A stretch of DNA of 64,000 nt from Saprospiraceae bacterium (lineage in GTDB: Bacteria > Bacteroidota > Bacteroidia > Chitinophagales > Saprospiraceae): assembly GCA_013001595.1 (NCBI GenBank), contig JABDMH010000073.1, forward strand, positions 1 through 64,000, given 5' to 3'. A program made the translations under genes and the position numbers. Below are positions 1-64,000 of the stretch, in pieces (position 1 is the first letter of the stretch; every line of letters starts with the position of its first letter). The notes under the pieces were generated by a model that was given only the letters and a program-made list of their open reading frames with translations, did not search any database and had not been told where the DNA came from.

Positions 1-1
1 C

Positions 2-415
2 AATTGGATCTTGAAGACCAATAAGAACCTTCAAAAACTATGGCTCGCACTATTGGTTGTTGCTTTAGTCATGCTGGCACTATCATCTTGGTTCTATAGC
101 ATTTGGGTACCAGAAATTGATGTCGCCTTTACCCTGTCTTTAATGATGTGTTTCTATGTACTGGCACTGGCGTGGGGCAATATTTTCGTCATGTATATAA
201 ATGGCGTCGGTAAGGTAAAATTACAAATAATCACATCGATTGCTGGAGCCATTATAAATATTCCGCTGTCGTACCTATTGGCAAAGTCACTACATCTTGG
301 CACTGCTGGCATCATACTTGCAAGCACAATATGTATTGGTTTCGGGCCAATTTTAGCACCCATTCAATTTCGAAAACTTACCCGAAAATCTGCCACCGGC
401 ATATGGAATCAATAG
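2..415 (+). CDS. Polysaccharide flippase (Wzx-like), C-terminal end, cut by window edge
   Basis: The reading frame is open to the left edge, so only the last ~137 residues of a longer protein are present. They are strongly hydrophobic, with about four membrane-spanning segments separated by short basic loops, as in the C-terminal half of MATE/MOP-superfamily exporters that flip lipid-linked oligosaccharide across the inner membrane. The end overlaps the likely start of the next glycosyltransferase gene, so it belongs to the polysaccharide operon. Assignment as a Wzx-type flippase rests on hydrophobic pattern, size and neighbours. No diagnostic motif is visible in this fragment. Confidence 0.7.
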   Translation, partial: NWILKTNKNLQKLWLALLVVALVMLALSSWFYSIWVPEIDVAFTLSLMMCFYVLALAWGNIFVMYINGVGKVKLQIITSIAGAIINIPLSYLLAKSLHLGTAGIILASTICIGFGPILAPIQFRKLTRKSATGIWNQ

Positions 416-1752
416 CATCGATGACCACCAGTACTGGTAAAAAGGACAATCGCTGTAAAATCCGCGTCCTTTGGTTTGCCACTTCACCTTCGCTTGGAAG
501 GGTCCATTTAGACAAGGATGCTACCCTAGGTACAAGCTGGATAGAGGCGCTCGAACGACTTTGTCTCAAAGATTCTCGTATTGAACTTGCCATTGCTTTC
601 ACTTGGAAGAGTACCTCTATTGATTCCTTTGTATTGGATAGTCATCGCACCCGGTATTATACAATTCCCAGGAGGCCAAAAAACAAATGGACGAGAGCAC
701 TGAGGCGAGTATTGAGCTTACCAGAACACTCCCAGGATGTGGCAGATGACTGTGTACGCATTGCTCATGAATTCAAGCCAGACATTGTCACTTTCTTTGG
801 TACAGAAACTCCATATCCCTTGTCAATTCCGCAGCTGCATTGTCCGCATCTGATTTGGTTTCAGGGCAATCTTACCGTTTATCAAAAGAAATGGCATGTG
901 GGCATTTCTCCCATACAATCCCTTCTTGGAGCATCTTTCAAGGACCTAGTAGTAGGCCATTCTTACCAGCATTATTATCAATTGTATCGTCACTACGTAG
1001 CTCGGGAAAAAAAGATATTTGCGCTCAGCCAAAACTTTCTTGGACGCACCGATTGGGACCGCAGGTTGGTGAGCATGATGGCTCCGCATGCCCAATATTT
1101 TCATGGTGAAGAGGCCATGCGACCGGCATTCTTCACTAAAGCTTGGAACAAAGGCCGGGACGAACATAAGGTTACGCTGGTGTCTACTTTTCGAGATAGT
1201 CTGTACAAAGGCTTAGAGACTGCGATGGAAGCTTTTGTACTTTTAAATCAAGTAGCATCGCCAATAGTAAAATGGAAAATTATCGGTGTAGCATCAGACT
1301 CTTCCTATGCGCGTACGTGCCGAAAGAGCGTAGGATTCAAGGGAGATGAGAACTTCCAACTTTTAGGACTTAAATCTGCTGAAGAGCTCGCTACTGAGTT
1401 AATAGATGCTGACATTTTTGTACACCCATCGCATATTGACAACAGTCCCAACAGCTTGTGTGAAGCGATGCTACTGGGCGTACCCTGCGTATCGACCAAT
1501 GTGGGTGGTATACCAAGTCTATTAAAGAATGGAATCGATGGGCTACTTGTCCAAGATGGAGATCCGTTTGCTCTAGCTGGCTCAATTCTAGATCTAATAA
1601 ATAATCCTACATATGCAAGACAGCTGGGTCAGGGTGCTCGGGAAAGAAGCCTGCAAAGACATGATGGTGATGAAATCAAAGACAACCTTCTCGATATATA
1701 CCATCAGATTATAACCCAATCAGTGCACAATCCCGAGCAAGACAATTCATGA
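403..1752 (+). CDS. Glycosyltransferase family 4 (GT-B fold)
   Basis: A cytoplasmic sugar transferase, probably adding one sugar to a lipid-linked repeat unit. The C-terminal half shows the GT4 donor-binding signature: a segment reading FVHPSHIDNSPNSLCEAMLLG, followed by PCVSTNVGGIPSLL and then GLLVQDGDP, around residues 345-400. The open frame extends upstream, but the extension is hydrophilic and lies inside the flippase gene. ATG at 403 (13-bp overlap) or 421 is the better start. Donor and acceptor cannot be read from the sequence. Confidence 0.85.
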   Translation: MESIASMTTSTGKKDNRCKIRVLWFATSPSLGRVHLDKDATLGTSWIEALERLCLKDSRIELAIAFTWKSTSIDSFVLDSHRTRYYTIPRRPKNKWTRALRRVLSLPEHSQDVADDCVRIAHEFKPDIVTFFGTETPYPLSIPQLHCPHLIWFQGNLTVYQKKWHVGISPIQSLLGASFKDLVVGHSYQHYYQLYRHYVAREKKIFALSQNFLGRTDWDRRLVSMMAPHAQYFHGEEAMRPAFFTKAWNKGRDEHKVTLVSTFRDSLYKGLETAMEAFVLLNQVASPIVKWKIIGVASDSSYARTCRKSVGFKGDENFQLLGLKSAEELATELIDADIFVHPSHIDNSPNSLCEAMLLGVPCVSTNVGGIPSLLKNGIDGLLVQDGDPFALAGSILDLINNPTYARQLGQGARERSLQRHDGDEIKDNLLDIYHQIITQSVHNPEQDNS

Positions 1753-1792
1753 ATATAGACTTAACAATGATTAAGGTCGAAAAATAAGCTAC

Positions 1793-2722
1793 ATGCAGGA
1801 AGCATTTATAAAGGGTAAGGTTAGTGTCCTGGTTGTCACCTTCAACCGAAGTAATATGATCCATGACACGATTGAAAGTCTTCTGAATCAGACTCATCAG
1901 AACATCGAGATATTAATTGTTGACAATGGATCCACCGATGATACGGCAATAGTCCTGGACCAGTACAAAACGGCGGAGTTTGAGGATAAGATTAAAATTT
2001 ACCACCTTGCAGAAAATCGACGATGGACTGGGGGAGCAAATTTTGTATTGAGCAAAATCTCAGGAGAATGGTTTACTGTTCTGGATGATGATGACACTGC
2101 TCATCCAGCTTCTTTTACAACTATGCTGGAGGTCGTGGAACAAATAGATCCCAGTATAGATGCCGTCACGTGCAATGTGATTGATTCATCAACCGGGAAA
2201 TTTGCTGGAAGGGGAGTGGACAAAGACCAATATCTCAGCTTCGAACACCTGGTTCGCTATTGCTCTGGTGAATTCTGGGGCATCACCAGGAGCTCATTAA
2301 TTAAGAATATTCGATTCAACGAATCCCTAATTGGTCTAGAGGATACCTTCTGGTATAAAATCAGTGCCAAAGCAAATCGGTACTACATACACCAAGGCTT
2401 GAGGGTATGGACCACTGACCATGGTTCCAATATGATAACACTTCAGCGAAGGAAGGACCTAACTCAGAAGGCAAAAACTTATCGAGAGTTAGCAAGCGAA
2501 GAGCTCTATTGGGATAGCTTAGCCAAGTATCATCCCAGAAAATTCAGCTCAAAATGCATAAAGGGATTACTTTATAGCAAAATGACCAACGATTCAGAAA
2601 CTGCGACCAAATACCTTAACAAACTATCGCAGTCGTCTTCGATAGTCTCACTTGCTGGAAAGGCCTCAATGGCTATGCCTCGATCACTATTAAGAACACT
2701 ATTTTCTTTAATCCCTTTGTAA
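1793..2722 (+). CDS. Glycosyltransferase family 2 (GT-A fold)
   Basis: The N-terminal ~100 residues have the GT2 nucleotide-sugar fold: VSVLVVTFNR at the start, DNGSTDDT near residue 44, and a DDDD cluster (VLDDDDTAHP) near residue 97 that would hold the metal and sugar nucleotide. An inverting transferase acting on a polysaccharide precursor is the natural reading. It follows the GT4 gene by 40 bp on the same strand. The C-terminal third, after the acceptor region, is basic and helical with no clear membrane anchor. Substrate unknown. Confidence 0.85.
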   Translation: MQEAFIKGKVSVLVVTFNRSNMIHDTIESLLNQTHQNIEILIVDNGSTDDTAIVLDQYKTAEFEDKIKIYHLAENRRWTGGANFVLSKISGEWFTVLDDDDTAHPASFTTMLEVVEQIDPSIDAVTCNVIDSSTGKFAGRGVDKDQYLSFEHLVRYCSGEFWGITRSSLIKNIRFNESLIGLEDTFWYKISAKANRYYIHQGLRVWTTDHGSNMITLQRRKDLTQKAKTYRELASEELYWDSLAKYHPRKFSSKCIKGLLYSKMTNDSETATKYLNKLSQSSSIVSLAGKASMAMPRSLLRTLFSLIPL

Positions 2723-2744
2723 ACAACCCATTTCAATATACCAG

Positions 2745-4331
2745 ATGATGAGGCTAGGTATACTAGTCGATGAGCGTCAAGCTTATTTTAAGTGGCAATA
2801 TCGACTACTTCAAGAGATAAGCCAGTACGAGCATATAGCGCTGCAGGTAGTGATTAATCATCATACACTAGAGCACCTGAAATCTATGGTTGACCTGATA
2901 ATGATGTTACAAGAATGGATCGAATCCCAGATGCTAGCCATCAAAACAAATCATCTTGTTGGTAAAATAACCGATTCCAAAAATCTAAAGACCATACCTC
3001 ATATTAAGCTGGATCAGAGAGACTCACCACCTATCTTAGACGCCGCCATAGCACGTATACGTACCTTTGAGTTAGATCTCATTGTTGACTTCACCTGCCG
3101 CCCAATTAGAGATTTACCATCCACACTGGCCAAACGCGGCATTTGGTCGATTCAACACGGCACTAGTCCATATCAAATATCAAAATGGGCCGGACTCCTC
3201 GATATGATCAATCGGCAGCCCATCACACCGATTAAGCTCATAGAAGTAGAGCCTGCTGGACGAGCCAACTTGATAGATGAAAGCTTTCACTTTGTACACT
3301 GGTCCCTGGCCCAAAACAAGACTCAGTTGATCGAGCAAGCATCTATCCTGCTCGACAAGCATTTAAGGCGAGAGACAAATGCAGCTTCTCAGCGGGCAAT
3401 CGCATTTCCTCTGGAAAGAGCCATAGGTCCTTCTTTCACACACATGATTCACTACCTCATCTATTTCTATAGATCCCTTGCTGCCAAAGCTTACCGAAAA
3501 GTTGCAACCAAATATTGGGGAAAGCGATATCGATGTTGGTCCCTATTGGTTGGCAAGGGAGCTTTAGTGTCCACCGATCCCCATACTGCCCAATCGATCA
3601 TTCCTCCGCCAGGAGAATTCTGGGCAGATCCATTCCTGTTTGAAGACGCAAAAGGCGTGTATCTCTTCTTTGAAAACTTCAACCTACAAAACAAGATTGG
3701 TAAAATCTCCTGCACTGAGGTTAAGGGCAGCGTCATTGGTGAAGTCCAGGATGTTTTAGTCAAAGACTTTCACTTATCCTATCCCTTCTTATGTGTAGAA
3801 GATGGGAGCATCTTCATGATCCCAGAAACTTCGGCAAATCGAAGGCTAGAGATCTATCGCTGCGTGGAGATGCCAAATAGATGGGAATTATTTACTACTG
3901 CCTTTGAAGGTGAACCCATTGCCGATGCAAGCTATTTCGAAGATGATGCCGGCAAAAGGTGGCTCTTTGTGAACAAGGGTGTCGATGATTTCTTCAACGA
4001 TCAACTGCATATCTACCAAATCGATTCACTTTCACTAAAGACCATCACGCCACATCGCCAGAACCCAGTGATTATAGATGCTCGCCGGGCACGAAATGCA
4101 GGTCCCATTTTTCGCTCAGGCTCACAATTCATTCGACCTTCCCAGAACAATTCCTATGGTACCTATGGATATGGACTCAATCTAAACGTCATCAAAAAGT
4201 TATCCTTAGACCACTATGAAGAAGAAGTAGTGCATAAGGTAACACCAGAGTCACACATTAGATTTAAGTCTTGCCATCACCTTCACCAAACAAAAGATCG
4301 TTTTGTGATGGATGCCATAACGGATGATTAA
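2745..4331 (+). CDS. Two-domain protein: formyltransferase-like N-terminus plus GINT1-type glucosaminyltransferase N-terminal domain
   Basis: The first ~200 residues resemble the formyl-transferase Rossmann fold (LDLIVDFTCRP followed by KRGIWSIQHG, near residues 108-140). From about residue 260 comes a beta-propeller-like part with the hallmark PPGEFWADPFLFE, a FFENF segment, and repeated DGSIFMIPE-type blades. This second part matches what I recall of the N-terminal domain of plant glucosamine inositolphosphorylceramide transferase, which in bacteria often occurs with a formyltransferase-like part in polysaccharide clusters. The exact reaction is not known to me. Two ATG codons occur in tandem (2745, 2748). 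The stop overlaps the convergent lyase gene by 4 bp. Confidence 0.6.
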   Translation: MMRLGILVDERQAYFKWQYRLLQEISQYEHIALQVVINHHTLEHLKSMVDLIMMLQEWIESQMLAIKTNHLVGKITDSKNLKTIPHIKLDQRDSPPILDAAIARIRTFELDLIVDFTCRPIRDLPSTLAKRGIWSIQHGTSPYQISKWAGLLDMINRQPITPIKLIEVEPAGRANLIDESFHFVHWSLAQNKTQLIEQASILLDKHLRRETNAASQRAIAFPLERAIGPSFTHMIHYLIYFYRSLAAKAYRKVATKYWGKRYRCWSLLVGKGALVSTDPHTAQSIIPPPGEFWADPFLFEDAKGVYLFFENFNLQNKIGKISCTEVKGSVIGEVQDVLVKDFHLSYPFLCVEDGSIFMIPETSANRRLEIYRCVEMPNRWELFTTAFEGEPIADASYFEDDAGKRWLFVNKGVDDFFNDQLHIYQIDSLSLKTITPHRQNPVIIDARRARNAGPIFRSGSQFIRPSQNNSYGTYGYGLNLNVIKKLSLDHYEEEVVHKVTPESHIRFKSCHHLHQTKDRFVMDAITDD

Positions 4332-5335
4332 TTGGCACCTGGGGCAACTAGATTGTATCCACCGGCATCGCCTAGATATTCTCTGACCTCGTCGATGTAG
4401 ATCTCTCTATTGGTAATTCCGGCGCGTAGACTTTCCTCCACCCACTTTTTTTCTTTCCAGCGCCAATGATAAATGCCCATCTTTAAACCTCCACCAACAG
4501 AGAGATTGTGGTACATGGTCTGGATGTTCTCCCGCTGATAAACGGCTGCATCGTTCACCCAAATCTTAATTGCCCCAACTTCCTTCGACCACTTTATTTG
4601 CACCACAAGATCCATCCATTGCCCGCGACTAATATTGGCTAGGAAGTTGGGTTGAATCCACTCAGAAGCCGTACTAACCCCTTTTGACCTAGCTAACTCC
4701 AAGCGATTGCCATGGACCTCAAATGCCACGGTTGGTGAGCCTGTCGTACCATGTTGCCATTGGGCGATCATAAACCTCAACTCGTTGCTTAAAGACTCGG
4801 GTGCAAACACAAAATCTTCTGAAAAAAAAACACTCATGCCGTACCATCGAACTTGACCCTCCTGTGGATAGCGATCAAAGGGTGCACGTGAATTTGGGCG
4901 CAGTTCTGCGCGATGGGAAGCTTCACCCAGCGGCCATTGGTCGATGCTCGTGGGTCTTAAAAAGAATCGAGCACTATATGCTCCCACTCTGGTGTATTTA
5001 CTGTTCCTCTCAATCGCAAAATCTGAAATTTCTGACGTGGGTGATATACAAACATTATAAACGTAGAAGTTATTCCAAGGCACTCCAGGCAAACAGCCAT
5101 TACCACTATCTGAGGCATCTATGGGTCTGTCTGGTAAAACTTGAAAGGGCTCAGAAGGATCTTCAAAACCCATGTGCATGTCCACTTCTGGTCGCACAAC
5201 TGGCTCCTCAATGATGGGTTCAATCATATCGGTCACACAACCTGTACTCCACATTAAGATGGAAAGAAGAAACATCTGAAAATAGCGTTTTTCGATGCTA
5301 CCTGCTGACGCGAACACATTGGTTTTGGCCGTCAT
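4328..5335 (-). CDS. Heparin-lyase-I-like polysaccharide lyase, lipoprotein
   Basis: Predicted secreted or surface lipoprotein. A hydrophobic stretch (FLLSILMWSTGC) ends in a lipobox-like Cys at about residue 33. An internal Met 12 residues before that Cys may be the real start. The mature part shows the jelly-roll polysaccharide lyase pattern: HRAELRPNSRAPF near residue 140, then RWYGMSVFFSEDFVF, IAQWQH, and a late MGIYHWRWKE segment. It would cut an acidic polysaccharide by beta-elimination. It is the only minus-strand gene inside the plus-strand glycosyltransferase run and overlaps the convergent gene by 4 bp, so it may trim or release the polymer made by this cluster. Confidence 0.65.
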   Translation of the reverse strand: MTAKTNVFASAGSIEKRYFQMFLLSILMWSTGCVTDMIEPIIEEPVVRPEVDMHMGFEDPSEPFQVLPDRPIDASDSGNGCLPGVPWNNFYVYNVCISPTSEISDFAIERNSKYTRVGAYSARFFLRPTSIDQWPLGEASHRAELRPNSRAPFDRYPQEGQVRWYGMSVFFSEDFVFAPESLSNELRFMIAQWQHGTTGSPTVAFEVHGNRLELARSKGVSTASEWIQPNFLANISRGQWMDLVVQIKWSKEVGAIKIWVNDAAVYQRENIQTMYHNLSVGGGLKMGIYHWRWKEKKWVEESLRAGITNREIYIDEVREYLGDAGGYNLVAPGAN

Positions 5336-5719
5336 TATATACTAAATTACGAAATTGCCCTCATCGGCTTCCTTCAGATACCGATTGGACCACGAATAGC
5401 TGGAACTATCCTTGCAAAAAATAAATAGTTAGCCTACATTCGTCCACTCAATTCTCTGCTTCACGGTAGTTCCCGATTGTATCGTGTTGAAGCAACTTTT
5501 ACTCCAATTTGACCAAAATTGCTCTAATTAAACACCAAAATGGCTGTGTTCTATCTTGAACTTCAGCCACCAAAGATTAAACAATGGAATTAGTAAAAAG
5601 ATCAAAATGAGGATTGGCCCTGATGGCATGGTTTTGATGTAATTGAGATGGTGCCTTTGATGTATCCAGCTTAGTCCGCTGCATACGATTTGAAGGGCAT
5701 TCATAAACATAAGTGTTGT
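5336..5719. other. Divergent intergenic region, lyase / asnB
   Basis: 384 bp between divergent starts, expected to hold promoters for both directions. A TACGATTTG stretch near 5682-5690 resembles a Bacteroidota -7 box with one extra base and could serve asnB. A 60-codon minus-strand frame (5528-5710) contains one hydrophobic segment but has no recognisable family or other support, so it is not called. No strong hairpin or repeat was seen. Confidence 0.4.
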
Positions 5720-7618
5720 ATGTGTGGGATTTGTGGAATTTTAGCATTTGATAAGAACCGTCGTGTCACTCAGGAGGAGATGGTCGATATGTCTGTCGAG
5801 ACCATCCATCGAGGACCAGACGATGACGGCACCTATATTAGTGGCCATGTGGGGCTAGGGTTCCGCAGGTTAAGCATTATAGACCTCAGTGGAGGGCATC
5901 AACCTTTGAGCAATGAAGACGGTACGATTTGGATCGTATTTAATGGTGAGGTTTACAATTTTCGAACCTTACGAAAAGAACTTGAACAAAAGGGTCACAT
6001 CTTCAAGTCAAACACCGATACTGAGACCATCATTCACCTTTATGAAGAAATGGGCACACAATGTGTCAGCAGATTGAGGGGCATGTTTGCCTTGGCCATC
6101 TGGGATGAGAAGAAGCAAGTACTCTTTTGTGCAAGGGATCGCTTTGGTATTAAGCCTTTTTTCTATCGACAGGATGATCAGCGCTTTTTTTTCGGATCAG
6201 AAATCAAGAATATACTGAAAGTCAGCGAGCGTCCATCAATGGCGACAGATGTATTGGACTATTACCTCACATATGGCTACACACCCAGTGACCGGACCAT
6301 CTATCAACAAATCAATAAACTACCTCCAGCACACACATTAGTCATAAGAGAGGGAAAGAAACCACTGATATCACGCTATTGGGACATTCGATTTGAACCC
6401 AACCACACCCTATCTGTCCAAGATTGGCAGGAAGTATTGAGGGAAAAACTTAGGGAAGCCATTCGCATGCGTCTGGTCAGTGATGTGCCACTGGGCGCCT
6501 TCCTAAGTGGTGGAATTGACTCAGGAAGTGTCGTTGCATTAATGGCACAAGAATCAACACGACCCGTGAAGACATTCTCGATCGGATTTGCGGAAAAACA
6601 GTTCAATGAATTGCCCTTGGCCAGGCTTACCGCTGAAAAATATAGGACTGAACATCACGAGCATATTGTAGAGCCACAATCCATCGATATCCTATCAACG
6701 TTGGTGAGATGCTACGATGAACCCTTTGGTGACTCTTCTGCGATACCAACCTACTTTGTGTCCGAATTCGCCCGTTCTCACGTCACGGTAGCATTGTCGG
6801 GAGATGGTGGTGATGAACTATTTGCCGGATATGATCACTATAAGAAACTCAAGAAAATAGAATCATTTCATCGTTTCACTGGTGGACTAGGTGTCTGGCC
6901 GGCTGGACTTTTGCACCAACTGATCCCAAGAAAAATCAAAGGTTCGGGATTGTCCTACTACCTTTCACGCCCTCGCTCATCATTCCCTGCCTACTACGGA
7001 AAATGGCAGGAGACCGAACGTGCCGGAATGTATCGTCCAGATGTATGGGAAAAACTAACTCAACAGAAAGGAGAAAAAGTAAAACAAGCCGTACTGGCAA
7101 ATTCTGCTACCGAAGACTTTGTGTCAAGATTGCAAGAGCTGGATATGCGTACTTGGATGGTAGATGACATTCTTACAAAAGTAGACCGAGCAAGTATGAT
7201 ACATTCTTTAGAGGTCAGGGTACCAATACTTGACCATGAGTTTGCTGAATTGACCTTTACCATTCCTTCGGCATTAAAACTTAATGGCAACCAGGGCAAA
7301 TATATTTTTAAAGAGGCAATGAAACCATTATTACCGCAGAGCATCCTGACGCAGCAAAAAAAGGGCTTTGGTGTCCCCCTAAAACATTGGTTTAAGCACG
7401 ACTTGAAACCCTATTTACAGGATACGCTTCTCTCCAACAACAGTCCACTGCATACCTATTTAGAACCAGCTGCTATTAAGAAACTGATTAAAGATCATGC
7501 TACCGGAATGAGGGATCTGAATCAAAAGATTTGGACCCTTGTCTTTTTACATGCCTGGTTAGAGGATCAGCAGTATTCGTCAACTGAACATAGTACATAT
7601 CATGGCGGAAAACAATAG
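5720..7618 (+). CDS. asnB: Asparagine synthetase (glutamine-hydrolysing)
   Basis: Transfers glutamine amide nitrogen to an ATP-activated carboxylate, canonically aspartate. The start at 5720 places Cys at position 2 (MCGICGI), the processed N-terminal nucleophile of class II glutaminase domains. A longer frame upstream would destroy this. GFRRLSIID and FNGEVYNFRTLR mark the glutaminase half. The ATP-pyrophosphatase loop LSGGIDSG lies near residue 265, and SGDGGDELFAGY follows. 632 aa is normal for the family. Copies inside exopolysaccharide clusters are common and may amidate a sugar acid instead of aspartate. That alternative cannot be settled here. It overlaps the next gene by 17 bp. Confidence 0.93.
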   Translation: MCGICGILAFDKNRRVTQEEMVDMSVETIHRGPDDDGTYISGHVGLGFRRLSIIDLSGGHQPLSNEDGTIWIVFNGEVYNFRTLRKELEQKGHIFKSNTDTETIIHLYEEMGTQCVSRLRGMFALAIWDEKKQVLFCARDRFGIKPFFYRQDDQRFFFGSEIKNILKVSERPSMATDVLDYYLTYGYTPSDRTIYQQINKLPPAHTLVIREGKKPLISRYWDIRFEPNHTLSVQDWQEVLREKLREAIRMRLVSDVPLGAFLSGGIDSGSVVALMAQESTRPVKTFSIGFAEKQFNELPLARLTAEKYRTEHHEHIVEPQSIDILSTLVRCYDEPFGDSSAIPTYFVSEFARSHVTVALSGDGGDELFAGYDHYKKLKKIESFHRFTGGLGVWPAGLLHQLIPRKIKGSGLSYYLSRPRSSFPAYYGKWQETERAGMYRPDVWEKLTQQKGEKVKQAVLANSATEDFVSRLQELDMRTWMVDDILTKVDRASMIHSLEVRVPILDHEFAELTFTIPSALKLNGNQGKYIFKEAMKPLLPQSILTQQKKGFGVPLKHWFKHDLKPYLQDTLLSNNSPLHTYLEPAAIKKLIKDHATGMRDLNQKIWTLVFLHAWLEDQQYSSTEHSTYHGGKQ

Positions 7619-8807
7619 GAAATTACACATCGTCCATCTAGGTATTTCTGGTTTCCCCTTTGGACTTGGCGCTATGCAACGTCTCATCTTAATATCTAGG
7701 GGTTTAGTCTCGGCTGGAGCCCAAGTAGTTGTAATTAATCGAAAAGGACGATATCCTAAGGGCCAATATGAGCCACTACTGAAAGAAGGAACCTATATGA
7801 AGGTTCCATATAAATATGTGACAGCTTCACCTTATCGTCCATCCGGTTTATTGGAAAGGAATCTGCACAAACTCAAAGGCTATCTCAATGAGCTACGCAT
7901 GATTCGCAGAAAACGCAAAGATGAAGAGTTGGATGTGGTAATCCTATATATCCTTGGAGAAATACATCTGCTGCTTTACTATTTTCTCCTATCCAGAGTT
8001 TGGCGCTTTCCGATTGTCCTTAATTATGTGGAATTAAATAGTTCATTCCCAAATCGATCTTTTTGGCAGCGGCTGAATGATCGCATTTTTGATCGTTTTT
8101 CACCCAAATTAGCAGATGGTTTTATTCCAATCAGCAATTTCTTGCAAGATCACATTGCTCAATATGCACCGGATGCCCCGCAAATAAGAATGCCTGTCGT
8201 AGCAGATTTTGATTCATCTGTCCCCTCCTCCTCAGTCCCGAAAGCGGTACATCTCATATATTGTGGGGCAGCCAGCTATCTGCCGCTCATCAATTTCGTT
8301 ATTCAATCTTTTGATCTGGCCCAGATAGGTCAGACCCAATTGCATCTTGTGCTGGGTGGTAAAGCACATGAAATTGCACAGGCGAAAAAGGTATTAGAGC
8401 GAGCAAGTAAACAATCAAGCTATCGGCTTTTTACCAATGTCCCTCATCGTGACATCGCTGAGAAGCTGGCTGCAGCCAGTGGACTTCTCATTCCAGTGAG
8501 GCCAAGCATTCAGGACGCAGCTAGATTTCCCCATAAAGTCGGTGAATATCTTGCCTCCGGCACACCACTGGTAACTACCGCATTTGGCGAAATTCCTCAA
8601 TATTTGGAAGATGGCAAAACAGCATACATTACAGATGCGTTTGATCAACATGATTATGCAACCAAGATCGAAGAATTAATTTTTGATCTACCAAGGGCAC
8701 ATAAGATTGGACTAGCGGGTCGAAAAAAAGGTATGGAAGCATTTGATTATAAATTACATGGGGAAAGACTAGCCAAATTCCTTGAGGACTTGGTCTCTCT
8801 TAAATGA
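7602..8807 (+). CDS. Glycosyltransferase family 4
   Basis: GT-B glycosyltransferase of the capsule/exopolysaccharide cluster. The N-terminus has the acceptor-side pattern [17 protein letters not shown], where a glycine-rich loop follows the first strand. The C-terminal half has [22 protein letters not shown], which occupies the place of the GT4 donor-binding E-x7-E region. ATG at 7602 lies inside the end of asnB, suggesting translational coupling. Substrate is unknown. Confidence 0.8.
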
Positions 8808-8823
8808 ACAACAATTCACTAAT

Positions 8824-9873
8824 ATGAAGAAGCTAATCGTAACTGGATCAAGTGGTTTAATAGGAAGCGAAGTGGTATCCAGGTTTTGCTCTAAAGGATG
8901 GAAAGTCCATGGCATTGATAACAATATGCGGGCAGATTTTTTTGGAAAAGCTGGTGATACTCGTTGGAACCAAAAACGACTGATAGAAACTTTCCCTCTA
9001 TTCGAGCATGTTGAACTGGATATTAGGGATCGCGAAAAGGTTAAAGTTACGATCGAACGCGTTCGACCAGATGCAATCGTACATACTGCCGCACAGCCGA
9101 GCCACGATCTTGCTGCGAGTAGACCATTTGATGACTTCGACACCAATGCGGTCGGCACCCTAAACCTGTTAGAATCCTGCCGATTGACTTCTACAGGCAT
9201 AATTTTCGTCCACTTGTCAACCAATAAGGTGTACGGAGATTCTCCCAATCGCCTCAACCTAGTTGAACAGGAGACACGATGGGAATATGCTGACCAGAAA
9301 GATTATGACGGGATTCCCGAAACCCATTCGATTGATCAGTCCAAACACTCCCTTTTTGGTGCCTCGAAAGTAGCTGCCGATGTGATGGTGCAGGAGTATG
9401 GACGATATTTTGATATGCACACCTGCTGTCTACGTGGTGGCTGTCTTACTGGGCCCAATCATTCAGGTGTTGAATTGCATGGATTCTTAAGCTACCTCAT
9501 CAGGTGCAATCTGGAAGAACGCAAATACTATATCTTCGGATATAAGGGAAAACAAGTACGCGATAATGTTCACTCCCACGATGTATGTAGTTTTATTGAT
9601 CAATTTATTGAAAACCCAAGAATAGGTGAAGTCTATAACATTGGCGGAGGAAGAAATAATTCAATTTCCATATTGGAAGCGTTCAAATTGATTGAGTCCA
9701 TATCAGGGAAACCAATGCAATACGAATACCAAGAAAACAATCGCATTGGCGACCACATTTGCTATATATCTAATCTTTCCAAAATGAGAACTCATTATCC
9801 AAACTGGGACATCACCATGGGACTCAAAGACACCTTTGAGCAAATCCACCAAGCTTGGCTTACAAGAATTTAA
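8824..9873 (+). CDS. NAD-dependent epimerase/dehydratase, CDP-tyvelose-2-epimerase-like
   Basis: Extended short-chain dehydrogenase acting on a nucleotide sugar. The start at 8824 puts the Rossmann motif GSSGLIG at residues 9-15. An upstream in-frame start adds a tail with no homology-like features. Later segments ([34 protein letters not shown]) fit the CDP-paratose/tyvelose 2-epimerase branch. The usual catalytic YxxxK appears as [10 protein letters not shown]: Lys is kept but Phe stands where Tyr is expected. I recall relatives with the same substitution, so it may define a subgroup. It sits among glycosyltransferases and probably supplies a precursor. Confidence 0.75.
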
Positions 9874-9923
9874 TCCAAAGCCATATAAAATAATTCACTA
9901 ATTAGTTCACTACCATCCCTGAA

Positions 9924-11048
9924 ATGAACATACTATTTCTCATTGACAGTATTCGCAGAGGTGGAAGGGAACGACGAATGATTGAGTTGTTAAAGGGTTT
10001 GAAAATTCATGATTCCATACATGTCGACGTAGGCGTATTTTCAGATATTATTGCTTATGAAGAAATCTACAACCTAAATTATCCCATTCATAAGTTTGAC
10101 AGAAAAGTTAAAAAAGATCCAACTCTATTCTTTCGCCTACACAAGCTGATAAATGATTTAGCCCCGGATGTAATCCACAGTTGGGGTACAATGTCAACCA
10201 TATTTGCGATTCCCTCAAGCAAAATACTCCGAATACCACTGATAAATGGCAATATTGCCGATGCTCCGAAAAACATGGGGTTTTTCGATGCACGTCTTTT
10301 TAGGGCTCAATTGACCTTTCCATTCTCAGATATAATCGTTGGAAATTCGGAAGCAGGTCTTCGTGCCTACCATGCTCCTGCATCAAAAAGCCATTGTGTC
10401 TACAATGGATTCGACGTGGCCCGGTTTGTGAATCTGGCCAGACCAGAAAGCGTCAAGCAAAGAATGCATATTGAGGATGAGCTAGTCGTAGGCATGGTGG
10501 GAGGTTTCTACGACCGTAAAGACTATAAAACCTACCTACAAGCAGCCATCCAAATTGCTCTTGAACATCCAGATGTGACTTTTCTAGCTATTGGTGATGG
10601 ACCCAATCTAGCAGCTATGCGTGCGATGATACCAGACCAACTGAAGCACCGCATCCGCTTACCTGGACAGCTTAATGATGTGGAACCAGTAATTAACTCG
10701 TTCGACATCGGAGTGTTGGCCACCAATGCAGAAATCCATGGTGAAGGCATTTCTAATGCTATATTGGAATATATGGCCCTTGCTAAGCCCACTATTGCGA
10801 CAGATGGTGGTGGTACACCAGAGATTGTAGACGATGGAGTAACTGGATTTCTTGTCCCCCCACAAGATTTGTCTGCCATGGTTGAAAAAATGATGGCACT
10901 GATCAACAATAAAAACCTAAGGATTGACATGGGTAAAACCGCAAGGGGGTACGTAATGGAAAAGTTTAGCCTTGATGTGATGAAGCAAAAGTACCTCACC
11001 CTCTATCAAACATGCCTCACCGTCAAAAAAACTAGTGAGCCCTCATGA
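9924..11048 (+). CDS. Glycosyltransferase family 4
   Basis: GT-B transferase. The N-terminus IDSIRRGGRERRMIELLKGL carries the glycine-rich acceptor loop. The C-terminal donor domain reads VGMVGGFYDRKDYKTYLQA, then GEGISNAILEYMALAKP and TIATDGGGTPEIVDDGVTGF, the classic GT4 signature near residues 270-310. It overlaps the next transferase gene by 4 bp (ATGA), so the two are probably translationally coupled. Donor and acceptor are not predictable. Confidence 0.88.
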   Translation: MNILFLIDSIRRGGRERRMIELLKGLKIHDSIHVDVGVFSDIIAYEEIYNLNYPIHKFDRKVKKDPTLFFRLHKLINDLAPDVIHSWGTMSTIFAIPSSKILRIPLINGNIADAPKNMGFFDARLFRAQLTFPFSDIIVGNSEAGLRAYHAPASKSHCVYNGFDVARFVNLARPESVKQRMHIEDELVVGMVGGFYDRKDYKTYLQAAIQIALEHPDVTFLAIGDGPNLAAMRAMIPDQLKHRIRLPGQLNDVEPVINSFDIGVLATNAEIHGEGISNAILEYMALAKPTIATDGGGTPEIVDDGVTGFLVPPQDLSAMVEKMMALINNKNLRIDMGKTARGYVMEKFSLDVMKQKYLTLYQTCLTVKKTSEPS

Positions 11049-12241
11049 TCGCTGTGCTCATTAATTCTCTGGCGATAGGCGGCGCAGAAAGAGTTGCGCT
11101 GACCCTGCTGAAAGAAATCCATCAGCGCGACCATCAGACCATTTTAATATGTGTGGATGCAGAAGATGGGTATGAACCACCTGACTTTTGTGAAATCATA
11201 TACCTGACGAATTTCAACAAGCTCCATCACCCTATCTATAAAATAATATGGATAACCATCTGTGCTTTTAGACTACGAATGCTAATCAGAAACAAAAATA
11301 TCCATGCAGTACAGAGCCACCTCAATCGAGCCAATCTAATTAATACCGCATCCAAGATATTTGGGGCCACACATTATGCACAGATAGTGCTTCACACTCA
11401 GCTCAGATTTAGTCGTTGGCGATTGATCGCCTGGGTGAAAAAAACGCTTTTCAAATGGCTCTATACTAAGGCTGACCTCATGGTGTCGATTTCTTCAGCT
11501 ATGCAGAATCGTATTTCTGATACACTCAATCTAGTGGAAGGACAACCCTATCAGGTTGTGATACCAAATCCTCATGATATCGACAGGATTAAAGCACTAG
11601 CTAAAGCTGAACCAGAAGGCTTTACCTTCGACAAGAAAAAGAAGTACCTCATTTCAGCAGGCAGGCAAATCGAATTAAAAAATGTGGCTAAAATAATCGA
11701 GGCATTTTCCAAGGTTGAAAAAATAATTCCAGATGTTGAGTTGATCATTTTGGGCGATGGTCCCAGCAAATCTTTCAACCAGAGCATTGCTCTTCGGGAA
11801 AAACTGACGCATAAAATCCATTTCATGGGTCATATGCCAAATCCATTTGCCTACGTTTCAAGATGTGACCTACTTGTACTTGCCAGTGAATCAGAGGGCC
11901 TGCCCAATATCATTATAGAATCATTAATATGTGATGTCCCGGTCCTCTCTTCAGACTGTCCCACCGGACCAAGAGAAATATTAAGTCCAGATTCGGATGT
12001 TAGCGGGCAAATTATTGATCAAATTGAATACGCTCCATATGGTGTACTCTTCCCTACGCGAAGGCCCGATCTCATGGCAGAAGCCATGGTCGAATTGTTA
12101 CAAGACGAAAGTCTACATTCTGCAATCAAAAATAGGGCTCGAGAATATGTCAAAAATTACGCGCAAAAAGGAATCGCGGATCGATACCTAGCCTTCTATC
12201 CAAGTATAGATCCGAGCGGAAAATTAAAAAACCAAGAGTAG
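11045..12241 (+). CDS. Glycosyltransferase family 4, PglA/PglH-like
   Basis: The N-terminus NSLAIGGAERVALTLLKEI has the GGAERV loop frequent in GT4 enzymes that add N-acetylhexosamines. The C-terminal half has LILGDGPSK, then SESEGLPNIIIESLICDVPV and CPTGPREIL, a combination seen in N-acetylgalactosaminyl transferases of glycan assembly. Sugar specificity is inferred only from this resemblance. About 397 aa, a typical length. It starts inside the previous gene and ends 8 bp before the next. Confidence 0.85.
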   Translation: MIAVLINSLAIGGAERVALTLLKEIHQRDHQTILICVDAEDGYEPPDFCEIIYLTNFNKLHHPIYKIIWITICAFRLRMLIRNKNIHAVQSHLNRANLINTASKIFGATHYAQIVLHTQLRFSRWRLIAWVKKTLFKWLYTKADLMVSISSAMQNRISDTLNLVEGQPYQVVIPNPHDIDRIKALAKAEPEGFTFDKKKKYLISAGRQIELKNVAKIIEAFSKVEKIIPDVELIILGDGPSKSFNQSIALREKLTHKIHFMGHMPNPFAYVSRCDLLVLASESEGLPNIIIESLICDVPVLSSDCPTGPREILSPDSDVSGQIIDQIEYAPYGVLFPTRRPDLMAEAMVELLQDESLHSAIKNRAREYVKNYAQKGIADRYLAFYPSIDPSGKLKNQE

Positions 12242-12249
12242 AAGAATTC

Positions 12250-13380
12250 ATGCCTGATAGAAAAAAGAAAATAGCATTTTTTGGCATCAAATTTTATCCA
12301 TCAAAAGGCGGATCGAGTAGGGTAGCCGAAGGTATTGCAAGGTCTCTCAAAGAAAAGTACGACTTTACCATCTACTGCTATCCAGATCCTCAGGCTAACG
12401 AACATCTGAAGGGAGTCAATGTCGTGCACATACCAAGTTTCCCTTTGGGGACATTGGGAGTCTTCCTCTACTACTTTACGTGCTGTATGCATCTGCTCTT
12501 TAGTAGGAAATATGATTTAATTCACGTACACAAAACCGACAGCGCAATTTTTATTCCTTTCCTGCGGTTCAAAAGTCCAGTAATCGCTACATCTCAGGAA
12601 GCTCCCTATGTAAGGGACAAATGGAGTGTCGTCGGAAAAATGTACTTCCGCATCATGGAGCGCTTTTTTGTGCGATCAGGAGCTGCCTTGACATCAGTCT
12701 CTAAGCCACTTTCTCAATATTATCAAGAAAAGTACATGCGAAAAGTGCACTACATACCCAATGGTGTGGACATAATCGAAGAAAGGGACTGGCAAGGACT
12801 TGCAGAAATTCTACAGCAGTACAACATAGATAACTACGTCTTTTTTGCCGCACGTCGAATTATGTCGACCAAAGGTCTACACACTTTTTTATCTGCAGCC
12901 AGAAAAGTGAACTATCCCTACACTATTGTCATTGCCGGAGAACATAGCCATGCACAGAGTTATATGCAACAGATCAAAGATTTAGCCAAGGGCTTGCCTG
13001 TAAAGTTCATAGGATATATTGGACAAAGATCCTTGCTAATGGCATTGATCGAAAAAGCAGAATTCTTTATTTTTCCATCGGAAACGGAAGGCCTTTCCCT
13101 AATGCTTTTAGAATCAGCTAGTACAGGAAAAACCCCCATTATCTGTAGCGACATTCCAGAAAACACCGAGGTATTTGATCCAGAAGAGGTACTCTATTTT
13201 GTCAACAAGGATTCTGATGACCTGGGTGATAAGTTAATTTATGCAGATCAAAATTCTGCAGAGATGCAAATTCGTGCACATCGTGCAAGCCAAAGGGTGC
13301 TGGAACAATATAGTATTGACGTGGTTGCAGGCCAATATGAAGTGCTGTATGAACAACTGCTCGACAAAGTACCAGGCTAA
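12250..13380 (+). CDS. Glycosyltransferase family 4
   Basis: Last plus-strand gene of the polysaccharide cluster. The N-terminal FYPSKGGSSRVAEGIARSL is the usual acceptor loop. YIPNGVDIIEE introduces the donor domain, and FPSETEGLSLMLLESASTGK gives the E-x7-E motif. It lies 8 bp behind the previous transferase. It faces the minus-strand methyltransferase gene across a 37-bp gap without an obvious terminator. Substrate unknown. Confidence 0.85.
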   Translation: MPDRKKKIAFFGIKFYPSKGGSSRVAEGIARSLKEKYDFTIYCYPDPQANEHLKGVNVVHIPSFPLGTLGVFLYYFTCCMHLLFSRKYDLIHVHKTDSAIFIPFLRFKSPVIATSQEAPYVRDKWSVVGKMYFRIMERFFVRSGAALTSVSKPLSQYYQEKYMRKVHYIPNGVDIIEERDWQGLAEILQQYNIDNYVFFAARRIMSTKGLHTFLSAARKVNYPYTIVIAGEHSHAQSYMQQIKDLAKGLPVKFIGYIGQRSLLMALIEKAEFFIFPSETEGLSLMLLESASTGKTPIICSDIPENTEVFDPEEVLYFVNKDSDDLGDKLIYADQNSAEMQIRAHRASQRVLEQYSIDVVAGQYEVLYEQLLDKVPG

Positions 13381-13417
13381 AACAATAATAAATTAGGGTC
13401 TTTGAAATGCAAGCGCT

Positions 13418-14590
13418 TTACAACACCCAAAAATCGGGGTTAAATCCCATTTTCTTAACAGAATCCATTATTTCATCGGCATAAGTTGGGTTGGTAATAA
13501 CGACTACATCTGGATCATAGGTAGGTATATCACCAGGAGCGATGATTGGCTGTGCACTACCCGGTAAATATTTACCTTGTCGCAGGGTATTGATATCGAC
13601 GACAGCAGGAATTAAACCGTTCAGTTTACATAAATTGAAAAATGTAACTGCACGGGCACCAGCACCCCAAGCCACAACCTTCTTGCTATCCCTCCGCAAA
13701 ACATTTATTTTCTCATCATATGAATCTTTCAATACCCTAAAAGCATCTTGAAAAGAAAAACATGTATCGAGCAGATCTCTTCTCTCGCTATCCTTTATTC
13801 CTTCGGTCCCCTTCACTTTTCCAGTAGGTCGTGCTTCAATTGACAGAAATTCATCGTGCCATCGATTGCGGACATCCATCACCTCAAAACCACAACTTTC
13901 AAGCAGAAATCGCAGGGAAGCTGCTATAAACCAAAACCGATGCTCATAGGACACATTCCAAAAAACTTGATTTCTAAAGGTATGCATGGCGTCGGGCACT
14001 TCAATATATACTACAGTCTCGGGGCAATCATCCAGATTATTTCGTAATGTCTGCAGCAGGCCTTTTTGGTCACTTATCACATTAAGCACATGACGACAGA
14101 AAACAATATCCGGTTTTAAATTAACGGATTCTGGACTATAGAAGTCTTTGATAAAACTGCAATCCAGCTTCTTCTCATCCTTGACATCAAAGCCAGGATC
14201 AATACCTATCCCTCTGTTCTGGCCGACTTTACAAATTGCCTTCAAAAACACACCTTCACCCGAACCAATTTCTAATACAACCTTGTTACGGATATCGTGC
14301 CTTTCCACCAATTCCTTAATTAGTTCCTCCTGATATTTAGCAAAAAGTGGTGAATGATCATTGGAAAAATCATATTCCTGAAAAGATACTTTATTCGGAT
14401 CATAACCTTCATTACAAATGGCCCCACAAAAGGTACATAGGGAAAGTTCAACCTCACCTTTGTCCACCGCGTGCGCATCACTAATGGAGCTGCTCATGAC
14501 ACCATCCATTGTGGGGAGAGGGGGTAGGGTAAAAAAGGATTCTTTTTGGGCCTGATGGCACCAATTACAGGTTGAGTGCTTCATTGTCAT
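13418..14590 (-). CDS. SAM-dependent methyltransferase, sugar C-methyltransferase type
   Basis: Three-part layout of NDP-sugar C-methyltransferases. A small Cys-rich N-terminus (CNWCHQ near residue 7, LCTFCGAICN some 45 residues later) probably binds zinc. A Rossmann SAM domain follows, with VVLEIGSGEGVFL near residue 110. The C-terminal domain has VAWGAGARAVTFFNL and the ending VVITNPTYADEIMDSV, as in the Methyltransf_14 family. It would put a methyl group on a ketosugar for the cluster. The frame can begin at GTG 14626, but ATG 14590 or 14584 just before the Cys motif fits better. Acceptor not determinable. Confidence 0.72.
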   Translation of the reverse strand: MTMKHSTCNWCHQAQKESFFTLPPLPTMDGVMSSSISDAHAVDKGEVELSLCTFCGAICNEGYDPNKVSFQEYDFSNDHSPLFAKYQEELIKELVERHDIRNKVVLEIGSGEGVFLKAICKVGQNRGIGIDPGFDVKDEKKLDCSFIKDFYSPESVNLKPDIVFCRHVLNVISDQKGLLQTLRNNLDDCPETVVYIEVPDAMHTFRNQVFWNVSYEHRFWFIAASLRFLLESCGFEVMDVRNRWHDEFLSIEARPTGKVKGTEGIKDSERRDLLDTCFSFQDAFRVLKDSYDEKINVLRRDSKKVVAWGAGARAVTFFNLCKLNGLIPAVVDINTLRQGKYLPGSAQPIIAPGDIPTYDPDVVVITNPTYADEIMDSVKKMGFNPDFWVL

Positions 14591-14703
14591 ATAAGAATTG
14601 AGTGTATTCAAATATTTACCTGCCACAAAAGCATATTATCGGCAAATATCCTCCTCAAAATAGCAAAAAAAACGGCTGCTATTTGTTGAATTACAATTGA
14701 CAA

Positions 14704-14711
14704 CAAATATA
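14704..14711 (-). promoter_or_regulatory. Candidate -7 promoter box for the methyltransferase gene
   Basis: Read on the minus strand this is TATATTTG, an exact match to the Bacteroidota -7 consensus TAnnTTTG. It lies about 115 bp before the preferred ATG in the 138-bp space behind copA. No clear -33 TTTG was found at the right distance, so the call is tentative. Confidence 0.35.
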
Positions 14712-14764
14712 TTTTTAACACCAATATATTCTACAAGGACTACATATTTTATCACTACAACAGA

Positions 14765-17308
14765 TCAGTATTTATCAATTTTCGCTGTTCGTAACCGAAG
14801 TGCATTTGCAATGACCGATACGGAGCTAAAACTCATGGCAAGAGCAGCAATCATTGGTGACAGCAAGATTCCAAAGAATGGATAAAGCAAACCAGCAGCA
14901 ATGGGTACGCCAATGGAATTATAAATCAGGGCGAAAAACAAATTCTGCTTGATGTTCCGCATTACGGCGTCGCTTAGGTTTTTGGCTTTTACCACACCCT
15001 GCAAATCTCCTTTAACCAAGGTGATCGAAGCACTTTCGATGGCCACATCTGTTCCGGTACCCATTGCAATACCAACATCACTTTTGGCTAGAGCAGGTGC
15101 GTCGTTGATGCCATCGCCGGCCATGGCAACAGATCTACCTTCAGATTGTAGCCTCTCTACTTCCCTTAATTTGTCCTCAGGCAACATGCCCGCCTTAAAA
15201 TTTGCCAGATGCAATTCGCCGGCTACAGCCAGGGCCGTATCGTGATTATCCCCTGTCAGCATAATCACGTCCACACCTTTGTCCTGTAGTTCCCTGATGG
15301 CTTTAGCACTCGTTTTTTTGATCTTATCACCGATGACCACATAACCGACTACCTCATGATCCACTGCCAGATAGGAAACGGTTTTACCATGTTCTTGAAA
15401 TTTCTGGGCCTTGGACTGCATCACTTCAGATAACTGTGCACCAGCATGTTGCATCATTTGGGGATTTCCCAACGCCAATCGCTGGCCGTCGAGAGCTCCT
15501 TCTACGCCTTTCCCCGAGACGGCACTGAAGTTTTCTGCTTTTTGAGCTCTTACCTTCTTTTCCTTTCCATAAGCTACCGTAGCTTCAGCTAGCGGGTGTT
15601 CGCTGTTGCGGTTTAACGCCACTATAAAGTGCAAAACTTCTTCCTCTAAAACCATGTCACTGAAAGTACCCACTTTTTCCACAGTGGGTTTTCCCTCCGT
15701 GATGGTACCCGTTTTATCGACAATCAGCGTATCTACTCCATCCATCTTCTCGAGGGCTTCAGCATTTTTAATCAGTATCCCATTTTGTGCACCCTTACCC
15801 ACACCCACCATGATGGACATAGGTGTGGCCAAGCCCAAAGCGCAAGGACAGGCGATAATCAATACGGCTATCGCATTAACCAAGGCATAGACATAAGCGG
15901 GTTCCGGCCCCCAAATGGCCCATACTGCGAAGGTGATCACTGCAGTAATGACGACCATCGGTACAAAGTAAGTGGAGACTGTGTCTGCTAATCTTTGAAT
16001 GGGAGCACGGCTACGACTGGCTTCATTCACCATGGTGATGATCTGAGATAGTAGGGTGTCGCTACCCACTTTCTCGGCTTTCATTACAAAAGACTGGTTG
16101 CCATTAATGCTGCCACTGCTTACTTGGTCCCCTTCCTCTTTATTCACAGGTATAGGCTCGCCGGTTACCATTGATTCATCGATCGCACTTTGGCCTTCCG
16201 AAATACTACCATCCACCGGAATTTTATCTCCAGGCTTCACCTTCAATAAATCTCCAATTTCAATATCGTCTATGTTGACCTCTATCTCTTCACCATCGAC
16301 CACTTTCACAGCTCTGTTGGGAGCCAGCTTCAACAGCTCTTTCACCGCCGAATTGGTTTTGCTATGAGCCCTGGCTTCCAATACTTGACCTAGTAGCACC
16401 AGGGTTAAAATAACCGTAGCGGCCTCGAAATATACGTGGACTGTACTGTGGGTTGTCTTAAACTGTGCCGGGAAAAAGTCTGGAAACAACAGTCCAAAAA
16501 CGCTAAAGAACCATGCCACACCCGCCCCTATTCCGATGAGGGTAAACATGTTTAGATTCCATGTCTTAATGCTACGGTAGGCTCTTGCAAAGAACATCCA
16601 AGTGGCATAAAAAACCACCGGAAGTGACAAGGTAAATTGCACCCAGTTCCAAGATCTTTGTTCCAACCATCCATTGAGGGGATTGTCGGATAGCATTTCA
16701 CTCATGGCAATGAGAAATATAGGCAGAGTGAAAGCCAGGGCCACCCAAAATTTCTTCAAGAGATGCTGGTAGGTTTTTTCTTCACTGGAGAGATCAGGTT
16801 CCAATGCTACCAACTCCATTGCGCAAATGGGACAACTACCGGCTTTATCGTTGATCACCTCAGGATGCATTGGGCATGTCCACTTTCCCATTGCAGAATG
16901 GACAGATAAACTTTGTTCCTCAACCAAATCCATTCCACATACAGGACAACCTCCAGGCTGACCATAGGTCTTATCCCCTTCACAGTGCATGGGGCAGTAA
17001 AATGTACCCTTGCCTGAAAACTTTGCCCTTTCCTGTTTAACGGATGAATCAACCAGATCCTGGTTGTCAACCCAATCCTCAGGATGAATGCTATATCGAT
17101 CACTACTATCGTCAAGTGCCGCCTGAAGATCTGCGATGTCAACCTGCCCACCAACCTTAATACTAGCGGTTGCGCGCTCTAAATCCACCAATACGTCCTT
17201 CACAGCGGGCACTGACTTCAATGCATGCTCGACATGATAGCGGCATCCCTGGCAAGACATGCCGCTTACTTTAAAGCGCTGCTCATTTTTTACAACCGGA
17301 TTCTCCAT
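14765..17308 (-). CDS. copA: Copper-exporting P1B-type ATPase
   Basis: Pumps Cu(I) out of the cytoplasm at the cost of ATP. The N-terminus carries an HMA domain with GMSCQGC near residue 17. Two heavy-metal-binding zinc-ribbon-like modules follow, each with CPMH and CPxCxM (residues ~103-130 and ~143-170). The membrane core has the translocation motif CPCALGLATP near residue 486. The phosphorylation site DKTGTITEG lies near 529 and the hinge GDGINDAPAL near 731. 847 aa is long because of the two extra metal-binding modules, which are common in Bacteroidota. No chaperone or metal regulator gene is adjacent. Confidence 0.95.
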   Translation of the reverse strand: MENPVVKNEQRFKVSGMSCQGCRYHVEHALKSVPAVKDVLVDLERATASIKVGGQVDIADLQAALDDSSDRYSIHPEDWVDNQDLVDSSVKQERAKFSGKGTFYCPMHCEGDKTYGQPGGCPVCGMDLVEEQSLSVHSAMGKWTCPMHPEVINDKAGSCPICAMELVALEPDLSSEEKTYQHLLKKFWVALAFTLPIFLIAMSEMLSDNPLNGWLEQRSWNWVQFTLSLPVVFYATWMFFARAYRSIKTWNLNMFTLIGIGAGVAWFFSVFGLLFPDFFPAQFKTTHSTVHVYFEAATVILTLVLLGQVLEARAHSKTNSAVKELLKLAPNRAVKVVDGEEIEVNIDDIEIGDLLKVKPGDKIPVDGSISEGQSAIDESMVTGEPIPVNKEEGDQVSSGSINGNQSFVMKAEKVGSDTLLSQIITMVNEASRSRAPIQRLADTVSTYFVPMVVITAVITFAVWAIWGPEPAYVYALVNAIAVLIIACPCALGLATPMSIMVGVGKGAQNGILIKNAEALEKMDGVDTLIVDKTGTITEGKPTVEKVGTFSDMVLEEEVLHFIVALNRNSEHPLAEATVAYGKEKKVRAQKAENFSAVSGKGVEGALDGQRLALGNPQMMQHAGAQLSEVMQSKAQKFQEHGKTVSYLAVDHEVVGYVVIGDKIKKTSAKAIRELQDKGVDVIMLTGDNHDTALAVAGELHLANFKAGMLPEDKLREVERLQSEGRSVAMAGDGINDAPALAKSDVGIAMGTGTDVAIESASITLVKGDLQGVVKAKNLSDAVMRNIKQNLFFALIYNSIGVPIAAGLLYPFFGILLSPMIAALAMSFSSVSVIANALRLRTAKIDKY

Positions 17309-17637
17309 ATCTTATAATACAACTTAAACCGGGATCGTGCCTTGCAGTTCCATACCAAGGGTTGAAATCGCGATAAAATATAACTTCCCTGTTTATACTG
17401 GTTCTTTTGAATTTATACTACGCTAAAAATAATTCACGTAGACCCACTTTGCTTAATTTTATGTCTTATCTAAATTCAAAATAACATCGTCTAAATCGGG
17501 AACTTGATATTGAACAATCCCTTAGCAATTGAATCCCCACGCCAACATGTATTTGTGTGAAATTTTGAGCTAGGACTTAGGATCAGATAAGAATGACTGT
17601 GGCTTACTAGTGAGCTCACCACTAGCACATCATCTGC
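17309..17637. other. Intergenic region upstream of copA
   Basis: 329 bp of AT-rich sequence between copA and the MCE gene, both on the minus strand, so it should hold the copA promoter and the end of the upstream transcript. A dyad CTAGTG-7-CACTAG (17607-17625) enclosing the palindrome GTGAGCTCAC lies just past the MCE stop codon. It has no T-run and could be a weak terminator or an operator. No exact TAnnTTTG box was found for copA. Confidence 0.4.
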
Positions 17638-18714
17638 TTATTTTTCTATGCGCAGAGAGTCAAAAGCTGGATCTTGCTCAGGTACATTATAGTCCTTTTG
17701 CTTTTTTCCAAAAACAGAGACGTTTACGTAGCGCTTGGGGTTCAGGCGAAAATCCTGGAGCAGTAGATCAAGATTAATGCTGGCACGATTGAGGTTATCG
17801 TATAATTCTTTGCTTTGGGTCAAGCTTCCTAGGGTGCCATTACCCGCATTAATTCCTTTAAGCAGCGCTTGCAGTTGGTCAAAAGTTAGATCTGCTTTGA
17901 CTAAAGTCGCTTCCAATGACTCCATCATATTGCCGGTGCTACCTAGTGCCCTATTGGCAGCAAGAATCGTTGTATCGAGTCTAGCATTGGCTAGTTGGGC
18001 AGTAATAGAATTGGCGTTTTGTAGCAACCCCGCGATTTCTTCATTATTGGTCTTTAATGTCCCAGTAACCGTAGATACGTCTTCCAATACCGTCACCAAC
18101 TTACCAGAGGCACTAGAAAAGAGCCGATTTATATGAATGGTGGTTTGCTTCAGATTGGCAATAGCTATCCGCAAGTCAGCTACAGTCTTGCCTAGTCCAC
18201 TTTCAGGATCTTCTTCTAAGAGACTATAATTGATGCTGTCTATTACGCCTCCTATGCCTTGTTCAATCGTTGCTAAATAATGCTCCACTTCACTCGGCTC
18301 GACCATAGATTGAATAAACCCAAAGGACTTTCCCTTTAATTGGGATCCACTTTCTAAGCAATCTCCATCGCAAAGGCCCACATAGGCCAACTCTATACTC
18401 TTTCCGCCCATCATGCCTACACTGCGTAGCTCCGCCACTGTGTTTGGAGGCAATTTGATATCATTGTCAACACTAATGGTAACAATGATGGTGCGTAAGT
18501 TCTCGGGATTGAGCTTGATATTTGTAACCGTACCGACCTGAAAGCCGTGTATCATCACCGGAGCCGACACCTGGAGGTGATCTATGTCCTGGTATTCAAT
18601 GTAGAAAGTGTTGCTACGTTTTAAAACATTGGTACCCAACAGGTATTTATAACCCCAAATAAATAGACCTATGCCAATAATTGCTAATAGACCAATCTTT
18701 ATTTCTCGTCCCAT
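17638..18714 (-). CDS. MCE/MlaD-family lipid transport protein
   Basis: Single-pass inner-membrane protein with one mammalian-cell-entry (MCE) domain. In Mla-type systems the MCE rings carry phospholipid between membranes. One N-terminal helix (residues ~6-24) follows MGREIKIG. The MCE domain is at about 38-115 (APVMIHGFQVGTVTNIKL, then MMGGKSIELAY). The rest is helical and Asn/Ser-rich, as in periplasmic needle regions. Start chosen at ATG 18714, since the longer frame opens with TTG. MlaE/MlaF partners are not in the window. Confidence 0.82.
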   Translation of the reverse strand: MGREIKIGLLAIIGIGLFIWGYKYLLGTNVLKRSNTFYIEYQDIDHLQVSAPVMIHGFQVGTVTNIKLNPENLRTIIVTISVDNDIKLPPNTVAELRSVGMMGGKSIELAYVGLCDGDCLESGSQLKGKSFGFIQSMVEPSEVEHYLATIEQGIGGVIDSINYSLLEEDPESGLGKTVADLRIAIANLKQTTIHINRLFSSASGKLVTVLEDVSTVTGTLKTNNEEIAGLLQNANSITAQLANARLDTTILAANRALGSTGNMMESLEATLVKADLTFDQLQALLKGINAGNGTLGSLTQSKELYDNLNRASINLDLLLQDFRLNPKRYVNVSVFGKKQKDYNVPEQDPAFDSLRIEK

Positions 18715-18855
18715 ATAACCTCGGAAGCTAATAGATTTCAGAGCAACCAAAAGAACAATGAGTCAGCTAACATCGTTCATTGCAAGTGGCAACCCAGAGA
18801 TCTTTGTAAACAACATACAACCACAGCTTTGTTTGAATGGTTGTGTAGAGGTTGC

Positions 18856-18863
18856 CAAAGTTA
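18856..18863 (-). promoter_or_regulatory. Candidate -7 promoter box for the MCE gene
   Basis: Minus-strand TAACTTTG matches TAnnTTTG. It lies in the 128-bp gap between the amidase stop and the MCE start, about 140 bp before the ATG. An imperfectly spaced dyad ACAACCA/TGGTTGT (18817-18844) follows it in the leader. No -33 element was identified. Confidence 0.3.
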
Positions 18864-18878
18864 TAAAAAGATAATCCC

Positions 18879-20354
18879 CTACAAATTTAACCGCTGCGCT
18901 TCTTTAAGGCCGATTTGATCGTCATTGTAGTATGCCACTACAAAGCAGTCTTTAAATCCCATCTTGCGGAGGTGCGCTTTTCTGGCAGCAGCTTCTTCAT
19001 AAGTCTTCAGCATTCCTACCTGATATTTATATAAGTTTCCTTCACGACGAATCATTACATCCTGTACTTTGTCCCATTTGCCACCGCCGCTTAAAAATTT
19101 AGAGGTCGATGCAGAGATTTGCACAGCATATTCTAATGTTTTCTCCCGGGGTACAATCGCACCATCGGTGGTTTTTTCTTCTGACATGGATGTCTTTCCA
19201 GCGGTTTGAACCGGCTTTGGAACAGATGCTGAGGTAGTAGTTGTATGGTGCATGGCAGGTTGTGCTTTGACCTCTTCATGTTTCTTGATTGAAGCGGTCA
19301 TAGGCTTTGGGTCCTTTCTCTCTTGTCGCTTTTTCATCTTCTCAATTTGTCGTTTGGCCCGCTCGACATAGTTGATTGGTTCTTCTTTGATTTTGGGCTC
19401 AGCAACGGCAACCTCTTCTTTTATCTGATCTGTATCGGCTGGGATGGCCTCTTCCTTTTGGCTTGTGGCGAACAGGTGATCCTGCTCATACTTATATTTG
19501 GTAAACGCGTTAAAAACCGACTGCGCAATTTTACTTTTTCCTTCCTCCGAAACAAGGAAAGTCTCCTCTTTGCTATGATTGAGGAAGCCCGCTTCAATCA
19601 AAATACTAGGCATCACCGTATTTCTCAGCACAAGGAATCCTGCCTGCTTCACACCTCGGCTCACTCGCTGACCATGACCTTCCAGCTCATTTTCCACCAT
19701 ATTAGCCAGTGCAATACTTTGATCTAAGAATGCATTTTGATACATACTAAGGGTTATATGGCCCTCGTCAGAATTTGGGTCATAACCGCCATAATATGAT
19801 TCATAGTCTTCCTCATGGATGATGACTGAGTTTTCCCGCTTGGCTACATCTAGATTATCTTCTGCCCGATGTAAGCCCATCACAAAAGTCTCCGTACCCA
19901 TTGCGCTATTGCGTTTGGCAGTTGTATTACAGTGAATAGAAATGAATAGATCTGCTTGACTCTTATTGGCGATATTGGCCCGCTCATGCAAAGGCACAAA
20001 CTTGTCTCGATCCCTTGTATAAATGACTTGCACATCGGGATGATGTTTTTTGATGAGTTGTCCCACACGTAGGGTCACGTCTAGAGCGACATCTTTCTCG
20101 TGGGAGTGCTTTCCCGAACAGCCAGGATCCTTCCCGCCATGACCTGCATCCAACACAACTCTTTTCACACCTCCCCTTCCCAGCTCATCAGCCAAACTGT
20201 TCATGGGGGTGTTTAATGAAATATTAAAATTGACCATCTCAGGCAGCGAATAGCCTACCTTAGCGGCTTTAGAGGTGGAGGGTGCCAATAGTGTTGCACA
20301 TGCCATCGCAAAGCCAACGAGCATAAAATGAATTGCTGAATGGACGCGTTTCAT
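18879..20354 (-). CDS. N-acetylmuramoyl-L-alanine amidase with SPOR domain
   Basis: Periplasmic zinc amidase that cleaves the peptide from MurNAc, typically at division septa. After a signal peptide (start at ATG 20354, hydrophobic core, processing near SKAAKVG) comes an Amidase_3 domain. Zinc ligands are visible in LDAGHGGKDPG and HEKDVAL, SIHCN supplies the third, and the catalytic Glu is in LIEAGFLNH. A long Lys/Glu-rich linker (residues ~300-400) leads to a C-terminal SPOR-like repeat (YAVQISAST through YKYQVGMLKTYEEA) that binds denuded septal glycan. ATG at 20381 is possible but lengthens the signal peptide awkwardly. Confidence 0.92.
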   Translation of the reverse strand: MKRVHSAIHFMLVGFAMACATLLAPSTSKAAKVGYSLPEMVNFNISLNTPMNSLADELGRGGVKRVVLDAGHGGKDPGCSGKHSHEKDVALDVTLRVGQLIKKHHPDVQVIYTRDRDKFVPLHERANIANKSQADLFISIHCNTTAKRNSAMGTETFVMGLHRAEDNLDVAKRENSVIIHEEDYESYYGGYDPNSDEGHITLSMYQNAFLDQSIALANMVENELEGHGQRVSRGVKQAGFLVLRNTVMPSILIEAGFLNHSKEETFLVSEEGKSKIAQSVFNAFTKYKYEQDHLFATSQKEEAIPADTDQIKEEVAVAEPKIKEEPINYVERAKRQIEKMKKRQERKDPKPMTASIKKHEEVKAQPAMHHTTTTSASVPKPVQTAGKTSMSEEKTTDGAIVPREKTLEYAVQISASTSKFLSGGGKWDKVQDVMIRREGNLYKYQVGMLKTYEEAAARKAHLRKMGFKDCFVVAYYNDDQIGLKEAQRLNL

Positions 20355-20411
20355 AATCTTAATTTTTATATTAAAAAACATTTACATGTGTTTTGTATGC
20401 AAAAATAGAGC

Positions 20412-20445
20412 CAAAAATACTTGAAATCAGCATTTTACATACAAA
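20412..20445 (-). promoter_or_regulatory. Candidate promoter of the amidase gene
   Basis: On the minus strand, TATTTTTG (20419-20412) is preceded by TTTG (20445-20442) with a 22-bp spacer, matching the Bacteroidota -33/-7 layout. A second TATTTTTG lies 12 bp downstream (20407-20400). The element overlaps the start of lptD, so the divergent genes share this compact regulatory space. Confidence 0.45.
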
Positions 20446-23282
20446 TTTTTATTTTAATGTGTTCTGTGCTCACTTTGGAGGCCCAAGTAAACAGAGATGC
20501 TCCCACCGATGCGGAAATCGGTGAAGACAGCCTTGCTTTACCTGAGATAACTCCTTCTTTTAGTGGTGTAGTAAGATTTTCAGCAGATACGCTTGAAGCT
20601 CTGGTAGATTATAGTGCAAAAGACTCCATACGCTTTGATAACGTAAATCGACTCATTTACTTGTACGGAGAGGCCTCAATTAAATATCAGACCTATACGA
20701 TTACCGCAGATTACATCAAAGTAGATCTTGATAGCAGCATAGCGACGGCGGAACAACTTCCTGATAGTCTAAAGCCCAAAGATGAATTTTTGGCCCTGCA
20801 GGCCGAGGAAGATGAGCCCGTCGATGAAGAATTCAGTGCTCCACCTGTGGATTCATTAGGTCTCGATTCACTTGATTTTGCCCTAAGACGGGATGAAGAA
20901 CCCGATGAGAATAAAGAACGGAATGAGGATGGAAGGCCTTACTTCGACGATGGCAACTCAAACTTTACTGCTGATCGACTACGCTATAATTTTAAGTCAC
21001 GCAAGGGAAAGGTCTACAAAGTAGTGACCGAAGAGAGCCAAATGTTCATAAGAGGTGCAGAGACTAAATTTGTTTCCGGAGGGCCGGATACCAATTCTGT
21101 AGATTACGTCTACAGTAAAGATGTCATCCTAACTACCTGCAGTGCGGAGGAACCACACTATGGCATACGAAGTAAAAAGCAAAAGATCGTCCCCAATAGA
21201 CAGGTGATCGTGGGACCCAGCAACTTGGAGATAGCTGGAGTTCCCACTCCTCTAGTACTACCTTTTGGATTTTTTCCCATTCCTAAAGGCGCACAAAATG
21301 GCTTAATCATCCCCAATGACTATGAGTTTTCAGAACAATGGGGATTTGGTGTGCGCGGGATCGGATGGTACTTTCCCATCAGTGACCACATCGACACCGA
21401 AGTCACCGGCGATATCTATTTTAATGGAAGTTGGGGATTGCAAAATCGAACTAGATATCGCAAGCGGTACAGATACAATGGCAGCTTCAATATAGGCTAC
21501 TCAAATCGAATTGGTGAATCTATATCTGAAGAAGGTGTCACGATGAAAGATCCACAAAAATCTTTTAGCATCAACTGGTCACATACACAAGATCAACGGG
21601 CTCGTCCAGGACAGACTTTTAGTGCCAGTGTACGTATGCAGACCAGCGGATATGAGCAGCTAAATTACAACGATACGCGGGTACTCAATAATCAATACGC
21701 CAGTAACGTATCTTTTCGCAAGACCTTCGCCGGAACCCCCTTTCGTCTTTCTGCCAATGCCAGACATTCCCAAAACACACGCACAGGTGATATGCAATTC
21801 ACCCTGCCAGATGTGCAGCTGAGCATGAACCGCATCTTTCCCTTCAAGCGCAAGAAAAATCCCAATCCGGAACAGAAATGGTATGAAAAGGTCTCCTTAC
21901 TGTATACCGGTAAATTCCTCAACCGCATCCGAACAAAAGATAGCCTCCTATTTCAAGAATCACTGTTTAAGAATGCGGAATTTGGGGCCAATCATGATCT
22001 CAATACCAGCGCCTCTTTTCAGGTGCTTAAGTATTTCAACATTACTCCCACCGTCAACTATTCCGAAAGCTGGTATTTCGAAACGATCCGAAAAATGTTT
22101 GATCCAACCCTCGAACTACGGTCAGATACCATCATCAATCCCTTCGATAGTACCTTTGCCGTCCTTTACGACACATTGTCATTTGGAGAGGTGCTAAAAG
22201 ACACCATCGATGGCTTTCAGGCTCTGCGGGAGTACTCAGCCAGCATTGCCCTATCTACCAACATATTTGGATCTTTGGGTGTAAATCGCACTAAGGGCTG
22301 GTTTCGAGGCATTAGGCACGTGGTCAAGCCAAGTATATCTTTCAATTTTTCACCCGATTACACTGATCCTGCGCTTGGCTATGTAGATTACGTCCAACAA
22401 GACATACGTAGTGAGGAACTTGACGAATATTCGATATTCGAAGGTGCACTCTTTGGCTCTCCACCCCAATCTGGCAGAAGGATGGCTCTGGGATATGCAA
22501 TCGGCAACCTGTTAGAAGCCAAATTCTTTTCCAAAAAAGACTCGACGGCGAAAAAAGTCAAATTGTTCAATACCATATCGGTCAATGGTTCTTACAATTT
22601 TGTAGCTGATTCCCTAAAGTGGTCTCCCGTCAATCTCAGTGGTACTACCACCTTTTTTAAGGGCCTATCCAGAGTTAACTTCAGCGCAGTTTTTGATCCC
22701 TACCTCAAAACAGCTAGTGGTAGACGCATCAATCGACTGGTTTTTGATGAACGAAAGCGGCCCATACGATTCGATCGAGCAGCAATCAGACTGAGCAGCG
22801 GCATGACCGTTGGTCAAATCAAAGATCTCTTCAAACCTACCGAAGAGGAGCAAACCAACGGCAGAGGTAGCAGAGGTTCGAGAAGTTCTTCTAGTCGCTC
22901 TGAGCGCAGCAGTGATTTAGAAGAATCCATCACTGATCTCTTCAAAGACTTCCGTCTAAATCACGACATCGTACTCATGTGGACAACCGATAGCGATGGA
23001 AGCAAAAAATTGGACGTAACGACCAACTCAATTAATACCAGAGGAAATATTCGGTTGACTCCTAACTGGGATCTCTCTGTCGGCAATATTGGCTATGACT
23101 TTCGCCGCAAACAAATCACCTATCCCTACTTAAGTTTCACTCGAAACCTTCACTGCTGGGAGATGGCTTTCAGTTGGGCTCCTGAGCGTGGCACTTATAG
23201 CTTCACACTGCGCGTCCGTGAAGGTCCACTCAGCTTCATCAAGATCCCTTATCAGAAAAATAATCAGGATATTAGATTCTAG
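20421..23282 (+). CDS. lptD: LPS assembly outer-membrane protein LptD
   Basis: Beta-barrel that inserts lipopolysaccharide into the outer leaflet. A signal peptide (LMCSVLTLEAQ) is followed by an OstA-like periplasmic region (YLYGEASIKYQTYTITADYI, residues ~75-95), an acidic linker (~130-180), and a long barrel with alternating aromatic strands. SNLEIAGVPTPLVLPFGFFP and NGLIIPNDYEFSEQWGFG are typical LptD segments near 270-310. A Ser/Arg-rich loop (~815-835) looks extracellular. The start is TTG 20421, because a stop codon lies 15 bp upstream. ATG 20457 would cut off the signal peptide. 953 aa is usual in Bacteroidota. Confidence 0.88.
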   Translation: MKSAFYIQIFILMCSVLTLEAQVNRDAPTDAEIGEDSLALPEITPSFSGVVRFSADTLEALVDYSAKDSIRFDNVNRLIYLYGEASIKYQTYTITADYIKVDLDSSIATAEQLPDSLKPKDEFLALQAEEDEPVDEEFSAPPVDSLGLDSLDFALRRDEEPDENKERNEDGRPYFDDGNSNFTADRLRYNFKSRKGKVYKVVTEESQMFIRGAETKFVSGGPDTNSVDYVYSKDVILTTCSAEEPHYGIRSKKQKIVPNRQVIVGPSNLEIAGVPTPLVLPFGFFPIPKGAQNGLIIPNDYEFSEQWGFGVRGIGWYFPISDHIDTEVTGDIYFNGSWGLQNRTRYRKRYRYNGSFNIGYSNRIGESISEEGVTMKDPQKSFSINWSHTQDQRARPGQTFSASVRMQTSGYEQLNYNDTRVLNNQYASNVSFRKTFAGTPFRLSANARHSQNTRTGDMQFTLPDVQLSMNRIFPFKRKKNPNPEQKWYEKVSLLYTGKFLNRIRTKDSLLFQESLFKNAEFGANHDLNTSASFQVLKYFNITPTVNYSESWYFETIRKMFDPTLELRSDTIINPFDSTFAVLYDTLSFGEVLKDTIDGFQALREYSASIALSTNIFGSLGVNRTKGWFRGIRHVVKPSISFNFSPDYTDPALGYVDYVQQDIRSEELDEYSIFEGALFGSPPQSGRRMALGYAIGNLLEAKFFSKKDSTAKKVKLFNTISVNGSYNFVADSLKWSPVNLSGTTTFFKGLSRVNFSAVFDPYLKTASGRRINRLVFDERKRPIRFDRAAIRLSSGMTVGQIKDLFKPTEEEQTNGRGSRGSRSSSSRSERSSDLEESITDLFKDFRLNHDIVLMWTTDSDGSKKLDVTTNSINTRGNIRLTPNWDLSVGNIGYDFRRKQITYPYLSFTRNLHCWEMAFSWAPERGTYSFTLRVREGPLSFIKIPYQKNNQDIRF

Positions 23283-23300
23283 CGCTTCTATTCTTCTCTT

Positions 23301-23343
23301 AGCCTTCAAAGGATCATTCTTTTGAATGAATAATGTGAAGGCT
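23301..23343. terminator. Nested hairpin between convergent lptD and FG-GAP genes
   Basis: Outer stem AGCCTTCA/TGAAGGCT (23301-23308 with 23336-23343) encloses an inner stem CATTC-tttt-GAATG (23315-23328). It sits 20 bp after lptD and 56 bp past the stop of the opposing gene, a natural place for a bidirectional terminator. There is no long T-run on either strand, so termination is inferred from position and structure. Confidence 0.5.
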
Positions 23344-23398
23344 TACAGAAACTGCCCCCAGTAAATTTATTAGCGGGTTCTGATCAGAGCCCAGTGAC

Positions 23399-25420
23399 TC
23401 ACTTGGAATAGCTATTCAGTAAAAAATAGAGGAATCCATCTTCGGCACCCAATAGAAGATCTGGGCTGCCATCATTATTCCAATCGACTACCGTGGGGCT
23501 TGTCGTATGACCAGCCAGCTTCTGCGCGGACAGATCCCCACGAAAATTGAAGACGACCTTTTCACTCTTTTCCTCAACGTTTTCAAACCATGCTGCGTTC
23601 GTGCTATTGACAATAAGGTCTAGATCTCCATCTTGATCCCAATCAGAAAAACAGAACTTTCTGCGACCACTCTTTCCATATTCATCAGCATTTAACCTGA
23701 GCAGCCCTGGCTCTTTGTCAAGGACTGTGTTTCGTCCGTCAAATGCAGATGCATTATTGCAATGGAAAATCCGAGCACCAGGTTTTAATAGCAACTTGTC
23801 ACCCTCCTTAAATCGTTCGTAGAAGCTGAGGAAGCCTTCGGGATCTAGCATGACCAGATCTACATAACCATCTTGATTCCAATCTATTGCCTGCGGTGTG
23901 GTGCGCCACTGGGTTGCCAATTCATTTTTGGAAGGTCGCCACCAGTTCCAAGCTGGCTTTGGGATGGAATCGGCCCATGCAACCTGAACAGGTTTTGGAT
24001 CTGCAAGTTTGGGATGTCCCTTTGAGCCTACATTTTTTATCCATTCAATCTTACCCCAAATGGAATTAACCACTATATCCGCAAGACCATCCCCATCCCA
24101 GTCTGCAACCGACAAGGTTGTATATCCCCATTTCTTTTCTGCAGGCCCCTGAATAGAACCTTGATCGCCAGCCATGATGCGAATTGCATCACCATTGTTG
24201 GTCAATCGCTGAGGCTTAGCCCACACCGGACTGCTACCTCCACCTAAGTTTTCTATAAACCCAATATAGCCGGCAGTATTGCCACAGATCAGATCTTCAT
24301 CACCGTCCTGATCCCAATCCACCGCATACGGAGTGACTAAAGCACCAAACTTCACATTTTCAGCCTTCTGTTCAAAATAAGTAGGTTGCTTAAATACAGG
24401 CATCCCATCCCAAATCTCACTGGTGTTTTCAACTAGTGCCACGCGTCCGTCTTCATCTCCAACAACCAGATCAACATCACCGTCTCCATCCCAATCCACT
24501 GAGACGGGAATGATCATTTCTAAGTCCATTTGAATGATCCCATCGCGAGTAGCTAGGAACCTACCGGGTGCATACCGAGGTTTCTGTCTGGTACCCACAT
24601 TTTCAAACCAGGATAATCTATCTAGAAATTCACCACAGATAATATCCAAATCCCCATCTCCATCAAAATCTGCTAGATTAGGTGTGGGTGCTCCATACAC
24701 ATCGATAGGTTCTGAACCAGCTAAGATCTTACTTGGGATATGGTAGGTGCCATCAAACTTTTCTATGCAATAGACATTCCCATGTAAGGGACCATTGATC
24801 CAATTGCCCTGAGTATCAAAAGCATTATCCCAGCCGTAGTCGATCCAATCATCAATACCCACTATGAGGTCAAGATCACCATCGTTCTCGTAGTCAGCAA
24901 ACTTCCACTGACTGAAGCGAATCTTTTCGTGTTGACTTTCAATGATTTTTTTATCTAATATCTTCTTGGGATCTGAAAAAAGGCGTTCTCTGAAGTTTTG
25001 ATACTCGATCCCAGGACCTAGGACATACATCTGTTGATTGACGATTGATAACTGCAGATTTTTCATGCCATCTGCCAGGCGCTCCGGTTTACTAAAAATT
25101 GGTCGTATAACACCTTCTCCCTGCTCATTCTCAAAAAGGTAGGTTCCATTAAAAGGAACATCAGGACAGGATACAAGTAAATCCATGTCTCCATCCAAAT
25201 CAAAATCCATCGGTAAGGGCCACGCCCACAAACCCACTCCGAGATCTACAACCAGAGATGGATTGTTATATGGCAGGGCAACAAATTCATCGATGTCTCC
25301 CACCTGCCCCCTTATCTTAGTGAGGGTAAGAGCGAGCAGCGTTATGATGATACAAATTCTTATTCCCACTAGCTGAAACGGCCGTGTGCTATGTTGCTTT
25401 TCCTTCTTTTGCAACTTCAT
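23399..25420 (-). CDS. Secreted FG-GAP/VCBS-repeat protein
   Basis: Exported beta-propeller protein. A signal peptide (IITLLALTLTKIRG, cleavage near residue 38) is followed by many calcium-loop repeats of the D-x-D-x-D-G-D-x-D form, such as DFDLDGDMDLL, DFDGDGDLDII, DWDGDGDVDLV and DWNNDGSPDLL at the C-terminus. Such repeats bind calcium and form integrin-like propellers on the cell surface. No type IX sorting domain is visible at the C-terminus. ATG 25420 is preferred. The longer frame starts with TTG overlapping the upstream gene by 4 bp. It ends the operon that begins with the OmpA lipoprotein. Confidence 0.8.
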   Translation of the reverse strand: MKLQKKEKQHSTRPFQLVGIRICIIITLLALTLTKIRGQVGDIDEFVALPYNNPSLVVDLGVGLWAWPLPMDFDLDGDMDLLVSCPDVPFNGTYLFENEQGEGVIRPIFSKPERLADGMKNLQLSIVNQQMYVLGPGIEYQNFRERLFSDPKKILDKKIIESQHEKIRFSQWKFADYENDGDLDLIVGIDDWIDYGWDNAFDTQGNWINGPLHGNVYCIEKFDGTYHIPSKILAGSEPIDVYGAPTPNLADFDGDGDLDIICGEFLDRLSWFENVGTRQKPRYAPGRFLATRDGIIQMDLEMIIPVSVDWDGDGDVDLVVGDEDGRVALVENTSEIWDGMPVFKQPTYFEQKAENVKFGALVTPYAVDWDQDGDEDLICGNTAGYIGFIENLGGGSSPVWAKPQRLTNNGDAIRIMAGDQGSIQGPAEKKWGYTTLSVADWDGDGLADIVVNSIWGKIEWIKNVGSKGHPKLADPKPVQVAWADSIPKPAWNWWRPSKNELATQWRTTPQAIDWNQDGYVDLVMLDPEGFLSFYERFKEGDKLLLKPGARIFHCNNASAFDGRNTVLDKEPGLLRLNADEYGKSGRRKFCFSDWDQDGDLDLIVNSTNAAWFENVEEKSEKVVFNFRGDLSAQKLAGHTTSPTVVDWNNDGSPDLLLGAEDGFLYFLLNSYSK

Positions 25421-25434
25421 GGCATCGATGCGTA

Positions 25435-26154
25435 TCAATTTCTTTTTTGCAATTTCCTATTCCACTGTGCTTTCTTGATCATAGGATCTTTCCTCAATTC
25501 TTTCATGAACGCTTCCTCGGTACCTTTCTCTAAAAGTGCCGAAAACAAATGATAAGGCTGTGATGGTGCTAGTCTGCGCTGATAAGTGAGATGATTGTGC
25601 TTGTATTTATGCACCAAGTCTACATAGTCCACATCTGCAGCTATCTCTATGATCAGTTCTTTTGAAATCATTTCTGGGTTTATTTCTTGTGCATCGGGAA
25701 TCCAATCATGTTCTTTGGCAACAGCTCGGAGCATTTTCCTAATCACATCAAATTCCACTGATGCTTCTCCCTGATAGGACATCTCTACCAAGGAATCTGC
25801 ATGGTGAAAGCGGATTCGTGAAACAGGGGCATCGACAATAGTCTCCATGGAAGCTCTACTGCTCGCATTCAAGTCTACCAGGAGTTGTTCCAACTGATGG
25901 AATCGAACTTCATCTAACGAGGCACGAGCACTATCTATCAGTGTATGTCTTTGGCCGCTAAATAAGATGCTGGCATCCTGGAAAACAGCCATTTTAAATA
26001 TAGGACAAGCGCCCATGCATGCAGTCTGCTCATAATCAATTAGGATCGGGCTTGTTTCTGGTGCTGCCAATTTGGTTTTTGTTCCACAACTCACGGTCAA
26101 TAAGGAGGTCATACTGATGAGGAAAAGAACAAGCCATCTACCGCTACAACGCAT
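25435..26154 (-). CDS. DUF6438-type lipoprotein
   Basis: Predicted lipoprotein with a short signal ending in LLTVSC (lipobox, residue ~23). The mature N-terminal part has YEQTACMGACPIFKMAVF, which matches the YxxxxCxGxCPxY-type signature I associate with DUF6438 domains. The function of that family is unknown. The two Cys might form a disulfide or bind metal. A second helical half of ~90 residues ends with a Lys-rich tail. It lies between the OmpA-like and FG-GAP genes with gaps of about 10 bp, so the three are probably co-transcribed. Confidence 0.65.
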   Translation of the reverse strand: MRCSGRWLVLFLISMTSLLTVSCGTKTKLAAPETSPILIDYEQTACMGACPIFKMAVFQDASILFSGQRHTLIDSARASLDEVRFHQLEQLLVDLNASSRASMETIVDAPVSRIRFHHADSLVEMSYQGEASVEFDVIRKMLRAVAKEHDWIPDAQEINPEMISKELIIEIAADVDYVDLVHKYKHNHLTYQRRLAPSQPYHLFSALLEKGTEEAFMKELRKDPMIKKAQWNRKLQKRN

Positions 26155-26165
26155 AGTCAATTTAA

Positions 26166-27128
26166 TTATTCGAGTAGTGAGTAGAGGGTGTTTAAATCTG
26201 GAGATAAAATGATCTCTGTTCGTCTATTGACGGATTTATTCTCCTCCGTATCGTTCTTCACTTTGGGAAAAAACAGCCCCCTTCCAGATGCAATCACCTG
26301 ATGCGGATCCAAACCTGATGAAGTTAGCTCCTTCACGACCGTAGTAGCCCGCATTACACTTAGGTCCCAATTCTTTTCTGGGGTGCCATCCGAATCAGTA
26401 TGTCCTTCCACATTTATCTCGATATCTGGATGTTCTTTCAACACATCAGCGACCTTCCTGATCGCTCTTTTGCCCGCAACATCCAAGACATCGCTGCCTT
26501 TGGCAAAAAGCAAATTCTGACTCAATGAGACGTAGACCTTACCATCTCGCTCTGAGACTGTGAGATCTTCTGCCGAAAAGCTTCTCAAAGCATCATTAAT
26601 AGAACTCCTGATCGATTGCATCAATGAGTCTTTAGCATAAAGTTTCCTGGTCAATTCCGCTAACCTACGCTCCCGAATCACCACGTCATTCTGTAGTGAG
26701 ACAAGATTCTCCTCTTGCGATTGTAATTTTCGCTCGAGAAATTGTAGCTCCCTTTCTTTCTGATCGAGTGCTGATTGCTGTGCCGCCAGCTCTTCAGATA
26801 GCAGTGCTTTCTCTTCCGTCGAAATTTGCAAGACCTTCTCATTCTGCTCAAGCAGCTCATCATATTTTTCCATCAGATCTTGGTGTGCCTTCTGCAGATT
26901 TGCTGCTTCTGTACGCTTCTTAGTCAAAGCATCTTGTGTTTCCATCAGGAGCCTCTCCTTATCTTTCAGACCAGCAATATTGATCTCTTGCTCCGCCATC
27001 TTTTTCTGCATGGTCATCTTATCTGACTCCAATTGTCTCTTCTGATAAGCCAATTGATCATACTTCTTTGTCGACACGCATGCAGTGATGCATAAACAAT
27101 AGACAAGCAAAATCGATATATTTTTCAT
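26166..27128 (-). CDS. OmpA-family lipoprotein with coiled coil
   Basis: Outer-membrane lipoprotein that anchors the envelope to peptidoglycan. Signal peptide with lipobox CITAC (Cys near residue 17). A long Glu/Lys/Gln-rich coiled coil spans residues ~25-165. The C-terminal OmpA domain (~200-310) shows INVEGHTDSDGTPEKNWDLS and SGRGLFFPKVKNDTEENKSVNRRTEI, holding the Asp and Arg that bind diaminopimelate. ATG 27128 is the likely start. First gene of the three-gene envelope operon. Confidence 0.88.
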   Translation of the reverse strand: MKNISILLVYCLCITACVSTKKYDQLAYQKRQLESDKMTMQKKMAEQEINIAGLKDKERLLMETQDALTKKRTEAANLQKAHQDLMEKYDELLEQNEKVLQISTEEKALLSEELAAQQSALDQKERELQFLERKLQSQEENLVSLQNDVVIRERRLAELTRKLYAKDSLMQSIRSSINDALRSFSAEDLTVSERDGKVYVSLSQNLLFAKGSDVLDVAGKRAIRKVADVLKEHPDIEINVEGHTDSDGTPEKNWDLSVMRATTVVKELTSSGLDPHQVIASGRGLFFPKVKNDTEENKSVNRRTEIILSPDLNTLYSLLE

Positions 27129-27263
27129 ATGCAAATTTTAACACCTATAAAGGTAATGGTTAATACTTAATGATTATTGCTGCTTGGATAGGAGTCAATG
27201 GATCCGCTAGATTGGACTATATTTTTTTTATACCTATCATTATTACTTACCATTGCTCCTATA

Positions 27264-27878
27264 ATGGCTAGATGTTCTAATCCCAATTATTTGTTTCAAG
27301 TTAAGTGGTCGATCGTTTGGGTCGGTGTAATTCTCTTCTTGGCGTGCACTGATGCTGACCACTCTGTCGATGAGCAAAAGGTTGATCTCTTCTCAAGTAG
27401 GTCTGCCGAAGGCGACTTACAAGCTGTAGTGGAGACACCAATGGGTTCTTTCATTCCCCAAGGCTATAATATAGAGACAAAGCAGATTGAACCAATTGGA
27501 ACAGCATCTGCTACCATGCTGCCTTACATTTGTCATTCCGGATTTATTCCTATTGAAGGGCAGGATCAAATTCCTGTTTGGATCACCGGAAAGCAAGTAG
27601 CAAAGGGTCAGATATTAGGCATAAAACCAGTTGCTCTCTTGGAATATGAAAGTGATGGTCAAACGGTTACTGAAGTACTGGCCATTCCATTAGACACTTC
27701 ATTGCAAACCATCCGACCTGCCAGTTTTTCAGACTTGATCGTTACCTATGAGCCGATGCAGTACTTCTTAACCTATTGGCTCCGGAATAGATATGGTGTG
27801 GGCAGCACATCAAGGATCATTTGGAAAGATGATCAAGCTGCACTGCAATTTGTTGAAGCTAAAATCACCAACAGGTAA
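27264..27878 (+). CDS. Inorganic-pyrophosphatase-like lipoprotein lacking catalytic residues
   Basis: A lipoprotein signal (lipobox LFLAC, start at ATG 27264) precedes a domain that aligns by eye with family I inorganic pyrophosphatases: VVETPMGS, then LPYICHSGFIP, GQILGIKPVALLEY, VLAIPLDTSLQTI and an ending with WKDDQAALQF. The active site is largely gone. The KxEYD stretch reads PQGYN, DGDxxD reads GQDQIP, and DxK reads VTE. I therefore expect no pyrophosphatase activity. Lipoprotein pyrophosphatases with intact residues occur in Bacteroidota. This looks like a decayed or repurposed paralogue. It stands alone, divergent from the OmpA operon. Confidence 0.6.
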   Translation: MARCSNPNYLFQVKWSIVWVGVILFLACTDADHSVDEQKVDLFSSRSAEGDLQAVVETPMGSFIPQGYNIETKQIEPIGTASATMLPYICHSGFIPIEGQDQIPVWITGKQVAKGQILGIKPVALLEYESDGQTVTEVLAIPLDTSLQTIRPASFSDLIVTYEPMQYFLTYWLRNRYGVGSTSRIIWKDDQAALQFVEAKITNR

Positions 27879-28038
27879 ATATTCTCCAAAGCCCCGAAAG
27901 TCCTTACTGCGAAGAATATGTTGGAATACTACCAGACATTCCTTTAGGCAATAGGGATCAAAACGCGAATTCTGTCCCTTGGAGCACCTTTCATTGTTGC
28001 ACCTTTAAGGCTCAATATGATCCACTGAATAATCAGGG

Positions 28039-28449
28039 TTAGAGGGTATCTCCCTGAGCAGCTGATTCCAGTATTTTCAATCCCCTATGTTGCTTCAATC
28101 TTGGGTTAGATCCCTCGTTGATCTGCTGCCAATTGCCCCGTTGATAAGCCGCGTTGACATCGTTTACTTGATGATAGACTGCAAAAGAAGGTCTTGCTGT
28201 CACGTCCTGTAGCTCTTCCAGATTTGCAAAAGTAGCGGTTGGCTCGCTAGTGAAGAGGTAGAATATACTTGTTAGTAAAACGAGCATGGATGCTGCAATC
28301 GCAATCCAAAGTTTTACTACGGAAAACTTTACTTTTCCCTTATCCTGTTCTAAGCGACTTTCCAAGCGATCCCATACTCTATCTGTAGGCTCGATTCTCA
28401 GATCTCTAGCTTGCTTCCTAAACTGACTGTACACATCAATCTTCTTCAT
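28039..28449 (-). CDS. Putative anti-sigma factor (membrane)
   Basis: 136-residue protein with a soluble basic N-terminus (DRVWDRLESRL near residue 24), one membrane helix (VVKLWIAIAASMLVLLTSIFYLF, ~45-67) and a short periplasmic tail. This is the architecture of single-pass anti-sigma factors that hold an ECF sigma factor at the membrane. It overlaps the sigma factor gene by 4 bp. No zinc-binding HxxxCxxC motif is present. Assignment is by context and topology. Confidence 0.6.
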   Translation of the reverse strand: MKKIDVYSQFRKQARDLRIEPTDRVWDRLESRLEQDKGKVKFSVVKLWIAIAASMLVLLTSIFYLFTSEPTATFANLEELQDVTARPSFAVYHQVNDVNAAYQRGNWQQINEGSNPRLKQHRGLKILESAAQGDTL

Positions 28450-28985
28450 CCCGCTGCAGATATTTTATTTTTTTTTAAAAATTGAGTCAGTTTCTTTTTG
28501 GCCTGAATCAGTTGAGATTTTGAGGTGTTGATGCTGATGCCCAATTTTTCAGCAATCTCACGATGTTTAAAACCTTCGACAACATATAAATTAAATACGG
28601 TTCGATATCCCACCGGCAATTGATCTAGGACACAGAGAATGTCTTTCTCAAAAAGAAGATCTTCAGCATTAAATTCAGCATCGTAGAGTTTATGTGACAC
28701 TGCCGCAATACTTAGGTTTAAGTTCTGCTTCTTTCTCAAGAACATCAGGGCCTGATTTATGGTAATCCTTTTCATCCATCCCTCAAAACTTCCTTGCCCC
28801 TTGAAATTTGAAATATTAGCAAATATCTTATAAAAACTCTCCAAGAGCACATCTTCAGCATCTTCCTTCTGCCTTAGGTATCTGCGGCAGATGGCAAATA
28901 ACAGCGGTGCATATTGATCATACAGCAGATTCTGAGCCTTACGATCTTTTTGACTACACTTTTTTATTAATTCAACTTCAGTCAT
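28446..28985 (-). CDS. ECF RNA polymerase sigma factor
   Basis: 179-aa sigma-70 of the extracytoplasmic-function type. Region 2 is at residues ~10-75 (LYDQYAPLLFAICRRYL, EDAEDVLLESFYKIF, then FEGWMKRITINQALMFLRK). Region 4 is at ~120-170 (LPVGYRTVFNLYVVEGFKHREIAEKLG, a helix-turn-helix recognising the -35 element). It is followed and overlapped by a membrane protein that probably sequesters it. It diverges from valS across ~200 bp. Target genes are unknown. Confidence 0.92.
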   Translation of the reverse strand: MTEVELIKKCSQKDRKAQNLLYDQYAPLLFAICRRYLRQKEDAEDVLLESFYKIFANISNFKGQGSFEGWMKRITINQALMFLRKKQNLNLSIAAVSHKLYDAEFNAEDLLFEKDILCVLDQLPVGYRTVFNLYVVEGFKHREIAEKLGISINTSKSQLIQAKKKLTQFLKKNKISAAG

Positions 28986-29125
28986 GTCCTGGCAGTATAA
29001 CAGTATTGCATATTCGGAGGTTCCAGATCAATAACGCGTCACAGCAATCAAAGTCTGGCACATTGGTCAACCAAATTGCATAACGAGACTTCGTACGATT
29101 TTAAACTCATCCATGTAGATGCATC

Positions 29126-29154
29126 TTTAGGTTACAATGGTGTATGTATCTTTG
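29126..29154 (+). promoter_or_regulatory. Candidate valS promoter
   Basis: TATCTTTG at 29147-29154 is an exact Bacteroidota -7 box. TTTA at 29126-29129 could be a weak -33 element at a 17-bp spacing. Transcription starting about 7 bp downstream would give a ~20-nt leader to ATG 29183 and would exclude the upstream in-frame ATG at 29144, which lies within the promoter. Confidence 0.5.
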
Positions 29155-29182
29155 TGCCTCATTACCAAGATTGATACAAACA

Positions 29183-31828
29183 ATGGAAATCAGCAGCCGA
29201 TATACCCCCGATACAGTTGAAGAAAAATGGTATGCACATTGGCAGTCAAAAGGATACTTTAAGTCAAGTCCTGATGATCGAGAACCGTACACGATAGTAA
29301 TTCCTCCTCCCAATGTCACGGGAGTCTTGCATATGGGGCATATGCTGAACAATACAATTCAGGATGTGCTGATTCGAAAGGCTCGTATGGATGGGAAAAA
29401 CGCTTGCTGGGTACCCGGTACAGATCATGCTTCCATAGCTACCGAAGCCAAGGTAGTTAGGTGGCTGCGGGAGGAGAAAAACCTCTCCAAGGCGGATTTG
29501 GGTAGGGAAGACTTTCTCAAGTATGCCTGGCAATGGAAGGAAAAGTATGGTGGAATCATTCTCGAACAACTGCAAAAACTAGGTGCTTCATGTGATTGGG
29601 ATCGGACAGCATTTACGATGGATGAGGACAGATCCACCCAGGTAATCAGAGCCTTTGTCGATCTATACAAAAAAGGCAAATTATACCGCGACTGGCGGAT
29701 GGTCAACTGGGATCCCCAGGCACAGACCGTACTGAGCAATGAGGAGGTAATATATACGGAAGAGCGGACCAATTTGTACCATGTAAAATATCAGGTGGTT
29801 GGCACAGAAGATTTCATAACCATCGCCACTACCCGTCCCGAGACCATCTTGGGTGACACAGCCATAGCTGTACATCCGGACGATGATCGCTATAAACATC
29901 TCCATGGTACCAAGGCGTTGGTGCCAATGGTAGACCGTGAAATCCCGATTATCGCTGACACCTATGTTGATCAGACATTCGGAACCGGAGCACTAAAGAT
30001 TACGCCTGCCCACGATGTCAATGACTATGCCATTGGCAAAAAGCACAACTTAGCCGTGATCGATGTGCTCACTGATGATGGTCATATGAGCGAAGCAGCA
30101 CAGTTTTTTGTTGGGGACGATCTGCTGACTGCGCGAAAAAATATAGTCAAAGCACTCAAAGAGAAAGGTCAGCTGGAGCGTCTAGAGCCTTATCAGCATA
30201 ACGTTGGCAGATCTGAGCGTACGCATGCAGTCGTGGAGCCAAGACTTTCTCTCCAATGGTACGTAGATATGAAAACGCTCAGCAAACCTGCCATGGATGC
30301 CGTGATGACTGATGAAGTGGCTTTCTTCCCAAAAAACCAGAAGAACACGTATCGACATTGGATGGAAAACATCCGAGATTGGTGTATCTCCCGACAATTG
30401 TGGTGGGGCCATCGCATTCCTGCCTACTACTATGAAGATCATGTCTTCGTCGCAGAATCTGCTGAAGAGGCCTTAGCTCAGGCCCGAGAAAAGACTGCTG
30501 AAGATCTCAATCTAACTGATCTGCGACAGGAAGAAGATGTGTTGGACACATGGTTTAGTTCGTGGCTCTGGCCCTTTAGTGTGTTTAATGGCTTGACGGA
30601 CAATGAAGAGGTGAACTACTATTATCCCACTACTGTGCTGGTCACTGGATGGGACATCATCTTTTTGTGGGTCGCTAGAATGATAATGAGTGGGTATGAG
30701 TGGAAGAATGAACGCCCTTTCAAGGAAGTCTATTTCACAGGCATGGTGCGAGATCAGCAGCGCCGAAAAATGAGTAAGTCGCTAGGAAATTCTCCCGATG
30801 CGTTGTCTCTAATTGACAAATTTGGGGCCGATGGTGTTCGTTTCGGCATTCTTTCTAGTTCACCAGCAGGTGGAGATTTGCTTTTTGACGAAAAGCTCTG
30901 TGAGCAAGGTCGAAATTTCTGCAACAAGATCTGGAACGCCATGCGACTCATCAAAAGTTGGGAGCATGATGCACAATCAGATACGGAGCCTTCAGCAGCT
31001 AACCAAGCAGCCGTTGATTGGATAGAAGCTAAGATGAATGCCCTCTTGATCGACATTGACAAAGATCTAAAGTCTTACCGATTGTCGGACGTGCAAATGA
31101 AATTGTACTCTTTCATTTGGTCTGATTTCTGCAGTTGGTTTTTGGAGATGGTCAAACCCAAAAATGGGAATGCACCATCTGCCAAGACCTACCAAAAGTC
31201 TGTCGAAATCTTCAGTAAGCTCATGCAGATGCTTCATCCTTTTATGCCATTTATCACCGAAGAGGTATGGCATTTACTGTCAGACAGATCCGGTCAAGAT
31301 TGTATGGTATCATCCTATCCGAAGCAAGATGGCTCAGAGATAAGATCCATTTCCGAGCTCGAATATCTCAAAGAAGTTGTGGTGAAAGTACGGGAACTTC
31401 GCGCCAAGCAAGGACTAAAGGCACGTCTTCCCTTACCACTGCTGATCATCGGGTCTACAAAAAAGCAGCAGTTGATGCAGTGGTCAGGATGGAAGGAACT
31501 GCTACAAGAATTGGCTTCGATAGCATCGATCGAACTAATCGACTCACCTCCCGAAGGAGCCCAATACCTAACTTTTGTTGTGGGAACGGATAAATTCTAC
31601 GTTGAGGTCGAAAAAGAGATTGATCTCGCTGAAGAAATGGAAAAAGCGAAAGCTGAACTTACCTATCAGAAGGGGTTTGTCAACTCTATTCGTAAAAAGC
31701 TCGACAATGACCGTTTTGTCAATAATGCACCTGAGGCAGTGGTTCAAAAAGAACGACAAAAACTGGCCGACGGTGAAAAACGTATTGCAATGTTGGAGGA
31801 GAGCTTACTAAGATTAAATAGTCTGTAG
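29183..31828 (+). CDS. valS: Valyl-tRNA synthetase
   Basis: Charges tRNA-Val in the cytoplasm. Class I catalytic signatures are present: PNVTGVLHMGHMLNN (HIGH motif, near residue 50) and RRKMSKSLGNSP (KMSKS, near 529). The editing domain is seen as TTRPETILGDTAIAV near 225. A tRNA-binding anticodon domain and a C-terminal coiled-coil arm (EKEIDLAEEMEKAKAEL) complete a normal 881-aa enzyme. The start at 29183 agrees with the promoter and with the ISSRYTPDTVEEKWY opening of the family. Confidence 0.97.
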   Translation: MEISSRYTPDTVEEKWYAHWQSKGYFKSSPDDREPYTIVIPPPNVTGVLHMGHMLNNTIQDVLIRKARMDGKNACWVPGTDHASIATEAKVVRWLREEKNLSKADLGREDFLKYAWQWKEKYGGIILEQLQKLGASCDWDRTAFTMDEDRSTQVIRAFVDLYKKGKLYRDWRMVNWDPQAQTVLSNEEVIYTEERTNLYHVKYQVVGTEDFITIATTRPETILGDTAIAVHPDDDRYKHLHGTKALVPMVDREIPIIADTYVDQTFGTGALKITPAHDVNDYAIGKKHNLAVIDVLTDDGHMSEAAQFFVGDDLLTARKNIVKALKEKGQLERLEPYQHNVGRSERTHAVVEPRLSLQWYVDMKTLSKPAMDAVMTDEVAFFPKNQKNTYRHWMENIRDWCISRQLWWGHRIPAYYYEDHVFVAESAEEALAQAREKTAEDLNLTDLRQEEDVLDTWFSSWLWPFSVFNGLTDNEEVNYYYPTTVLVTGWDIIFLWVARMIMSGYEWKNERPFKEVYFTGMVRDQQRRKMSKSLGNSPDALSLIDKFGADGVRFGILSSSPAGGDLLFDEKLCEQGRNFCNKIWNAMRLIKSWEHDAQSDTEPSAANQAAVDWIEAKMNALLIDIDKDLKSYRLSDVQMKLYSFIWSDFCSWFLEMVKPKNGNAPSAKTYQKSVEIFSKLMQMLHPFMPFITEEVWHLLSDRSGQDCMVSSYPKQDGSEIRSISELEYLKEVVVKVRELRAKQGLKARLPLPLLIIGSTKKQQLMQWSGWKELLQELASIASIELIDSPPEGAQYLTFVVGTDKFYVEVEKEIDLAEEMEKAKAELTYQKGFVNSIRKKLDNDRFVNNAPEAVVQKERQKLADGEKRIAMLEESLLRLNSL

Positions 31829-31889
31829 CAAATCTTGGGGTATTTTCAAGCCTAGCAATACCCAAAATCCCCTCAATCTTACTGAAAAA

Positions 31890-31922
31890 AAAGTGTCAAG
31901 TGCTTTACACACTTGACACTTT
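31890..31922 (+). terminator. valS terminator hairpin
   Basis: A perfect 13-bp stem (31890-31902 pairing with 31910-31922, core AGTGTCAAGTG/CACTTGACACT) with a 7-nt loop lies 62 bp after the valS stop. It is flanked by an A-run on the left and T-rich sequence on the right, so it could stop transcription from both directions. Confidence 0.7.
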
Positions 31923-31938
31923 GATCTTTTCATAACTA

Positions 31939-32100
31939 AGACTCTGTCAACTGGAAGATTGTCGTTAATTTATGGCTCCTTTTTGCGAAAGCCTTTGTTG
32001 CAAATACTCAACAGGGCTATGGCCATGATTCCGTTTTGACGCCTTGTCTTTCACAAAAATGACCTCAAAATTTTTCAACATATTCCAGTGGACAGAGTCT
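31939..32100. mobile_element. Miniature inverted-repeat element (MITE), copy 1
   Basis: 162 bp bounded by 16-bp terminal inverted repeats with one mismatch: AGACTCTGTCAACTGG at 31939-31954 and CCAGTGGACAGAGTCT at 32085-32100. It contains no gene. The interior shares blocks with the element at 60989-61179, including ATTGTC, TTTTTGC, a TACTC...CAG block and GCTATGGC in the same order. It lies between the valS terminator and the 3' end of the T9SS gene. No clear target-site duplication was found. The mobilising transposase is not in the window. Confidence 0.7.
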
Positions 32101-32106
32101 AGGACT

Positions 32107-34074
32107 CTAATGTGTCACTAAAATGTGTTCTGTTTTCGTCCCTTCCCTGGTAGCCACTCTGATGATGTAATTACCACTGGGATATTTGGTCATATTGTAA
32201 CTCAATCGTTGTGAATGAATGCGCTGCTTAGTATCAGCCATCAGGATCTTACCCTGAGCATCAGCTAAAAATATCGTGGCATCACTAGGCGTTTCGAAGT
32301 CAATATCCACGGTAACAAAATCCCTAACAGGATTGGGAAAAATCTGTACGCTGTTCTCCGGCAGTGGATTCTCATCAACAGCCGTACTCACAATCTCCAA
32401 CTCTAAACCTATCGCAGCATTCCATGGAATACCATTATTGGTAAACAATCGGAAATTACCCAATTCTTCAAAGTAGGCTAACGAACTGATTTTAAACACA
32501 GGATACTCTTGATCAACCACTTGGAAGACTTCATTGGCAGGACCTGTGTATTGAATCGCAACGAAATACTCCTTGCCTGGTTCCAGAACAACTGGATCTT
32601 CATTTTCCGTAAAATCTAGCACATCCTCTACAAAAAATGGACCGCCGCTTGCATCGTCGTCAGAATTGAATAAATAGGTGCCGATGCCAATAATCATATC
32701 ATCTTGGATCATCTGATCAATAGAAGTAATACCATTTAAAGCAAAGTTTAAATTAAGTAAAGTATCACCTTGCTGGATGGTGGAGTCGGCTATTTCAAAT
32801 ACATAAGCAATGACGCTTTTTCCAGCCAAGTCTGCATCATTGATAAAGGCATTAAAAGATATTCTTGATATCTGAAGATCGTCGGTGAAGGTACTTGGTA
32901 TCTTAAATACATTGCCCCAGGCAAAGGTGTTCAGATCACCGACTGCACTTCCATTAAATCCACCCAAAGACCCTCCTGTGGGTATTTTATTGTACGTAAA
33001 GTCTGAGACAAGAAAGGCGCGTGAATCTACATTGTCATCTGGCTTGACGATCTCTCCCACAGTGTCTCCTTTTACCTCAATGTTGTATGCGGTTATGTAA
33101 TTATTATCAGGACCATTTTGCTGGGCTTGAGAAGGGATCCAATTTTCAAAGTCATGAATCAACGTGTCTCCTGCAGCAATTCCATCAATGTAGGCCGTAT
33201 CACTGAATACCAACGTTTGATTTCCATCAAGTACCCTTGCCCAAATCATTACCGTATCGGTGACATCCGTATCTCCATGATTGGCAAACTCCACCTCCAA
33301 GTCAAGCGTGTCGTCCACAATTCCGAAATCGGGTGTCTCAAAATAGGTGACATTGTTGAAAGTGGTAATTGCCAAGTCCAAACCTCGGTCGGCGAAAAGC
33401 TGAACATCATCAATCAACCAATAGTAATATTCACCATCCCATACAAACTTCACCCTCACGTCTGCCTGACCGGCTGCAAGATCACTAATATCTTGGACTA
33501 CAATATCTAGGGCTCCCGTTCTCTCATTGGAGCCTATATCATCATTAACTTCAAAGCTGGTCCAGGTCATTCCCCCATCATTACTAATTTCGAAAGAAGA
33601 AGCAGGAGTAGTGGCATCTCGGGTGCCAGGATCTGGATCACCATCATCTTTGGCAAAATATCGATAGAATTGATAAAATGAAAGCAACACAGAGCTTTCC
33701 CCTGTGAAATCCATAGGTGGTGAAGTAATCTCACCGCGTTGCGGGGAAGGTGCTGGACCTGTGCCAAAAGCTTCTTCAACACCGCCGTTGTCCAGCCCGT
33801 CAGAATCAAACAATAATGCTCCTCCACCAGATGCAGAAGCAATAGGAGTAGTCCCGGGGTTATAAGCTCCGGTCCCCGCATCTCCGGTAGGGGTCCATAC
33901 CCAAAGGGCATTGGCGCTACTGTCAGCGACACTAGAAGAAATCCCTTCTGGAGTCCAACCTTCGAGGCCTTCATCAAAGGGATAACTATAAATTGGCATT
34001 TGCGCAGACATGGTCACGATTGTGCCTAGTGTAAGTAGAACCGTTGCAAGTGTTTGAAGGTAAGATTGATACAT
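32107..34074 (-). CDS. Secreted protein with type IX sorting domain
   Basis: Large exported protein of 655 residues. A signal peptide (LATVLLTLGTIVTMSAQ) is followed by a jelly-roll-like region (YSYPFDEGLEGWTPEG, then SFYQFYRYFAKDDGD, residues ~20-180). Beta-sandwich modules rich in Asp/Gly come next. The C-terminal ~80-residue sorting domain (VQIFPNPVRDF, then YPSGNYIIRV and a final KTEHILVTH) is recognised by the type IX system. Start chosen at ATG 34074. The longer frame begins with TTG inside the promoter box. Enzymatic role not evident; it may be an adhesin or hydrolase accessory. Confidence 0.85.
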   Translation of the reverse strand: MYQSYLQTLATVLLTLGTIVTMSAQMPIYSYPFDEGLEGWTPEGISSSVADSSANALWVWTPTGDAGTGAYNPGTTPIASASGGGALLFDSDGLDNGGVEEAFGTGPAPSPQRGEITSPPMDFTGESSVLLSFYQFYRYFAKDDGDPDPGTRDATTPASSFEISNDGGMTWTSFEVNDDIGSNERTGALDIVVQDISDLAAGQADVRVKFVWDGEYYYWLIDDVQLFADRGLDLAITTFNNVTYFETPDFGIVDDTLDLEVEFANHGDTDVTDTVMIWARVLDGNQTLVFSDTAYIDGIAAGDTLIHDFENWIPSQAQQNGPDNNYITAYNIEVKGDTVGEIVKPDDNVDSRAFLVSDFTYNKIPTGGSLGGFNGSAVGDLNTFAWGNVFKIPSTFTDDLQISRISFNAFINDADLAGKSVIAYVFEIADSTIQQGDTLLNLNFALNGITSIDQMIQDDMIIGIGTYLFNSDDDASGGPFFVEDVLDFTENEDPVVLEPGKEYFVAIQYTGPANEVFQVVDQEYPVFKISSLAYFEELGNFRLFTNNGIPWNAAIGLELEIVSTAVDENPLPENSVQIFPNPVRDFVTVDIDFETPSDATIFLADAQGKILMADTKQRIHSQRLSYNMTKYPSGNYIIRVATREGTKTEHILVTH

Positions 34075-34161
34075 GCTACTTTTAATTTGTTCGGAAATTT
34101 GAATTAGATAAATAACGAATTTGAGGTGATAGCAGTTGCGTGTGTCGCTCAGATTAGCGGC

Positions 34162-34169
34162 CAAAGATA
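34162..34169 (-). promoter_or_regulatory. -7 promoter box of the T9SS protein gene
   Basis: Minus-strand TATCTTTG, identical to the valS box, about 88 bp before ATG 34074. It overlaps the TTG that opens the longest frame, which argues for the downstream ATG as the real start. No convincing -33 element was found. Confidence 0.45.
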
Positions 34170-34246
34170 ATATAAAATATACGTATAACTAGGAGCAGAT
34201 GTTGTTTGCATGGATGGTCAAATCGCTCCTTATCAACCCTCCAAAA

Positions 34247-35218
34247 TCAATGATCCTCAGCCAAAAGCATTTCCGCAGTAATCGGCACTACACCTGGATG
34301 TTGACAAGTAAGTGTACCGGCAAAACTGGACCAATAGGCAACGTCTCTAAAGCCAGAACCCACCAGGTAGGTCAGGGATGCCATACTAATCACTGTGTCA
34401 CCCGCACCACAGACATCAACAATGGATTTTTTGGGCACTGGTAGCATATGCGCTTCCCCTTCCGTATTGAGATAGATGCCTTTATCAGAAAGTGTTATCA
34501 TCACGATCTTGCACTCAAGCTTTCCTCGCAGGTATCCTGCAGCTCGACCTAAGTCCGTTGCATTCAGTCCTACATCAAATGGCAAACTCGTCCGTAGCTC
34601 TAGCAAATTGGGTTTAAAAATATCGACCCCTTGATAGGTGTAAAAATTGTCAAATTTTGGGTCGACACAAGTCTGTATGCCTTTCTCTTTACATAGTGCC
34701 AGCAGCATCTGGATACTTTGTTGAGTCAAAACACCCTTATTGTAGTCCTGAAGAATGACCATTTCAATAGACACTTTTCGCATTAACCGGTCAAGGCTAC
34801 TGAACAAATCGATTCGTTCTACATCAGAGAGTGCATGCCGTTCCTCTCTGTCGACGCGTAGGAGGTGCTGATCGGAAGACATGACTCTGGTCTTACTGGT
34901 TGTGACGCGCTCACTGTCGATGACACAGCTTCCATCAATAGATTTTGTATCTAACAACCTACGAATCGTGGCACCCTCACTGTCTTTGCCGATCATACCT
35001 GCCAGATATACTTCTGCACCCAAACCCTTTAAGTTCAATGCCACATTGGCGGCTCCTCCCAGGCAGGTATGTGTACTCTGATATTCGAGCACCGGTACTG
35101 GGGCCTCAGGGGAGATCCGATTGACGTGGCCAGATAGATAGCTGTCCAGCATGACATCTCCAACGACGAGGACCTTTCTACCTTTGAAATCATTCAACAG
35201 ATCTTTTAAATGGCTCAT
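34247..35218 (-). CDS. rfaE1: D-glycero-beta-D-manno-heptose-7-phosphate kinase
   Basis: PfkB-family sugar kinase that phosphorylates C1 of heptose-7-phosphate on the way to ADP-heptose for LPS core. VVGDVMLDSYLSGHVNRISPEAPVPV at the N-terminus and CLGGAANVALNLKGLG mark the HldE-N/RfaE branch. DVCGAGDTVISM near residue 255 holds the catalytic Asp and anion hole. The adenylyltransferase half found in fused HldE enzymes is absent, so a separate rfaE2 is expected elsewhere. It overlaps waaA by 4 bp, forming an LPS inner-core operon. Confidence 0.88.
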   Translation of the reverse strand: MSHLKDLLNDFKGRKVLVVGDVMLDSYLSGHVNRISPEAPVPVLEYQSTHTCLGGAANVALNLKGLGAEVYLAGMIGKDSEGATIRRLLDTKSIDGSCVIDSERVTTSKTRVMSSDQHLLRVDREERHALSDVERIDLFSSLDRLMRKVSIEMVILQDYNKGVLTQQSIQMLLALCKEKGIQTCVDPKFDNFYTYQGVDIFKPNLLELRTSLPFDVGLNATDLGRAAGYLRGKLECKIVMITLSDKGIYLNTEGEAHMLPVPKKSIVDVCGAGDTVISMASLTYLVGSGFRDVAYWSSFAGTLTCQHPGVVPITAEMLLAEDH

Positions 35219-36450
35219 CCAATCAAATTATGCTCAGAAAGGTAACGGAGTATTTTGGATGATGCTCCCTTATTGGCCTGCAAATACTCGTAAATTAAAT
35301 TTTGTGCAGTCTGATAAGTGGCGTCGTTCTGTAGTCGATCGGCCACAGTTGTAAATGCTTTGGTAGAGTCAACACTAAAGACAGCCCCCAATGCTACTAA
35401 GTCTACTGCCTCACGAAACTTCTGATAGTTCGGTCCAAATATAATCGGTAATCCAGCTGCTGCCGGTTCTAGTATACTATGTAGACCATGACCAAATGCT
35501 CCGCCAACATATGCCAAATAACCGTACTGGTATAGCTGCGCCAAGTCACCCATGGTGTCAACAGAGATTATATTCGTCTTCATGGTTTGCCCTGAACACA
35601 GGGCAGAAAAGCGATCGGTTCCGGCTTCTAGGTAGGAGTCGATCTTTTCAAGGGACTTCTCATCAACTTCGTGAGACGCAATGATAAACAGATACTTGTC
35701 TTTCTTAGCGGCATTGATAAAAGGGGCCAGATGGACCATGTCGGCAGGCCAAACACTTCCAAAGATGAATACGCGATGCCCGGCAATGAGATCATCGAGA
35801 AAATCGAATGATTTCTTTTCATGATTTATGGACAAGACTCGATCTATCCTGGTGTCCCCAACCGTTGACACCTGGCTCAATCCCTTTGCTTCTAGTAGTT
35901 CCTGTGATGCACCATCTTGCGTAAAAGCATAATTAAGCTGGCTGAAGATGTTGAATAGCCTGCGAAAGTGACTCCTAAGCAAAAAATGACGAGGGTGCAA
36001 AAGGAGAGACACATAGATGAAAGGTACACCTCGATCATTCAGTATTTTCAGGTGATTAAACCAAAAGTCATATTTCACCATAATCGCTAATCTGGGCTTT
36101 AAGCGATCAATGAATTTTCTAGCTCTATCAGGCGTATCCAACGGCATATAACAGACAAGGTCAGCATGCTGAAAATCCTTGCGAGTCGTATACCCACTGG
36201 GAGAAAAAAAGGTAAGGACGATCTGTTGCGAAGGATGCCTCTGTCTCATCATCTCAATGATGGGCCTGCCTTGTTCAAATTCACCCAATGAGGAACAATG
36301 CATCCAAATGGGAGCATCAAAGTTGAATGCTTCCAACCTCACCTCTTGCGTTTTCCGGCCACTCACCCATGCCCTGGCCTTTGGGGAGAAGAGTTGAGCG
36401 AGAACAACCACCCAATAATAGACCTTGATACCAAATGAATACAACCACAT
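35215..36450 (-). CDS. waaA: 3-deoxy-D-manno-octulosonic acid (Kdo) transferase
   Basis: Attaches Kdo to lipid A at the inner membrane. One N-terminal membrane helix (YSFGIKVYYWVVVLAQLF) is followed by a GT-B fold. MHCSSLGEFEQGRP near residue 52 contains the catalytic Glu. TRIDRVLSI and the C-terminal YVGGAFGHGLHSILEPAAAG contain the CMP-Kdo-binding segments. 411 aa is typical. It is followed by the heptose kinase with a 4-bp overlap and starts 1 bp after the preceding outer-membrane-like gene. Confidence 0.93.
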   Translation of the reverse strand: MWLYSFGIKVYYWVVVLAQLFSPKARAWVSGRKTQEVRLEAFNFDAPIWMHCSSLGEFEQGRPIIEMMRQRHPSQQIVLTFFSPSGYTTRKDFQHADLVCYMPLDTPDRARKFIDRLKPRLAIMVKYDFWFNHLKILNDRGVPFIYVSLLLHPRHFLLRSHFRRLFNIFSQLNYAFTQDGASQELLEAKGLSQVSTVGDTRIDRVLSINHEKKSFDFLDDLIAGHRVFIFGSVWPADMVHLAPFINAAKKDKYLFIIASHEVDEKSLEKIDSYLEAGTDRFSALCSGQTMKTNIISVDTMGDLAQLYQYGYLAYVGGAFGHGLHSILEPAAAGLPIIFGPNYQKFREAVDLVALGAVFSVDSTKAFTTVADRLQNDATYQTAQNLIYEYLQANKGASSKILRYLSEHNLIG

Positions 36451-36451
36451 A

Positions 36452-37195
36452 TCAATAATATCTCTGTTCTCTAGTGAGGGCTATGGGAAATAGCCAACCA
36501 ATCTTCATCGTACTGAGTAAATCTATACGCCGATCGGTATCTGTTGATCTTTGATCATAGTTGTATCTTCGAACATTACTTGTCAGACCTTGAGTGAATT
36601 CAAATCCAGCAACAAAATTGACAAGCCGATTTTTACTTAGATGTAGGTAGCCCAAGAATTGGTGAAAACTGACTCCGCGACTTAATCGATCGTACCCTCT
36701 CGAATAAGGTTCCGATAATTGAATAATACTATCGAAATCATCAACAAAACGGATCCGATGCGACAGGACACCAATCCCACCGGTACATAGAATGCCTGAC
36801 GCTTTGCCAAGATCACGTATCTTAAAAAGAAATCCTGCTCGTCCATAGGCATGGTACCCTCGCTCTCTGAGGAAGATACTGGCGAACTGCATATCTGTAC
36901 CAATAATCCCACCTTCCGTTGTCAACAGGGAGGACAGTACATTTTCCTTTACATCAGACCCAAAAAGAAGATTGAACCCAAATCCAAAAAAGAGTCCTTT
37001 CTGGGTGAGCACAGAGGTGCCCACACCCAAGTCAAAATGGGAGCCAAACCGGTCAGCCAAATCCCCCCCAGGCAAACCGACACCATAATGTAGATGTGGA
37101 ATCACAAAGTTGCTTGCTTTCTGAACAGTGTCTTGCCCTTGTAGCATCACACTGAGAAAAAAAGCCAAGATAAAAATGGAACAGTCAAGCTTCAT
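36452..37195 (-). CDS. Predicted outer-membrane beta-barrel protein, unknown role
   Basis: A signal peptide (FILAFFLSVMLQGQ) leads into ~225 residues of alternating hydrophobic and polar strands rich in Gly, Phe and Tyr, as in small outer-membrane barrels. The N-terminal mature part reads HLHYGVGLPGGDLADRFGSH. No family is recognised. It directly precedes waaA with a 1-bp gap and is probably transcribed with it, so a role in LPS or envelope homeostasis is possible. ATG 37195 is preferred, since the longer frame begins with TTG inside a promoter box. Confidence 0.55.
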   Translation of the reverse strand: MKLDCSIFILAFFLSVMLQGQDTVQKASNFVIPHLHYGVGLPGGDLADRFGSHFDLGVGTSVLTQKGLFFGFGFNLLFGSDVKENVLSSLLTTEGGIIGTDMQFASIFLRERGYHAYGRAGFLFKIRDLGKASGILCTGGIGVLSHRIRFVDDFDSIIQLSEPYSRGYDRLSRGVSFHQFLGYLHLSKNRLVNFVAGFEFTQGLTSNVRRYNYDQRSTDTDRRIDLLSTMKIGWLFPIALTREQRYY

Positions 37196-37201
37196 GTCAG
37201 G

Positions 37202-37209
37202 CAAAGATA
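37202..37209 (-). promoter_or_regulatory. -7 promoter box upstream of the barrel-waaA-rfaE1 operon
   Basis: Minus-strand TATCTTTG ends only 6 bp before ATG 37195. A transcript starting at the usual distance would begin at or within a base or two of the start codon, giving a leaderless or nearly leaderless mRNA. No -33 element at normal spacing was seen. Confidence 0.35.
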
Positions 37210-37360
37210 GATCAACTGTGCTTATGTGGTAACTTCGAGCAAAGTCCCAAAAAACTCATTCTGCAAGCACGATAATAGGCTCTGGAAGCTCATGGACTGT
37301 CTGCGTAAGGTATCCCACTGATGGCTGCTCCTACAAATTAGTCAGATGGATGACATTTAT

Positions 37361-37368
37361 TACCTTTG
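37361..37368 (+). promoter_or_regulatory. -7 promoter box of the UDP-xylose synthase operon
   Basis: TACCTTTG matches TAnnTTTG and lies 24 bp before ATG 37393. It overlaps the TTG at 37366 that opens the longest frame, supporting the ATG as the real start. It heads the run of three overlapping polysaccharide genes. Confidence 0.4.
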
Positions 37369-37392
37369 ACAGCTGTCATCAATGGCGTTCAA

Positions 37393-38349
37393 ATGAGTAG
37401 AATATTGATCACCGGCGCAGCCGGATTCTTGGGTTCCCATCTTTGTGATCGTTTTTATAATGAAGGTTATGAAGTAGTGGGAATGGATAATCTGCTCACA
37501 GGTTCATTGCAAAACATCGAGCATCTTTTCAAAAAGGAACGCTTTGATTTCTATCATCATGATGTGAGCAAATTTGTACATGTGCCTGGCCCCATTGATT
37601 TCATCTTGCATTTTGCTTCGCCAGCTAGCCCGATCGATTACCTGAAAATGCCCATTCAGACCTTGAAAGTGGGATCGTTGGGCACCCATAATCTGCTGGG
37701 CCTGGCGAGGGTCAAAAACAGCCGGATTTTAATCGCGTCAACATCTGAAGTATATGGTGACCCCATGGAACACCCCCAAACAGAAAGTTATTGGGGAAAT
37801 GTTAATCCCGTGGGACCAAGGGGTGTCTATGATGAGGCCAAACGCTTTCAAGAGGCAATTACAATGGCTTATCATACTGCCCATGGTGTCGAAACCCGGA
37901 TTGTACGTATCTTTAATACCTACGGATCACGTATGAGGGTTCAAGATGGACGGGCCCTTCCTGCTTTTATGGGACAAGCCCTTAAAGGAGACCCCATCAC
38001 GATCTTTGGAGATGGATCCCAAACACGTTCATTCTGCTATGTTGATGATACGGTGGAAGGAATTTTCCGACTTCTTCACTCGGAATACACTGGACCGGTC
38101 AATATTGGAAATCCAACCGAGATCACAATAAAACAACTCGCAGAAGAAATTCTGGAGTTGGTCGAAGACACCACATCGGAAATTATATATCAAGATTTGC
38201 CACTTGATGATCCTAAAGTCAGACAACCCGATATTTCCCTAGCTGGCAAACTGCTGGATTGGAGACCCAAGGTAGACCGCAAAGAAGGTTTAGACCGAAC
38301 GCTTGCATATTTTCGTGAGGCTGTAAAACAAAAGAATGAGATCGTTTAG
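37393..38349 (+). CDS. UDP-glucuronate decarboxylase (UDP-xylose synthase)
   Basis: Extended SDR that oxidises and decarboxylates UDP-glucuronate to UDP-xylose for polysaccharide synthesis. NAD-binding [12 protein letters not shown] starts at residue 7. The catalytic pair is in [30 protein letters not shown] and [15 protein letters not shown] are typical of the UXS branch. 318 aa is the length of the soluble bacterial forms. It overlaps rfbB by 14 bp. Confidence 0.88.
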
Positions 38350-39406
38350 ACGAATATTGGTTACCGGTGGTGCAGGGTTCATTGGCAGCCATGTAGTACG
38401 GCATTTAGTAAGGAAATATCCGAGTATACAAATCATTAACCTGGATAAGCTGACCTATGCCGGAAACTTAGAGAATCTCACAGACATTGAGTCGGCAACC
38501 AATTACCACTTTGAAAAGGCGTGTATAACTAATGAAGAGCAGATAGCTCGAATATTCAGCAAGTATGCTCCTGATGCCATCATTCACTTGGCTGCAGAAT
38601 CTCATGTGGACAGATCGATCCATTCACCATTAGACTTCGTGCGTACCAATACTGTAGGTACGGTAAACCTATTGAATCAAGCTAGGTTGCTCTGGAATGG
38701 AGAATTTGACGATAAGATATTTTATCAGGTGTCCACGGATGAGGTATATGGAAGTCTGGGACCTTCCGGTTATTTTACTGAATGGACTCCCTATGATCCA
38801 AGATCGCCATATTCGGCATCAAAGGCAGGGGCAGATCACCTGGTCAATGCATACCATCATACCTTCGGACTTCCTGTTATCATTTCGAATTGCTCAAATA
38901 ATTACGGGCCATATCAGTTTCCGGAAAAATTGATCCCGCTCATCATCAACAACATTAAGCTCGGAAGACAGCTGCCAGTTTACGGAGATGGGACAAATGT
39001 TAGGGACTGGTTATATGTGCAAGACCACGTTGAAGCGATTGATCTGGTTGCTCATGGTGGGAATCTTGGACATACCTATAATGTAGGTGGTCATAATGAA
39101 CATCAAAATATAGAACTGGTACATCTACTTTGCGACATTATGGATGAACAGTTAGGCGAAAAGGTCGGCACTTCGCGTCAATTGATCGAATTTGTTCAAG
39201 ACCGACCAGGTCACGACCAACGGTATGCCATCGATGCGGAAAAGATACGTGTTGAGTTGGGTTGGGAACCTCAAACACATGTGAAAGAAGGTCTATCTTT
39301 GACTGTTGCATGGTATATGCAGCAGCAAGAATGGCTTGAACACGTGACCAGTGGTGCTTATAAAGCATACTACGATGCTATGTATAAAGCGGCGGCGAAT
39401 GACTAG
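38336..39406 (+). CDS. rfbB: dTDP-glucose 4,6-dehydratase
   Basis: Makes dTDP-4-keto-6-deoxyglucose, precursor of rhamnose and other deoxysugars. [16 protein letters not shown] binds [13 protein letters not shown] holds the Thr, Asp and Glu of the active site, and [12 protein letters not shown] the Tyr/Lys pair. [18 protein letters not shown] is diagnostic of RmlB. 356 aa is normal. RmlA/C/D are not in this window. It overlaps the genes on both sides, so it is co-translated with the UXS and export genes. Confidence 0.95.
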
Positions 39407-42137
39407 ATTTCTATGGGTATTCCTTATGTTGATGATTTGCATCAATAGCGAGGTACATGCGCAAGCTACTGAGCAAATGCTTAGAACCCAACTGCTGGAA
39501 CGCGGGATCCCTGAAGAACTTTTTCTCGAAAAACTACAGGATAGAGGTGTGACCTATGGCTCTTTAGAGGAGGTTCCTCCTGAGCAATATGATGAGATAC
39601 AGTCGATCGTCGAGGAGATCTTGGCAGAGATCGAACTGGAAAAGGCCAACACCTCGGCCACTGAAGATCTGACCGCAACAGCACCTGCCGCAATCGTAAC
39701 AGATACAGAAAGAGAAACCATTCAAGAGGCGAAAGAGACGGTAATCGAGGGGGCCACCGTTGAAGAAGCCGTTGAAGAAGCAAAGGATGAGCAAGAACCG
39801 GACCTACCCGCAGCCAAGATTTATGGTCATCAGATTTTTCGCAACCAAAGTCTAACGGTATATCGACAAGCAGATGAAATCAAACCTAAACCCGGCTACA
39901 TCCTGGGGGCGGGCGATGAATTGACAGTTAGTATATGGGGAGTGTCGATTTTTGAACGCACCTACACTATAGACAACAACGGATACATAAATCCATCTGC
40001 TATGCCTAGGGTGTATCTCAAGGACCTAACCTTTGCTGAAGCCAAGGATAAACTGCGCAGACACTTTGCCAACTTCAATCAATTTAGTCCAGATCAATTT
40101 GAGGTGTCGCTACGCTTTGCTCGGACCATCTCGGTGGGCATCTATGGCGAAGTATTCAAACCTGGCAATCATACCATCTCTGCGATTAATTCTGCTTTTA
40201 ATGCTTTAGTAGCTGCTGGTGGTCCTACCGATATTGGTACCATTCGAAACATCCGTTGGATAAAATCTGACGGTTCGACACAACAAATCGATGTATACCA
40301 ATACATGAGTGATCCAACGATAATTGAATCGTTCTACATGCAGGAAAATGACATCATCCAAGTCCCATTGGCAGAAAAGATCGTCGATATTCAAGGCGCT
40401 ATTAATCGGCCGATGTCCTATGAATTAATAGATGGTGAACATTTACATCAGCTAGTAGCCTATGCTGGCGGACTGAAAGTAAATGCCTACAGGCAACTAA
40501 TCCAACTCAAGCGTTTTGAAAATGATGAACAGATCATCATCGATATCCCATATAGTGACCTATTGCGGAAAGATGAAGACTTTCAGCTACAAAATGGAGA
40601 TCAAATCAGCATCAAAAATATTCCTACTTCCTATCGCAACTTTGTTACCATCGCCGGAACAGTAGAACTACCTGGTCAGTATGAATTTGTGCCAAACATG
40701 CGCATTTCAGACTTAGTAGATAAAGCATCGCTCAAAGAGGAAACATCCAGAGCGTTTGCGGTGTTACGCAGAACAAATCGTGATGGGACGGCTGATTTTG
40801 AACGCATTGATTTAGGTGCTGTACTTGAAGACCCTACCACAAGTAGCAATGTGTTGCTTCAACCCAATGATCAGTTGACCCTTTATGCAAAGGGTACCTT
40901 TATTGATCAATATGTCTTGCGCGTAGAAGGTCAGGTACGTAACCCCGGACCTATACCCTACGACCCATCGGAAAATATGCGCATCAGAGATGCGATATTG
41001 ATGGCAGGAGGTCTAACTCCGGGAGCCACTGACTTTGCCTATGTAATAAGACAGGATTTAGAAACGGGGCAGCCGACCTATATTTCCCTAGATATTCAGC
41101 AGGTAATGGTCGACCCTAGTTCTAATGATAACTTAGTCATAAGACCTGGTGATCAAATCAAGATTCAGGCAAAAAAGGCTTTTATAGATAATGCTACCCT
41201 CACCATCGATGGAGCGGTAAGGGCACCGGGTACCTTTCGCTACGATACCTCTATGGCACTCAAGGACCTGATCACTTTGGCCAATGGCCTAAAGATGCAA
41301 GCGGCAACCAATCGCATTGATGTCTCTAGAATGGTGATCCGGCAAAACGAAGCAACCAAGGTGGTGATTGCTACCTTAGAAATTGATGAATCTTTTCAGC
41401 CCGTCAATAATCCTTCATTTGTCTTACAGCCTTATGATCAGGTTTATGTAAGAATGGTGCCTGAGTTCGAATTTCAAAAAACGGTATACTTAAGTGGGGA
41501 GGTCAGGTATCCGGGACCCTATGCACTAATTTCAGATAACGAACGCATAAGCAGCATTATCCAAAGGGCTGGAGGTATGACCAGAGAGGCCTTTCCTGAA
41601 GGGGCAACCTTAACTCGTCCAACATCTGGGGTTGGTCCCATCGTGATAGAGTTAGACCGAGCCATAGAAAATGACCAATCCAATGCCAACATTATCCTTA
41701 AAGATCAGGATCAAATCATCATTCCCAAGATCAGAGATTTTGTGGCTATCAACGGTGCAGTGAACACTACTGAACTTTACCGTCAGGACCTGCTTGGTCC
41801 TAATAATCGAGTGACCGTAGTCTATGATGGCAACAGATCGGCACGCTACTATATCGAGAAATACGCTGGTGGCTTTGGTGACAATAGCGATCGTCGCAAG
41901 GTCACGGTTGAATACCCAAATGGCCAAATTAAGAAAGCCAAAGATTTTGGGCTATTTCGTGTTTATCCTAAGGTGGATAAAGGATCTATTGTCAAAGTTG
42001 GAATAAAAGATCCAAAGCAAGAACGTGTACCGACTGAAAAAGAAGAAGTGGACTGGGGTGAAGTGCTATCTAATGCGGTGGCCCAAGCGACAGCAGTATT
42101 GACCTTAATTTTGTTAATAGATCGGGCTGGTCGTTGA
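39399..42137 (+). CDS. Polysaccharide export protein with multiple SLBB domains (Wza-like)
   Basis: Outer-membrane/periplasmic channel component for capsule or exopolysaccharide export. Signal peptide at residues 1-22 (FLMLMICINSEVHAQ). An acidic Glu/Ala-rich stretch (~50-130) precedes the Poly_export domain (YILGAGDELTVSIWGVSIFE, ~165). At least five SLBB repeats follow, each opening like ISVGIYGEVFKPG or YVLRVEGQVRNPG. A C-terminal hydrophobic helix (VAQATAVLTLILLID) could be the membrane anchor. At 912 aa it is far longer than the ~380-aa Wza. ATG 39399 overlaps the rfbB stop. Confidence 0.88.
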   Translation: MTRFLWVFLMLMICINSEVHAQATEQMLRTQLLERGIPEELFLEKLQDRGVTYGSLEEVPPEQYDEIQSIVEEILAEIELEKANTSATEDLTATAPAAIVTDTERETIQEAKETVIEGATVEEAVEEAKDEQEPDLPAAKIYGHQIFRNQSLTVYRQADEIKPKPGYILGAGDELTVSIWGVSIFERTYTIDNNGYINPSAMPRVYLKDLTFAEAKDKLRRHFANFNQFSPDQFEVSLRFARTISVGIYGEVFKPGNHTISAINSAFNALVAAGGPTDIGTIRNIRWIKSDGSTQQIDVYQYMSDPTIIESFYMQENDIIQVPLAEKIVDIQGAINRPMSYELIDGEHLHQLVAYAGGLKVNAYRQLIQLKRFENDEQIIIDIPYSDLLRKDEDFQLQNGDQISIKNIPTSYRNFVTIAGTVELPGQYEFVPNMRISDLVDKASLKEETSRAFAVLRRTNRDGTADFERIDLGAVLEDPTTSSNVLLQPNDQLTLYAKGTFIDQYVLRVEGQVRNPGPIPYDPSENMRIRDAILMAGGLTPGATDFAYVIRQDLETGQPTYISLDIQQVMVDPSSNDNLVIRPGDQIKIQAKKAFIDNATLTIDGAVRAPGTFRYDTSMALKDLITLANGLKMQAATNRIDVSRMVIRQNEATKVVIATLEIDESFQPVNNPSFVLQPYDQVYVRMVPEFEFQKTVYLSGEVRYPGPYALISDNERISSIIQRAGGMTREAFPEGATLTRPTSGVGPIVIELDRAIENDQSNANIILKDQDQIIIPKIRDFVAINGAVNTTELYRQDLLGPNNRVTVVYDGNRSARYYIEKYAGGFGDNSDRRKVTVEYPNGQIKKAKDFGLFRVYPKVDKGSIVKVGIKDPKQERVPTEKEEVDWGEVLSNAVAQATAVLTLILLIDRAGR

Positions 42138-42241
42138 TCTTTTTTCTTATTTCACTGGACATATTGCCCTCTGCAACATAATATCCATCACCTCTGTTGA
42201 ATCCTTGCAAAGATCATCAGGTCTCGGAGCAAGATCTCTTT

Positions 42242-42967
42242 ATGGAAAAAGTTTTTGGTAGAATGCCGGTTATTGAAGCCCTCAAGAAAGGGAGTGCACT
42301 GGAACGGGTATACATTCAAGATTCGGTAAGTGGAGCCTTCGAGGTCGAAGTACGAACGCTATGTCAGCAAAATGAGGTACCCCTTAGTCGTATACCCAAG
42401 TCAAAATTAGATCGGGACATCCACGGTAATCACCAAGGTATTTATGCCATTGGAGCACTTGTGTCGTATCGAGATCTAGAGACCTTGATCAAAGTGACTC
42501 TTATGAAGGGAGAATCCCCATTGCTCCTTCTCCTGGATGGCATTAAAGATGTTAGAAATTTGGGAGCCATAGCACGGTCTGCAGAAATATTTGGCGCTCA
42601 TGGTATTGTCATCCCCAGTAAGGGTAGCGCACCCATTAATGACATCGCGATTAAAACCTCTGCTGGTGCATTGCTGCATTTGCCGGTGTGTAGGGTCAAG
42701 AGTATGCAGTCTGCTCTGGATCTTCTCTGTCGAAATGAAGTGGAGATTTGTGGAGCCGATCAGACTGGAGATAAAGAGCTATCGGGAGTCAACTTTAAAG
42801 GACCCTGCGCCATCGTATTTGGGGAGGAGGGAAAAGGAATTAATAACATACTAAAAGTTTATTTTGATCATCATTTTCACATTCCTCAGATCGGAAAGAC
42901 AGAGTCTCTCAATGTCTCTGTGGCGGCAGGTATTGTGATGTATGAAGTCTTCCGACAGCGATCTTAA
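42242..42967 (+). CDS. rlmB: 23S rRNA 2'-O-methyltransferase RlmB (SpoU family)
   Basis: Methylates the ribose of G2251 in 23S rRNA. A substrate-binding N-terminus (GRMPVIEALKKG) is followed by a SPOUT knot domain with LDGIKDVRNLGAIARSAE, IVFGEEGKGI and ESLNVSVAAGI, the three SpoU motifs that form the SAM-binding trefoil knot. 241 aa is normal. The frame can open 45 bp earlier at a TTG, but ATG 42242 begins right at the conserved domain. It overlaps the next gene by 26 bp. Confidence 0.92.
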   Translation: MEKVFGRMPVIEALKKGSALERVYIQDSVSGAFEVEVRTLCQQNEVPLSRIPKSKLDRDIHGNHQGIYAIGALVSYRDLETLIKVTLMKGESPLLLLLDGIKDVRNLGAIARSAEIFGAHGIVIPSKGSAPINDIAIKTSAGALLHLPVCRVKSMQSALDLLCRNEVEICGADQTGDKELSGVNFKGPCAIVFGEEGKGINNILKVYFDHHFHIPQIGKTESLNVSVAAGIVMYEVFRQRS

Positions 42968-43970
42968 CCACAAATATTTTCTACCTCACAGATTAAAACC
43001 ACCACGATTGAATCGAGAAATAGAAGAATATTCAAAGTATAAATTGCTAGCGCATTGGTTTACTTCTGTAATTGTAGCTGGGATCCTATTGTTATTGGCA
43101 TGTAGCACACCACAAAAAGTAGCATTCCAAGAACCGGCTGCTCAGCCAAATTCCATTCTCTGGAAGATCGAGGGAGAGGATATTAACACCTCATACCTAT
43201 TCGGTACCATTCATCTGATCCAAAAGGAGGAATACTTCTTCACCTCCAGTATGCAAGAAGCTTTTGATGCTTGTCAGGTATTGGCCTTAGAATTTGATAT
43301 TGGTAAAGCCATGGACATGGGTGTCCAAATGGGGCTGCTGCAAAAGGCATTTATGCGCAATGACACAACCCTTAGTGATCTGCTCTCGGACGCTGATTAT
43401 GACATTGTCAAGAAGCATTTTGACGATATGGGTATGCCCCTATTTATGCTAGAACGTGTCAAACCCATGTTCTTGACCATTTTTGCCTCTGAAGATATGA
43501 TGGGGGGAGACATGATGGAAGATGTAAAATCATATGAGCTGGAACTGGCGGATATGGCCAAGGCTAGAAAAATGAAAGTTGAAGGGTTAGAAACAATGGA
43601 ATATCAACTCAGCATTTTTGACAGCATACCATATAGTGCCCAGGCGGAGATGCTGGTTGCCAGTATTCAGACAGATGAAGAAACCGAGCAAAGCTTAGAT
43701 TCACTAGTGTTCCACTACAAGCAACAGAATTTACACCGGCTGGATGAACTAATCAATGCCGACCCCACCACCAAAAAATACCGACGAGTTTTACTTGATA
43801 ATCGAAATCGAAACTGGATTCCAGTTATTCAACGATTGCTTGATGAGAGACCGCTCTTCATTGCTGTGGGCGCTGGTCATCTCAATGGAGAATTTGGACT
43901 GATCCAGTTGCTGAGAAACGAAGGTTATTCATTGAGTCCTGTAATCAATACCATCGATGCCAATAATTAA
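42942..43970 (+). CDS. TraB/GumN-family lipoprotein
   Basis: Predicted membrane-anchored lipoprotein. A long N-terminal basic stretch is followed by a hydrophobic segment ending in LLLLAC (lipobox near residue 54), unusually far from the start. An internal non-ATG start may be the real one. The mature domain carries the TraB/GumN pattern SYLFGTIHLIQK near 80 and AVGAGHLNGEFGLIQLL near the C-terminus, whose Gly-x-x-His elements are thought to form a metalloprotease-like site. Function in this organism is unknown. Confidence 0.75.
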   Translation: MKSSDSDLNHKYFLPHRLKPPRLNREIEEYSKYKLLAHWFTSVIVAGILLLLACSTPQKVAFQEPAAQPNSILWKIEGEDINTSYLFGTIHLIQKEEYFFTSSMQEAFDACQVLALEFDIGKAMDMGVQMGLLQKAFMRNDTTLSDLLSDADYDIVKKHFDDMGMPLFMLERVKPMFLTIFASEDMMGGDMMEDVKSYELELADMAKARKMKVEGLETMEYQLSIFDSIPYSAQAEMLVASIQTDEETEQSLDSLVFHYKQQNLHRLDELINADPTTKKYRRVLLDNRNRNWIPVIQRLLDERPLFIAVGAGHLNGEFGLIQLLRNEGYSLSPVINTIDANN

Positions 43971-44505
43971 ACCTGTACGAGGGAAGCGTCCCGTTTGGGG
44001 TAGTTCTTGTTTTATTGCCGAAAATGCGACCATTGTGGGAGATGTCACGATAGGAAATGATTGCTCCATTTGGTTTAATACGGTTATTAGAGGAGACGTA
44101 AATAAAATTGTAATTGGTGACCGAGTAAACATACAGGATGGAGCAGTTATCCATTGCACATATGAGCAATCAGAAACCCATATTGCGGACAAGGTATCGA
44201 TCGGGCATAATGCGATCGTACATGGGTGCAATTTGGCATCTCACGTACTGATCGGGATGGGTGCCATAGTCATGGACCATGCCATTGTGGAATCCAATTG
44301 TTTGGTAGCTGCGGGAGCGGTAGTACTAGAAAATATGGTCTGCGAGTCTGGATATATTTATGCAGGTGTTCCGGCTAAAAAAGTAAAGGCATTATCGCCT
44401 GAAGTATTCAGACAGAACATAAGTCGAATTGCCGAAAACTATATGATGTATGCGGGCTGGTTTATCGAGGACGATGATTCAACTAGTCAATCGGATCTCA
44501 CTTAG
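43957..44505 (+). CDS. Gamma-carbonic-anhydrase-family protein
   Basis: Left-handed beta-helix protein of about 180 residues with the hexapeptide repeats of the YrdA/PaaY/CaiE family. Three candidate metal-ligand His residues are visible in AVIHC, IGHNAI and IVHGCN. The C-terminal helix (VFRQNISRIAENYMMYA) packs on the helix in trimers. Family members either hydrate CO2 or bind acyl-CoA substrates. Which applies here cannot be told. Overlaps the preceding gene by 14 bp. Confidence 0.85.
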   Translation: MPIIKPVRGKRPVWGSSCFIAENATIVGDVTIGNDCSIWFNTVIRGDVNKIVIGDRVNIQDGAVIHCTYEQSETHIADKVSIGHNAIVHGCNLASHVLIGMGAIVMDHAIVESNCLVAAGAVVLENMVCESGYIYAGVPAKKVKALSPEVFRQNISRIAENYMMYAGWFIEDDDSTSQSDLT

Positions 44506-44517
44506 ACGCCATATCCA

Positions 44518-45381
44518 TTGCCTAGCACCAAATCAAGTTGGTTAATTCTGATCCTGCTATCCATTGTGTGGGGTAGTTCATTCATTTTGATAAAAAAGGC
44601 GCTCATTGCCTTGTCCCCCATGCAGTTGGCCAGTTTGCGACTCACTTTTGCTGCCATGGCCTTTGCTCCCTTCTTCTGGAAAGAATCACGCAATGTTGGT
44701 CGACGTGAGTGGATTCTGCTGGCATTGGTGGGGTTGGCTGGCAGTGGATTTCCAGCGTTTTGCTATGCGTTGGCACAGACCAAGATTGCAAGCTCTACCA
44801 CAGGGATTCTCAACTCACTTACACCATTGTTCACCCTACTTATCGGAATCGGGATTTTCCAAGTCAAGAGTAGTTGGTCTAAATGGATTGGAGTTGCTCT
44901 AGGCTTGATTGGCGCGGTAATCCTTATTGCGCCCACATCTTCACAGGAGCATGCATCTACCCCCTATGCGGCTTTCATCATTCTCGGCAGCATCTGTTAT
45001 GCCGTTAGTGGAAATCTTATTAAGCAATATTTTCCTAATAGGTCTGCTTTCTCTATCAGTACATTGGCTTTTACTTTGCTCGGACCTGCTGCATTAATCT
45101 TGCTGCTAAATACCAACATCGTTACGGTCATTCAGAATGATACATACGCTTGGTATTCTATTGGAGCTGTCCTTCTATTGGCGATCGCTGGCACTGCTCT
45201 AGCCAGTATTTTCTACTTCAAACTAGTTCAAGATACAGATGCGCTCTTTGCTTCTTCTGTCAGCTACCTGATTCCGGTTGTCGCTATTATACTTGGTGCT
45301 TTAGATGGAGAAGACTTACATTTATATCACGTGTTTGGGTTACTGCTGATCTCATCAGGTATCTATCTTAGTAGAAGATAA
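44518..45381 (+). CDS. EamA/DMT-family transporter
   Basis: Inner-membrane exporter of the drug/metabolite superfamily with ten predicted helices in two EamA repeats. The first repeat opens with SIVWGSSFILIKKAL, and the second with YAAFIILGSICYAVSG. Substrate is unknown; amino acids or metabolites are usual. A stop codon 15 bp upstream leaves TTG 44518 as the only plausible start. It follows the carbonic anhydrase gene by 12 bp. Confidence 0.88.
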   Translation: MPSTKSSWLILILLSIVWGSSFILIKKALIALSPMQLASLRLTFAAMAFAPFFWKESRNVGRREWILLALVGLAGSGFPAFCYALAQTKIASSTTGILNSLTPLFTLLIGIGIFQVKSSWSKWIGVALGLIGAVILIAPTSSQEHASTPYAAFIILGSICYAVSGNLIKQYFPNRSAFSISTLAFTLLGPAALILLLNTNIVTVIQNDTYAWYSIGAVLLLAIAGTALASIFYFKLVQDTDALFASSVSYLIPVVAIILGALDGEDLHLYHVFGLLLISSGIYLSRR

Positions 45382-45385
45382 TTTT

Positions 45386-45564
45386 AAGGACCTCCAAACG
45401 CTACCCCATTAATATGGGGTTTAGAAATTCATTATCTGAACTTACCTTTATAGTACCAAAATAGTAATTCCTACCTGAGGTAGGATGCTACGTTTTAATA
45501 AGGCTTTAACGTAACACACACTCAGACGAAAAGCTCCGAAAAGTTAAATTTTCGGAGCTTTTTT
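45386..45564 (+). ncRNA. Candidate structured small RNA, copy A
   Basis: A ~179-bp element in the convergent space after the EamA gene. It opens with AAGGACCTCCA, then a 7-bp hairpin ACCCCAT-TAAT-ATGGGGT (45403-45420). A second hairpin CCTACC-TGA-GGTAGG is at 45470-45484. The block AGGCTTTAACGTAACA lies at 45501-45516. It closes with a perfect 14-bp terminator stem (45529-45542 with 45549-45562) and a T-run. The 5' and 3' blocks recur in the same order at 57475-57666 while the centre has diverged, as expected of paralogous small RNAs. I do not recognise the family. The closing hairpin may also end the rnf transcript. Confidence 0.55.
45529..45564 (+). terminator. Intrinsic terminator closing element A
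   Basis: Perfect stem AAAAGCTCCGAAAA/TTTTCGGAGCTTTT around a 6-nt loop, with the T-run continuing to 45564. It can terminate plus-strand transcripts from the EamA gene or the candidate small RNA. Confidence 0.8.
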
Positions 45565-45671
45565 CATGCTAGTGAATGCCAACTCCATGTCCTTTGTTAG
45601 TCCATAGCATCGTCGATGGATAGATCCGACCTAGGCATAGATTTCAGACTGCGAAAATCTTAGGCCTCCAT

Positions 45672-46538
45672 TCAGGAATGCCCTACTCCGCGCTCCCCCT
45701 TTCTAATGATCTTTTTACTCTCTTTCCCTTTAATGATCCCAAGTTTCTCATCCAACCAAACGATGGCACCGGTTGGACACCGTTGGATAGGGTCTTTCGT
45801 CGAGTGATTTTCACGATAGTTGACAACCGGTAGATTATTTACCATTGTGATGAGGTCTCCTCCAGCGTCCAAGGCACATTTTCCACAAGCAGTACACCCT
45901 ACTTGGCAGTCCTCAAGCACTTCATCGCCGTGCTCCAGATTCTTACAAGCCACCCAAAGATGATGACTGATGGGTTGAAGTGAAAATAGGTCTTTGGGAC
46001 ATGCCTCGACACAATCGCCGCAGGCAGTACATTTGTCTACGTCCACCACTGGTAGTGAGAATTCATTCATCACAATGGCGTCAAAGTCACATACAACTTC
46101 ACAATCACCATGACCCAGGCATCCCCAGAAGCAGCCTTTGCCACCGCCAGATACTAGTGAGGCCGCCTGGCAGCTTTTTAGCCCTTGGTAGTGTGCCCGA
46201 TTGATCGCTACATTTGTACCTCCAGCGCATGCTAGGCGTGCGACTCGTTTTTCCTCAGCACCCAGTGCAACCCCTAAAAATTCAGCAATTTTCTGACGCC
46301 CTGAATCTGTGCTGACTGTACACTTTCCAGGCAAAGCCTTTTCACCCACTAGAGCCTCAGCAAAAGGACGACAACCCGGATAGCCACACGCTCCGCAATT
46401 GGCATGAGGCAGCATATCTTCAACAACATCGATTCTAGGATCTTCATACACGTAGAGTTTCTTGTTGGCAATTACCAACATACCTGCTAGAATCAGGGTT
46501 AATCCACCCAATGCACTTAAGGCAATAACAATCGTCAT
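45672..46538 (-). CDS. rnfB: RNF complex subunit B (Fe-S protein)
   Basis: Ferredoxin-accepting subunit of the ion-translocating ferredoxin:NAD oxidoreductase. One N-terminal membrane helix (IVIALSALGGLTLILAG) is followed by a Cys cluster NCGACGYPGC near residue 47. Two 4Fe-4S motifs come later (CTACGDCVEACP near 174 and CQVGCTACGKC near 215), with additional Cys (CFWGCLGHGDC) near 148 and CP at the end. 288 aa, normal for RnfB. ATG 46538 is preferred. The longer frame begins with TTG inside the upstream gene. Here rnfB is last in the operon, separated from rnfA by two extra genes. Confidence 0.93.
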   Translation of the reverse strand: MTIVIALSALGGLTLILAGMLVIANKKLYVYEDPRIDVVEDMLPHANCGACGYPGCRPFAEALVGEKALPGKCTVSTDSGRQKIAEFLGVALGAEEKRVARLACAGGTNVAINRAHYQGLKSCQAASLVSGGGKGCFWGCLGHGDCEVVCDFDAIVMNEFSLPVVDVDKCTACGDCVEACPKDLFSLQPISHHLWVACKNLEHGDEVLEDCQVGCTACGKCALDAGGDLITMVNNLPVVNYRENHSTKDPIQRCPTGAIVWLDEKLGIIKGKESKKIIRKGERGVGHS

Positions 46539-46545
46539 AATGTTC

Positions 46546-47400
46546 TCAATAAATGACTTCGGCCCACTTCTTTCCGGCAATAAGTTCAGCTTTGCGTGTC
46601 TCCCATTTTTCTTTGGATCCCATGATGTTTATAAAAGCCTTGTTGAGCACTTCAAGGATTTTCTCATATCCGGCCACAAAAATGTGTGTATTGGACTGCG
46701 ATAACATCTCAATGATTTCTGCTGCTCGGTCTTCAATTGCACTATCTAGTTCAATGGGGTCTGACCAGTGTGGACGGGGACTCAAAGCATGGAAGGCCTC
46801 GAAGGTAGTTTTGTCGTAGTAGTTGGTCAAGTCGCCGTCTTCATCATTCATGTAGAGCAGCTCCAATCCGCTTCGGGCTCCGTAAAATAGCCTGATTTTT
46901 CCTGTCCAATCCCCAACATTCTCATAGATGTGCTTGACAAACGCTCGGAAGGGCGCAATACCCGTTCCCATACCAACAAGAATTAGATTGGAACTTTTGT
47001 CTTCAGGTACCTCAAAGGGTAGATTAAATGGCCCAGTGATGGTAATATGATCACCCTTCTTTCGGTCACACAAATAATTTGAAGCCACGCCATCATACAA
47101 CTCTCCATTGAAATCATCAACATAGGAACATCTCTTCACCAGGAAAGTAATCAACCGCTTGCCATTCTGGCGACTTGGAAGATCAGCTACACTATAAAGT
47201 CTATGGTGCAGGGTGTTACCAAACTCTCCTCGACTATCCACCAATACGCCAAAACTCTGATCAACCTTGCACTCGAATTCGGAATCAACTTCCAAAAGAA
47301 TTTCACGTACCTCCTCGGTCTCAGGGGGTGTGAGGCGTTCTGTCTTTTTGATGGTCGCCCTATACCTCGTTTCAGTATCGTAGTCTGCTAAATGTGCCAT
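46546..47400 (-). CDS. Ferredoxin-NADP reductase-like flavoprotein
   Basis: FAD/NAD(P) oxidoreductase of the plant-type FNR superfamily. HHRLYSVAD (residues ~65-75) is the RxYS FAD-binding motif, and GVASNYLCDRKKGD the phosphate-binding loop. LVGMGTGIAPFRAFV near 148 binds the nicotinamide nucleotide. FVAGYEKILEVL holds the C-terminal nucleotide site, and the chain ends in EVIY, a terminal Tyr as in NADPH-type FNR. It has no ferredoxin domain of its own. It is inserted between rnfA and rnfB, suggesting it shares ferredoxin with the RNF complex or forms an extra NAD(P)H module. Confidence 0.8.
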   Translation of the reverse strand: MAHLADYDTETRYRATIKKTERLTPPETEEVREILLEVDSEFECKVDQSFGVLVDSRGEFGNTLHHRLYSVADLPSRQNGKRLITFLVKRCSYVDDFNGELYDGVASNYLCDRKKGDHITITGPFNLPFEVPEDKSSNLILVGMGTGIAPFRAFVKHIYENVGDWTGKIRLFYGARSGLELLYMNDEDGDLTNYYDKTTFEAFHALSPRPHWSDPIELDSAIEDRAAEIIEMLSQSNTHIFVAGYEKILEVLNKAFINIMGSKEKWETRKAELIAGKKWAEVIY

Positions 47401-47410
47401 AGCTTAAATT

Positions 47411-47608
47411 TTATGATTCAGAAAATTGCTTTTGTTTTAGTTCACATGCCGTAGTGCATCCACAATTTGAGCACTTGGTTCGGCCTGCCATCACATCCTC
47501 ATCCGTGACGTAGTCAGCAAAGACGCGACCCCACCAGTGCTGCACTGCGATCCAGCCCAGCATAAGTAGTACGATCACCCCAATTCCAACCACCATAGAT
47601 TCAATCAT
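47411..47608 (-). CDS. Small membrane-anchored Cys-rich protein, possible RNF maturation factor
   Basis: 65 residues: one N-terminal membrane helix (MVVGIGVIVLLMLGWIAV), a short linker and a C-terminal CSNCGCTTAC motif that could bind iron or an Fe-S cluster. The layout resembles NqrM, a small helix-plus-Cys protein needed to load iron between the NqrD and NqrE subunits of Na+-NQR. RnfA and RnfE are the RNF homologues of those subunits, and this gene lies 12 bp after rnfA. The role is inferred from architecture and position only. Confidence 0.6.
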   Translation of the reverse strand: MIESMVVGIGVIVLLMLGWIAVQHWWGRVFADYVTDEDVMAGRTKCSNCGCTTACELKQKQFSES

Positions 47609-47620
47609 TGTGATTCATAT

Positions 47621-48202
47621 TTATGCTCCAAGGCCCGCAAAACCCATAAATGACAGGGACAAAATGCCGGCGATCAGAAGTGTTAGCGCGGTACCTTTAA
47701 TTACTTCGGGTACATCTGCAAAATTTAGTTGTTCCCTCAATCCAGCAATGAGTACCAGCGCAAGGGTAAAACCTGCTCCAGCCCCCAAAGCGTAGACAAA
47801 GCTCTCCACAAATCCATATCCTTTGTTCGTCTGAAATAACGCCAATCCCAGGATTGCACAATTTGTAGTAATAAGCGGCAGAAAGATTCCAAGTGCCCTA
47901 AAAAGAGTAGGACTCATCTTCTTGATGAACATCTCTACCAACTGTACGGTAGAAGCAATGACGACAATGTAACTTATCAATTGCAAGAATGGAGCATTGA
48001 TCGCCACAAGAAATTGATGGATGCCATAGGCACACATCGAACTAATCAGCATCACAAAAGTGACCGCTCCACCCATCTTCGTAGCTGTTTCCATCTTGCC
48101 GGAGACACCGAGAAACGGACATATCCCCAGAAAGTAGGCCAACACAAAGTTGTTAACCAGGCTGGCATTGATGAATATATAGGAAAGTGATTCGTTGGTC
48201 AT
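47621..48202 (-). CDS. rnfA: RNF complex subunit A
   Basis: Six-helix membrane subunit that pairs with RnfE around a central iron-sulfur site and takes part in ion translocation. FLGICPFLGVSGKMETA and the buried NCAILGLALFQTNKGYG carry the conserved Cys residues. 193 aa is typical. Overlaps rnfE by 4 bp. Confidence 0.95.
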   Translation of the reverse strand: MTNESLSYIFINASLVNNFVLAYFLGICPFLGVSGKMETATKMGGAVTFVMLISSMCAYGIHQFLVAINAPFLQLISYIVVIASTVQLVEMFIKKMSPTLFRALGIFLPLITTNCAILGLALFQTNKGYGFVESFVYALGAGAGFTLALVLIAGLREQLNFADVPEVIKGTALTLLIAGILSLSFMGFAGLGA

Positions 48203-48843
48203 GTTTTTGCTTTTCGTGCTTCCATTACATTAAATATGAGTAACCATAGCGCCAAGGTGAAAAATCCTCCCGCCGGAAGTATCATGACAATCCACTCTTG
48301 AAAATTATCAGGCAAAACGCCTAGACCAAAGATGGTTCCATTGCCAAACAGCTCGCGCACGGCACCTAGGCACAGCAATGCAAAAGTGAATCCCACACCC
48401 ATCCCCGCAGCATCTAGAATAGATTTACCCACGGTATTTTTAGATGCAAATGCTTCCGCTCTGCTCAAGATGAGGCAATTCACTACGATCAGTGATATGA
48501 ATGCACCAAGACTCTTATGCAAATCAACGCTTATCGCCTGAATGACATAGTCTGTAATCGTGACAAAAGTGGCAATAATTAGAATGTAGGATGCGATACG
48601 TACTTGCTTAGGTATGAAATCTCGCAAGATGGATACTAGAATATTGGACATAAGCAACACAAAAGCTGTGGCCAGTCCCATAGCCAGCGCATTCTCGGCT
48701 GTGTTCGATACTGCCAAGACGGGGCACATACCCAGCACCTGAACAAACACGGGGTTGTCCCTCCACAATCCCTTGATAAATTCATCTGTGGAAGGTGCAG
48801 CTCCTGCAGTGGGAGTTATGCCTAATTCTTTATTCGCTGCCAT
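48199..48843 (-). CDS. rnfE: RNF complex subunit E
   Basis: Integral membrane partner of RnfA, homologous to NqrD. GLWRDNPVFVQVLGMCPVLAV near the N-terminus and VNCLILSRAEAFASKN near residue 115 contain the conserved Cys residues. The N-terminus has a short polar extension of about 25 residues (TPTAGAAPSTDEF) before the family start. Overlaps rnfG by 14 bp and rnfA by 4 bp. Confidence 0.94.
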   Translation of the reverse strand: MAANKELGITPTAGAAPSTDEFIKGLWRDNPVFVQVLGMCPVLAVSNTAENALAMGLATAFVLLMSNILVSILRDFIPKQVRIASYILIIATFVTITDYVIQAISVDLHKSLGAFISLIVVNCLILSRAEAFASKNTVGKSILDAAGMGVGFTFALLCLGAVRELFGNGTIFGLGVLPDNFQEWIVMILPAGGFFTLALWLLIFNVMEARKAKT

Positions 48844-49534
48844 TGTGGTCTTCTTTCTTTGTTAGTACCTCTAGGCTCTTAGCCAATCTTGGTGCCCATG
48901 ATCCTGTACTTCCTCCCAGTATTTCACCGATTGCCCGGGATGATATAGTGGCCCCTGTGATTCCATCAACTTCCCAGGGATTTTCCTTCTTTCCCTGTTT
49001 TACTGGTACAATCTTATTTTTCACCCGCTCCTTATTATCAGTCAGGGAGACGTCTAGTGCTTCAAAATTGGCTAGAAAAGCTTCATCCTTTTCGATCTTG
49101 TCACCTAGACCCGGTGTTTCCTTACTTTCCAGGACGTAAAATCCGATGATCTTTTCTTGTTGTATGTCGTAGCCATAAAGGATGCGAATTACATCGGCAA
49201 ATCCCATTCCGCTGGCTTCAATAGCTACACCCACCAGCTGATTATTCTCATCGTAACCAGCATATACCAACTGATCGGCTTCAGTGTCATCAGCTATTAA
49301 AGACAACTGATTTTCTGAATCGAATGCAAAAGTTTGCTTTGAAGTGATGCCTGGAACCACTTTAAAAATTGCTTTTTCCAGGGCCTCCGCTTTGTTTCTT
49401 TCAATGCGAGGTAATGTTCCCTCAAATGTCAGTACGATTAGCAGTGCACAGAGCAGTCCAATACCAACCATCGCTTGAAGCATTTTTGCGCTGCTTGGTT
49501 GAGCAACAGGTTGTATGGAGGTAGTAGTACTCAT
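48830..49534 (-). CDS. rnfG: RNF complex subunit G (covalent FMN protein)
   Basis: Periplasmic flavoprotein anchored by one N-terminal helix (MVGIGLLCALLIVLTF). The FMN-binding domain is marked by GFYVLESKETPGLGDKI near residue 128 and the flavinylation motif GITGATISS near 190, in which the Thr of GAT-I/T-S carries the covalent FMN. The flavin transferase ApbE is not in the window. 234 aa, normal. Overlaps rnfD by 4 bp. Confidence 0.94.
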   Translation of the reverse strand: MSTTTSIQPVAQPSSAKMLQAMVGIGLLCALLIVLTFEGTLPRIERNKAEALEKAIFKVVPGITSKQTFAFDSENQLSLIADDTEADQLVYAGYDENNQLVGVAIEASGMGFADVIRILYGYDIQQEKIIGFYVLESKETPGLGDKIEKDEAFLANFEALDVSLTDNKERVKNKIVPVKQGKKENPWEVDGITGATISSRAIGEILGGSTGSWAPRLAKSLEVLTKKEDHNGSE

Positions 49535-50553
49535 GACACATCGTTGGTGTTAGCAGTACCATAAACTCGTGGCCTTATCATGTTATCGATATGTGGAGAG
49601 ATGGCATTGGCTAGGAGGATGGCATACATCACTCCCTCAGGTAGCCCTCCCCAAATTCGAATTACTACTACAAGCAGGCCGATAATGGCTCCATAGACGA
49701 ATACGCCCACAGGAGTAATGGGAGAGGCCACCATATCTGTAGCCATAAAAACTGCACCCAACATTAGTCCGCCGGAAAAAAGCATGAAGACCGGCGAAGG
49801 GTAGATTTGATTATCAATCAAATAGAGTACTCCGCTAATCAGGAATACGGTTGCGAGTATCGAAACAGGAATTCGCCAATTCATCATTTTTCTTGCTACG
49901 AGATAGATGCCTCCCAAGATGATGAGTACTGCACATGTTTCTCCCGTAGACCCACTGATGACTCCAAAGGCTAGATCTGAAGTGCTGGTTGTAATTTGGT
50001 CGAACTTAAATGCTGCAAGTGGTGTGGCTCCAGTCAAGGCATCAACTGCCGGAGGTTCCATAAATGGAAAGGTAAAGATCGAGGCAGCAACACTAGTGAA
50101 TCGGTCTGCAAGGAAGGCAGGATGCCAAGTGGTAATGGCCACGGGAAAGGCAGCCTGAAGTACGGCTCTTCCCACCAGTGCCGGATTAAATACATTGTAT
50201 CCTAAACCTCCAAAGGTGTATTTACCCAGGCCAATAGCAATGATCCCTCCACAGAAAGTCATCCAGAGTGGAAAACTTGGCGGAAGGGTCAGCCCTAACA
50301 ACAAACCGGTGATCACCGCAGACCAATCAGAAATCGTACTCTCCTTATTGGCCATTCGACAAAGTACATGTTCCGTAGCTACACAAGCAATGGTGGCCGT
50401 AGCAATAACGAAGAATGCACTTAGACCAAAGGAAAAAATGGCGAAGAGGGCCACTGGCAGCAGTGCCCAGACCACGTTTTGCATGATGCTGTCCGTGCTT
50501 GTACCCTGGCGAATATGGGGAGAAGTACTTATGTCTAAAGTCTTAGTCAGCAT
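49531..50553 (-). CDS. rnfD: RNF complex subunit D
   Basis: Multi-helix membrane subunit homologous to NqrB. Conserved elements are ISTSPHIRQG at the N-terminus, GGLGYNVFNPALVGRAVLQ near residue 125 and DALTGATPLAAFK near 175, whose Thr is the covalent FMN site. ATG 50553 starts directly before the conserved region. A longer frame overlaps rnfC by 35 bp. 340 aa. Confidence 0.94.
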   Translation of the reverse strand: MLTKTLDISTSPHIRQGTSTDSIMQNVVWALLPVALFAIFSFGLSAFFVIATATIACVATEHVLCRMANKESTISDWSAVITGLLLGLTLPPSFPLWMTFCGGIIAIGLGKYTFGGLGYNVFNPALVGRAVLQAAFPVAITTWHPAFLADRFTSVAASIFTFPFMEPPAVDALTGATPLAAFKFDQITTSTSDLAFGVISGSTGETCAVLIILGGIYLVARKMMNWRIPVSILATVFLISGVLYLIDNQIYPSPVFMLFSGGLMLGAVFMATDMVASPITPVGVFVYGAIIGLLVVVIRIWGGLPEGVMYAILLANAISPHIDNMIRPRVYGTANTNDVS

Positions 50554-51904
50554 GCTCCATAGTTTGTTTACCCGCAATTCGCTTTCTCACAATGGCTTTT
50601 GATGAACGGAACTGTTGGACCAAGGGTATGTGCGATGGGCATACATAAGAACACGATCCACATTCGAAGCAATCCATCAAATTATACTCGTCTGCCATCA
50701 AATCATAAGCTTTAAACTTGGCAAGTATCCCCAACTTGGATGGGTTCAATGACAGAGGGCATGCATCTACACAGGCCCCACATTTGATACATGGATAGAC
50801 CTTTTCAGGCCTACTCACCTCATCCTTTGTGAATACTAGTATTCCTGAAGTCCCCTTAACTATCGATATATCTAGGTTAGAGACAGCCACGCCCATCATA
50901 GGACCACCCATATATACTTCACTGATTCGTTCATCTGCTCCCACCTGCTCCAACACAAATCTGAGTGGAGTTCCGATGGGGATACGGTAGTTACCTTTCT
51001 TTTCTATACCAGGTCCTGTGATGGTAACGACCCGCTCCTGAATCCCACGGCCATGAGGCAATAGTCGGCCTATCTCTGCAGTGGTAGCTACATTCACGGC
51101 AACGACGTTGACATCTATGGGAAGACCACCAGAAGGAACTTCCCTGCCTAAAATGGCGGTGATCAGCATTTTTTCCGAACCCTGAGGGTATTTAACTGGT
51201 ACCACCTGGACCCGCACATTGCTACCTTCGGGAATAAGTTGCTCTAGGTGATCGGCCGCATCTTGTTTGTTTGCTTCGATGCCAATAATTGCCTCTGCAG
51301 CACCAGTACTTTTTAGCAGATACTTAATCCCCATAAGAATGTCCTCACCTTGTTCCAGCATCACTCGATGATCCGTTGTTAAGTAAGGTTCACATTCAAT
51401 ACCATTGATCATCAAGACATCACAATGCTTGCCTTCCGGTACTTTCAGTTTCACATGGGTAGGAAAGGCTGCACCTCCCAGTCCAACGATTCCAGCATCC
51501 TGAATTCCTTGTAGAATCTCGTCAGAGCTTGCAGATGTCAAATCGATTGGAGTCCCATCGAGCACTTCCTGACTTGCCGATGGGAAAGCTTCTAAGTAGA
51601 TACCGGGTACCATCTTACCTGAAATCGATGGCACGCTAGCAATTTTACGGACCGTTCCAGAGACCGGAGCGTGAAGTGGGACAGACACATATCCACCCGC
51701 TTTTGCCAACAATTGACCACGCATCACCTCTTGTCCTTCCCTGACCATAATCTCCGATGGTGCACCGATATGTTGCACCATCGGTAGTATGATCACCGGC
51801 GAAAATGGAAATTGCCGGATCGCCAATCCGTTGGTAGAACGTTTGCGTTCTGGAGGATGGATTCCATGTTTAAATGAATTGTTTCTGAAATTAAACCAAG
51901 CCAT
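50543..51904 (-). CDS. rnfC: RNF complex subunit C (Fe-S, NADH-binding)
   Basis: Peripheral cytoplasmic subunit carrying FMN, NADH and Fe-S sites. The N-terminus has the barrel-sandwich region with VPLHAPVSGTVRKI. The Complex-I-51-kDa-like nucleotide fold has GIVGLGGAAFPTHVKL near residue 137, where the Gly-rich loop binds FMN/NADH. Two ferredoxin motifs are at CIKCGACVDACP (~373) and CFECGSCSYVCP (~416). 453 aa is within the normal range. It starts 25 bp after nifJ, which makes a common transcript likely. Confidence 0.95.
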   Translation of the reverse strand: MAWFNFRNNSFKHGIHPPERKRSTNGLAIRQFPFSPVIILPMVQHIGAPSEIMVREGQEVMRGQLLAKAGGYVSVPLHAPVSGTVRKIASVPSISGKMVPGIYLEAFPSASQEVLDGTPIDLTSASSDEILQGIQDAGIVGLGGAAFPTHVKLKVPEGKHCDVLMINGIECEPYLTTDHRVMLEQGEDILMGIKYLLKSTGAAEAIIGIEANKQDAADHLEQLIPEGSNVRVQVVPVKYPQGSEKMLITAILGREVPSGGLPIDVNVVAVNVATTAEIGRLLPHGRGIQERVVTITGPGIEKKGNYRIPIGTPLRFVLEQVGADERISEVYMGGPMMGVAVSNLDISIVKGTSGILVFTKDEVSRPEKVYPCIKCGACVDACPLSLNPSKLGILAKFKAYDLMADEYNLMDCFECGSCSYVCPSHIPLVQQFRSSKAIVRKRIAGKQTMEHAD

Positions 51905-51928
51905 GCGAATTTCGGGTTCTTCAGATTG

Positions 51929-54900
51929 TCAATTAAACTTTTCACCTCGCTTGATCCACTTGTCAATATCTTTTGCCTTCCGATCTGCAGGCAAACCGGG
52001 ATGGATCACTCGTGCGGTGCATTTCTCAGCTGCCTTTACCAGATCTTCATATGGGCCGCCATTCGGATCGGCAATATAGGCTCGCTTATTATTATTGTAA
52101 GCAAAGATCTTAGAGTTGAGATTTATACACTCATCGCACGAAGTACATTCCTCTGTTTCAAGCCATGGTGCCATATACCCACCATCGGCTTGAGGTGCTT
52201 CCGCTGTCGTTGTTTCGGTTGCTGCACTGGTTTGGCCCGCTGCCAAATCGATAATACCACTTCCATCACCACCAGCCATTTTCATCAAACCTTGTGCGAT
52301 ATTACCTACGACTTCAGCTCTGATCTTTCCTTCGATATCGACTTCCTCTTGAGGCTCAGTATCTACACCAGCAAGTGCTTTCAACATAATCCAAAAGTCA
52401 CGTCGCTCCTCGCAGGACTCTACGATCGGCTTAGCAACAAGTACTCGACTCAAATGCTGTTTACGATCTACTGCCCAAATGAATGGGAATTTGCCTTCTC
52501 GTTCATCGGCATCCATTTCCAGAAAATCTGCAAGCACCACCATATTTTCATTCCAAGCATCTCGTGGCACTTTACGGAAGTGTTTTCTAAAGCGACCTTC
52601 AGTGATGGCGAAGTCGGCAAAAGTCATGGCAACTTCCATTGATTTTTCGATGCCATTCTCTAGGTATGTTAGCTCATAGGTAGGCCATAAGCTATCCATA
52701 GCGGGATTTCCGCTCAGATCAAAACCATCAGCAGCTGTCACACCATTTTCCGGATTGTATTTATATACTGGATAAGCCCTTGACTCGACCGCCAACTTGG
52801 CCTGATGAACACCTAGATCATCTCCCACACCATGTTCTGGCTGGCAGGTCGTATATAGATTAAAAATTGCTGGTCGCTTAGCCATGAGTCCATCAATAAA
52901 TCCCTCGATCATTTGGCTGGTATTGGCTAAGGTAGATTGCAACACATAGGTATTGCGATGTGCCATGGCGATCAACCCAATTTCTTTACGTGGCTCAGCT
53001 TTACCTTTTTGAACTTTACCATATTGAGCCATATCAGAAACCTGGCCGATAAATCCAGATGTACAAGCCTGGCCTCCTGTATTCGAATACACTTGAGTAT
53101 CGACAACGATTACTTTTATGGGCTTGCCAGATGCCATCATTCTCGATAGATTTTGGAAACCAATGTCGTACATTGCCCCATCTCCACCCAACGCTACTAC
53201 AGGAGGACATAGCAACCATTCATCATCGCTAAATTGCTCCCAGGTGAAATACGTAAAAAAGTCGTCGTGCTCACTGGCATCGTATTTTCCATTCAATTCA
53301 AGTTCTGCTTTGCGCACCGTCGCAAAGCCTTCCGCCATTTTTGCCATATGTCCTTCGAAAATTCCCATCGCCATAGAAGTGGAATCCTGAAATAGGTGAT
53401 TGGCCCATGGGAAAGGATAGGGATTAAATGGATAAGTACTGCCCCAGACTGAGGTACAACCAGTGTTGTTGCAAATACCCATACTGGTTCGTCCGTTTCC
53501 AGTGGTACCATGTTCATATTTCCATTTAAGCTTCTTCAACTTTGCCAGCAGCTGCGTCACATCTTTCAACCACCCCTGATCTATAGGCTCACTTCCCTGC
53601 TCCGACTCCAGTCGTTGCGCGATACTGGACATGGTCAGATCGCTATCTTGCATCTCCATTACGATTTTTGACATCGTATCTGCATCACTGACATCGACAG
53701 TACCCATTAACTTTTTCTGAATATGGCTTTCTAGTTTGCCAATGAGTTCATCAAGATGAGCCACATGTTTTTCAACTCGAGGTTGCATTAGTGATTCCAC
53801 CGTAGCTACAAAGAGGTGGATTACTGATTTTTCAGAACAACCTACACAGGCTCCATCACCACTTGCAAGCTTCAGGTATGCATTCTTATCAAGTAAAATG
53901 GTTTCTAAAGCTCCGATCTTTTCTTCCAGATCATCTACCCGGCTGTACTTCTTCGGTGTAGTTGGAAGATCCAACCAAAAGTCCCACTCGTTACGCAGCT
54001 TGGCGATTGACTCTTCAGTCTGAACGATGGGTCTAAGGGCATCATCATCGCATACTTCTACACACTCCATGCAACCTTTACAGGTAGTTGGGTTGATCGT
54101 GATGCTAAATAATCCTCCACTATTGGGTTGATCCTTTTCATGAAGATCGTAATAAGGTCTAGTCAGGGCGAATTGAAAATCTCCTAACTCCTCTTTAAAC
54201 CAATCAAACTCCTTCTTAAGATCAGGACCTTCTTCACTCTCAATTATAGTCTGATCGATGGCATGGTGAATGAAGTCATTGACAGTCGCACCATTTTTAG
54301 AAGCCTGGAAAAGTTCCCGGATCTTACCTTCCATTGTTCGAACAGCCTTTGGCAGAAATTCTACTTTACCATGCTGTTTTTTCACGCGAGTGAGCACTGT
54401 ACTTAGCACGTCTGATAGATCACTCACCAATCCGGGAATGGCAGTATCTGGACAAACCGTATAGCAATCGCCACAAGCCGTACAATTATTGGCAATCCAC
54501 TCCGGATGTTCGAAACGGATACCAGTCATATCGCGGAAAAGTGAACTGACTGCAGGCATCACACTCAGCCCAATAAACGGATCGGTAATGTTATCATTAC
54601 CCATGCCTCGCAAGTAGAAATTGCCAGTCTGGTCCCAAAAGCGATGAATATCACTCATCTGAGATTCGCTTTTCGGGATGTTTTTCATCATCTCAGGGAT
54701 AGGCACCACCATGGCTCCATTCGTCTTATTTTCATGTCCAGCCCCCAGTACTTTATTGGTGACTTCATGCACTTCGTCAAATCCTCTACGTACCACCCGC
54801 ATATTGTCATCCACTACACGTTGGCCCTTGCCACCAAACTTCTTCTGCAACTGATCTTCAATTGCCTTGAGTAATTTCGCTTCGTCCATTCCAGTTTTTT

Positions 54901-56884
54901 CCATCAATGGTGAAGCGGCAAAGAAAGCACCTTGAAAGGCGATACCTTGCATCCTCAATTGAAGTTCAGGATCCGTCGCTTCTTCTCTAGCGATCCTAAA
55001 CCCATCGATATAAAACAAGTGGATGTCATTATTTATAATGACTTTCTGATATGGTTCGGGAATGTCCGCCCATACTGCAGCCGGACTATCTTTCTCACTT
55101 TGAATGATAAAACACCCTCCCTTCTTGAGACCAGCCAACGCATTGGTATGTTTAAATACATTGGGATCAGGTGACAGTACTACGTCGACAAAGAAATACT
55201 CACAATTGATGCGTATGGGTTCTGGGGCAGCAGCGAGATAGTATGTGGTGGGTTGACCCTTCTTCTCAGATCCATATTTAGGATTGGCTTTGATGTCGTA
55301 TCCCAGTAGGTCAAACAGTGTCATGGCCAAATTCTTACCGGTAGTTATCGCTCCCCATCCACCCACGGAATGGAAGCGTACGGTAACGGCTTCTTTGGGC
55401 ATGAGGTTGGGATTCTCAGATCCCTTGATGGCCAACTCCTTTACATGAGGGTAGGCATCCTGGATCGTCTCCTGGTATATTTGCTGCTTAGGAGTAAAAG
55501 CCTGGTCACGAATAAAATCAATAGATAAATAGTACTGTTTCTTGCGTTTGCCATCCGGCAACATGTTTTCAATGGCTCCGATAATTCCTTCCGGTTGCAG
55601 ATCTCGACTCCCCATTCCAAATGATCCAGAATAGATCGGAGGAATGTCCGTTGATTTGTAAATGGGAAGTTCGGGATAAGGCAAGTTTTTCGGATTGGCA
55701 CCGTTTTCAACACATTTGGTCATTACAGCGCGTACCTCGCGAGCCAGTGGTAAGTCCGATGCCAGGGGTTGATCTAATCGCTCCAGGATAGATACTCCCT
55801 TTTTCCCTTGTAAGAGCTTCCCGACCAGATCACCGGGAAATGGTCTAAACATCAAAAGATCGACCACTCCTACTTTGATTCCTCGAGTCTCCCTAAGATA
55901 ATCGACGACAACTTCTGAACTGGGTACGACACTGCCTTGACCCAAAATCAAATAGTCAGCATCATCGGCTCGATAAGACATAACACGTGAATAACGACGT
56001 CCTGTCAATGCGTAAAATTCCTCAAAAGCCTGATCAGTCAACTCCCTTATGTGGTCAAAAAAGAAAGGGCGCTGTGCCGCAACACTCTGCATGTAAGAAT
56101 CCTGGTTTTGTACTATACCCGCCATTACCGGATTGTCAACATCCCAAAGCTCAGGGATACGGCGACGCGTATCACCATAGATAATCTTCTGCGCGGGAGT
56201 GGGGGTCTCTATGATGTCATCGGGACGCCCCAAATATTCTTTGATCAGCGCCCGCTCAGGTAGTTGCAAGGACTCAATCAAGTGCGTTGTCAGGAAACCA
56301 TCCTGAGCGACCACACCTGGTGTTAGTGCTAGTTCCGCTACCCGATGTGCGATGATATTCAAGTCGGCTACATGTTGGGCTTTCTTTGCAAATAGCTGAA
56401 AGAATCCGGTATCGTCGATGGCATGATAATCGTCATGACCAGCATGTACATTTAATGTAGACTTCGTCATGGCCCGAGCCCCAATATTCAATATATAAGT
56501 AAGGCGCTTCCCAACAGCTGCATAAAGGGATTCATGCATATAGGCAATACCCTGCCCGGATGAGAAATTTGCCGCCCGAAGACCGGTCATTGACAGACCA
56601 GCGGTAACCGCTGCAGCCGCATGTTCTCCTTCGGGTTCGATGAAGATCAGCGGTCGATCGGAAATATTTAGATGTCCTTTTGCAGCAGCTTCAGCCCAGT
56701 ACTCCCCCATCTGAGTAGAAGGCGTAATCGGATATGCACCTGCAGCATCAGATGATTCTCGCTCACACATGATCGCTGCTGTATTGCCATCCATCGCCAC
56801 ACGTACGCCAGGATATTTGAAGTCTTTATTTTTTTTGTCCATAACCAATTGTTTGTCCTTTGCAAAGAAGTTTTTTGTTTTCAT
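51929..56884 (-). CDS. nifJ: Pyruvate:ferredoxin (flavodoxin) oxidoreductase, extended form
   Basis: Oxidises pyruvate (or another 2-oxoacid) with CoA to acyl-CoA, CO2 and reduced ferredoxin. All core parts are present: GAYPITPSTQMGEYWAE at the N-terminus, the gamma-type domain (FHSVGGWGAITTGKNLA, ~residue 505), ferredoxin motifs CTACGDCYTVCP (~798) and CKGCMECVEVC (~938), the proximal-cluster Cys in DGACVGCSEKS (~1011), and the TPP site ALGGDGAMYDIGFQN (~1233). At 1651 aa it is some 450 longer than usual forms. Additions include a spacer between the ferredoxin motifs, a coiled-coil insert at ~1020-1130 and a C-terminal module with CTSCDEC (~1581). It heads the rnf operon. Confidence 0.93.
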   Translation of the reverse strand: MKTKNFFAKDKQLVMDKKNKDFKYPGVRVAMDGNTAAIMCERESSDAAGAYPITPSTQMGEYWAEAAAKGHLNISDRPLIFIEPEGEHAAAAVTAGLSMTGLRAANFSSGQGIAYMHESLYAAVGKRLTYILNIGARAMTKSTLNVHAGHDDYHAIDDTGFFQLFAKKAQHVADLNIIAHRVAELALTPGVVAQDGFLTTHLIESLQLPERALIKEYLGRPDDIIETPTPAQKIIYGDTRRRIPELWDVDNPVMAGIVQNQDSYMQSVAAQRPFFFDHIRELTDQAFEEFYALTGRRYSRVMSYRADDADYLILGQGSVVPSSEVVVDYLRETRGIKVGVVDLLMFRPFPGDLVGKLLQGKKGVSILERLDQPLASDLPLAREVRAVMTKCVENGANPKNLPYPELPIYKSTDIPPIYSGSFGMGSRDLQPEGIIGAIENMLPDGKRKKQYYLSIDFIRDQAFTPKQQIYQETIQDAYPHVKELAIKGSENPNLMPKEAVTVRFHSVGGWGAITTGKNLAMTLFDLLGYDIKANPKYGSEKKGQPTTYYLAAAPEPIRINCEYFFVDVVLSPDPNVFKHTNALAGLKKGGCFIIQSEKDSPAAVWADIPEPYQKVIINNDIHLFYIDGFRIAREEATDPELQLRMQGIAFQGAFFAASPLMEKTGMDEAKLLKAIEDQLQKKFGGKGQRVVDDNMRVVRRGFDEVHEVTNKVLGAGHENKTNGAMVVPIPEMMKNIPKSESQMSDIHRFWDQTGNFYLRGMGNDNITDPFIGLSVMPAVSSLFRDMTGIRFEHPEWIANNCTACGDCYTVCPDTAIPGLVSDLSDVLSTVLTRVKKQHGKVEFLPKAVRTMEGKIRELFQASKNGATVNDFIHHAIDQTIIESEEGPDLKKEFDWFKEELGDFQFALTRPYYDLHEKDQPNSGGLFSITINPTTCKGCMECVEVCDDDALRPIVQTEESIAKLRNEWDFWLDLPTTPKKYSRVDDLEEKIGALETILLDKNAYLKLASGDGACVGCSEKSVIHLFVATVESLMQPRVEKHVAHLDELIGKLESHIQKKLMGTVDVSDADTMSKIVMEMQDSDLTMSSIAQRLESEQGSEPIDQGWLKDVTQLLAKLKKLKWKYEHGTTGNGRTSMGICNNTGCTSVWGSTYPFNPYPFPWANHLFQDSTSMAMGIFEGHMAKMAEGFATVRKAELELNGKYDASEHDDFFTYFTWEQFSDDEWLLCPPVVALGGDGAMYDIGFQNLSRMMASGKPIKVIVVDTQVYSNTGGQACTSGFIGQVSDMAQYGKVQKGKAEPRKEIGLIAMAHRNTYVLQSTLANTSQMIEGFIDGLMAKRPAIFNLYTTCQPEHGVGDDLGVHQAKLAVESRAYPVYKYNPENGVTAADGFDLSGNPAMDSLWPTYELTYLENGIEKSMEVAMTFADFAITEGRFRKHFRKVPRDAWNENMVVLADFLEMDADEREGKFPFIWAVDRKQHLSRVLVAKPIVESCEERRDFWIMLKALAGVDTEPQEEVDIEGKIRAEVVGNIAQGLMKMAGGDGSGIIDLAAGQTSAATETTTAEAPQADGGYMAPWLETEECTSCDECINLNSKIFAYNNNKRAYIADPNGGPYEDLVKAAEKCTARVIHPGLPADRKAKDIDKWIKRGEKFN

Positions 56885-56924
56885 ACCATCTCAAATTACC
56901 ATGATGAGTTTGTTGCCTGATCCA

Positions 56925-57158
56925 TTAGAGATTCTTCATTAGGTAGTTAACCTCCACGCGATCTGAATGGCAACTGTTGAAAAGTTTGTAGACAGCTGCA
57001 CGAAATCCAGAAGTTGATAATTGATTCAACTCACCTTCGATCTGATTCAGAAGCGGCCTTACATCTGAAGAGAAATTGGAATTTCTATTATAAATCATAT
57101 TAGAGTAGCTTCTGAACGGACCTGCCGCGATGTTTTTCTTTGAAGAGTTAAATTTCAC
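56925..57158 (-). CDS. Hypothetical small protein upstream of nifJ, doubtful
   Basis: A 77-codon frame opening with GTG and ending 40 bp before nifJ on the same strand. The product is basic with a helical C-terminal half (LLNQIEGELNQL, then FRAAVYKLF) and no membrane segment or known motif. It could be a leader peptide gene, a gene remnant or chance. No family is recognised. Confidence 0.25.
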   Translation of the reverse strand: MKFNSSKKNIAAGPFRSYSNMIYNRNSNFSSDVRPLLNQIEGELNQLSTSGFRAAVYKLFNSCHSDRVEVNYLMKNL

Positions 57159-57350
57159 GTTATCTATTTTCCTACCTGATGAATAAGGTCACTCGTAGAG
57201 ATGATTTCGGTCAATACAGGTTTGCTTAGGCCTAATCCAACTGTACGGTGTTGACGGCAGAAGTCCTTACCACTAACCTTTAAACATTACACGTTCGAAG
57301 GGGTGTTACTCTCTCTAGCTATGCGTGTCATGCAAACCTTTAAATTCACA

Positions 57351-57369
57351 CGGCGGAATATATCCGCCG
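57351..57369. promoter_or_regulatory. GC-rich palindrome in the nifJ upstream region
   Basis: Perfect 7-bp inverted repeat CGGCGGA/TCCGCCG around ATATA. It stands out in AT-rich surroundings and has no T-run on either side, so an operator is more likely than a terminator. The binding protein is unknown. Confidence 0.35.
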
Positions 57370-57474
57370 CTACTCCTGGGATTCACTTACCTCGCTATTC
57401 CATCCACCTTCTACTTTTTCTACCTTATTCACACCGCAGTAAAGAATGCAGAACCCTCTGACTATCATCAGTAT

Positions 57475-57666
57475 AAGACCTCCATTTAACGTTGCCCCAT
57501 GATCATGGGGTTGGAAGTACTTGTCAATGAGTATAACTTAGTAGAAGTAAGATTTAAGTCTTTTTTGATCCTTTTTCATTTTGATAGTTAGATAGATTTG
57601 TGAGGCTTTAATGCAACAATGCTCAAAATTAAACTCCGGAGGTTTCAAGCTTTCGGAGTTTTTTTT
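57475..57666 (+). ncRNA. Candidate structured small RNA, copy B
   Basis: A ~192-bp relative of the element at 45386-45564. It opens with AAGACCTCCA, followed by the 16-bp perfect palindrome CCCCATGATCATGGGG (57495-57510) and GTTGGAA. AGGCTTTAATGCAACA lies at 57603-57618 (14 of 16 bases match copy A). It ends with a CTCCG...CGGAG hairpin and eight Ts. The 5' end AGACCTCC can also pair with GGAGGTTT (57638-57645) inside the terminator arm, so a switch between two folds is possible. The centre is unlike copy A. Orientation is opposite to the nifJ-rnf operon. Confidence 0.55.
57631..57666 (+). terminator. Terminator-like hairpin closing element B
   Basis: AAACTCCG (57631-57638) pairs with CGGAGTTT (57654-57661) and the T-run continues to 57666. 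It equals the terminator of element A in position and core sequence, although the loop is longer. Confidence 0.65.
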
Positions 57667-57700
57667 GGCGGCTAGGGAGTTCTGAAGTTGGTCTTATGCA

Positions 57701-58207
57701 TTAATTGTGTGCACTCTCCTTCCTGCTGGATGCGTATAGAAAGCTAGTGCTTATAATTACTATTGCGCCTAGGAGGGTGGACACGAAAGCGGAATTCAAA
57801 CCATCCGATGTTTCTAATGCAGTTTGGATTACTGCACCAATGATGTATGCCAAGCTCCAAACCAAAATTACCTTTATACTACGTAACAGTTTAGTTGCCA
57901 ATGTGTATTGATGCTGTGCATTTTCAGAAGTAATCGCTCTTGAATAATTGAATTTATGTGGGTATCTGTTTATCACAGTCATCCCCAAGTGTGCAAAAAT
58001 GCCCAGTGCAACTAAAAACCAAATGACCCACTTCCTCCCAAAGTCATCGGCATCACCCTGCATGTTAAAATGTTGAGGTACCGTATCTGGAATTAATGTA
58101 AGGTGATAGATCGGTTGAGTGATGGCCAGAAAGAGCCCCACTAAAGCCAAGAACTCTAGAATCCAGTCCATCTTATCCCATCTAATGGCTAATCGAGGAC
58201 GAGGCAT
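57701..58207 (-). CDS. DUF1648 membrane protein
   Basis: 168-residue inner-membrane protein with four predicted helices. The segment LIPDTVPQHFNMQGDADDFGRKWVIW (residues ~30-55) matches the DUF1648 signature, an IP-x-H-F/W-x-x-x-G pattern found in SdpI-like immunity proteins and in unrelated small membrane proteins. The rest is DUF1648-sized, so a full SdpI protein is not present. No partner gene nearby suggests a role. Confidence 0.75.
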   Translation of the reverse strand: MPRPRLAIRWDKMDWILEFLALVGLFLAITQPIYHLTLIPDTVPQHFNMQGDADDFGRKWVIWFLVALGIFAHLGMTVINRYPHKFNYSRAITSENAQHQYTLATKLLRSIKVILVWSLAYIIGAVIQTALETSDGLNSAFVSTLLGAIVIISTSFLYASSRKESAHN

Positions 58208-58387
58208 GATGCTCAGTTGTTATCGTCAATATAGTGATTAGATTGATATTGGAAGCCCATGTGTCATGATATTAGAGAATGCTACATACCCCCGATCTGA
58301 GTAACGTCAAGAGCATGTTGGCCTTTTTCCAGACCGACACGTTCTTGCTCCAAAGTATGATATTGACGACTCTGAAAGGCAGCCTGA

Positions 58388-58954
58388 CTACTTCTCAGCA
58401 AGCAGTATTTTTTCTAGCTCATGTTCGACCTGTGACCTATTGAGGTTGGTCAGCATCCTTGGATGATAGAGTAGTGGGATAAGATCCTTGTCAATCTCCA
58501 TGAAATCGGTGGTCTTTGTCGCACAGGATTGCTGAAAGATGCTTCCCGGGAATTGATATGAGTCCTTGGGCAATCCCAGCGACTGGCTCAATTCTTCTCG
58601 CAGCAAATGCAACTGTTCCATAGTAGTGACTCTAAAAACATCCACATACATATGTCCCCAAGTCAGTTGTTGTCCATTCCAATAGATTCTGAATAATCCA
58701 AAATTGGATTTGATTAGGTTCGCCTGTACAGGAAAGAGACGTGCATAGTCTCTACCACTGCCAAAATAAATGTAGTAGTTCGATAGGACACTATCAGGTA
58801 CTTCCTTGACCATAAAGTTTGCAGTGGTGAGGTCGTTGAATTAACCAATGATTTTCGCCAACTCCGCTTGATGGGCAGTGGTAGGACTACCCCCCACATA
58901 TATTTTCATTGGTTGCTCCCATCTCATTGCCGGAGGAAACAGGTCCCAAAGCTG
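58388..58954 (-). pseudogene. DUF2927 gene interrupted by an in-frame stop
   Basis: The frame from 58813 gives 141 residues of a DUF2927-type protein (NYYIYFGSGRDYARL, then HLLREELSQSLGLPKDS and IPLLYHPRML). Reading upstream in the same frame gives FNDLTTANF, a TAA at 58841-58843, and then MRWEQPMKIYVGGSPTTA and HQAELAKIIG up to 58954. That is how the family normally begins (a KIYVGGSPT strand, then an N-x-L-T helix end). One base change would restore a continuous gene. Either the gene is dead or a short product starts at 58813. A further stop lies at 58955-58957. Confidence 0.6.
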
Positions 58955-59130
58955 TTAAATTCAAGATTGGTGGCCGTCCAACCAACGTAGAAAAACCTGA
59001 GCGAAGAACCGAGCAACTAATTCCCCTAAAGGGCAAACATTTCGATTCTTCCTTCACCATCTATGCTGCCTGCATTGGTAGCTCTGATGCTGCTGAAGCG
59101 ATGCGGATTTGGCTATTGGCTATTGGCTTA
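58955..59130. other. Probable gene-remnant region
   Basis: Between the broken DUF2927 gene and the DinB gene, the plus strand reads without stops through KIGGRPTNVEKPERRTE and AACIGSSDAAEAMR. This is reminiscent of the GGRP start and ribbon-helix-helix of mobilisation proteins, but it lacks an ATG and ends inside the DinB gene. It may be a decayed fragment. Nothing else is recognised. Confidence 0.25.
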
Positions 59131-59640
59131 TCACCAATTTCCGGCATAGGCTAAAGGTTCCTCTGAGGTAGCCTCGTGAAATCCTCGCTTTAAATACAGA
59201 ATCTGACGAATATGCAAATAGTCATGTGCCAGCCAATTGCTCAAAAACAGTTTTGCACTCATGGGACCGAATTTTGGATGCTGGTAGGCATTGTCCCAAT
59301 TGGCTGACTCAACTGATTGCAACCACTCCAAAGAATTCGCCCTCTCCTTCATGAAATGCGTCAAGGTCTCTTCAAAATCTTGCTCGATATACTTCCTGTG
59401 CTTTACCCAACCTACCGGATCTATAGGTGGTAGTGCCTTCTTCGGATCTTCGAGTACTTGTTTTGTCCTCGCACGAAAATCCTCGACCTCTTCATCAAGC
59501 AGGTGGCAAATAATCTCCAACATGCACCACTTTTCAACCGCGGGTTTCCATAAATAAACTACTTCGTCCAGGCCTGATAATTGATTTTTGAAAATACTTT
59601 GATTGGCAGATAATTCTTGAATTATGTACGAAATACGCAT
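59131..59640 (-). CDS. DinB-family protein
   Basis: 169-residue four-helix-bundle protein. The putative metal-binding His residues of the DinB/YfiT fold can be seen in CHLLDEEVEDF near residue 47 and LAHDYLHIRQILYL near 140. Family members are thiol transferases or damage-inducible proteins. The substrate here is unknown. The C-terminus (PLAYAGNW) is typical of DinB proteins that end shortly after the bundle. Confidence 0.85.
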   Translation of the reverse strand: MRISYIIQELSANQSIFKNQLSGLDEVVYLWKPAVEKWCMLEIICHLLDEEVEDFRARTKQVLEDPKKALPPIDPVGWVKHRKYIEQDFEETLTHFMKERANSLEWLQSVESANWDNAYQHPKFGPMSAKLFLSNWLAHDYLHIRQILYLKRGFHEATSEEPLAYAGNW

Positions 59641-59846
59641 AGGGCATTTTGATTTTTATTTTACGGATTTATCTATGGAGGAAACACAGTCCTTCTTCCA
59701 TTTACCTTCATATTTACAGTGAATTGTTTGTCCCGACAAAATATGTTTTTCCTTCAGTTGGATTCCTTGTGCATCTTTATGGTGAAGACGACCTCTTTAT
59801 CTAACATAATTGTTAAGGACGCACTTTCCGTTGATCGCTAAGATTA

Positions 59847-60899
59847 TCATGGTCTGTAGTCGAAGCGCTCTCCCCATACCATCACTACCAATGGATAATC
59901 CATGGGCTTTAATCGCTGATGCATGGCCCAATATGGATGGCGGCTATGAATACCATGGCTGAGTTCATTTTCGTGACCAGAGACTACAAGCTTAGGATTA
60001 AACTTCGGAATCCACCGTTGATGCATATAAGAATTATATAGGAGCACATCCAAATTATGTGCTTCTTTAATGGTATTCATCCACAAACTGTCCTGGGCAA
60101 TCTGACCTTGATTTTGATCGCCATTGTGCGAGATGCAATATCCTTCCGGCATGTAGATAATGGGCACATTATTCAAGAGTTCTCCTTGGTGGCCGGGATA
60201 GATGACCGCTTCAAGCTTTATCGTACCATCACGAATGGGAATTGCATGTTTGATTTGACCATTCCTTTCCAAGTGCGAGATGTCTTGATAAAACGGTTGG
60301 TCGGACCACACTCCAGGAGGTGCAATCACCGTCTTTCCCTGTTTCAGAAACCTTTGCGCGACCCAAGCATCCGCATGGTCAGTGTGCCTGTGACTCACAA
60401 ATAAAACATCACAGGTGTGGATGATTTTTTCAAGGGCATCTTGGGTATGGCTGTTCATACTGCTCAACCTGATCTCAGGTCTAATTAGATCAAATGCAAT
60501 CGTCACAGAAGCGCTTCGAACAATAAAGCCATGATCATACATCTTCCAGATTACGAAACCATCGGCCACCTGCGTACGCTCAATGTCAAGAGCTGCTTTA
60601 ACGATCCGATCTTTTAAGAAATCATGTACAGGTGGTCTCCGATCGGCATAAACATCATGAAACAAGGCGTCCAGCAGATAGAGGGCCAAAGTACGTGGGA
60701 TGGGTTCATCACTTTGAGGAGGAAATGCTTGCAAGACACTATCTGCAATATGAAGCAGCACCTCCGCTTGTCGATGTAACATCTGATCCTGCCGTTGGGT
60801 CAGGGTCGAGTCAATTAATTTGTGCTCCTGAGCTATGGACTCCAAATAGAGGAAACAGAAAAATAGTAGAACCGCAGAATAGACTTTCCGATATCGCAT
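59847..60899 (-). CDS. Exported metallo-beta-lactamase-fold hydrolase
   Basis: A signal peptide (AVLLFFCFLYLESIAQ) is followed by a helical region of ~100 residues and an MBL domain. FVSHRHTDHADAWV near residue 170 is the H-x-H-x-D-H zinc motif. YPGHQGE and SHNGDQNQGQ supply further ligands, and VVSGHENELSHG lies near the C-terminus. It is probably periplasmic or surface-exposed and hydrolyses an unknown ester or phosphoester. It is a single gene with no obvious partner. Confidence 0.82.
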   Translation of the reverse strand: MRYRKVYSAVLLFFCFLYLESIAQEHKLIDSTLTQRQDQMLHRQAEVLLHIADSVLQAFPPQSDEPIPRTLALYLLDALFHDVYADRRPPVHDFLKDRIVKAALDIERTQVADGFVIWKMYDHGFIVRSASVTIAFDLIRPEIRLSSMNSHTQDALEKIIHTCDVLFVSHRHTDHADAWVAQRFLKQGKTVIAPPGVWSDQPFYQDISHLERNGQIKHAIPIRDGTIKLEAVIYPGHQGELLNNVPIIYMPEGYCISHNGDQNQGQIAQDSLWMNTIKEAHNLDVLLYNSYMHQRWIPKFNPKLVVSGHENELSHGIHSRHPYWAMHQRLKPMDYPLVVMVWGERFDYRP

Positions 60900-60988
60900 G
60901 ACACCGATGATTCGAAGTTTTAATAGTGAATTAAATCTACCTGAAGATACGAGAAACTGCAGTCATACATATACCGAAAGAATCGAGT

Positions 60989-61179
60989 TAGTACTCTGTC
61001 AAGCAAAATATTGTCAAGAATTTTAAGCTCTTTTTGCAAATTTCTTCGTTACAACTACTCGCCAGAGCTATGGCTCTGTCTGTGTATTGCGCCCGTCCGA
61101 ATGGCTAGCCGGGCGGGTCTCGAACTTCATCAAAAATCAGGTTAAAATTCACTAATATAATTAACTTGACAGCGTACTA
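60989..61179. mobile_element. Miniature inverted-repeat element (MITE), copy 2
   Basis: 191 bp with 15-bp terminal inverted repeats (TAGTACTCTGTCAAG at 60989-61003, CTTGACAGCGTACTA at 61165-61179, one mismatch). Interior blocks ATTGTC, TTTTTGC, TACAACTACTCG and CAGAGCTATGGCTCTG (itself a hairpin) are shared in order with the element at 31939-32100. This copy also holds a CGCCCG...CGGGCG hairpin near 61087-61118 missing from the other. It occupies most of the 338-bp gap before the SRPBCC gene and encodes nothing. Confidence 0.7.
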
Positions 61180-61237
61180 GTAACTACTTACGTCCTGCAA
61201 GACTGCTGTTAGAAAAAGCCTTATGATTGTAGAATCT

Positions 61238-61696
61238 CTACCTTTTATCCAGGAACGCATCCAGCCTGTCAAAAGCTGAACCCCAACCATTGTAGATGCC
61301 CATTTTCTCTTGTTGCAATTTATATTCAACCGTAGGATGTACGACCTGAAATGTAAAATGAGTTCGTTCGCCTTTTTCTTCAAATTGCATATGCAGCTCT
61401 ACCCCCTCGGTCATCGGCCGAAAATCAGCAGTGGTTACGATTTTCTTTCCTTCAATTATGTCGAGATATTCACCTTCTGAGGTGAACACTTTTCCATCAG
61501 GCATCGGCATCGTGTACTTCCATTTCCCTCCTACTTTGAAATCGTGTTCCACTATGTCGATTTCCATCCCTTTGGGGCCCCACCAATGGCTGATGTGTTC
61601 TGGTTGGATCCATGCCTTCCAAACTAGATTAATCGGTGCGTCGAAAAGTCTTTCTATGGTTACCGTGCGATCTTGTGACTCGTTTTGTTCACTCAT
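61238..61696 (-). CDS. SRPBCC / AHSA1-family protein
   Basis: 152-residue helix-grip protein. RLFDAPINLVWKAWIQPEHISHWWGPKG at the N-terminus is the standard opening of the AHSA1 group. The rest forms a beta-sheet wrapped around a hydrophobic pocket for a small ligand (RTHFTFQVVHPTVE). It overlaps the ArsR gene by 8 bp. This pairing is widespread and suggests a ligand- or stress-controlled two-gene unit. Ligand unknown. Confidence 0.9.
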   Translation of the reverse strand: MSEQNESQDRTVTIERLFDAPINLVWKAWIQPEHISHWWGPKGMEIDIVEHDFKVGGKWKYTMPMPDGKVFTSEGEYLDIIEGKKIVTTADFRPMTEGVELHMQFEEKGERTHFTFQVVHPTVEYKLQQEKMGIYNGWGSAFDRLDAFLDKR

Positions 61697-62012
61697 TTTT
61701 TTCTTTTTTTATTTGATGTAAATAGGCTTCGAAGGAATCCAATCTGTCCTCCCATAAGTCTCGATATTGATCCAGCCAGAGAAATGCAGGTACGAGTTCC
61801 GCCGGCTGTATTTCACAAAAACGCTCACGCCCCTGCTGTGTGATTTTAATCAGGCCACACTCTTGCAATATCTTTACATGTTTAGAAACTGCCGGACGTG
61901 AAATCTCAAATTGAGCGGAAATCGCCTTGATACTCATGATATCTTGGGAAAGCAGGGCAATGATTTCTCTCCTGACCGGATCTGCTATCGCTTGAAATAC
62001 ATCTCTACGCAT
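61689..62012 (-). CDS. ArsR-family transcriptional regulator
   Basis: 107-residue winged helix-turn-helix repressor. AIADPVRREIIALLSQDIMSIKAI (residues ~7-32) and FEISRPAVSKHVKILQECGLIKI (recognition helix) are textbook ArsR segments. No Cys metal-site motif is present, so it is probably not a metal sensor. It likely controls its own two-gene operon through the palindromes just upstream. Confidence 0.92.
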   Translation of the reverse strand: MRRDVFQAIADPVRREIIALLSQDIMSIKAISAQFEISRPAVSKHVKILQECGLIKITQQGRERFCEIQPAELVPAFLWLDQYRDLWEDRLDSFEAYLHQIKKEKNE

Positions 62013-62018
62013 CTATGT

Positions 62019-62065
62019 GTAACCGTTCGGTGACAAATATACGTGAAACCGATCGGTTACGCAAA
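62019..62065 (-). promoter_or_regulatory. Promoter and double operator of the ArsR-SRPBCC operon
   Basis: On the minus strand, -33 TTTG (62065-62062), a 20-bp spacer and -7 TATATTTG (62041-62034) form a complete Bacteroidota promoter. It is flanked by two near-identical palindromes, ACCGATCGGT (62048-62057, extending to AACCGATCGGTT) in the spacer and ACCGTTCGGT (62022-62031) at the transcription start. Their centres are 26 bp apart. A repressor bound to both would cover the promoter, pointing to autoregulation. Confidence 0.75.
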
Positions 62066-62196
62066 AATTTTCACAAAATGTTTAAATTTCAGCAGACTTC
62101 TCGAGCCAGAAAACATCCCTTAACACCATTGTGGTGCATACGTAGCCTAAGGCTATTCAGCAACTCACTCGTGTGGATGTCTTTTTTTATAATGGT

Positions 62197-63456
62197 CTAG
62201 TCCTCTTTGCGGGACATAGGACGCAGTTCGGTCGAGGAATAGTCCCACTCCAATAGGCGATAAAAATCATAAGATTCGGGGATGGGAATCACTTCCCGTG
62301 CCCTTTCGTAGTCTCGTTCAGTCAGCACATGCAAGTCACTCAAGATTAATCTGGCAAACTCGGTATCCACATCCACGAGTCTGGGCGGTATTTTACCATT
62401 CTCATCTTCAATATCTTTCATATACACAGGAATAATTTTAGCGTCTCTGGTGGTAGATACGATGCAATTTTTAGCTCCCTGCTCAAAGAGCTTTTTGACA
62501 CCCATACCTAACATGGTGCACAAAGTTAGATCGTAGGCTACCGGTCGACAACAACGAAGTTCATAACCCATTTCGACGGGACGACTCTTAATTTTAATGC
62601 CTAGTTCTTTAAGTTCCTTCTGCACCAACACATTGATGATGTGTGCTTTACTGACGTTGCCAAGTTCTGGATGACCATGTGCATCGTAGGTGAACGTGAT
62701 GCCACAATTTTTGATGTCTTCATCTTCCAAGACGTGGAAAATCCCTTCGCTCACAATTACGGCACCATAGTCAATTCCCTCTATCTTTCTTTTGATCATG
62801 GACGAGATGATGAGGTCGATTACTTTGGCAAGCGTGATCTTGGTCTTGTTGAACATCTCAGGGATCACAATCAAAGGAAAGTGACAGCTGGCACCGATCT
62901 CAAAAGCAAGATGACCGGCTGATCGGCCCATGGAAGCGATCACAAACCAATTACCGCTGGTCCGAGAATCTTCGTAGATCGTATTCCCGATATAAACACC
63001 AGCATCCTTCGCAGAGTTGAAGCCGAAGGTTGGCATCATATCCGGCAGAGGCAAATCGTTGTCAATAGTTTTGGGCACATGAATATTTTGGATGCTTACA
63101 TTCTTGGTTTCCAAAAATTTGGCTAAGCGATTACTGGTGGAAGCTGTGTCATCACCACCTATGGTAACCAGTAATTTTACATTGTTTTCTATGAAGAATT
63201 CTGCGGAGAATTCATGGTCTTTGGGCTTATGCCGACTCATTCGCAAGTTGGATCCGCCACGTGAGAATATTCGATCGGCATAGTGGAAGTCAATATCAAC
63301 AGTTTCAGCCTGGCCATTAAATAGGTTTTGATAACCATCGTGGAGGCCAATGACCCGATAGCCATCCTTTAGAAAGACTTTAGCTATAGTACTCACTACT
63401 GTATTGATACCGGGAGCAGGTCCACCTGCGCATAATAAGACGATTGATTCTTGCAT
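62197..63456 (-). CDS. 6-phosphofructokinase, pyrophosphate-type active site
   Basis: Phosphorylates fructose 6-phosphate in glycolysis. The N-terminus has CAGGPAPGINTVVST. The donor site reads GGDDTAST near residue 98 and HVPKTIDNDLPLPD near 128. The Asp in GGDD and the Lys in PKTIDND stand at the positions that distinguish PPi-dependent enzymes from ATP enzymes, which have GGDGS and G-T-I-D-N-D. A PPi-dependent, reversible enzyme is therefore the better prediction. MGRSAGHLAFEIG follows near 165. 419 aa fits the PPi-type group. Confidence 0.82.
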   Translation of the reverse strand: MQESIVLLCAGGPAPGINTVVSTIAKVFLKDGYRVIGLHDGYQNLFNGQAETVDIDFHYADRIFSRGGSNLRMSRHKPKDHEFSAEFFIENNVKLLVTIGGDDTASTSNRLAKFLETKNVSIQNIHVPKTIDNDLPLPDMMPTFGFNSAKDAGVYIGNTIYEDSRTSGNWFVIASMGRSAGHLAFEIGASCHFPLIVIPEMFNKTKITLAKVIDLIISSMIKRKIEGIDYGAVIVSEGIFHVLEDEDIKNCGITFTYDAHGHPELGNVSKAHIINVLVQKELKELGIKIKSRPVEMGYELRCCRPVAYDLTLCTMLGMGVKKLFEQGAKNCIVSTTRDAKIIPVYMKDIEDENGKIPPRLVDVDTEFARLILSDLHVLTERDYERAREVIPIPESYDFYRLLEWDYSSTELRPMSRKED

Positions 63457-63657
63457 GATTTCTTAATTCTTCTTTGGAATATAAACGTAGGATCGACTAC
63501 ATAAGACGCAAATAAAAGAATAATTGCATTGCTTTTCTAGTCCTCGTAAAGCAATTCCTGATAGTCACTTAACAATTGGCGAAGGTCTTTGACCATTGTA
63601 CAACCTCTTTGGGCATCGAACACAACTAGATCAATTTCCCGAAAGGGACCTACGACA

Positions 63658-63999
63658 CTATTCTGAAATCAAATCCAAAGGATGATTCTCCATCCGAGGT
63701 AAGGCAAATTCGATCGATTTCTTATGATGCTGAATTGTGCCTAAGAACTTGTCGCCTGATAACTTATCCCTTAGTACAATAAATGACTTTTTATCATATT
63801 CTGATGGAATCGGCATTCTGAATACGAAAGGCTGATTGGCATTTATGATGAATTCCTCTTCTTCATGAGTTACGGAAATGCTGGCATCAGCATCCATGGA
63901 AGCTATTTTCCATATTCCTTTCTCTAAGATCTGTCCATCTACCAGTAAAAGTGATTGCATCACGCCATCGTTAAAAGAAGCGATCCCATAGGAGCCTAG
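63658..63999 (-). CDS. Protein of unknown function, C-terminal part, cut by window edge
   Basis: The frame begins beyond the right edge. Residues LGSYGIASFNDGVMQS precede the first internal start and read like normal coding sequence. The visible ~113 residues form beta-rich, acidic segments (SISVTHEEEEFIINANQPFVF) without a known motif. After the stop at 63658, another frame continues openly for about 43 codons to 63538 (EIDLVVFDAQRGCTMVKDL, then a helical end LLSDYQELLYED). This may be the true C-terminus after a frameshift. Function unknown. Confidence 0.5.
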   Translation of the reverse strand, partial: LGSYGIASFNDGVMQSLLLVDGQILEKGIWKIASMDADASISVTHEEEEFIINANQPFVFRMPIPSEYDKKSFIVLRDKLSGDKFLGTIQHHKKSIEFALPRMENHPLDLISE

Positions 64000-64000
64000 A

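Follow-up and report, generated by a model that had tools for sequence, protein, structure and literature searches.

The analysed stretch of DNA (the window, 64,000 nucleotides of a Saprospiraceae genome) contains a nifJ-rnf operon and two intergenic elements, E1 and E2, which lie just outside its two ends. Both elements are found where the preliminary description had placed them and exhibit, in the same order, the blocks ACCTCCA, CCCCAT-N4-ATGGGG, GTT, AGGCTTTAA-Y-G-Y-AACA and a terminator formed by CTCCG/CGGAG and a T-run. They had been regarded as single RNAs of 179–192 nt. Because the 5' ~68 nt, consisting of the putative operator, the spacer and the -7 box, most probably lie outside the transcript, the predicted RNA comprises ~111–122 nt instead, and each element would be a regulated promoter followed by a small-RNA gene rather than one 180-nt RNA (Table 1).

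Table 1. Predicted features of the elements E1 and E2 (positions within the window).
Feature	Position	Strand	Basis
E1 predicted operator, palindrome ACCCCAT-TAAT-ATGGGGT	45403..45420	+	exact-site scan; centre ~-42.5 from predicted start
E1 predicted promoter: TTT = -33 region (45420-45422), unconserved spacer, -7 box TACCTTTA (45443-45450)	45420..45450	+	fixed spacing; sigma-ABfr consensus as given in the available part of PMC7366714
E1 predicted small RNA	45454..45564	+	start inferred from promoter, +/-3 nt
E1 conserved block AAGGCTTTAACGTAACA, unpaired (candidate seed)	45500..45516	+	comparison of copies
E1 intrinsic terminator	45530..45564	+	sequence and fold; helix covaries
E2 predicted operator GCCCCAT-GATC-ATGGGGT	57494..57511	+	exact-site scan
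E2 predicted promoter: TTG = -33 region, spacer, -7 box TAACTTAG (57534-57541)	57511..57541	+	2 mismatches to joint pattern
E2 predicted small RNA	57545..57666	+	start inferred, +/-3 nt; 5' hairpin unclear in E2
E2 conserved block GAGGCTTTAATGCAACA	57602..57618	+	sequence comparison
E2 intrinsic terminator	57630..57666	+	sequence, fold, covariation

The 6.2-Mb genome contains exactly four CCCCAT-N4-ATGGGG sites, all of which are copies of the element (E1–E4), while the reversed pattern, used as a control, gave 0 sites, so that the blocks shared by E1 and E2 are not due to chance. Instead of the two copies counted earlier there are four, namely E1, E2 and a tandem pair, E3/E4, which is located directly behind the genes of a REC-GerE response regulator and a Reg_prop/Y_Y_Y/HisKA_3 kinase of the same genome. 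A DNA search with E1 matched the two tandem copies (E 5e-20 and 6.5e-16); the search with E2 only gave no second copy, the next best match having an E of 0.024. E2 is a divergent member that is tied to the family by its predicted operator, -7 box, seed block and terminator. The AAG(G)ACCTCCA start, which had been listed as a characteristic of the elements, is indeed common to E1 and E2 but was not seen as a whole before E3, E4 or the copies of relatives.

In relatives, arrays of the same small RNA (family A) are found behind the same regulator/kinase gene pair. Each of the 5 further genus members whose genomes were searched has copies, and strong covariance-model matches to the family exist in the genera g111 and g61. 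Such homologues, which come from 8 further genomes and 3 genera, together with covariation in the terminator, support the earlier suggestion of related small RNAs that possibly act in trans. Named carriers in the genome collection are Phaeodactylibacter xiamenensis, P. luteus and Flavilitoribacter nigricans. Outside the genus, the nucleotide search gave five weak matches (E 0.0018–0.0095), of which the one in genome G019 is an operator site. Besides the 4 strong regions, 8 with weak covariance-model matches were read; 7 of these 8 consist of an operator and an RNA of family B or C, and the remaining region, L241, appears to be a match to a terminator. When viral sequences were scanned with AGGCTTTAAYGYAACA, at least 120 stretches matched, which is uninformative because the 16-base pattern is too short for specificity there.

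Elsewhere in the Saprospiraceae the same predicted operator-promoter appears to drive unrelated RNAs, the families B, C and D. The 63 classified sites are distributed over family A (23), B (7), C (10) and D (23), and the invariant blocks of families A and D are completely different. Another 29 sites were left unclassified and include 4 regulator-gene promoters, 2 degenerate A copies and 2 D-like sites; the others are located before signal-peptide-like gene starts or have no clear reading. Palindromes within apparent coding genes (G002 C616, G002 C727, G004 C19) were taken as chance.

The predicted RNA usually starts with a 5' hairpin, followed by the unpaired block AGGCTTTAAYGYAACA and the terminator. 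Compensatory changes, which had been proposed as a check, were found in the terminator helix, where 5 of 11 pairs show two-sided changes. The signal of the 5' hairpin is weak (mean z -1.8 over 23; z +0.8 for E2); two-sided changes are lacking in all of its 9 pairs, with 86.5% of the cells paired. The family had not been recognised before, and a scan of the window with the Rfam 15 covariance models likewise gave 0 matches at gathering score, as did a scan of 13 related loci including members of A, B, C and D at the same threshold; all permissive matches were under the gathering score of the respective family, and a known Rfam RNA was rejected as an explanation. 6S RNA (Rfam RF00013) was also rejected given this negative scan and the folds computed, those of E1 and E2 among them, which consist of hairpins, an open stretch and the terminator and lack a long closing stem round a large central bubble; the preliminary description could not show such a stem either. 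A small ORF (ATG-AGG-CTT-TAA) can be read in some copies; it is not conserved, since E1, E3 and E4 read differently at that place. The idea of an attenuator is not supported, because E2 has no same-strand gene behind it for which it could serve as a leader.

When 16-nt complements of the seed with at most 2 mismatches were sought, this genome had none outside the small-RNA genes, and in other genomes they were no more frequent than the controls; hence no long antisense target was found. In a duplex scan of the 26 gene starts in the window, an lptD-like gene at 20421 was the best with both E1 and E2. The match to the lptD leader is weak and stands clear of shuffled sequences for E2 (7/500) and E4 (8/500) but not for E1 (64/500) and E3 (128/500), and this gene is only a lead. 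The missing long antisense partner would also agree with RNAs that titrate an RNA-binding protein in the manner of RsmY/Z and RsmA/CsrA instead of base-pairing. The multi-copy arrays, the long invariant unpaired block and, in family C, at least two GGA in 8/10 RNAs suit titration too. Nevertheless we consider titration unlikely, although a modest chance must be given to it: in the other families few RNAs have two or more GGA within their first 95 nt (A 1/23, B 1/7, D 4/23), and different invariant blocks, as in A and D, are unexpected for one protein ligand. Multiple exposed ANGGA motifs typical of an Rsm/Csr sponge are not apparent, ANGGA being present in 3/23 A and 9/23 D RNAs, counts which refer to occurrence and not to loop exposure.

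The palindrome is most likely the binding site of the neighbouring REC-GerE (NarL/FixJ-type) response regulator, as suggested by several lines of genomic evidence. Most family-A sites (20/23) follow a regulator gene of the same strand at a distance of 9–891 nt, and 11/23 family-D sites lie 8–202 nt behind the orthologous kinase gene, i.e. adjacency is seen in both lineages. For 9/23 family-D sites at least 1.5 kb of upstream sequence was examined and contained no same-strand kinase or regulator match; the sequence examined round the sites of families B (0/7) and C (0/10) contained no kinase or regulator match either. Altogether, 34 of 107 site readings have a regulator match no more than 5 kb away. 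Defining regulator presence as a match at E 1e-40 and operator presence by at most 2 mismatches, the regulator is found in 49/52 genomes with the operator vs 40/147 without it (Fisher p 2.6e-18, not corrected for phylogeny). Binding by a different regulator would account for the 40 of 89 regulator-positive genomes that have no operator, for the three genomes (G018, G036, G153) that have sites and no regulator match, and for the window's own genome, in which no operator precedes the regulator gene. In view of the co-occurrence, the adjacency and the 8/199 genomes in which the operator immediately precedes the gene of the regulator, such a different regulator seems rather improbable. An alignment of 15 regulators shows close similarity in the helix region of GerE, L300 being the most different.

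The CCCCAT/ATGGGG repeat had been interpreted as a hairpin, but the best reading is that of a DNA operator centred ~42 bp before the predicted start. It is followed by an unconserved spacer of constant length and a Bacteroidota TAnnTTTG-type -7 box, the final base of which is often A in genus g1. Among palindromes chosen without a promoter criterion, 16 of 22 TAnnTTTR occurrences within 60 nt are at one offset, many of them being related array copies; some of the other site-search patterns themselves selected for the -7 box. Over the 63 classified sites, each of the 18 spacer columns (indices 20–37) holds 0.02–0.19 bits, and index 19 of the -33 TTT, which is outside every search pattern, holds 1.34 bits. 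The sites agree with the consensus of the primary sigma factor sigma-ABfr, TAnnTTTG at -7 and TTTG at about -33, as given in the available part of PMC7366714. At 1 mismatch the operator was detected in 7/62 Saprospiraceae and in 0/186 other genomes of the order.

If the whole element of 179–192 nt were one structured RNA instead, CCCCAT/ATGGGG would be an RNA helix enclosed by an AAG(G)ACCT/AGGCUUU closing stem. Indeed, the whole E1 folds well (z -5.5) with this closing stem in its minimum-energy structure, and E2 has a z of -2.3, though without the stem. However, the AAGGACCTCCA arm was not seen before E3, E4 or the copies of relatives, and none of the 7 palindrome pairs shows a two-sided change; 5 of them never vary and are thus uninformative on a helix, and one is broken in 4/20 copies. 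In addition, the constant distance to the TAnnTTT box and the unconserved spacer suit a promoter, and the same palindrome precedes protein genes, namely lgt and the regulator gene. One continuous RNA is accordingly very unlikely.

Our analysis makes it likely that E1 and E2 are two scattered members of a multi-copy family of sibling small-RNA genes under two-component control. In this one family of aquatic bacteria, a sensor kinase and its response regulator probably have these RNAs as their output. In this model, the REC-GerE protein encoded just upstream of E3/E4 would be paired with the Reg_prop/Y_Y_Y/HisKA_3 kinase and, once phosphorylated, would bind ACCCCAT-N4-ATGGGGT at about -42, thereby activating, rather than repressing, the Bacteroidota primary-sigma promoter (-33 TTT/TTG, -7 TAnnTTTR). 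The resulting transcript would present its unpaired block, end at the intrinsic terminator and most probably act on mRNAs in trans, pairing with them imperfectly over short stretches.

Comparable systems exist in other bacteria. CiaR is an OmpR-type regulator. The best analogue appears to be the CiaR-dependent csRNAs of streptococci, for which the available part of PMC3091779 describes several sibling RNAs per genome under one response regulator, intergenic genes with a regulator-type promoter and a terminator, commonly two stem-loops separated by a conserved stretch that is unpaired, sequences complementary to the SD and start codon, and the direct repeat TTTAAG-N5-TTTAAG as binding site of CiaR. 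As far as the available parts of PMC3091779 and PMC8186281 go, 40 RNA types are predicted behind one kind of promoter. The Saprospiraceae system is similar in its intergenic siblings, regulator-type site and promoter, and terminator. Together with the linkage to the regulator genes, these features would place it among small-RNA outputs of two-component systems, here known from sequence alone. It differs in the REC-GerE protein, the Bacteroidota promoter and the site, which on reading is the inverted repeat and not a direct one. GacA is a NarL/FixJ-family regulator, and RsmX/Y/Z are GGA-rich CsrA/RsmA sponges. This two-component/small-RNA system, compared on the basis of the available part of PMC2375449, resembles the present one in its type of regulator and differs in the GGA content given above. 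Several siblings, a conserved unpaired core and one proposed response regulator are also reminiscent of the Qrr RNAs. These sibling small RNAs of Vibrio, which share a conserved unpaired core, are activated by the response regulator LuxO, which works with sigma-54; unlike there, the -24/-12 pattern of sigma-54, when tested for, was present in 0/63 classified sites.

We are slightly inclined to the view that the Saprospiraceae two-component system kept its regulator and operator-promoter while the RNA behind them was replaced several times by unrelated sequence (A, B/C, D), that its main ancestral output was non-coding and that, for Bacteroidota, no sibling-RNA regulon under two-component control may have been described before it. 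To our knowledge, small-RNA regulation in this phylum is mostly known from Bacteroides. Sequence data by themselves offer a complete testable circuit in an environmental family (kinase, regulator, operator, promoter and several RNA families), with an operator proposed for a Reg_prop/HisKA_3 – REC-GerE pair and candidate RNA families without an Rfam 15 match. With the operator fixed and its RNA products changing, the system would also be a route to study small-RNA exchange in evolution.

The flanking of nifJ-rnf by E1 and E2 looks incidental and is not conserved. That the elements mark or control this operon, either as boundary repeats of an acquired module or as dedicated regulators, is suggested by their position in this genome but is hardly credible, since homologues elsewhere adjoin the two-component system, the 82% identical nifJ of G116 is on a contig without any operator site, 5 other genus genomes (incomplete drafts) carry RNA arrays with either no nifJ match or only a partial one of 27% identity, and nifJ is outside the 6 best duplex scores of the 26 gene starts for both E1 and E2. 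As a separate observation, 48199-48843, taken as a later rnf gene, is in the top-6 duplex lists of both E1 and E2.

From sequence we predict that E1 and E2, the two intergenic elements outside the ends of the nifJ-rnf operon, are sibling small-RNA genes with a regulated promoter, probably the output of a kinase/regulator pair. The blocks that the preliminary description had named are indeed common to both stretches, in identical order. Its CCCCAT/ATGGGG hairpin is better read as DNA: the palindrome is most probably an operator, and the RNA would most probably start about 68 nt inside the element as first drawn, because of the constant spacing to a promoter box, the promoter consensus and the position of the palindrome centre.

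In detail, CCCCAT-N4-ATGGGG is followed at a near-constant distance by a TA-N2-TTT-R box, with unconserved DNA between them, in an alignment of 20 copies from six genomes (the genus, i.e. the window genome and five others). Among 49 directional palindrome readings, picked blind to the downstream sequence and non-independent since many copies are related, TAnnTTTR lies at offset 23 in 16 of 22 occurrences, the other six being spread over four offsets. Information content across the 63 classified sites is 0.02-0.19 bits per column in the spacer (indices 20-37), against 1.34 bits at index 19 of the -33 TTT, part of no search pattern, and 1.65 bits at index 18, fixed in one of two search patterns and free in the other. 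If transcription is assumed to start 4 nt past the -7 box, the centre of the palindrome falls near -42.5, a position at which class II activators bind. The primary-sigma consensus of Bacteroidota, as PMC7366714 gives it, is TAnnTTTG at -7 with TTTG near -33. The palindrome also precedes protein genes, namely lgt and the regulator gene. As an RNA helix it has a two-sided change in none of 7 pairs over the 20 copies, five of these pairs being invariant and so uninformative, and one pair is broken in four copies. Compensatory changes, which had been proposed as a check, thus speak for the terminator (5 of 11 pairs with two-sided changes) but not for the palindrome helix.

The palindrome occurs exactly four times in the 6.2-Mb window genome, in E1, E2 and the tandem pair E3 and E4 on another contig, and its backwards-read pattern not at all. 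A DNA similarity search with E1 recovered E4 (5e-20) and E3 (6.5e-16); E2 is too diverged for such a search to recover other copies; what links it to the family are its operator, -7 box, seed block (the conserved unpaired block) and terminator. As to a known RNA, no Rfam gathering score was attained within the window, permissive scans of it gave only matches under the gathering score of every family, and Rfam had no match in any of 13 related loci scanned.

These four copies belong to family A, whose order is usually 5' hairpin, AGGCTTTAAYGYAACA and terminator. Its hairpin rests on modelled folding (mean z -1.8 over 23 RNAs; E2 +0.8) and not on covariation, because none of its 9 pairs shows a two-sided change in the genus alignment, where 86.5% of cells are paired. 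In some copies the folded hairpin has another sequence (CCTACC/GGTAGG in E1, TGTTGG/CCAACA in L238). The final array copies of G003 and G005 have lost the seed block and retained operator, promoter and terminator.

Features and RNA families behind the operator-promoter
Feature	Location	Strand	Characteristic sequence	Distinct sites in extracted loci
E1	window 45386-45564
E1 operator	window 45404
E2	window 57475-57666
E2 operator	window 57495
Final array copy, G003	L173:6732-6892
Final array copy, G005	L175:5688-5846	-
lgt/family-B palindrome	L201:4826-4843 (G000 C153:29825-29842)
LptD-like gene	window 20421-23282	+
Family A				23/92
Family B			AATTTTGTTGTAAGGGT	7/92
Family C			AAGGGGGA-type	10/92
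Family D			AACAAGAAGCGTGTTT, often within CCTTCCTATTCACCTATCAACAAGAAGCGTGTTTAC	23/92
Unclassified				29/92

E3 and E4 lie downstream of genes for a REC-GerE response regulator and a Reg_prop/Y_Y_Y/HisKA_3 kinase, and arrays of 2-4 copies were present in each of the five other genus genomes searched. The suggested covariance-model search of relatives did recover homologues: model R1 matched 50 of 199 family genomes at E <= 0.1, with strong matches beyond the genus in G116, G166 and G066, where the copies again adjoin the orthologous pair. All but three of the 23 family-A sites (20/23) lie 9-891 nt behind a regulator gene, the exceptions being E1, E2 and a contig-end site. In six loci (L171, L172, L173, L174, L234, L235) the array is followed by a convergent gene labelled TlpA/thioredoxin-like on its WCxPC motif; the window genome has an SPFH/Band 7 gene in its place.

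As for the regulator being the operator's partner, 89 of the 199 genomes have a regulator match at 1e-40: 49 of the 52 with the operator versus 40 of the 147 without it (Fisher p 2.6e-18, uncorrected for relatedness). No more than 5 kb separates 34 of 107 site readings from a regulator match, 31 of them on the regulator's strand, and in eight genomes (G003, G019, G222, G116, G024, G142, G099, G061) an operator, sometimes a variant such as ACCACAT-N4-ATGTGGT, immediately precedes the regulator gene, at 6-115 nt. Against this pairing, no operator precedes the window genome's own regulator gene, the operator is absent from 40 regulator genomes and the regulator from three operator genomes. Across 15 aligned regulators of both lineages the GerE helix region differs little, L300 being the most different. 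Variant operators ATCCCAT-N4-ATGGGAT occur in G018 and in G099 (C160); in G099 they flank the regulator gene, one on each side, which suggests that operator and regulator have evolved together.

The joint operator-promoter pattern was found, at up to 2 mismatches, in 52 of 199 Saprospiraceae genomes and 40 of 112 genera, with 107 site readings (six palindromes counted once per direction) versus 8 for the reversed pattern. At 1 mismatch it occurred in 7 of 62 family genomes and in none of 186 from the rest of the order. An exact-pattern scan of named genomes gave 49 stretches, most labelled Saprospiraceae, Lewinella or Phaeodactylibacter (P. xiamenensis, P. luteus and Flavilitoribacter nigricans among the carriers), some under broader names only and one labelled Marinimicrobia.

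Sites of both A and D were found beside the orthologous kinase/regulator pair, so that these RNAs, unrelated by sequence, occupy the same place, and the operator appears to serve RNAs elsewhere too. Family D lies 8-202 nt behind the kinase at 11 of 23 sites; of the remaining 12, three had upstream sequence examined over at most about 1 kb and nine, with at least 1.5 kb, had no same-strand match. No kinase/regulator neighbour was found for B (0/7) or C (0/10). The unclassified sites include four regulator-gene promoters, two degenerate A copies and two D-like sites. The family-C RNAs at L242, L260 and L288 are each followed at short distance by a co-oriented gene whose start resembles FAD-dependent oxidoreductases (CIVGAGPGGAATALKLS; judged by its sequence). 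In L247, L258, L265, L271, L274 and L281 the operator-promoter precedes protein-gene starts, several judged by eye to resemble signal peptides, so that the regulon there is not confined to non-coding RNA.

The bracketing of nifJ-rnf by E1 and E2 is probably incidental, because PFOR relatives are sparse in related genomes and the G116 nifJ contig bears none of that genome's operator sites. Among seven other genomes searched, the single close relative of the window PFOR is in G116 (82%); G166 has a match at 39%, and the five other genus members, incomplete drafts, have partial matches at 27% or none.

Judged by listings, we found no paper on small or noncoding RNA in Saprospiraceae or Lewinella and, judged by titles and abstract starts, none on a two-component or response-regulator sRNA circuit in Bacteroidetes/Bacteroidota. 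GacA-Rsm RNAs are GGA-rich sponges, whereas few RNAs of families A, B and D carry repeated GGA, which is frequent in C. The logic of GacA-Rsm (PMC2375449) is similar to that of the present system. Among known systems the CiaR csRNAs come nearest as a working model (PMC3091779); further members in other streptococci were identified there through a search for regulator-type promoters with a terminator behind them.

Regarding targets, the seed complement (up to 2 mismatches) matched only the RNA genes E1, E2 and E4 in the window genome, and match numbers in other genomes were at control level. A duplex scan of 26 gene starts placed an LptD-like gene (Pfam PF19838) top for E1 and E2, clearly better than shuffles for E2 and E4 only. 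Its leader is weakly complementary to the E2/E4 seed blocks from 34-35 nt before the listed start codon. At L201 a one-mismatch palindrome separates lgt (prolipoprotein diacylglyceryl transferase) from a divergent family-B RNA (TCAAATTTTGTTGTAAGGGTGAA plus terminator; AnnTTTA box, spacing unchanged), an arrangement also present in G001, G003, G004 and G005. Together, lgt under the operator and the LptD-like duplex give hints of a possible envelope link, as a lead only.
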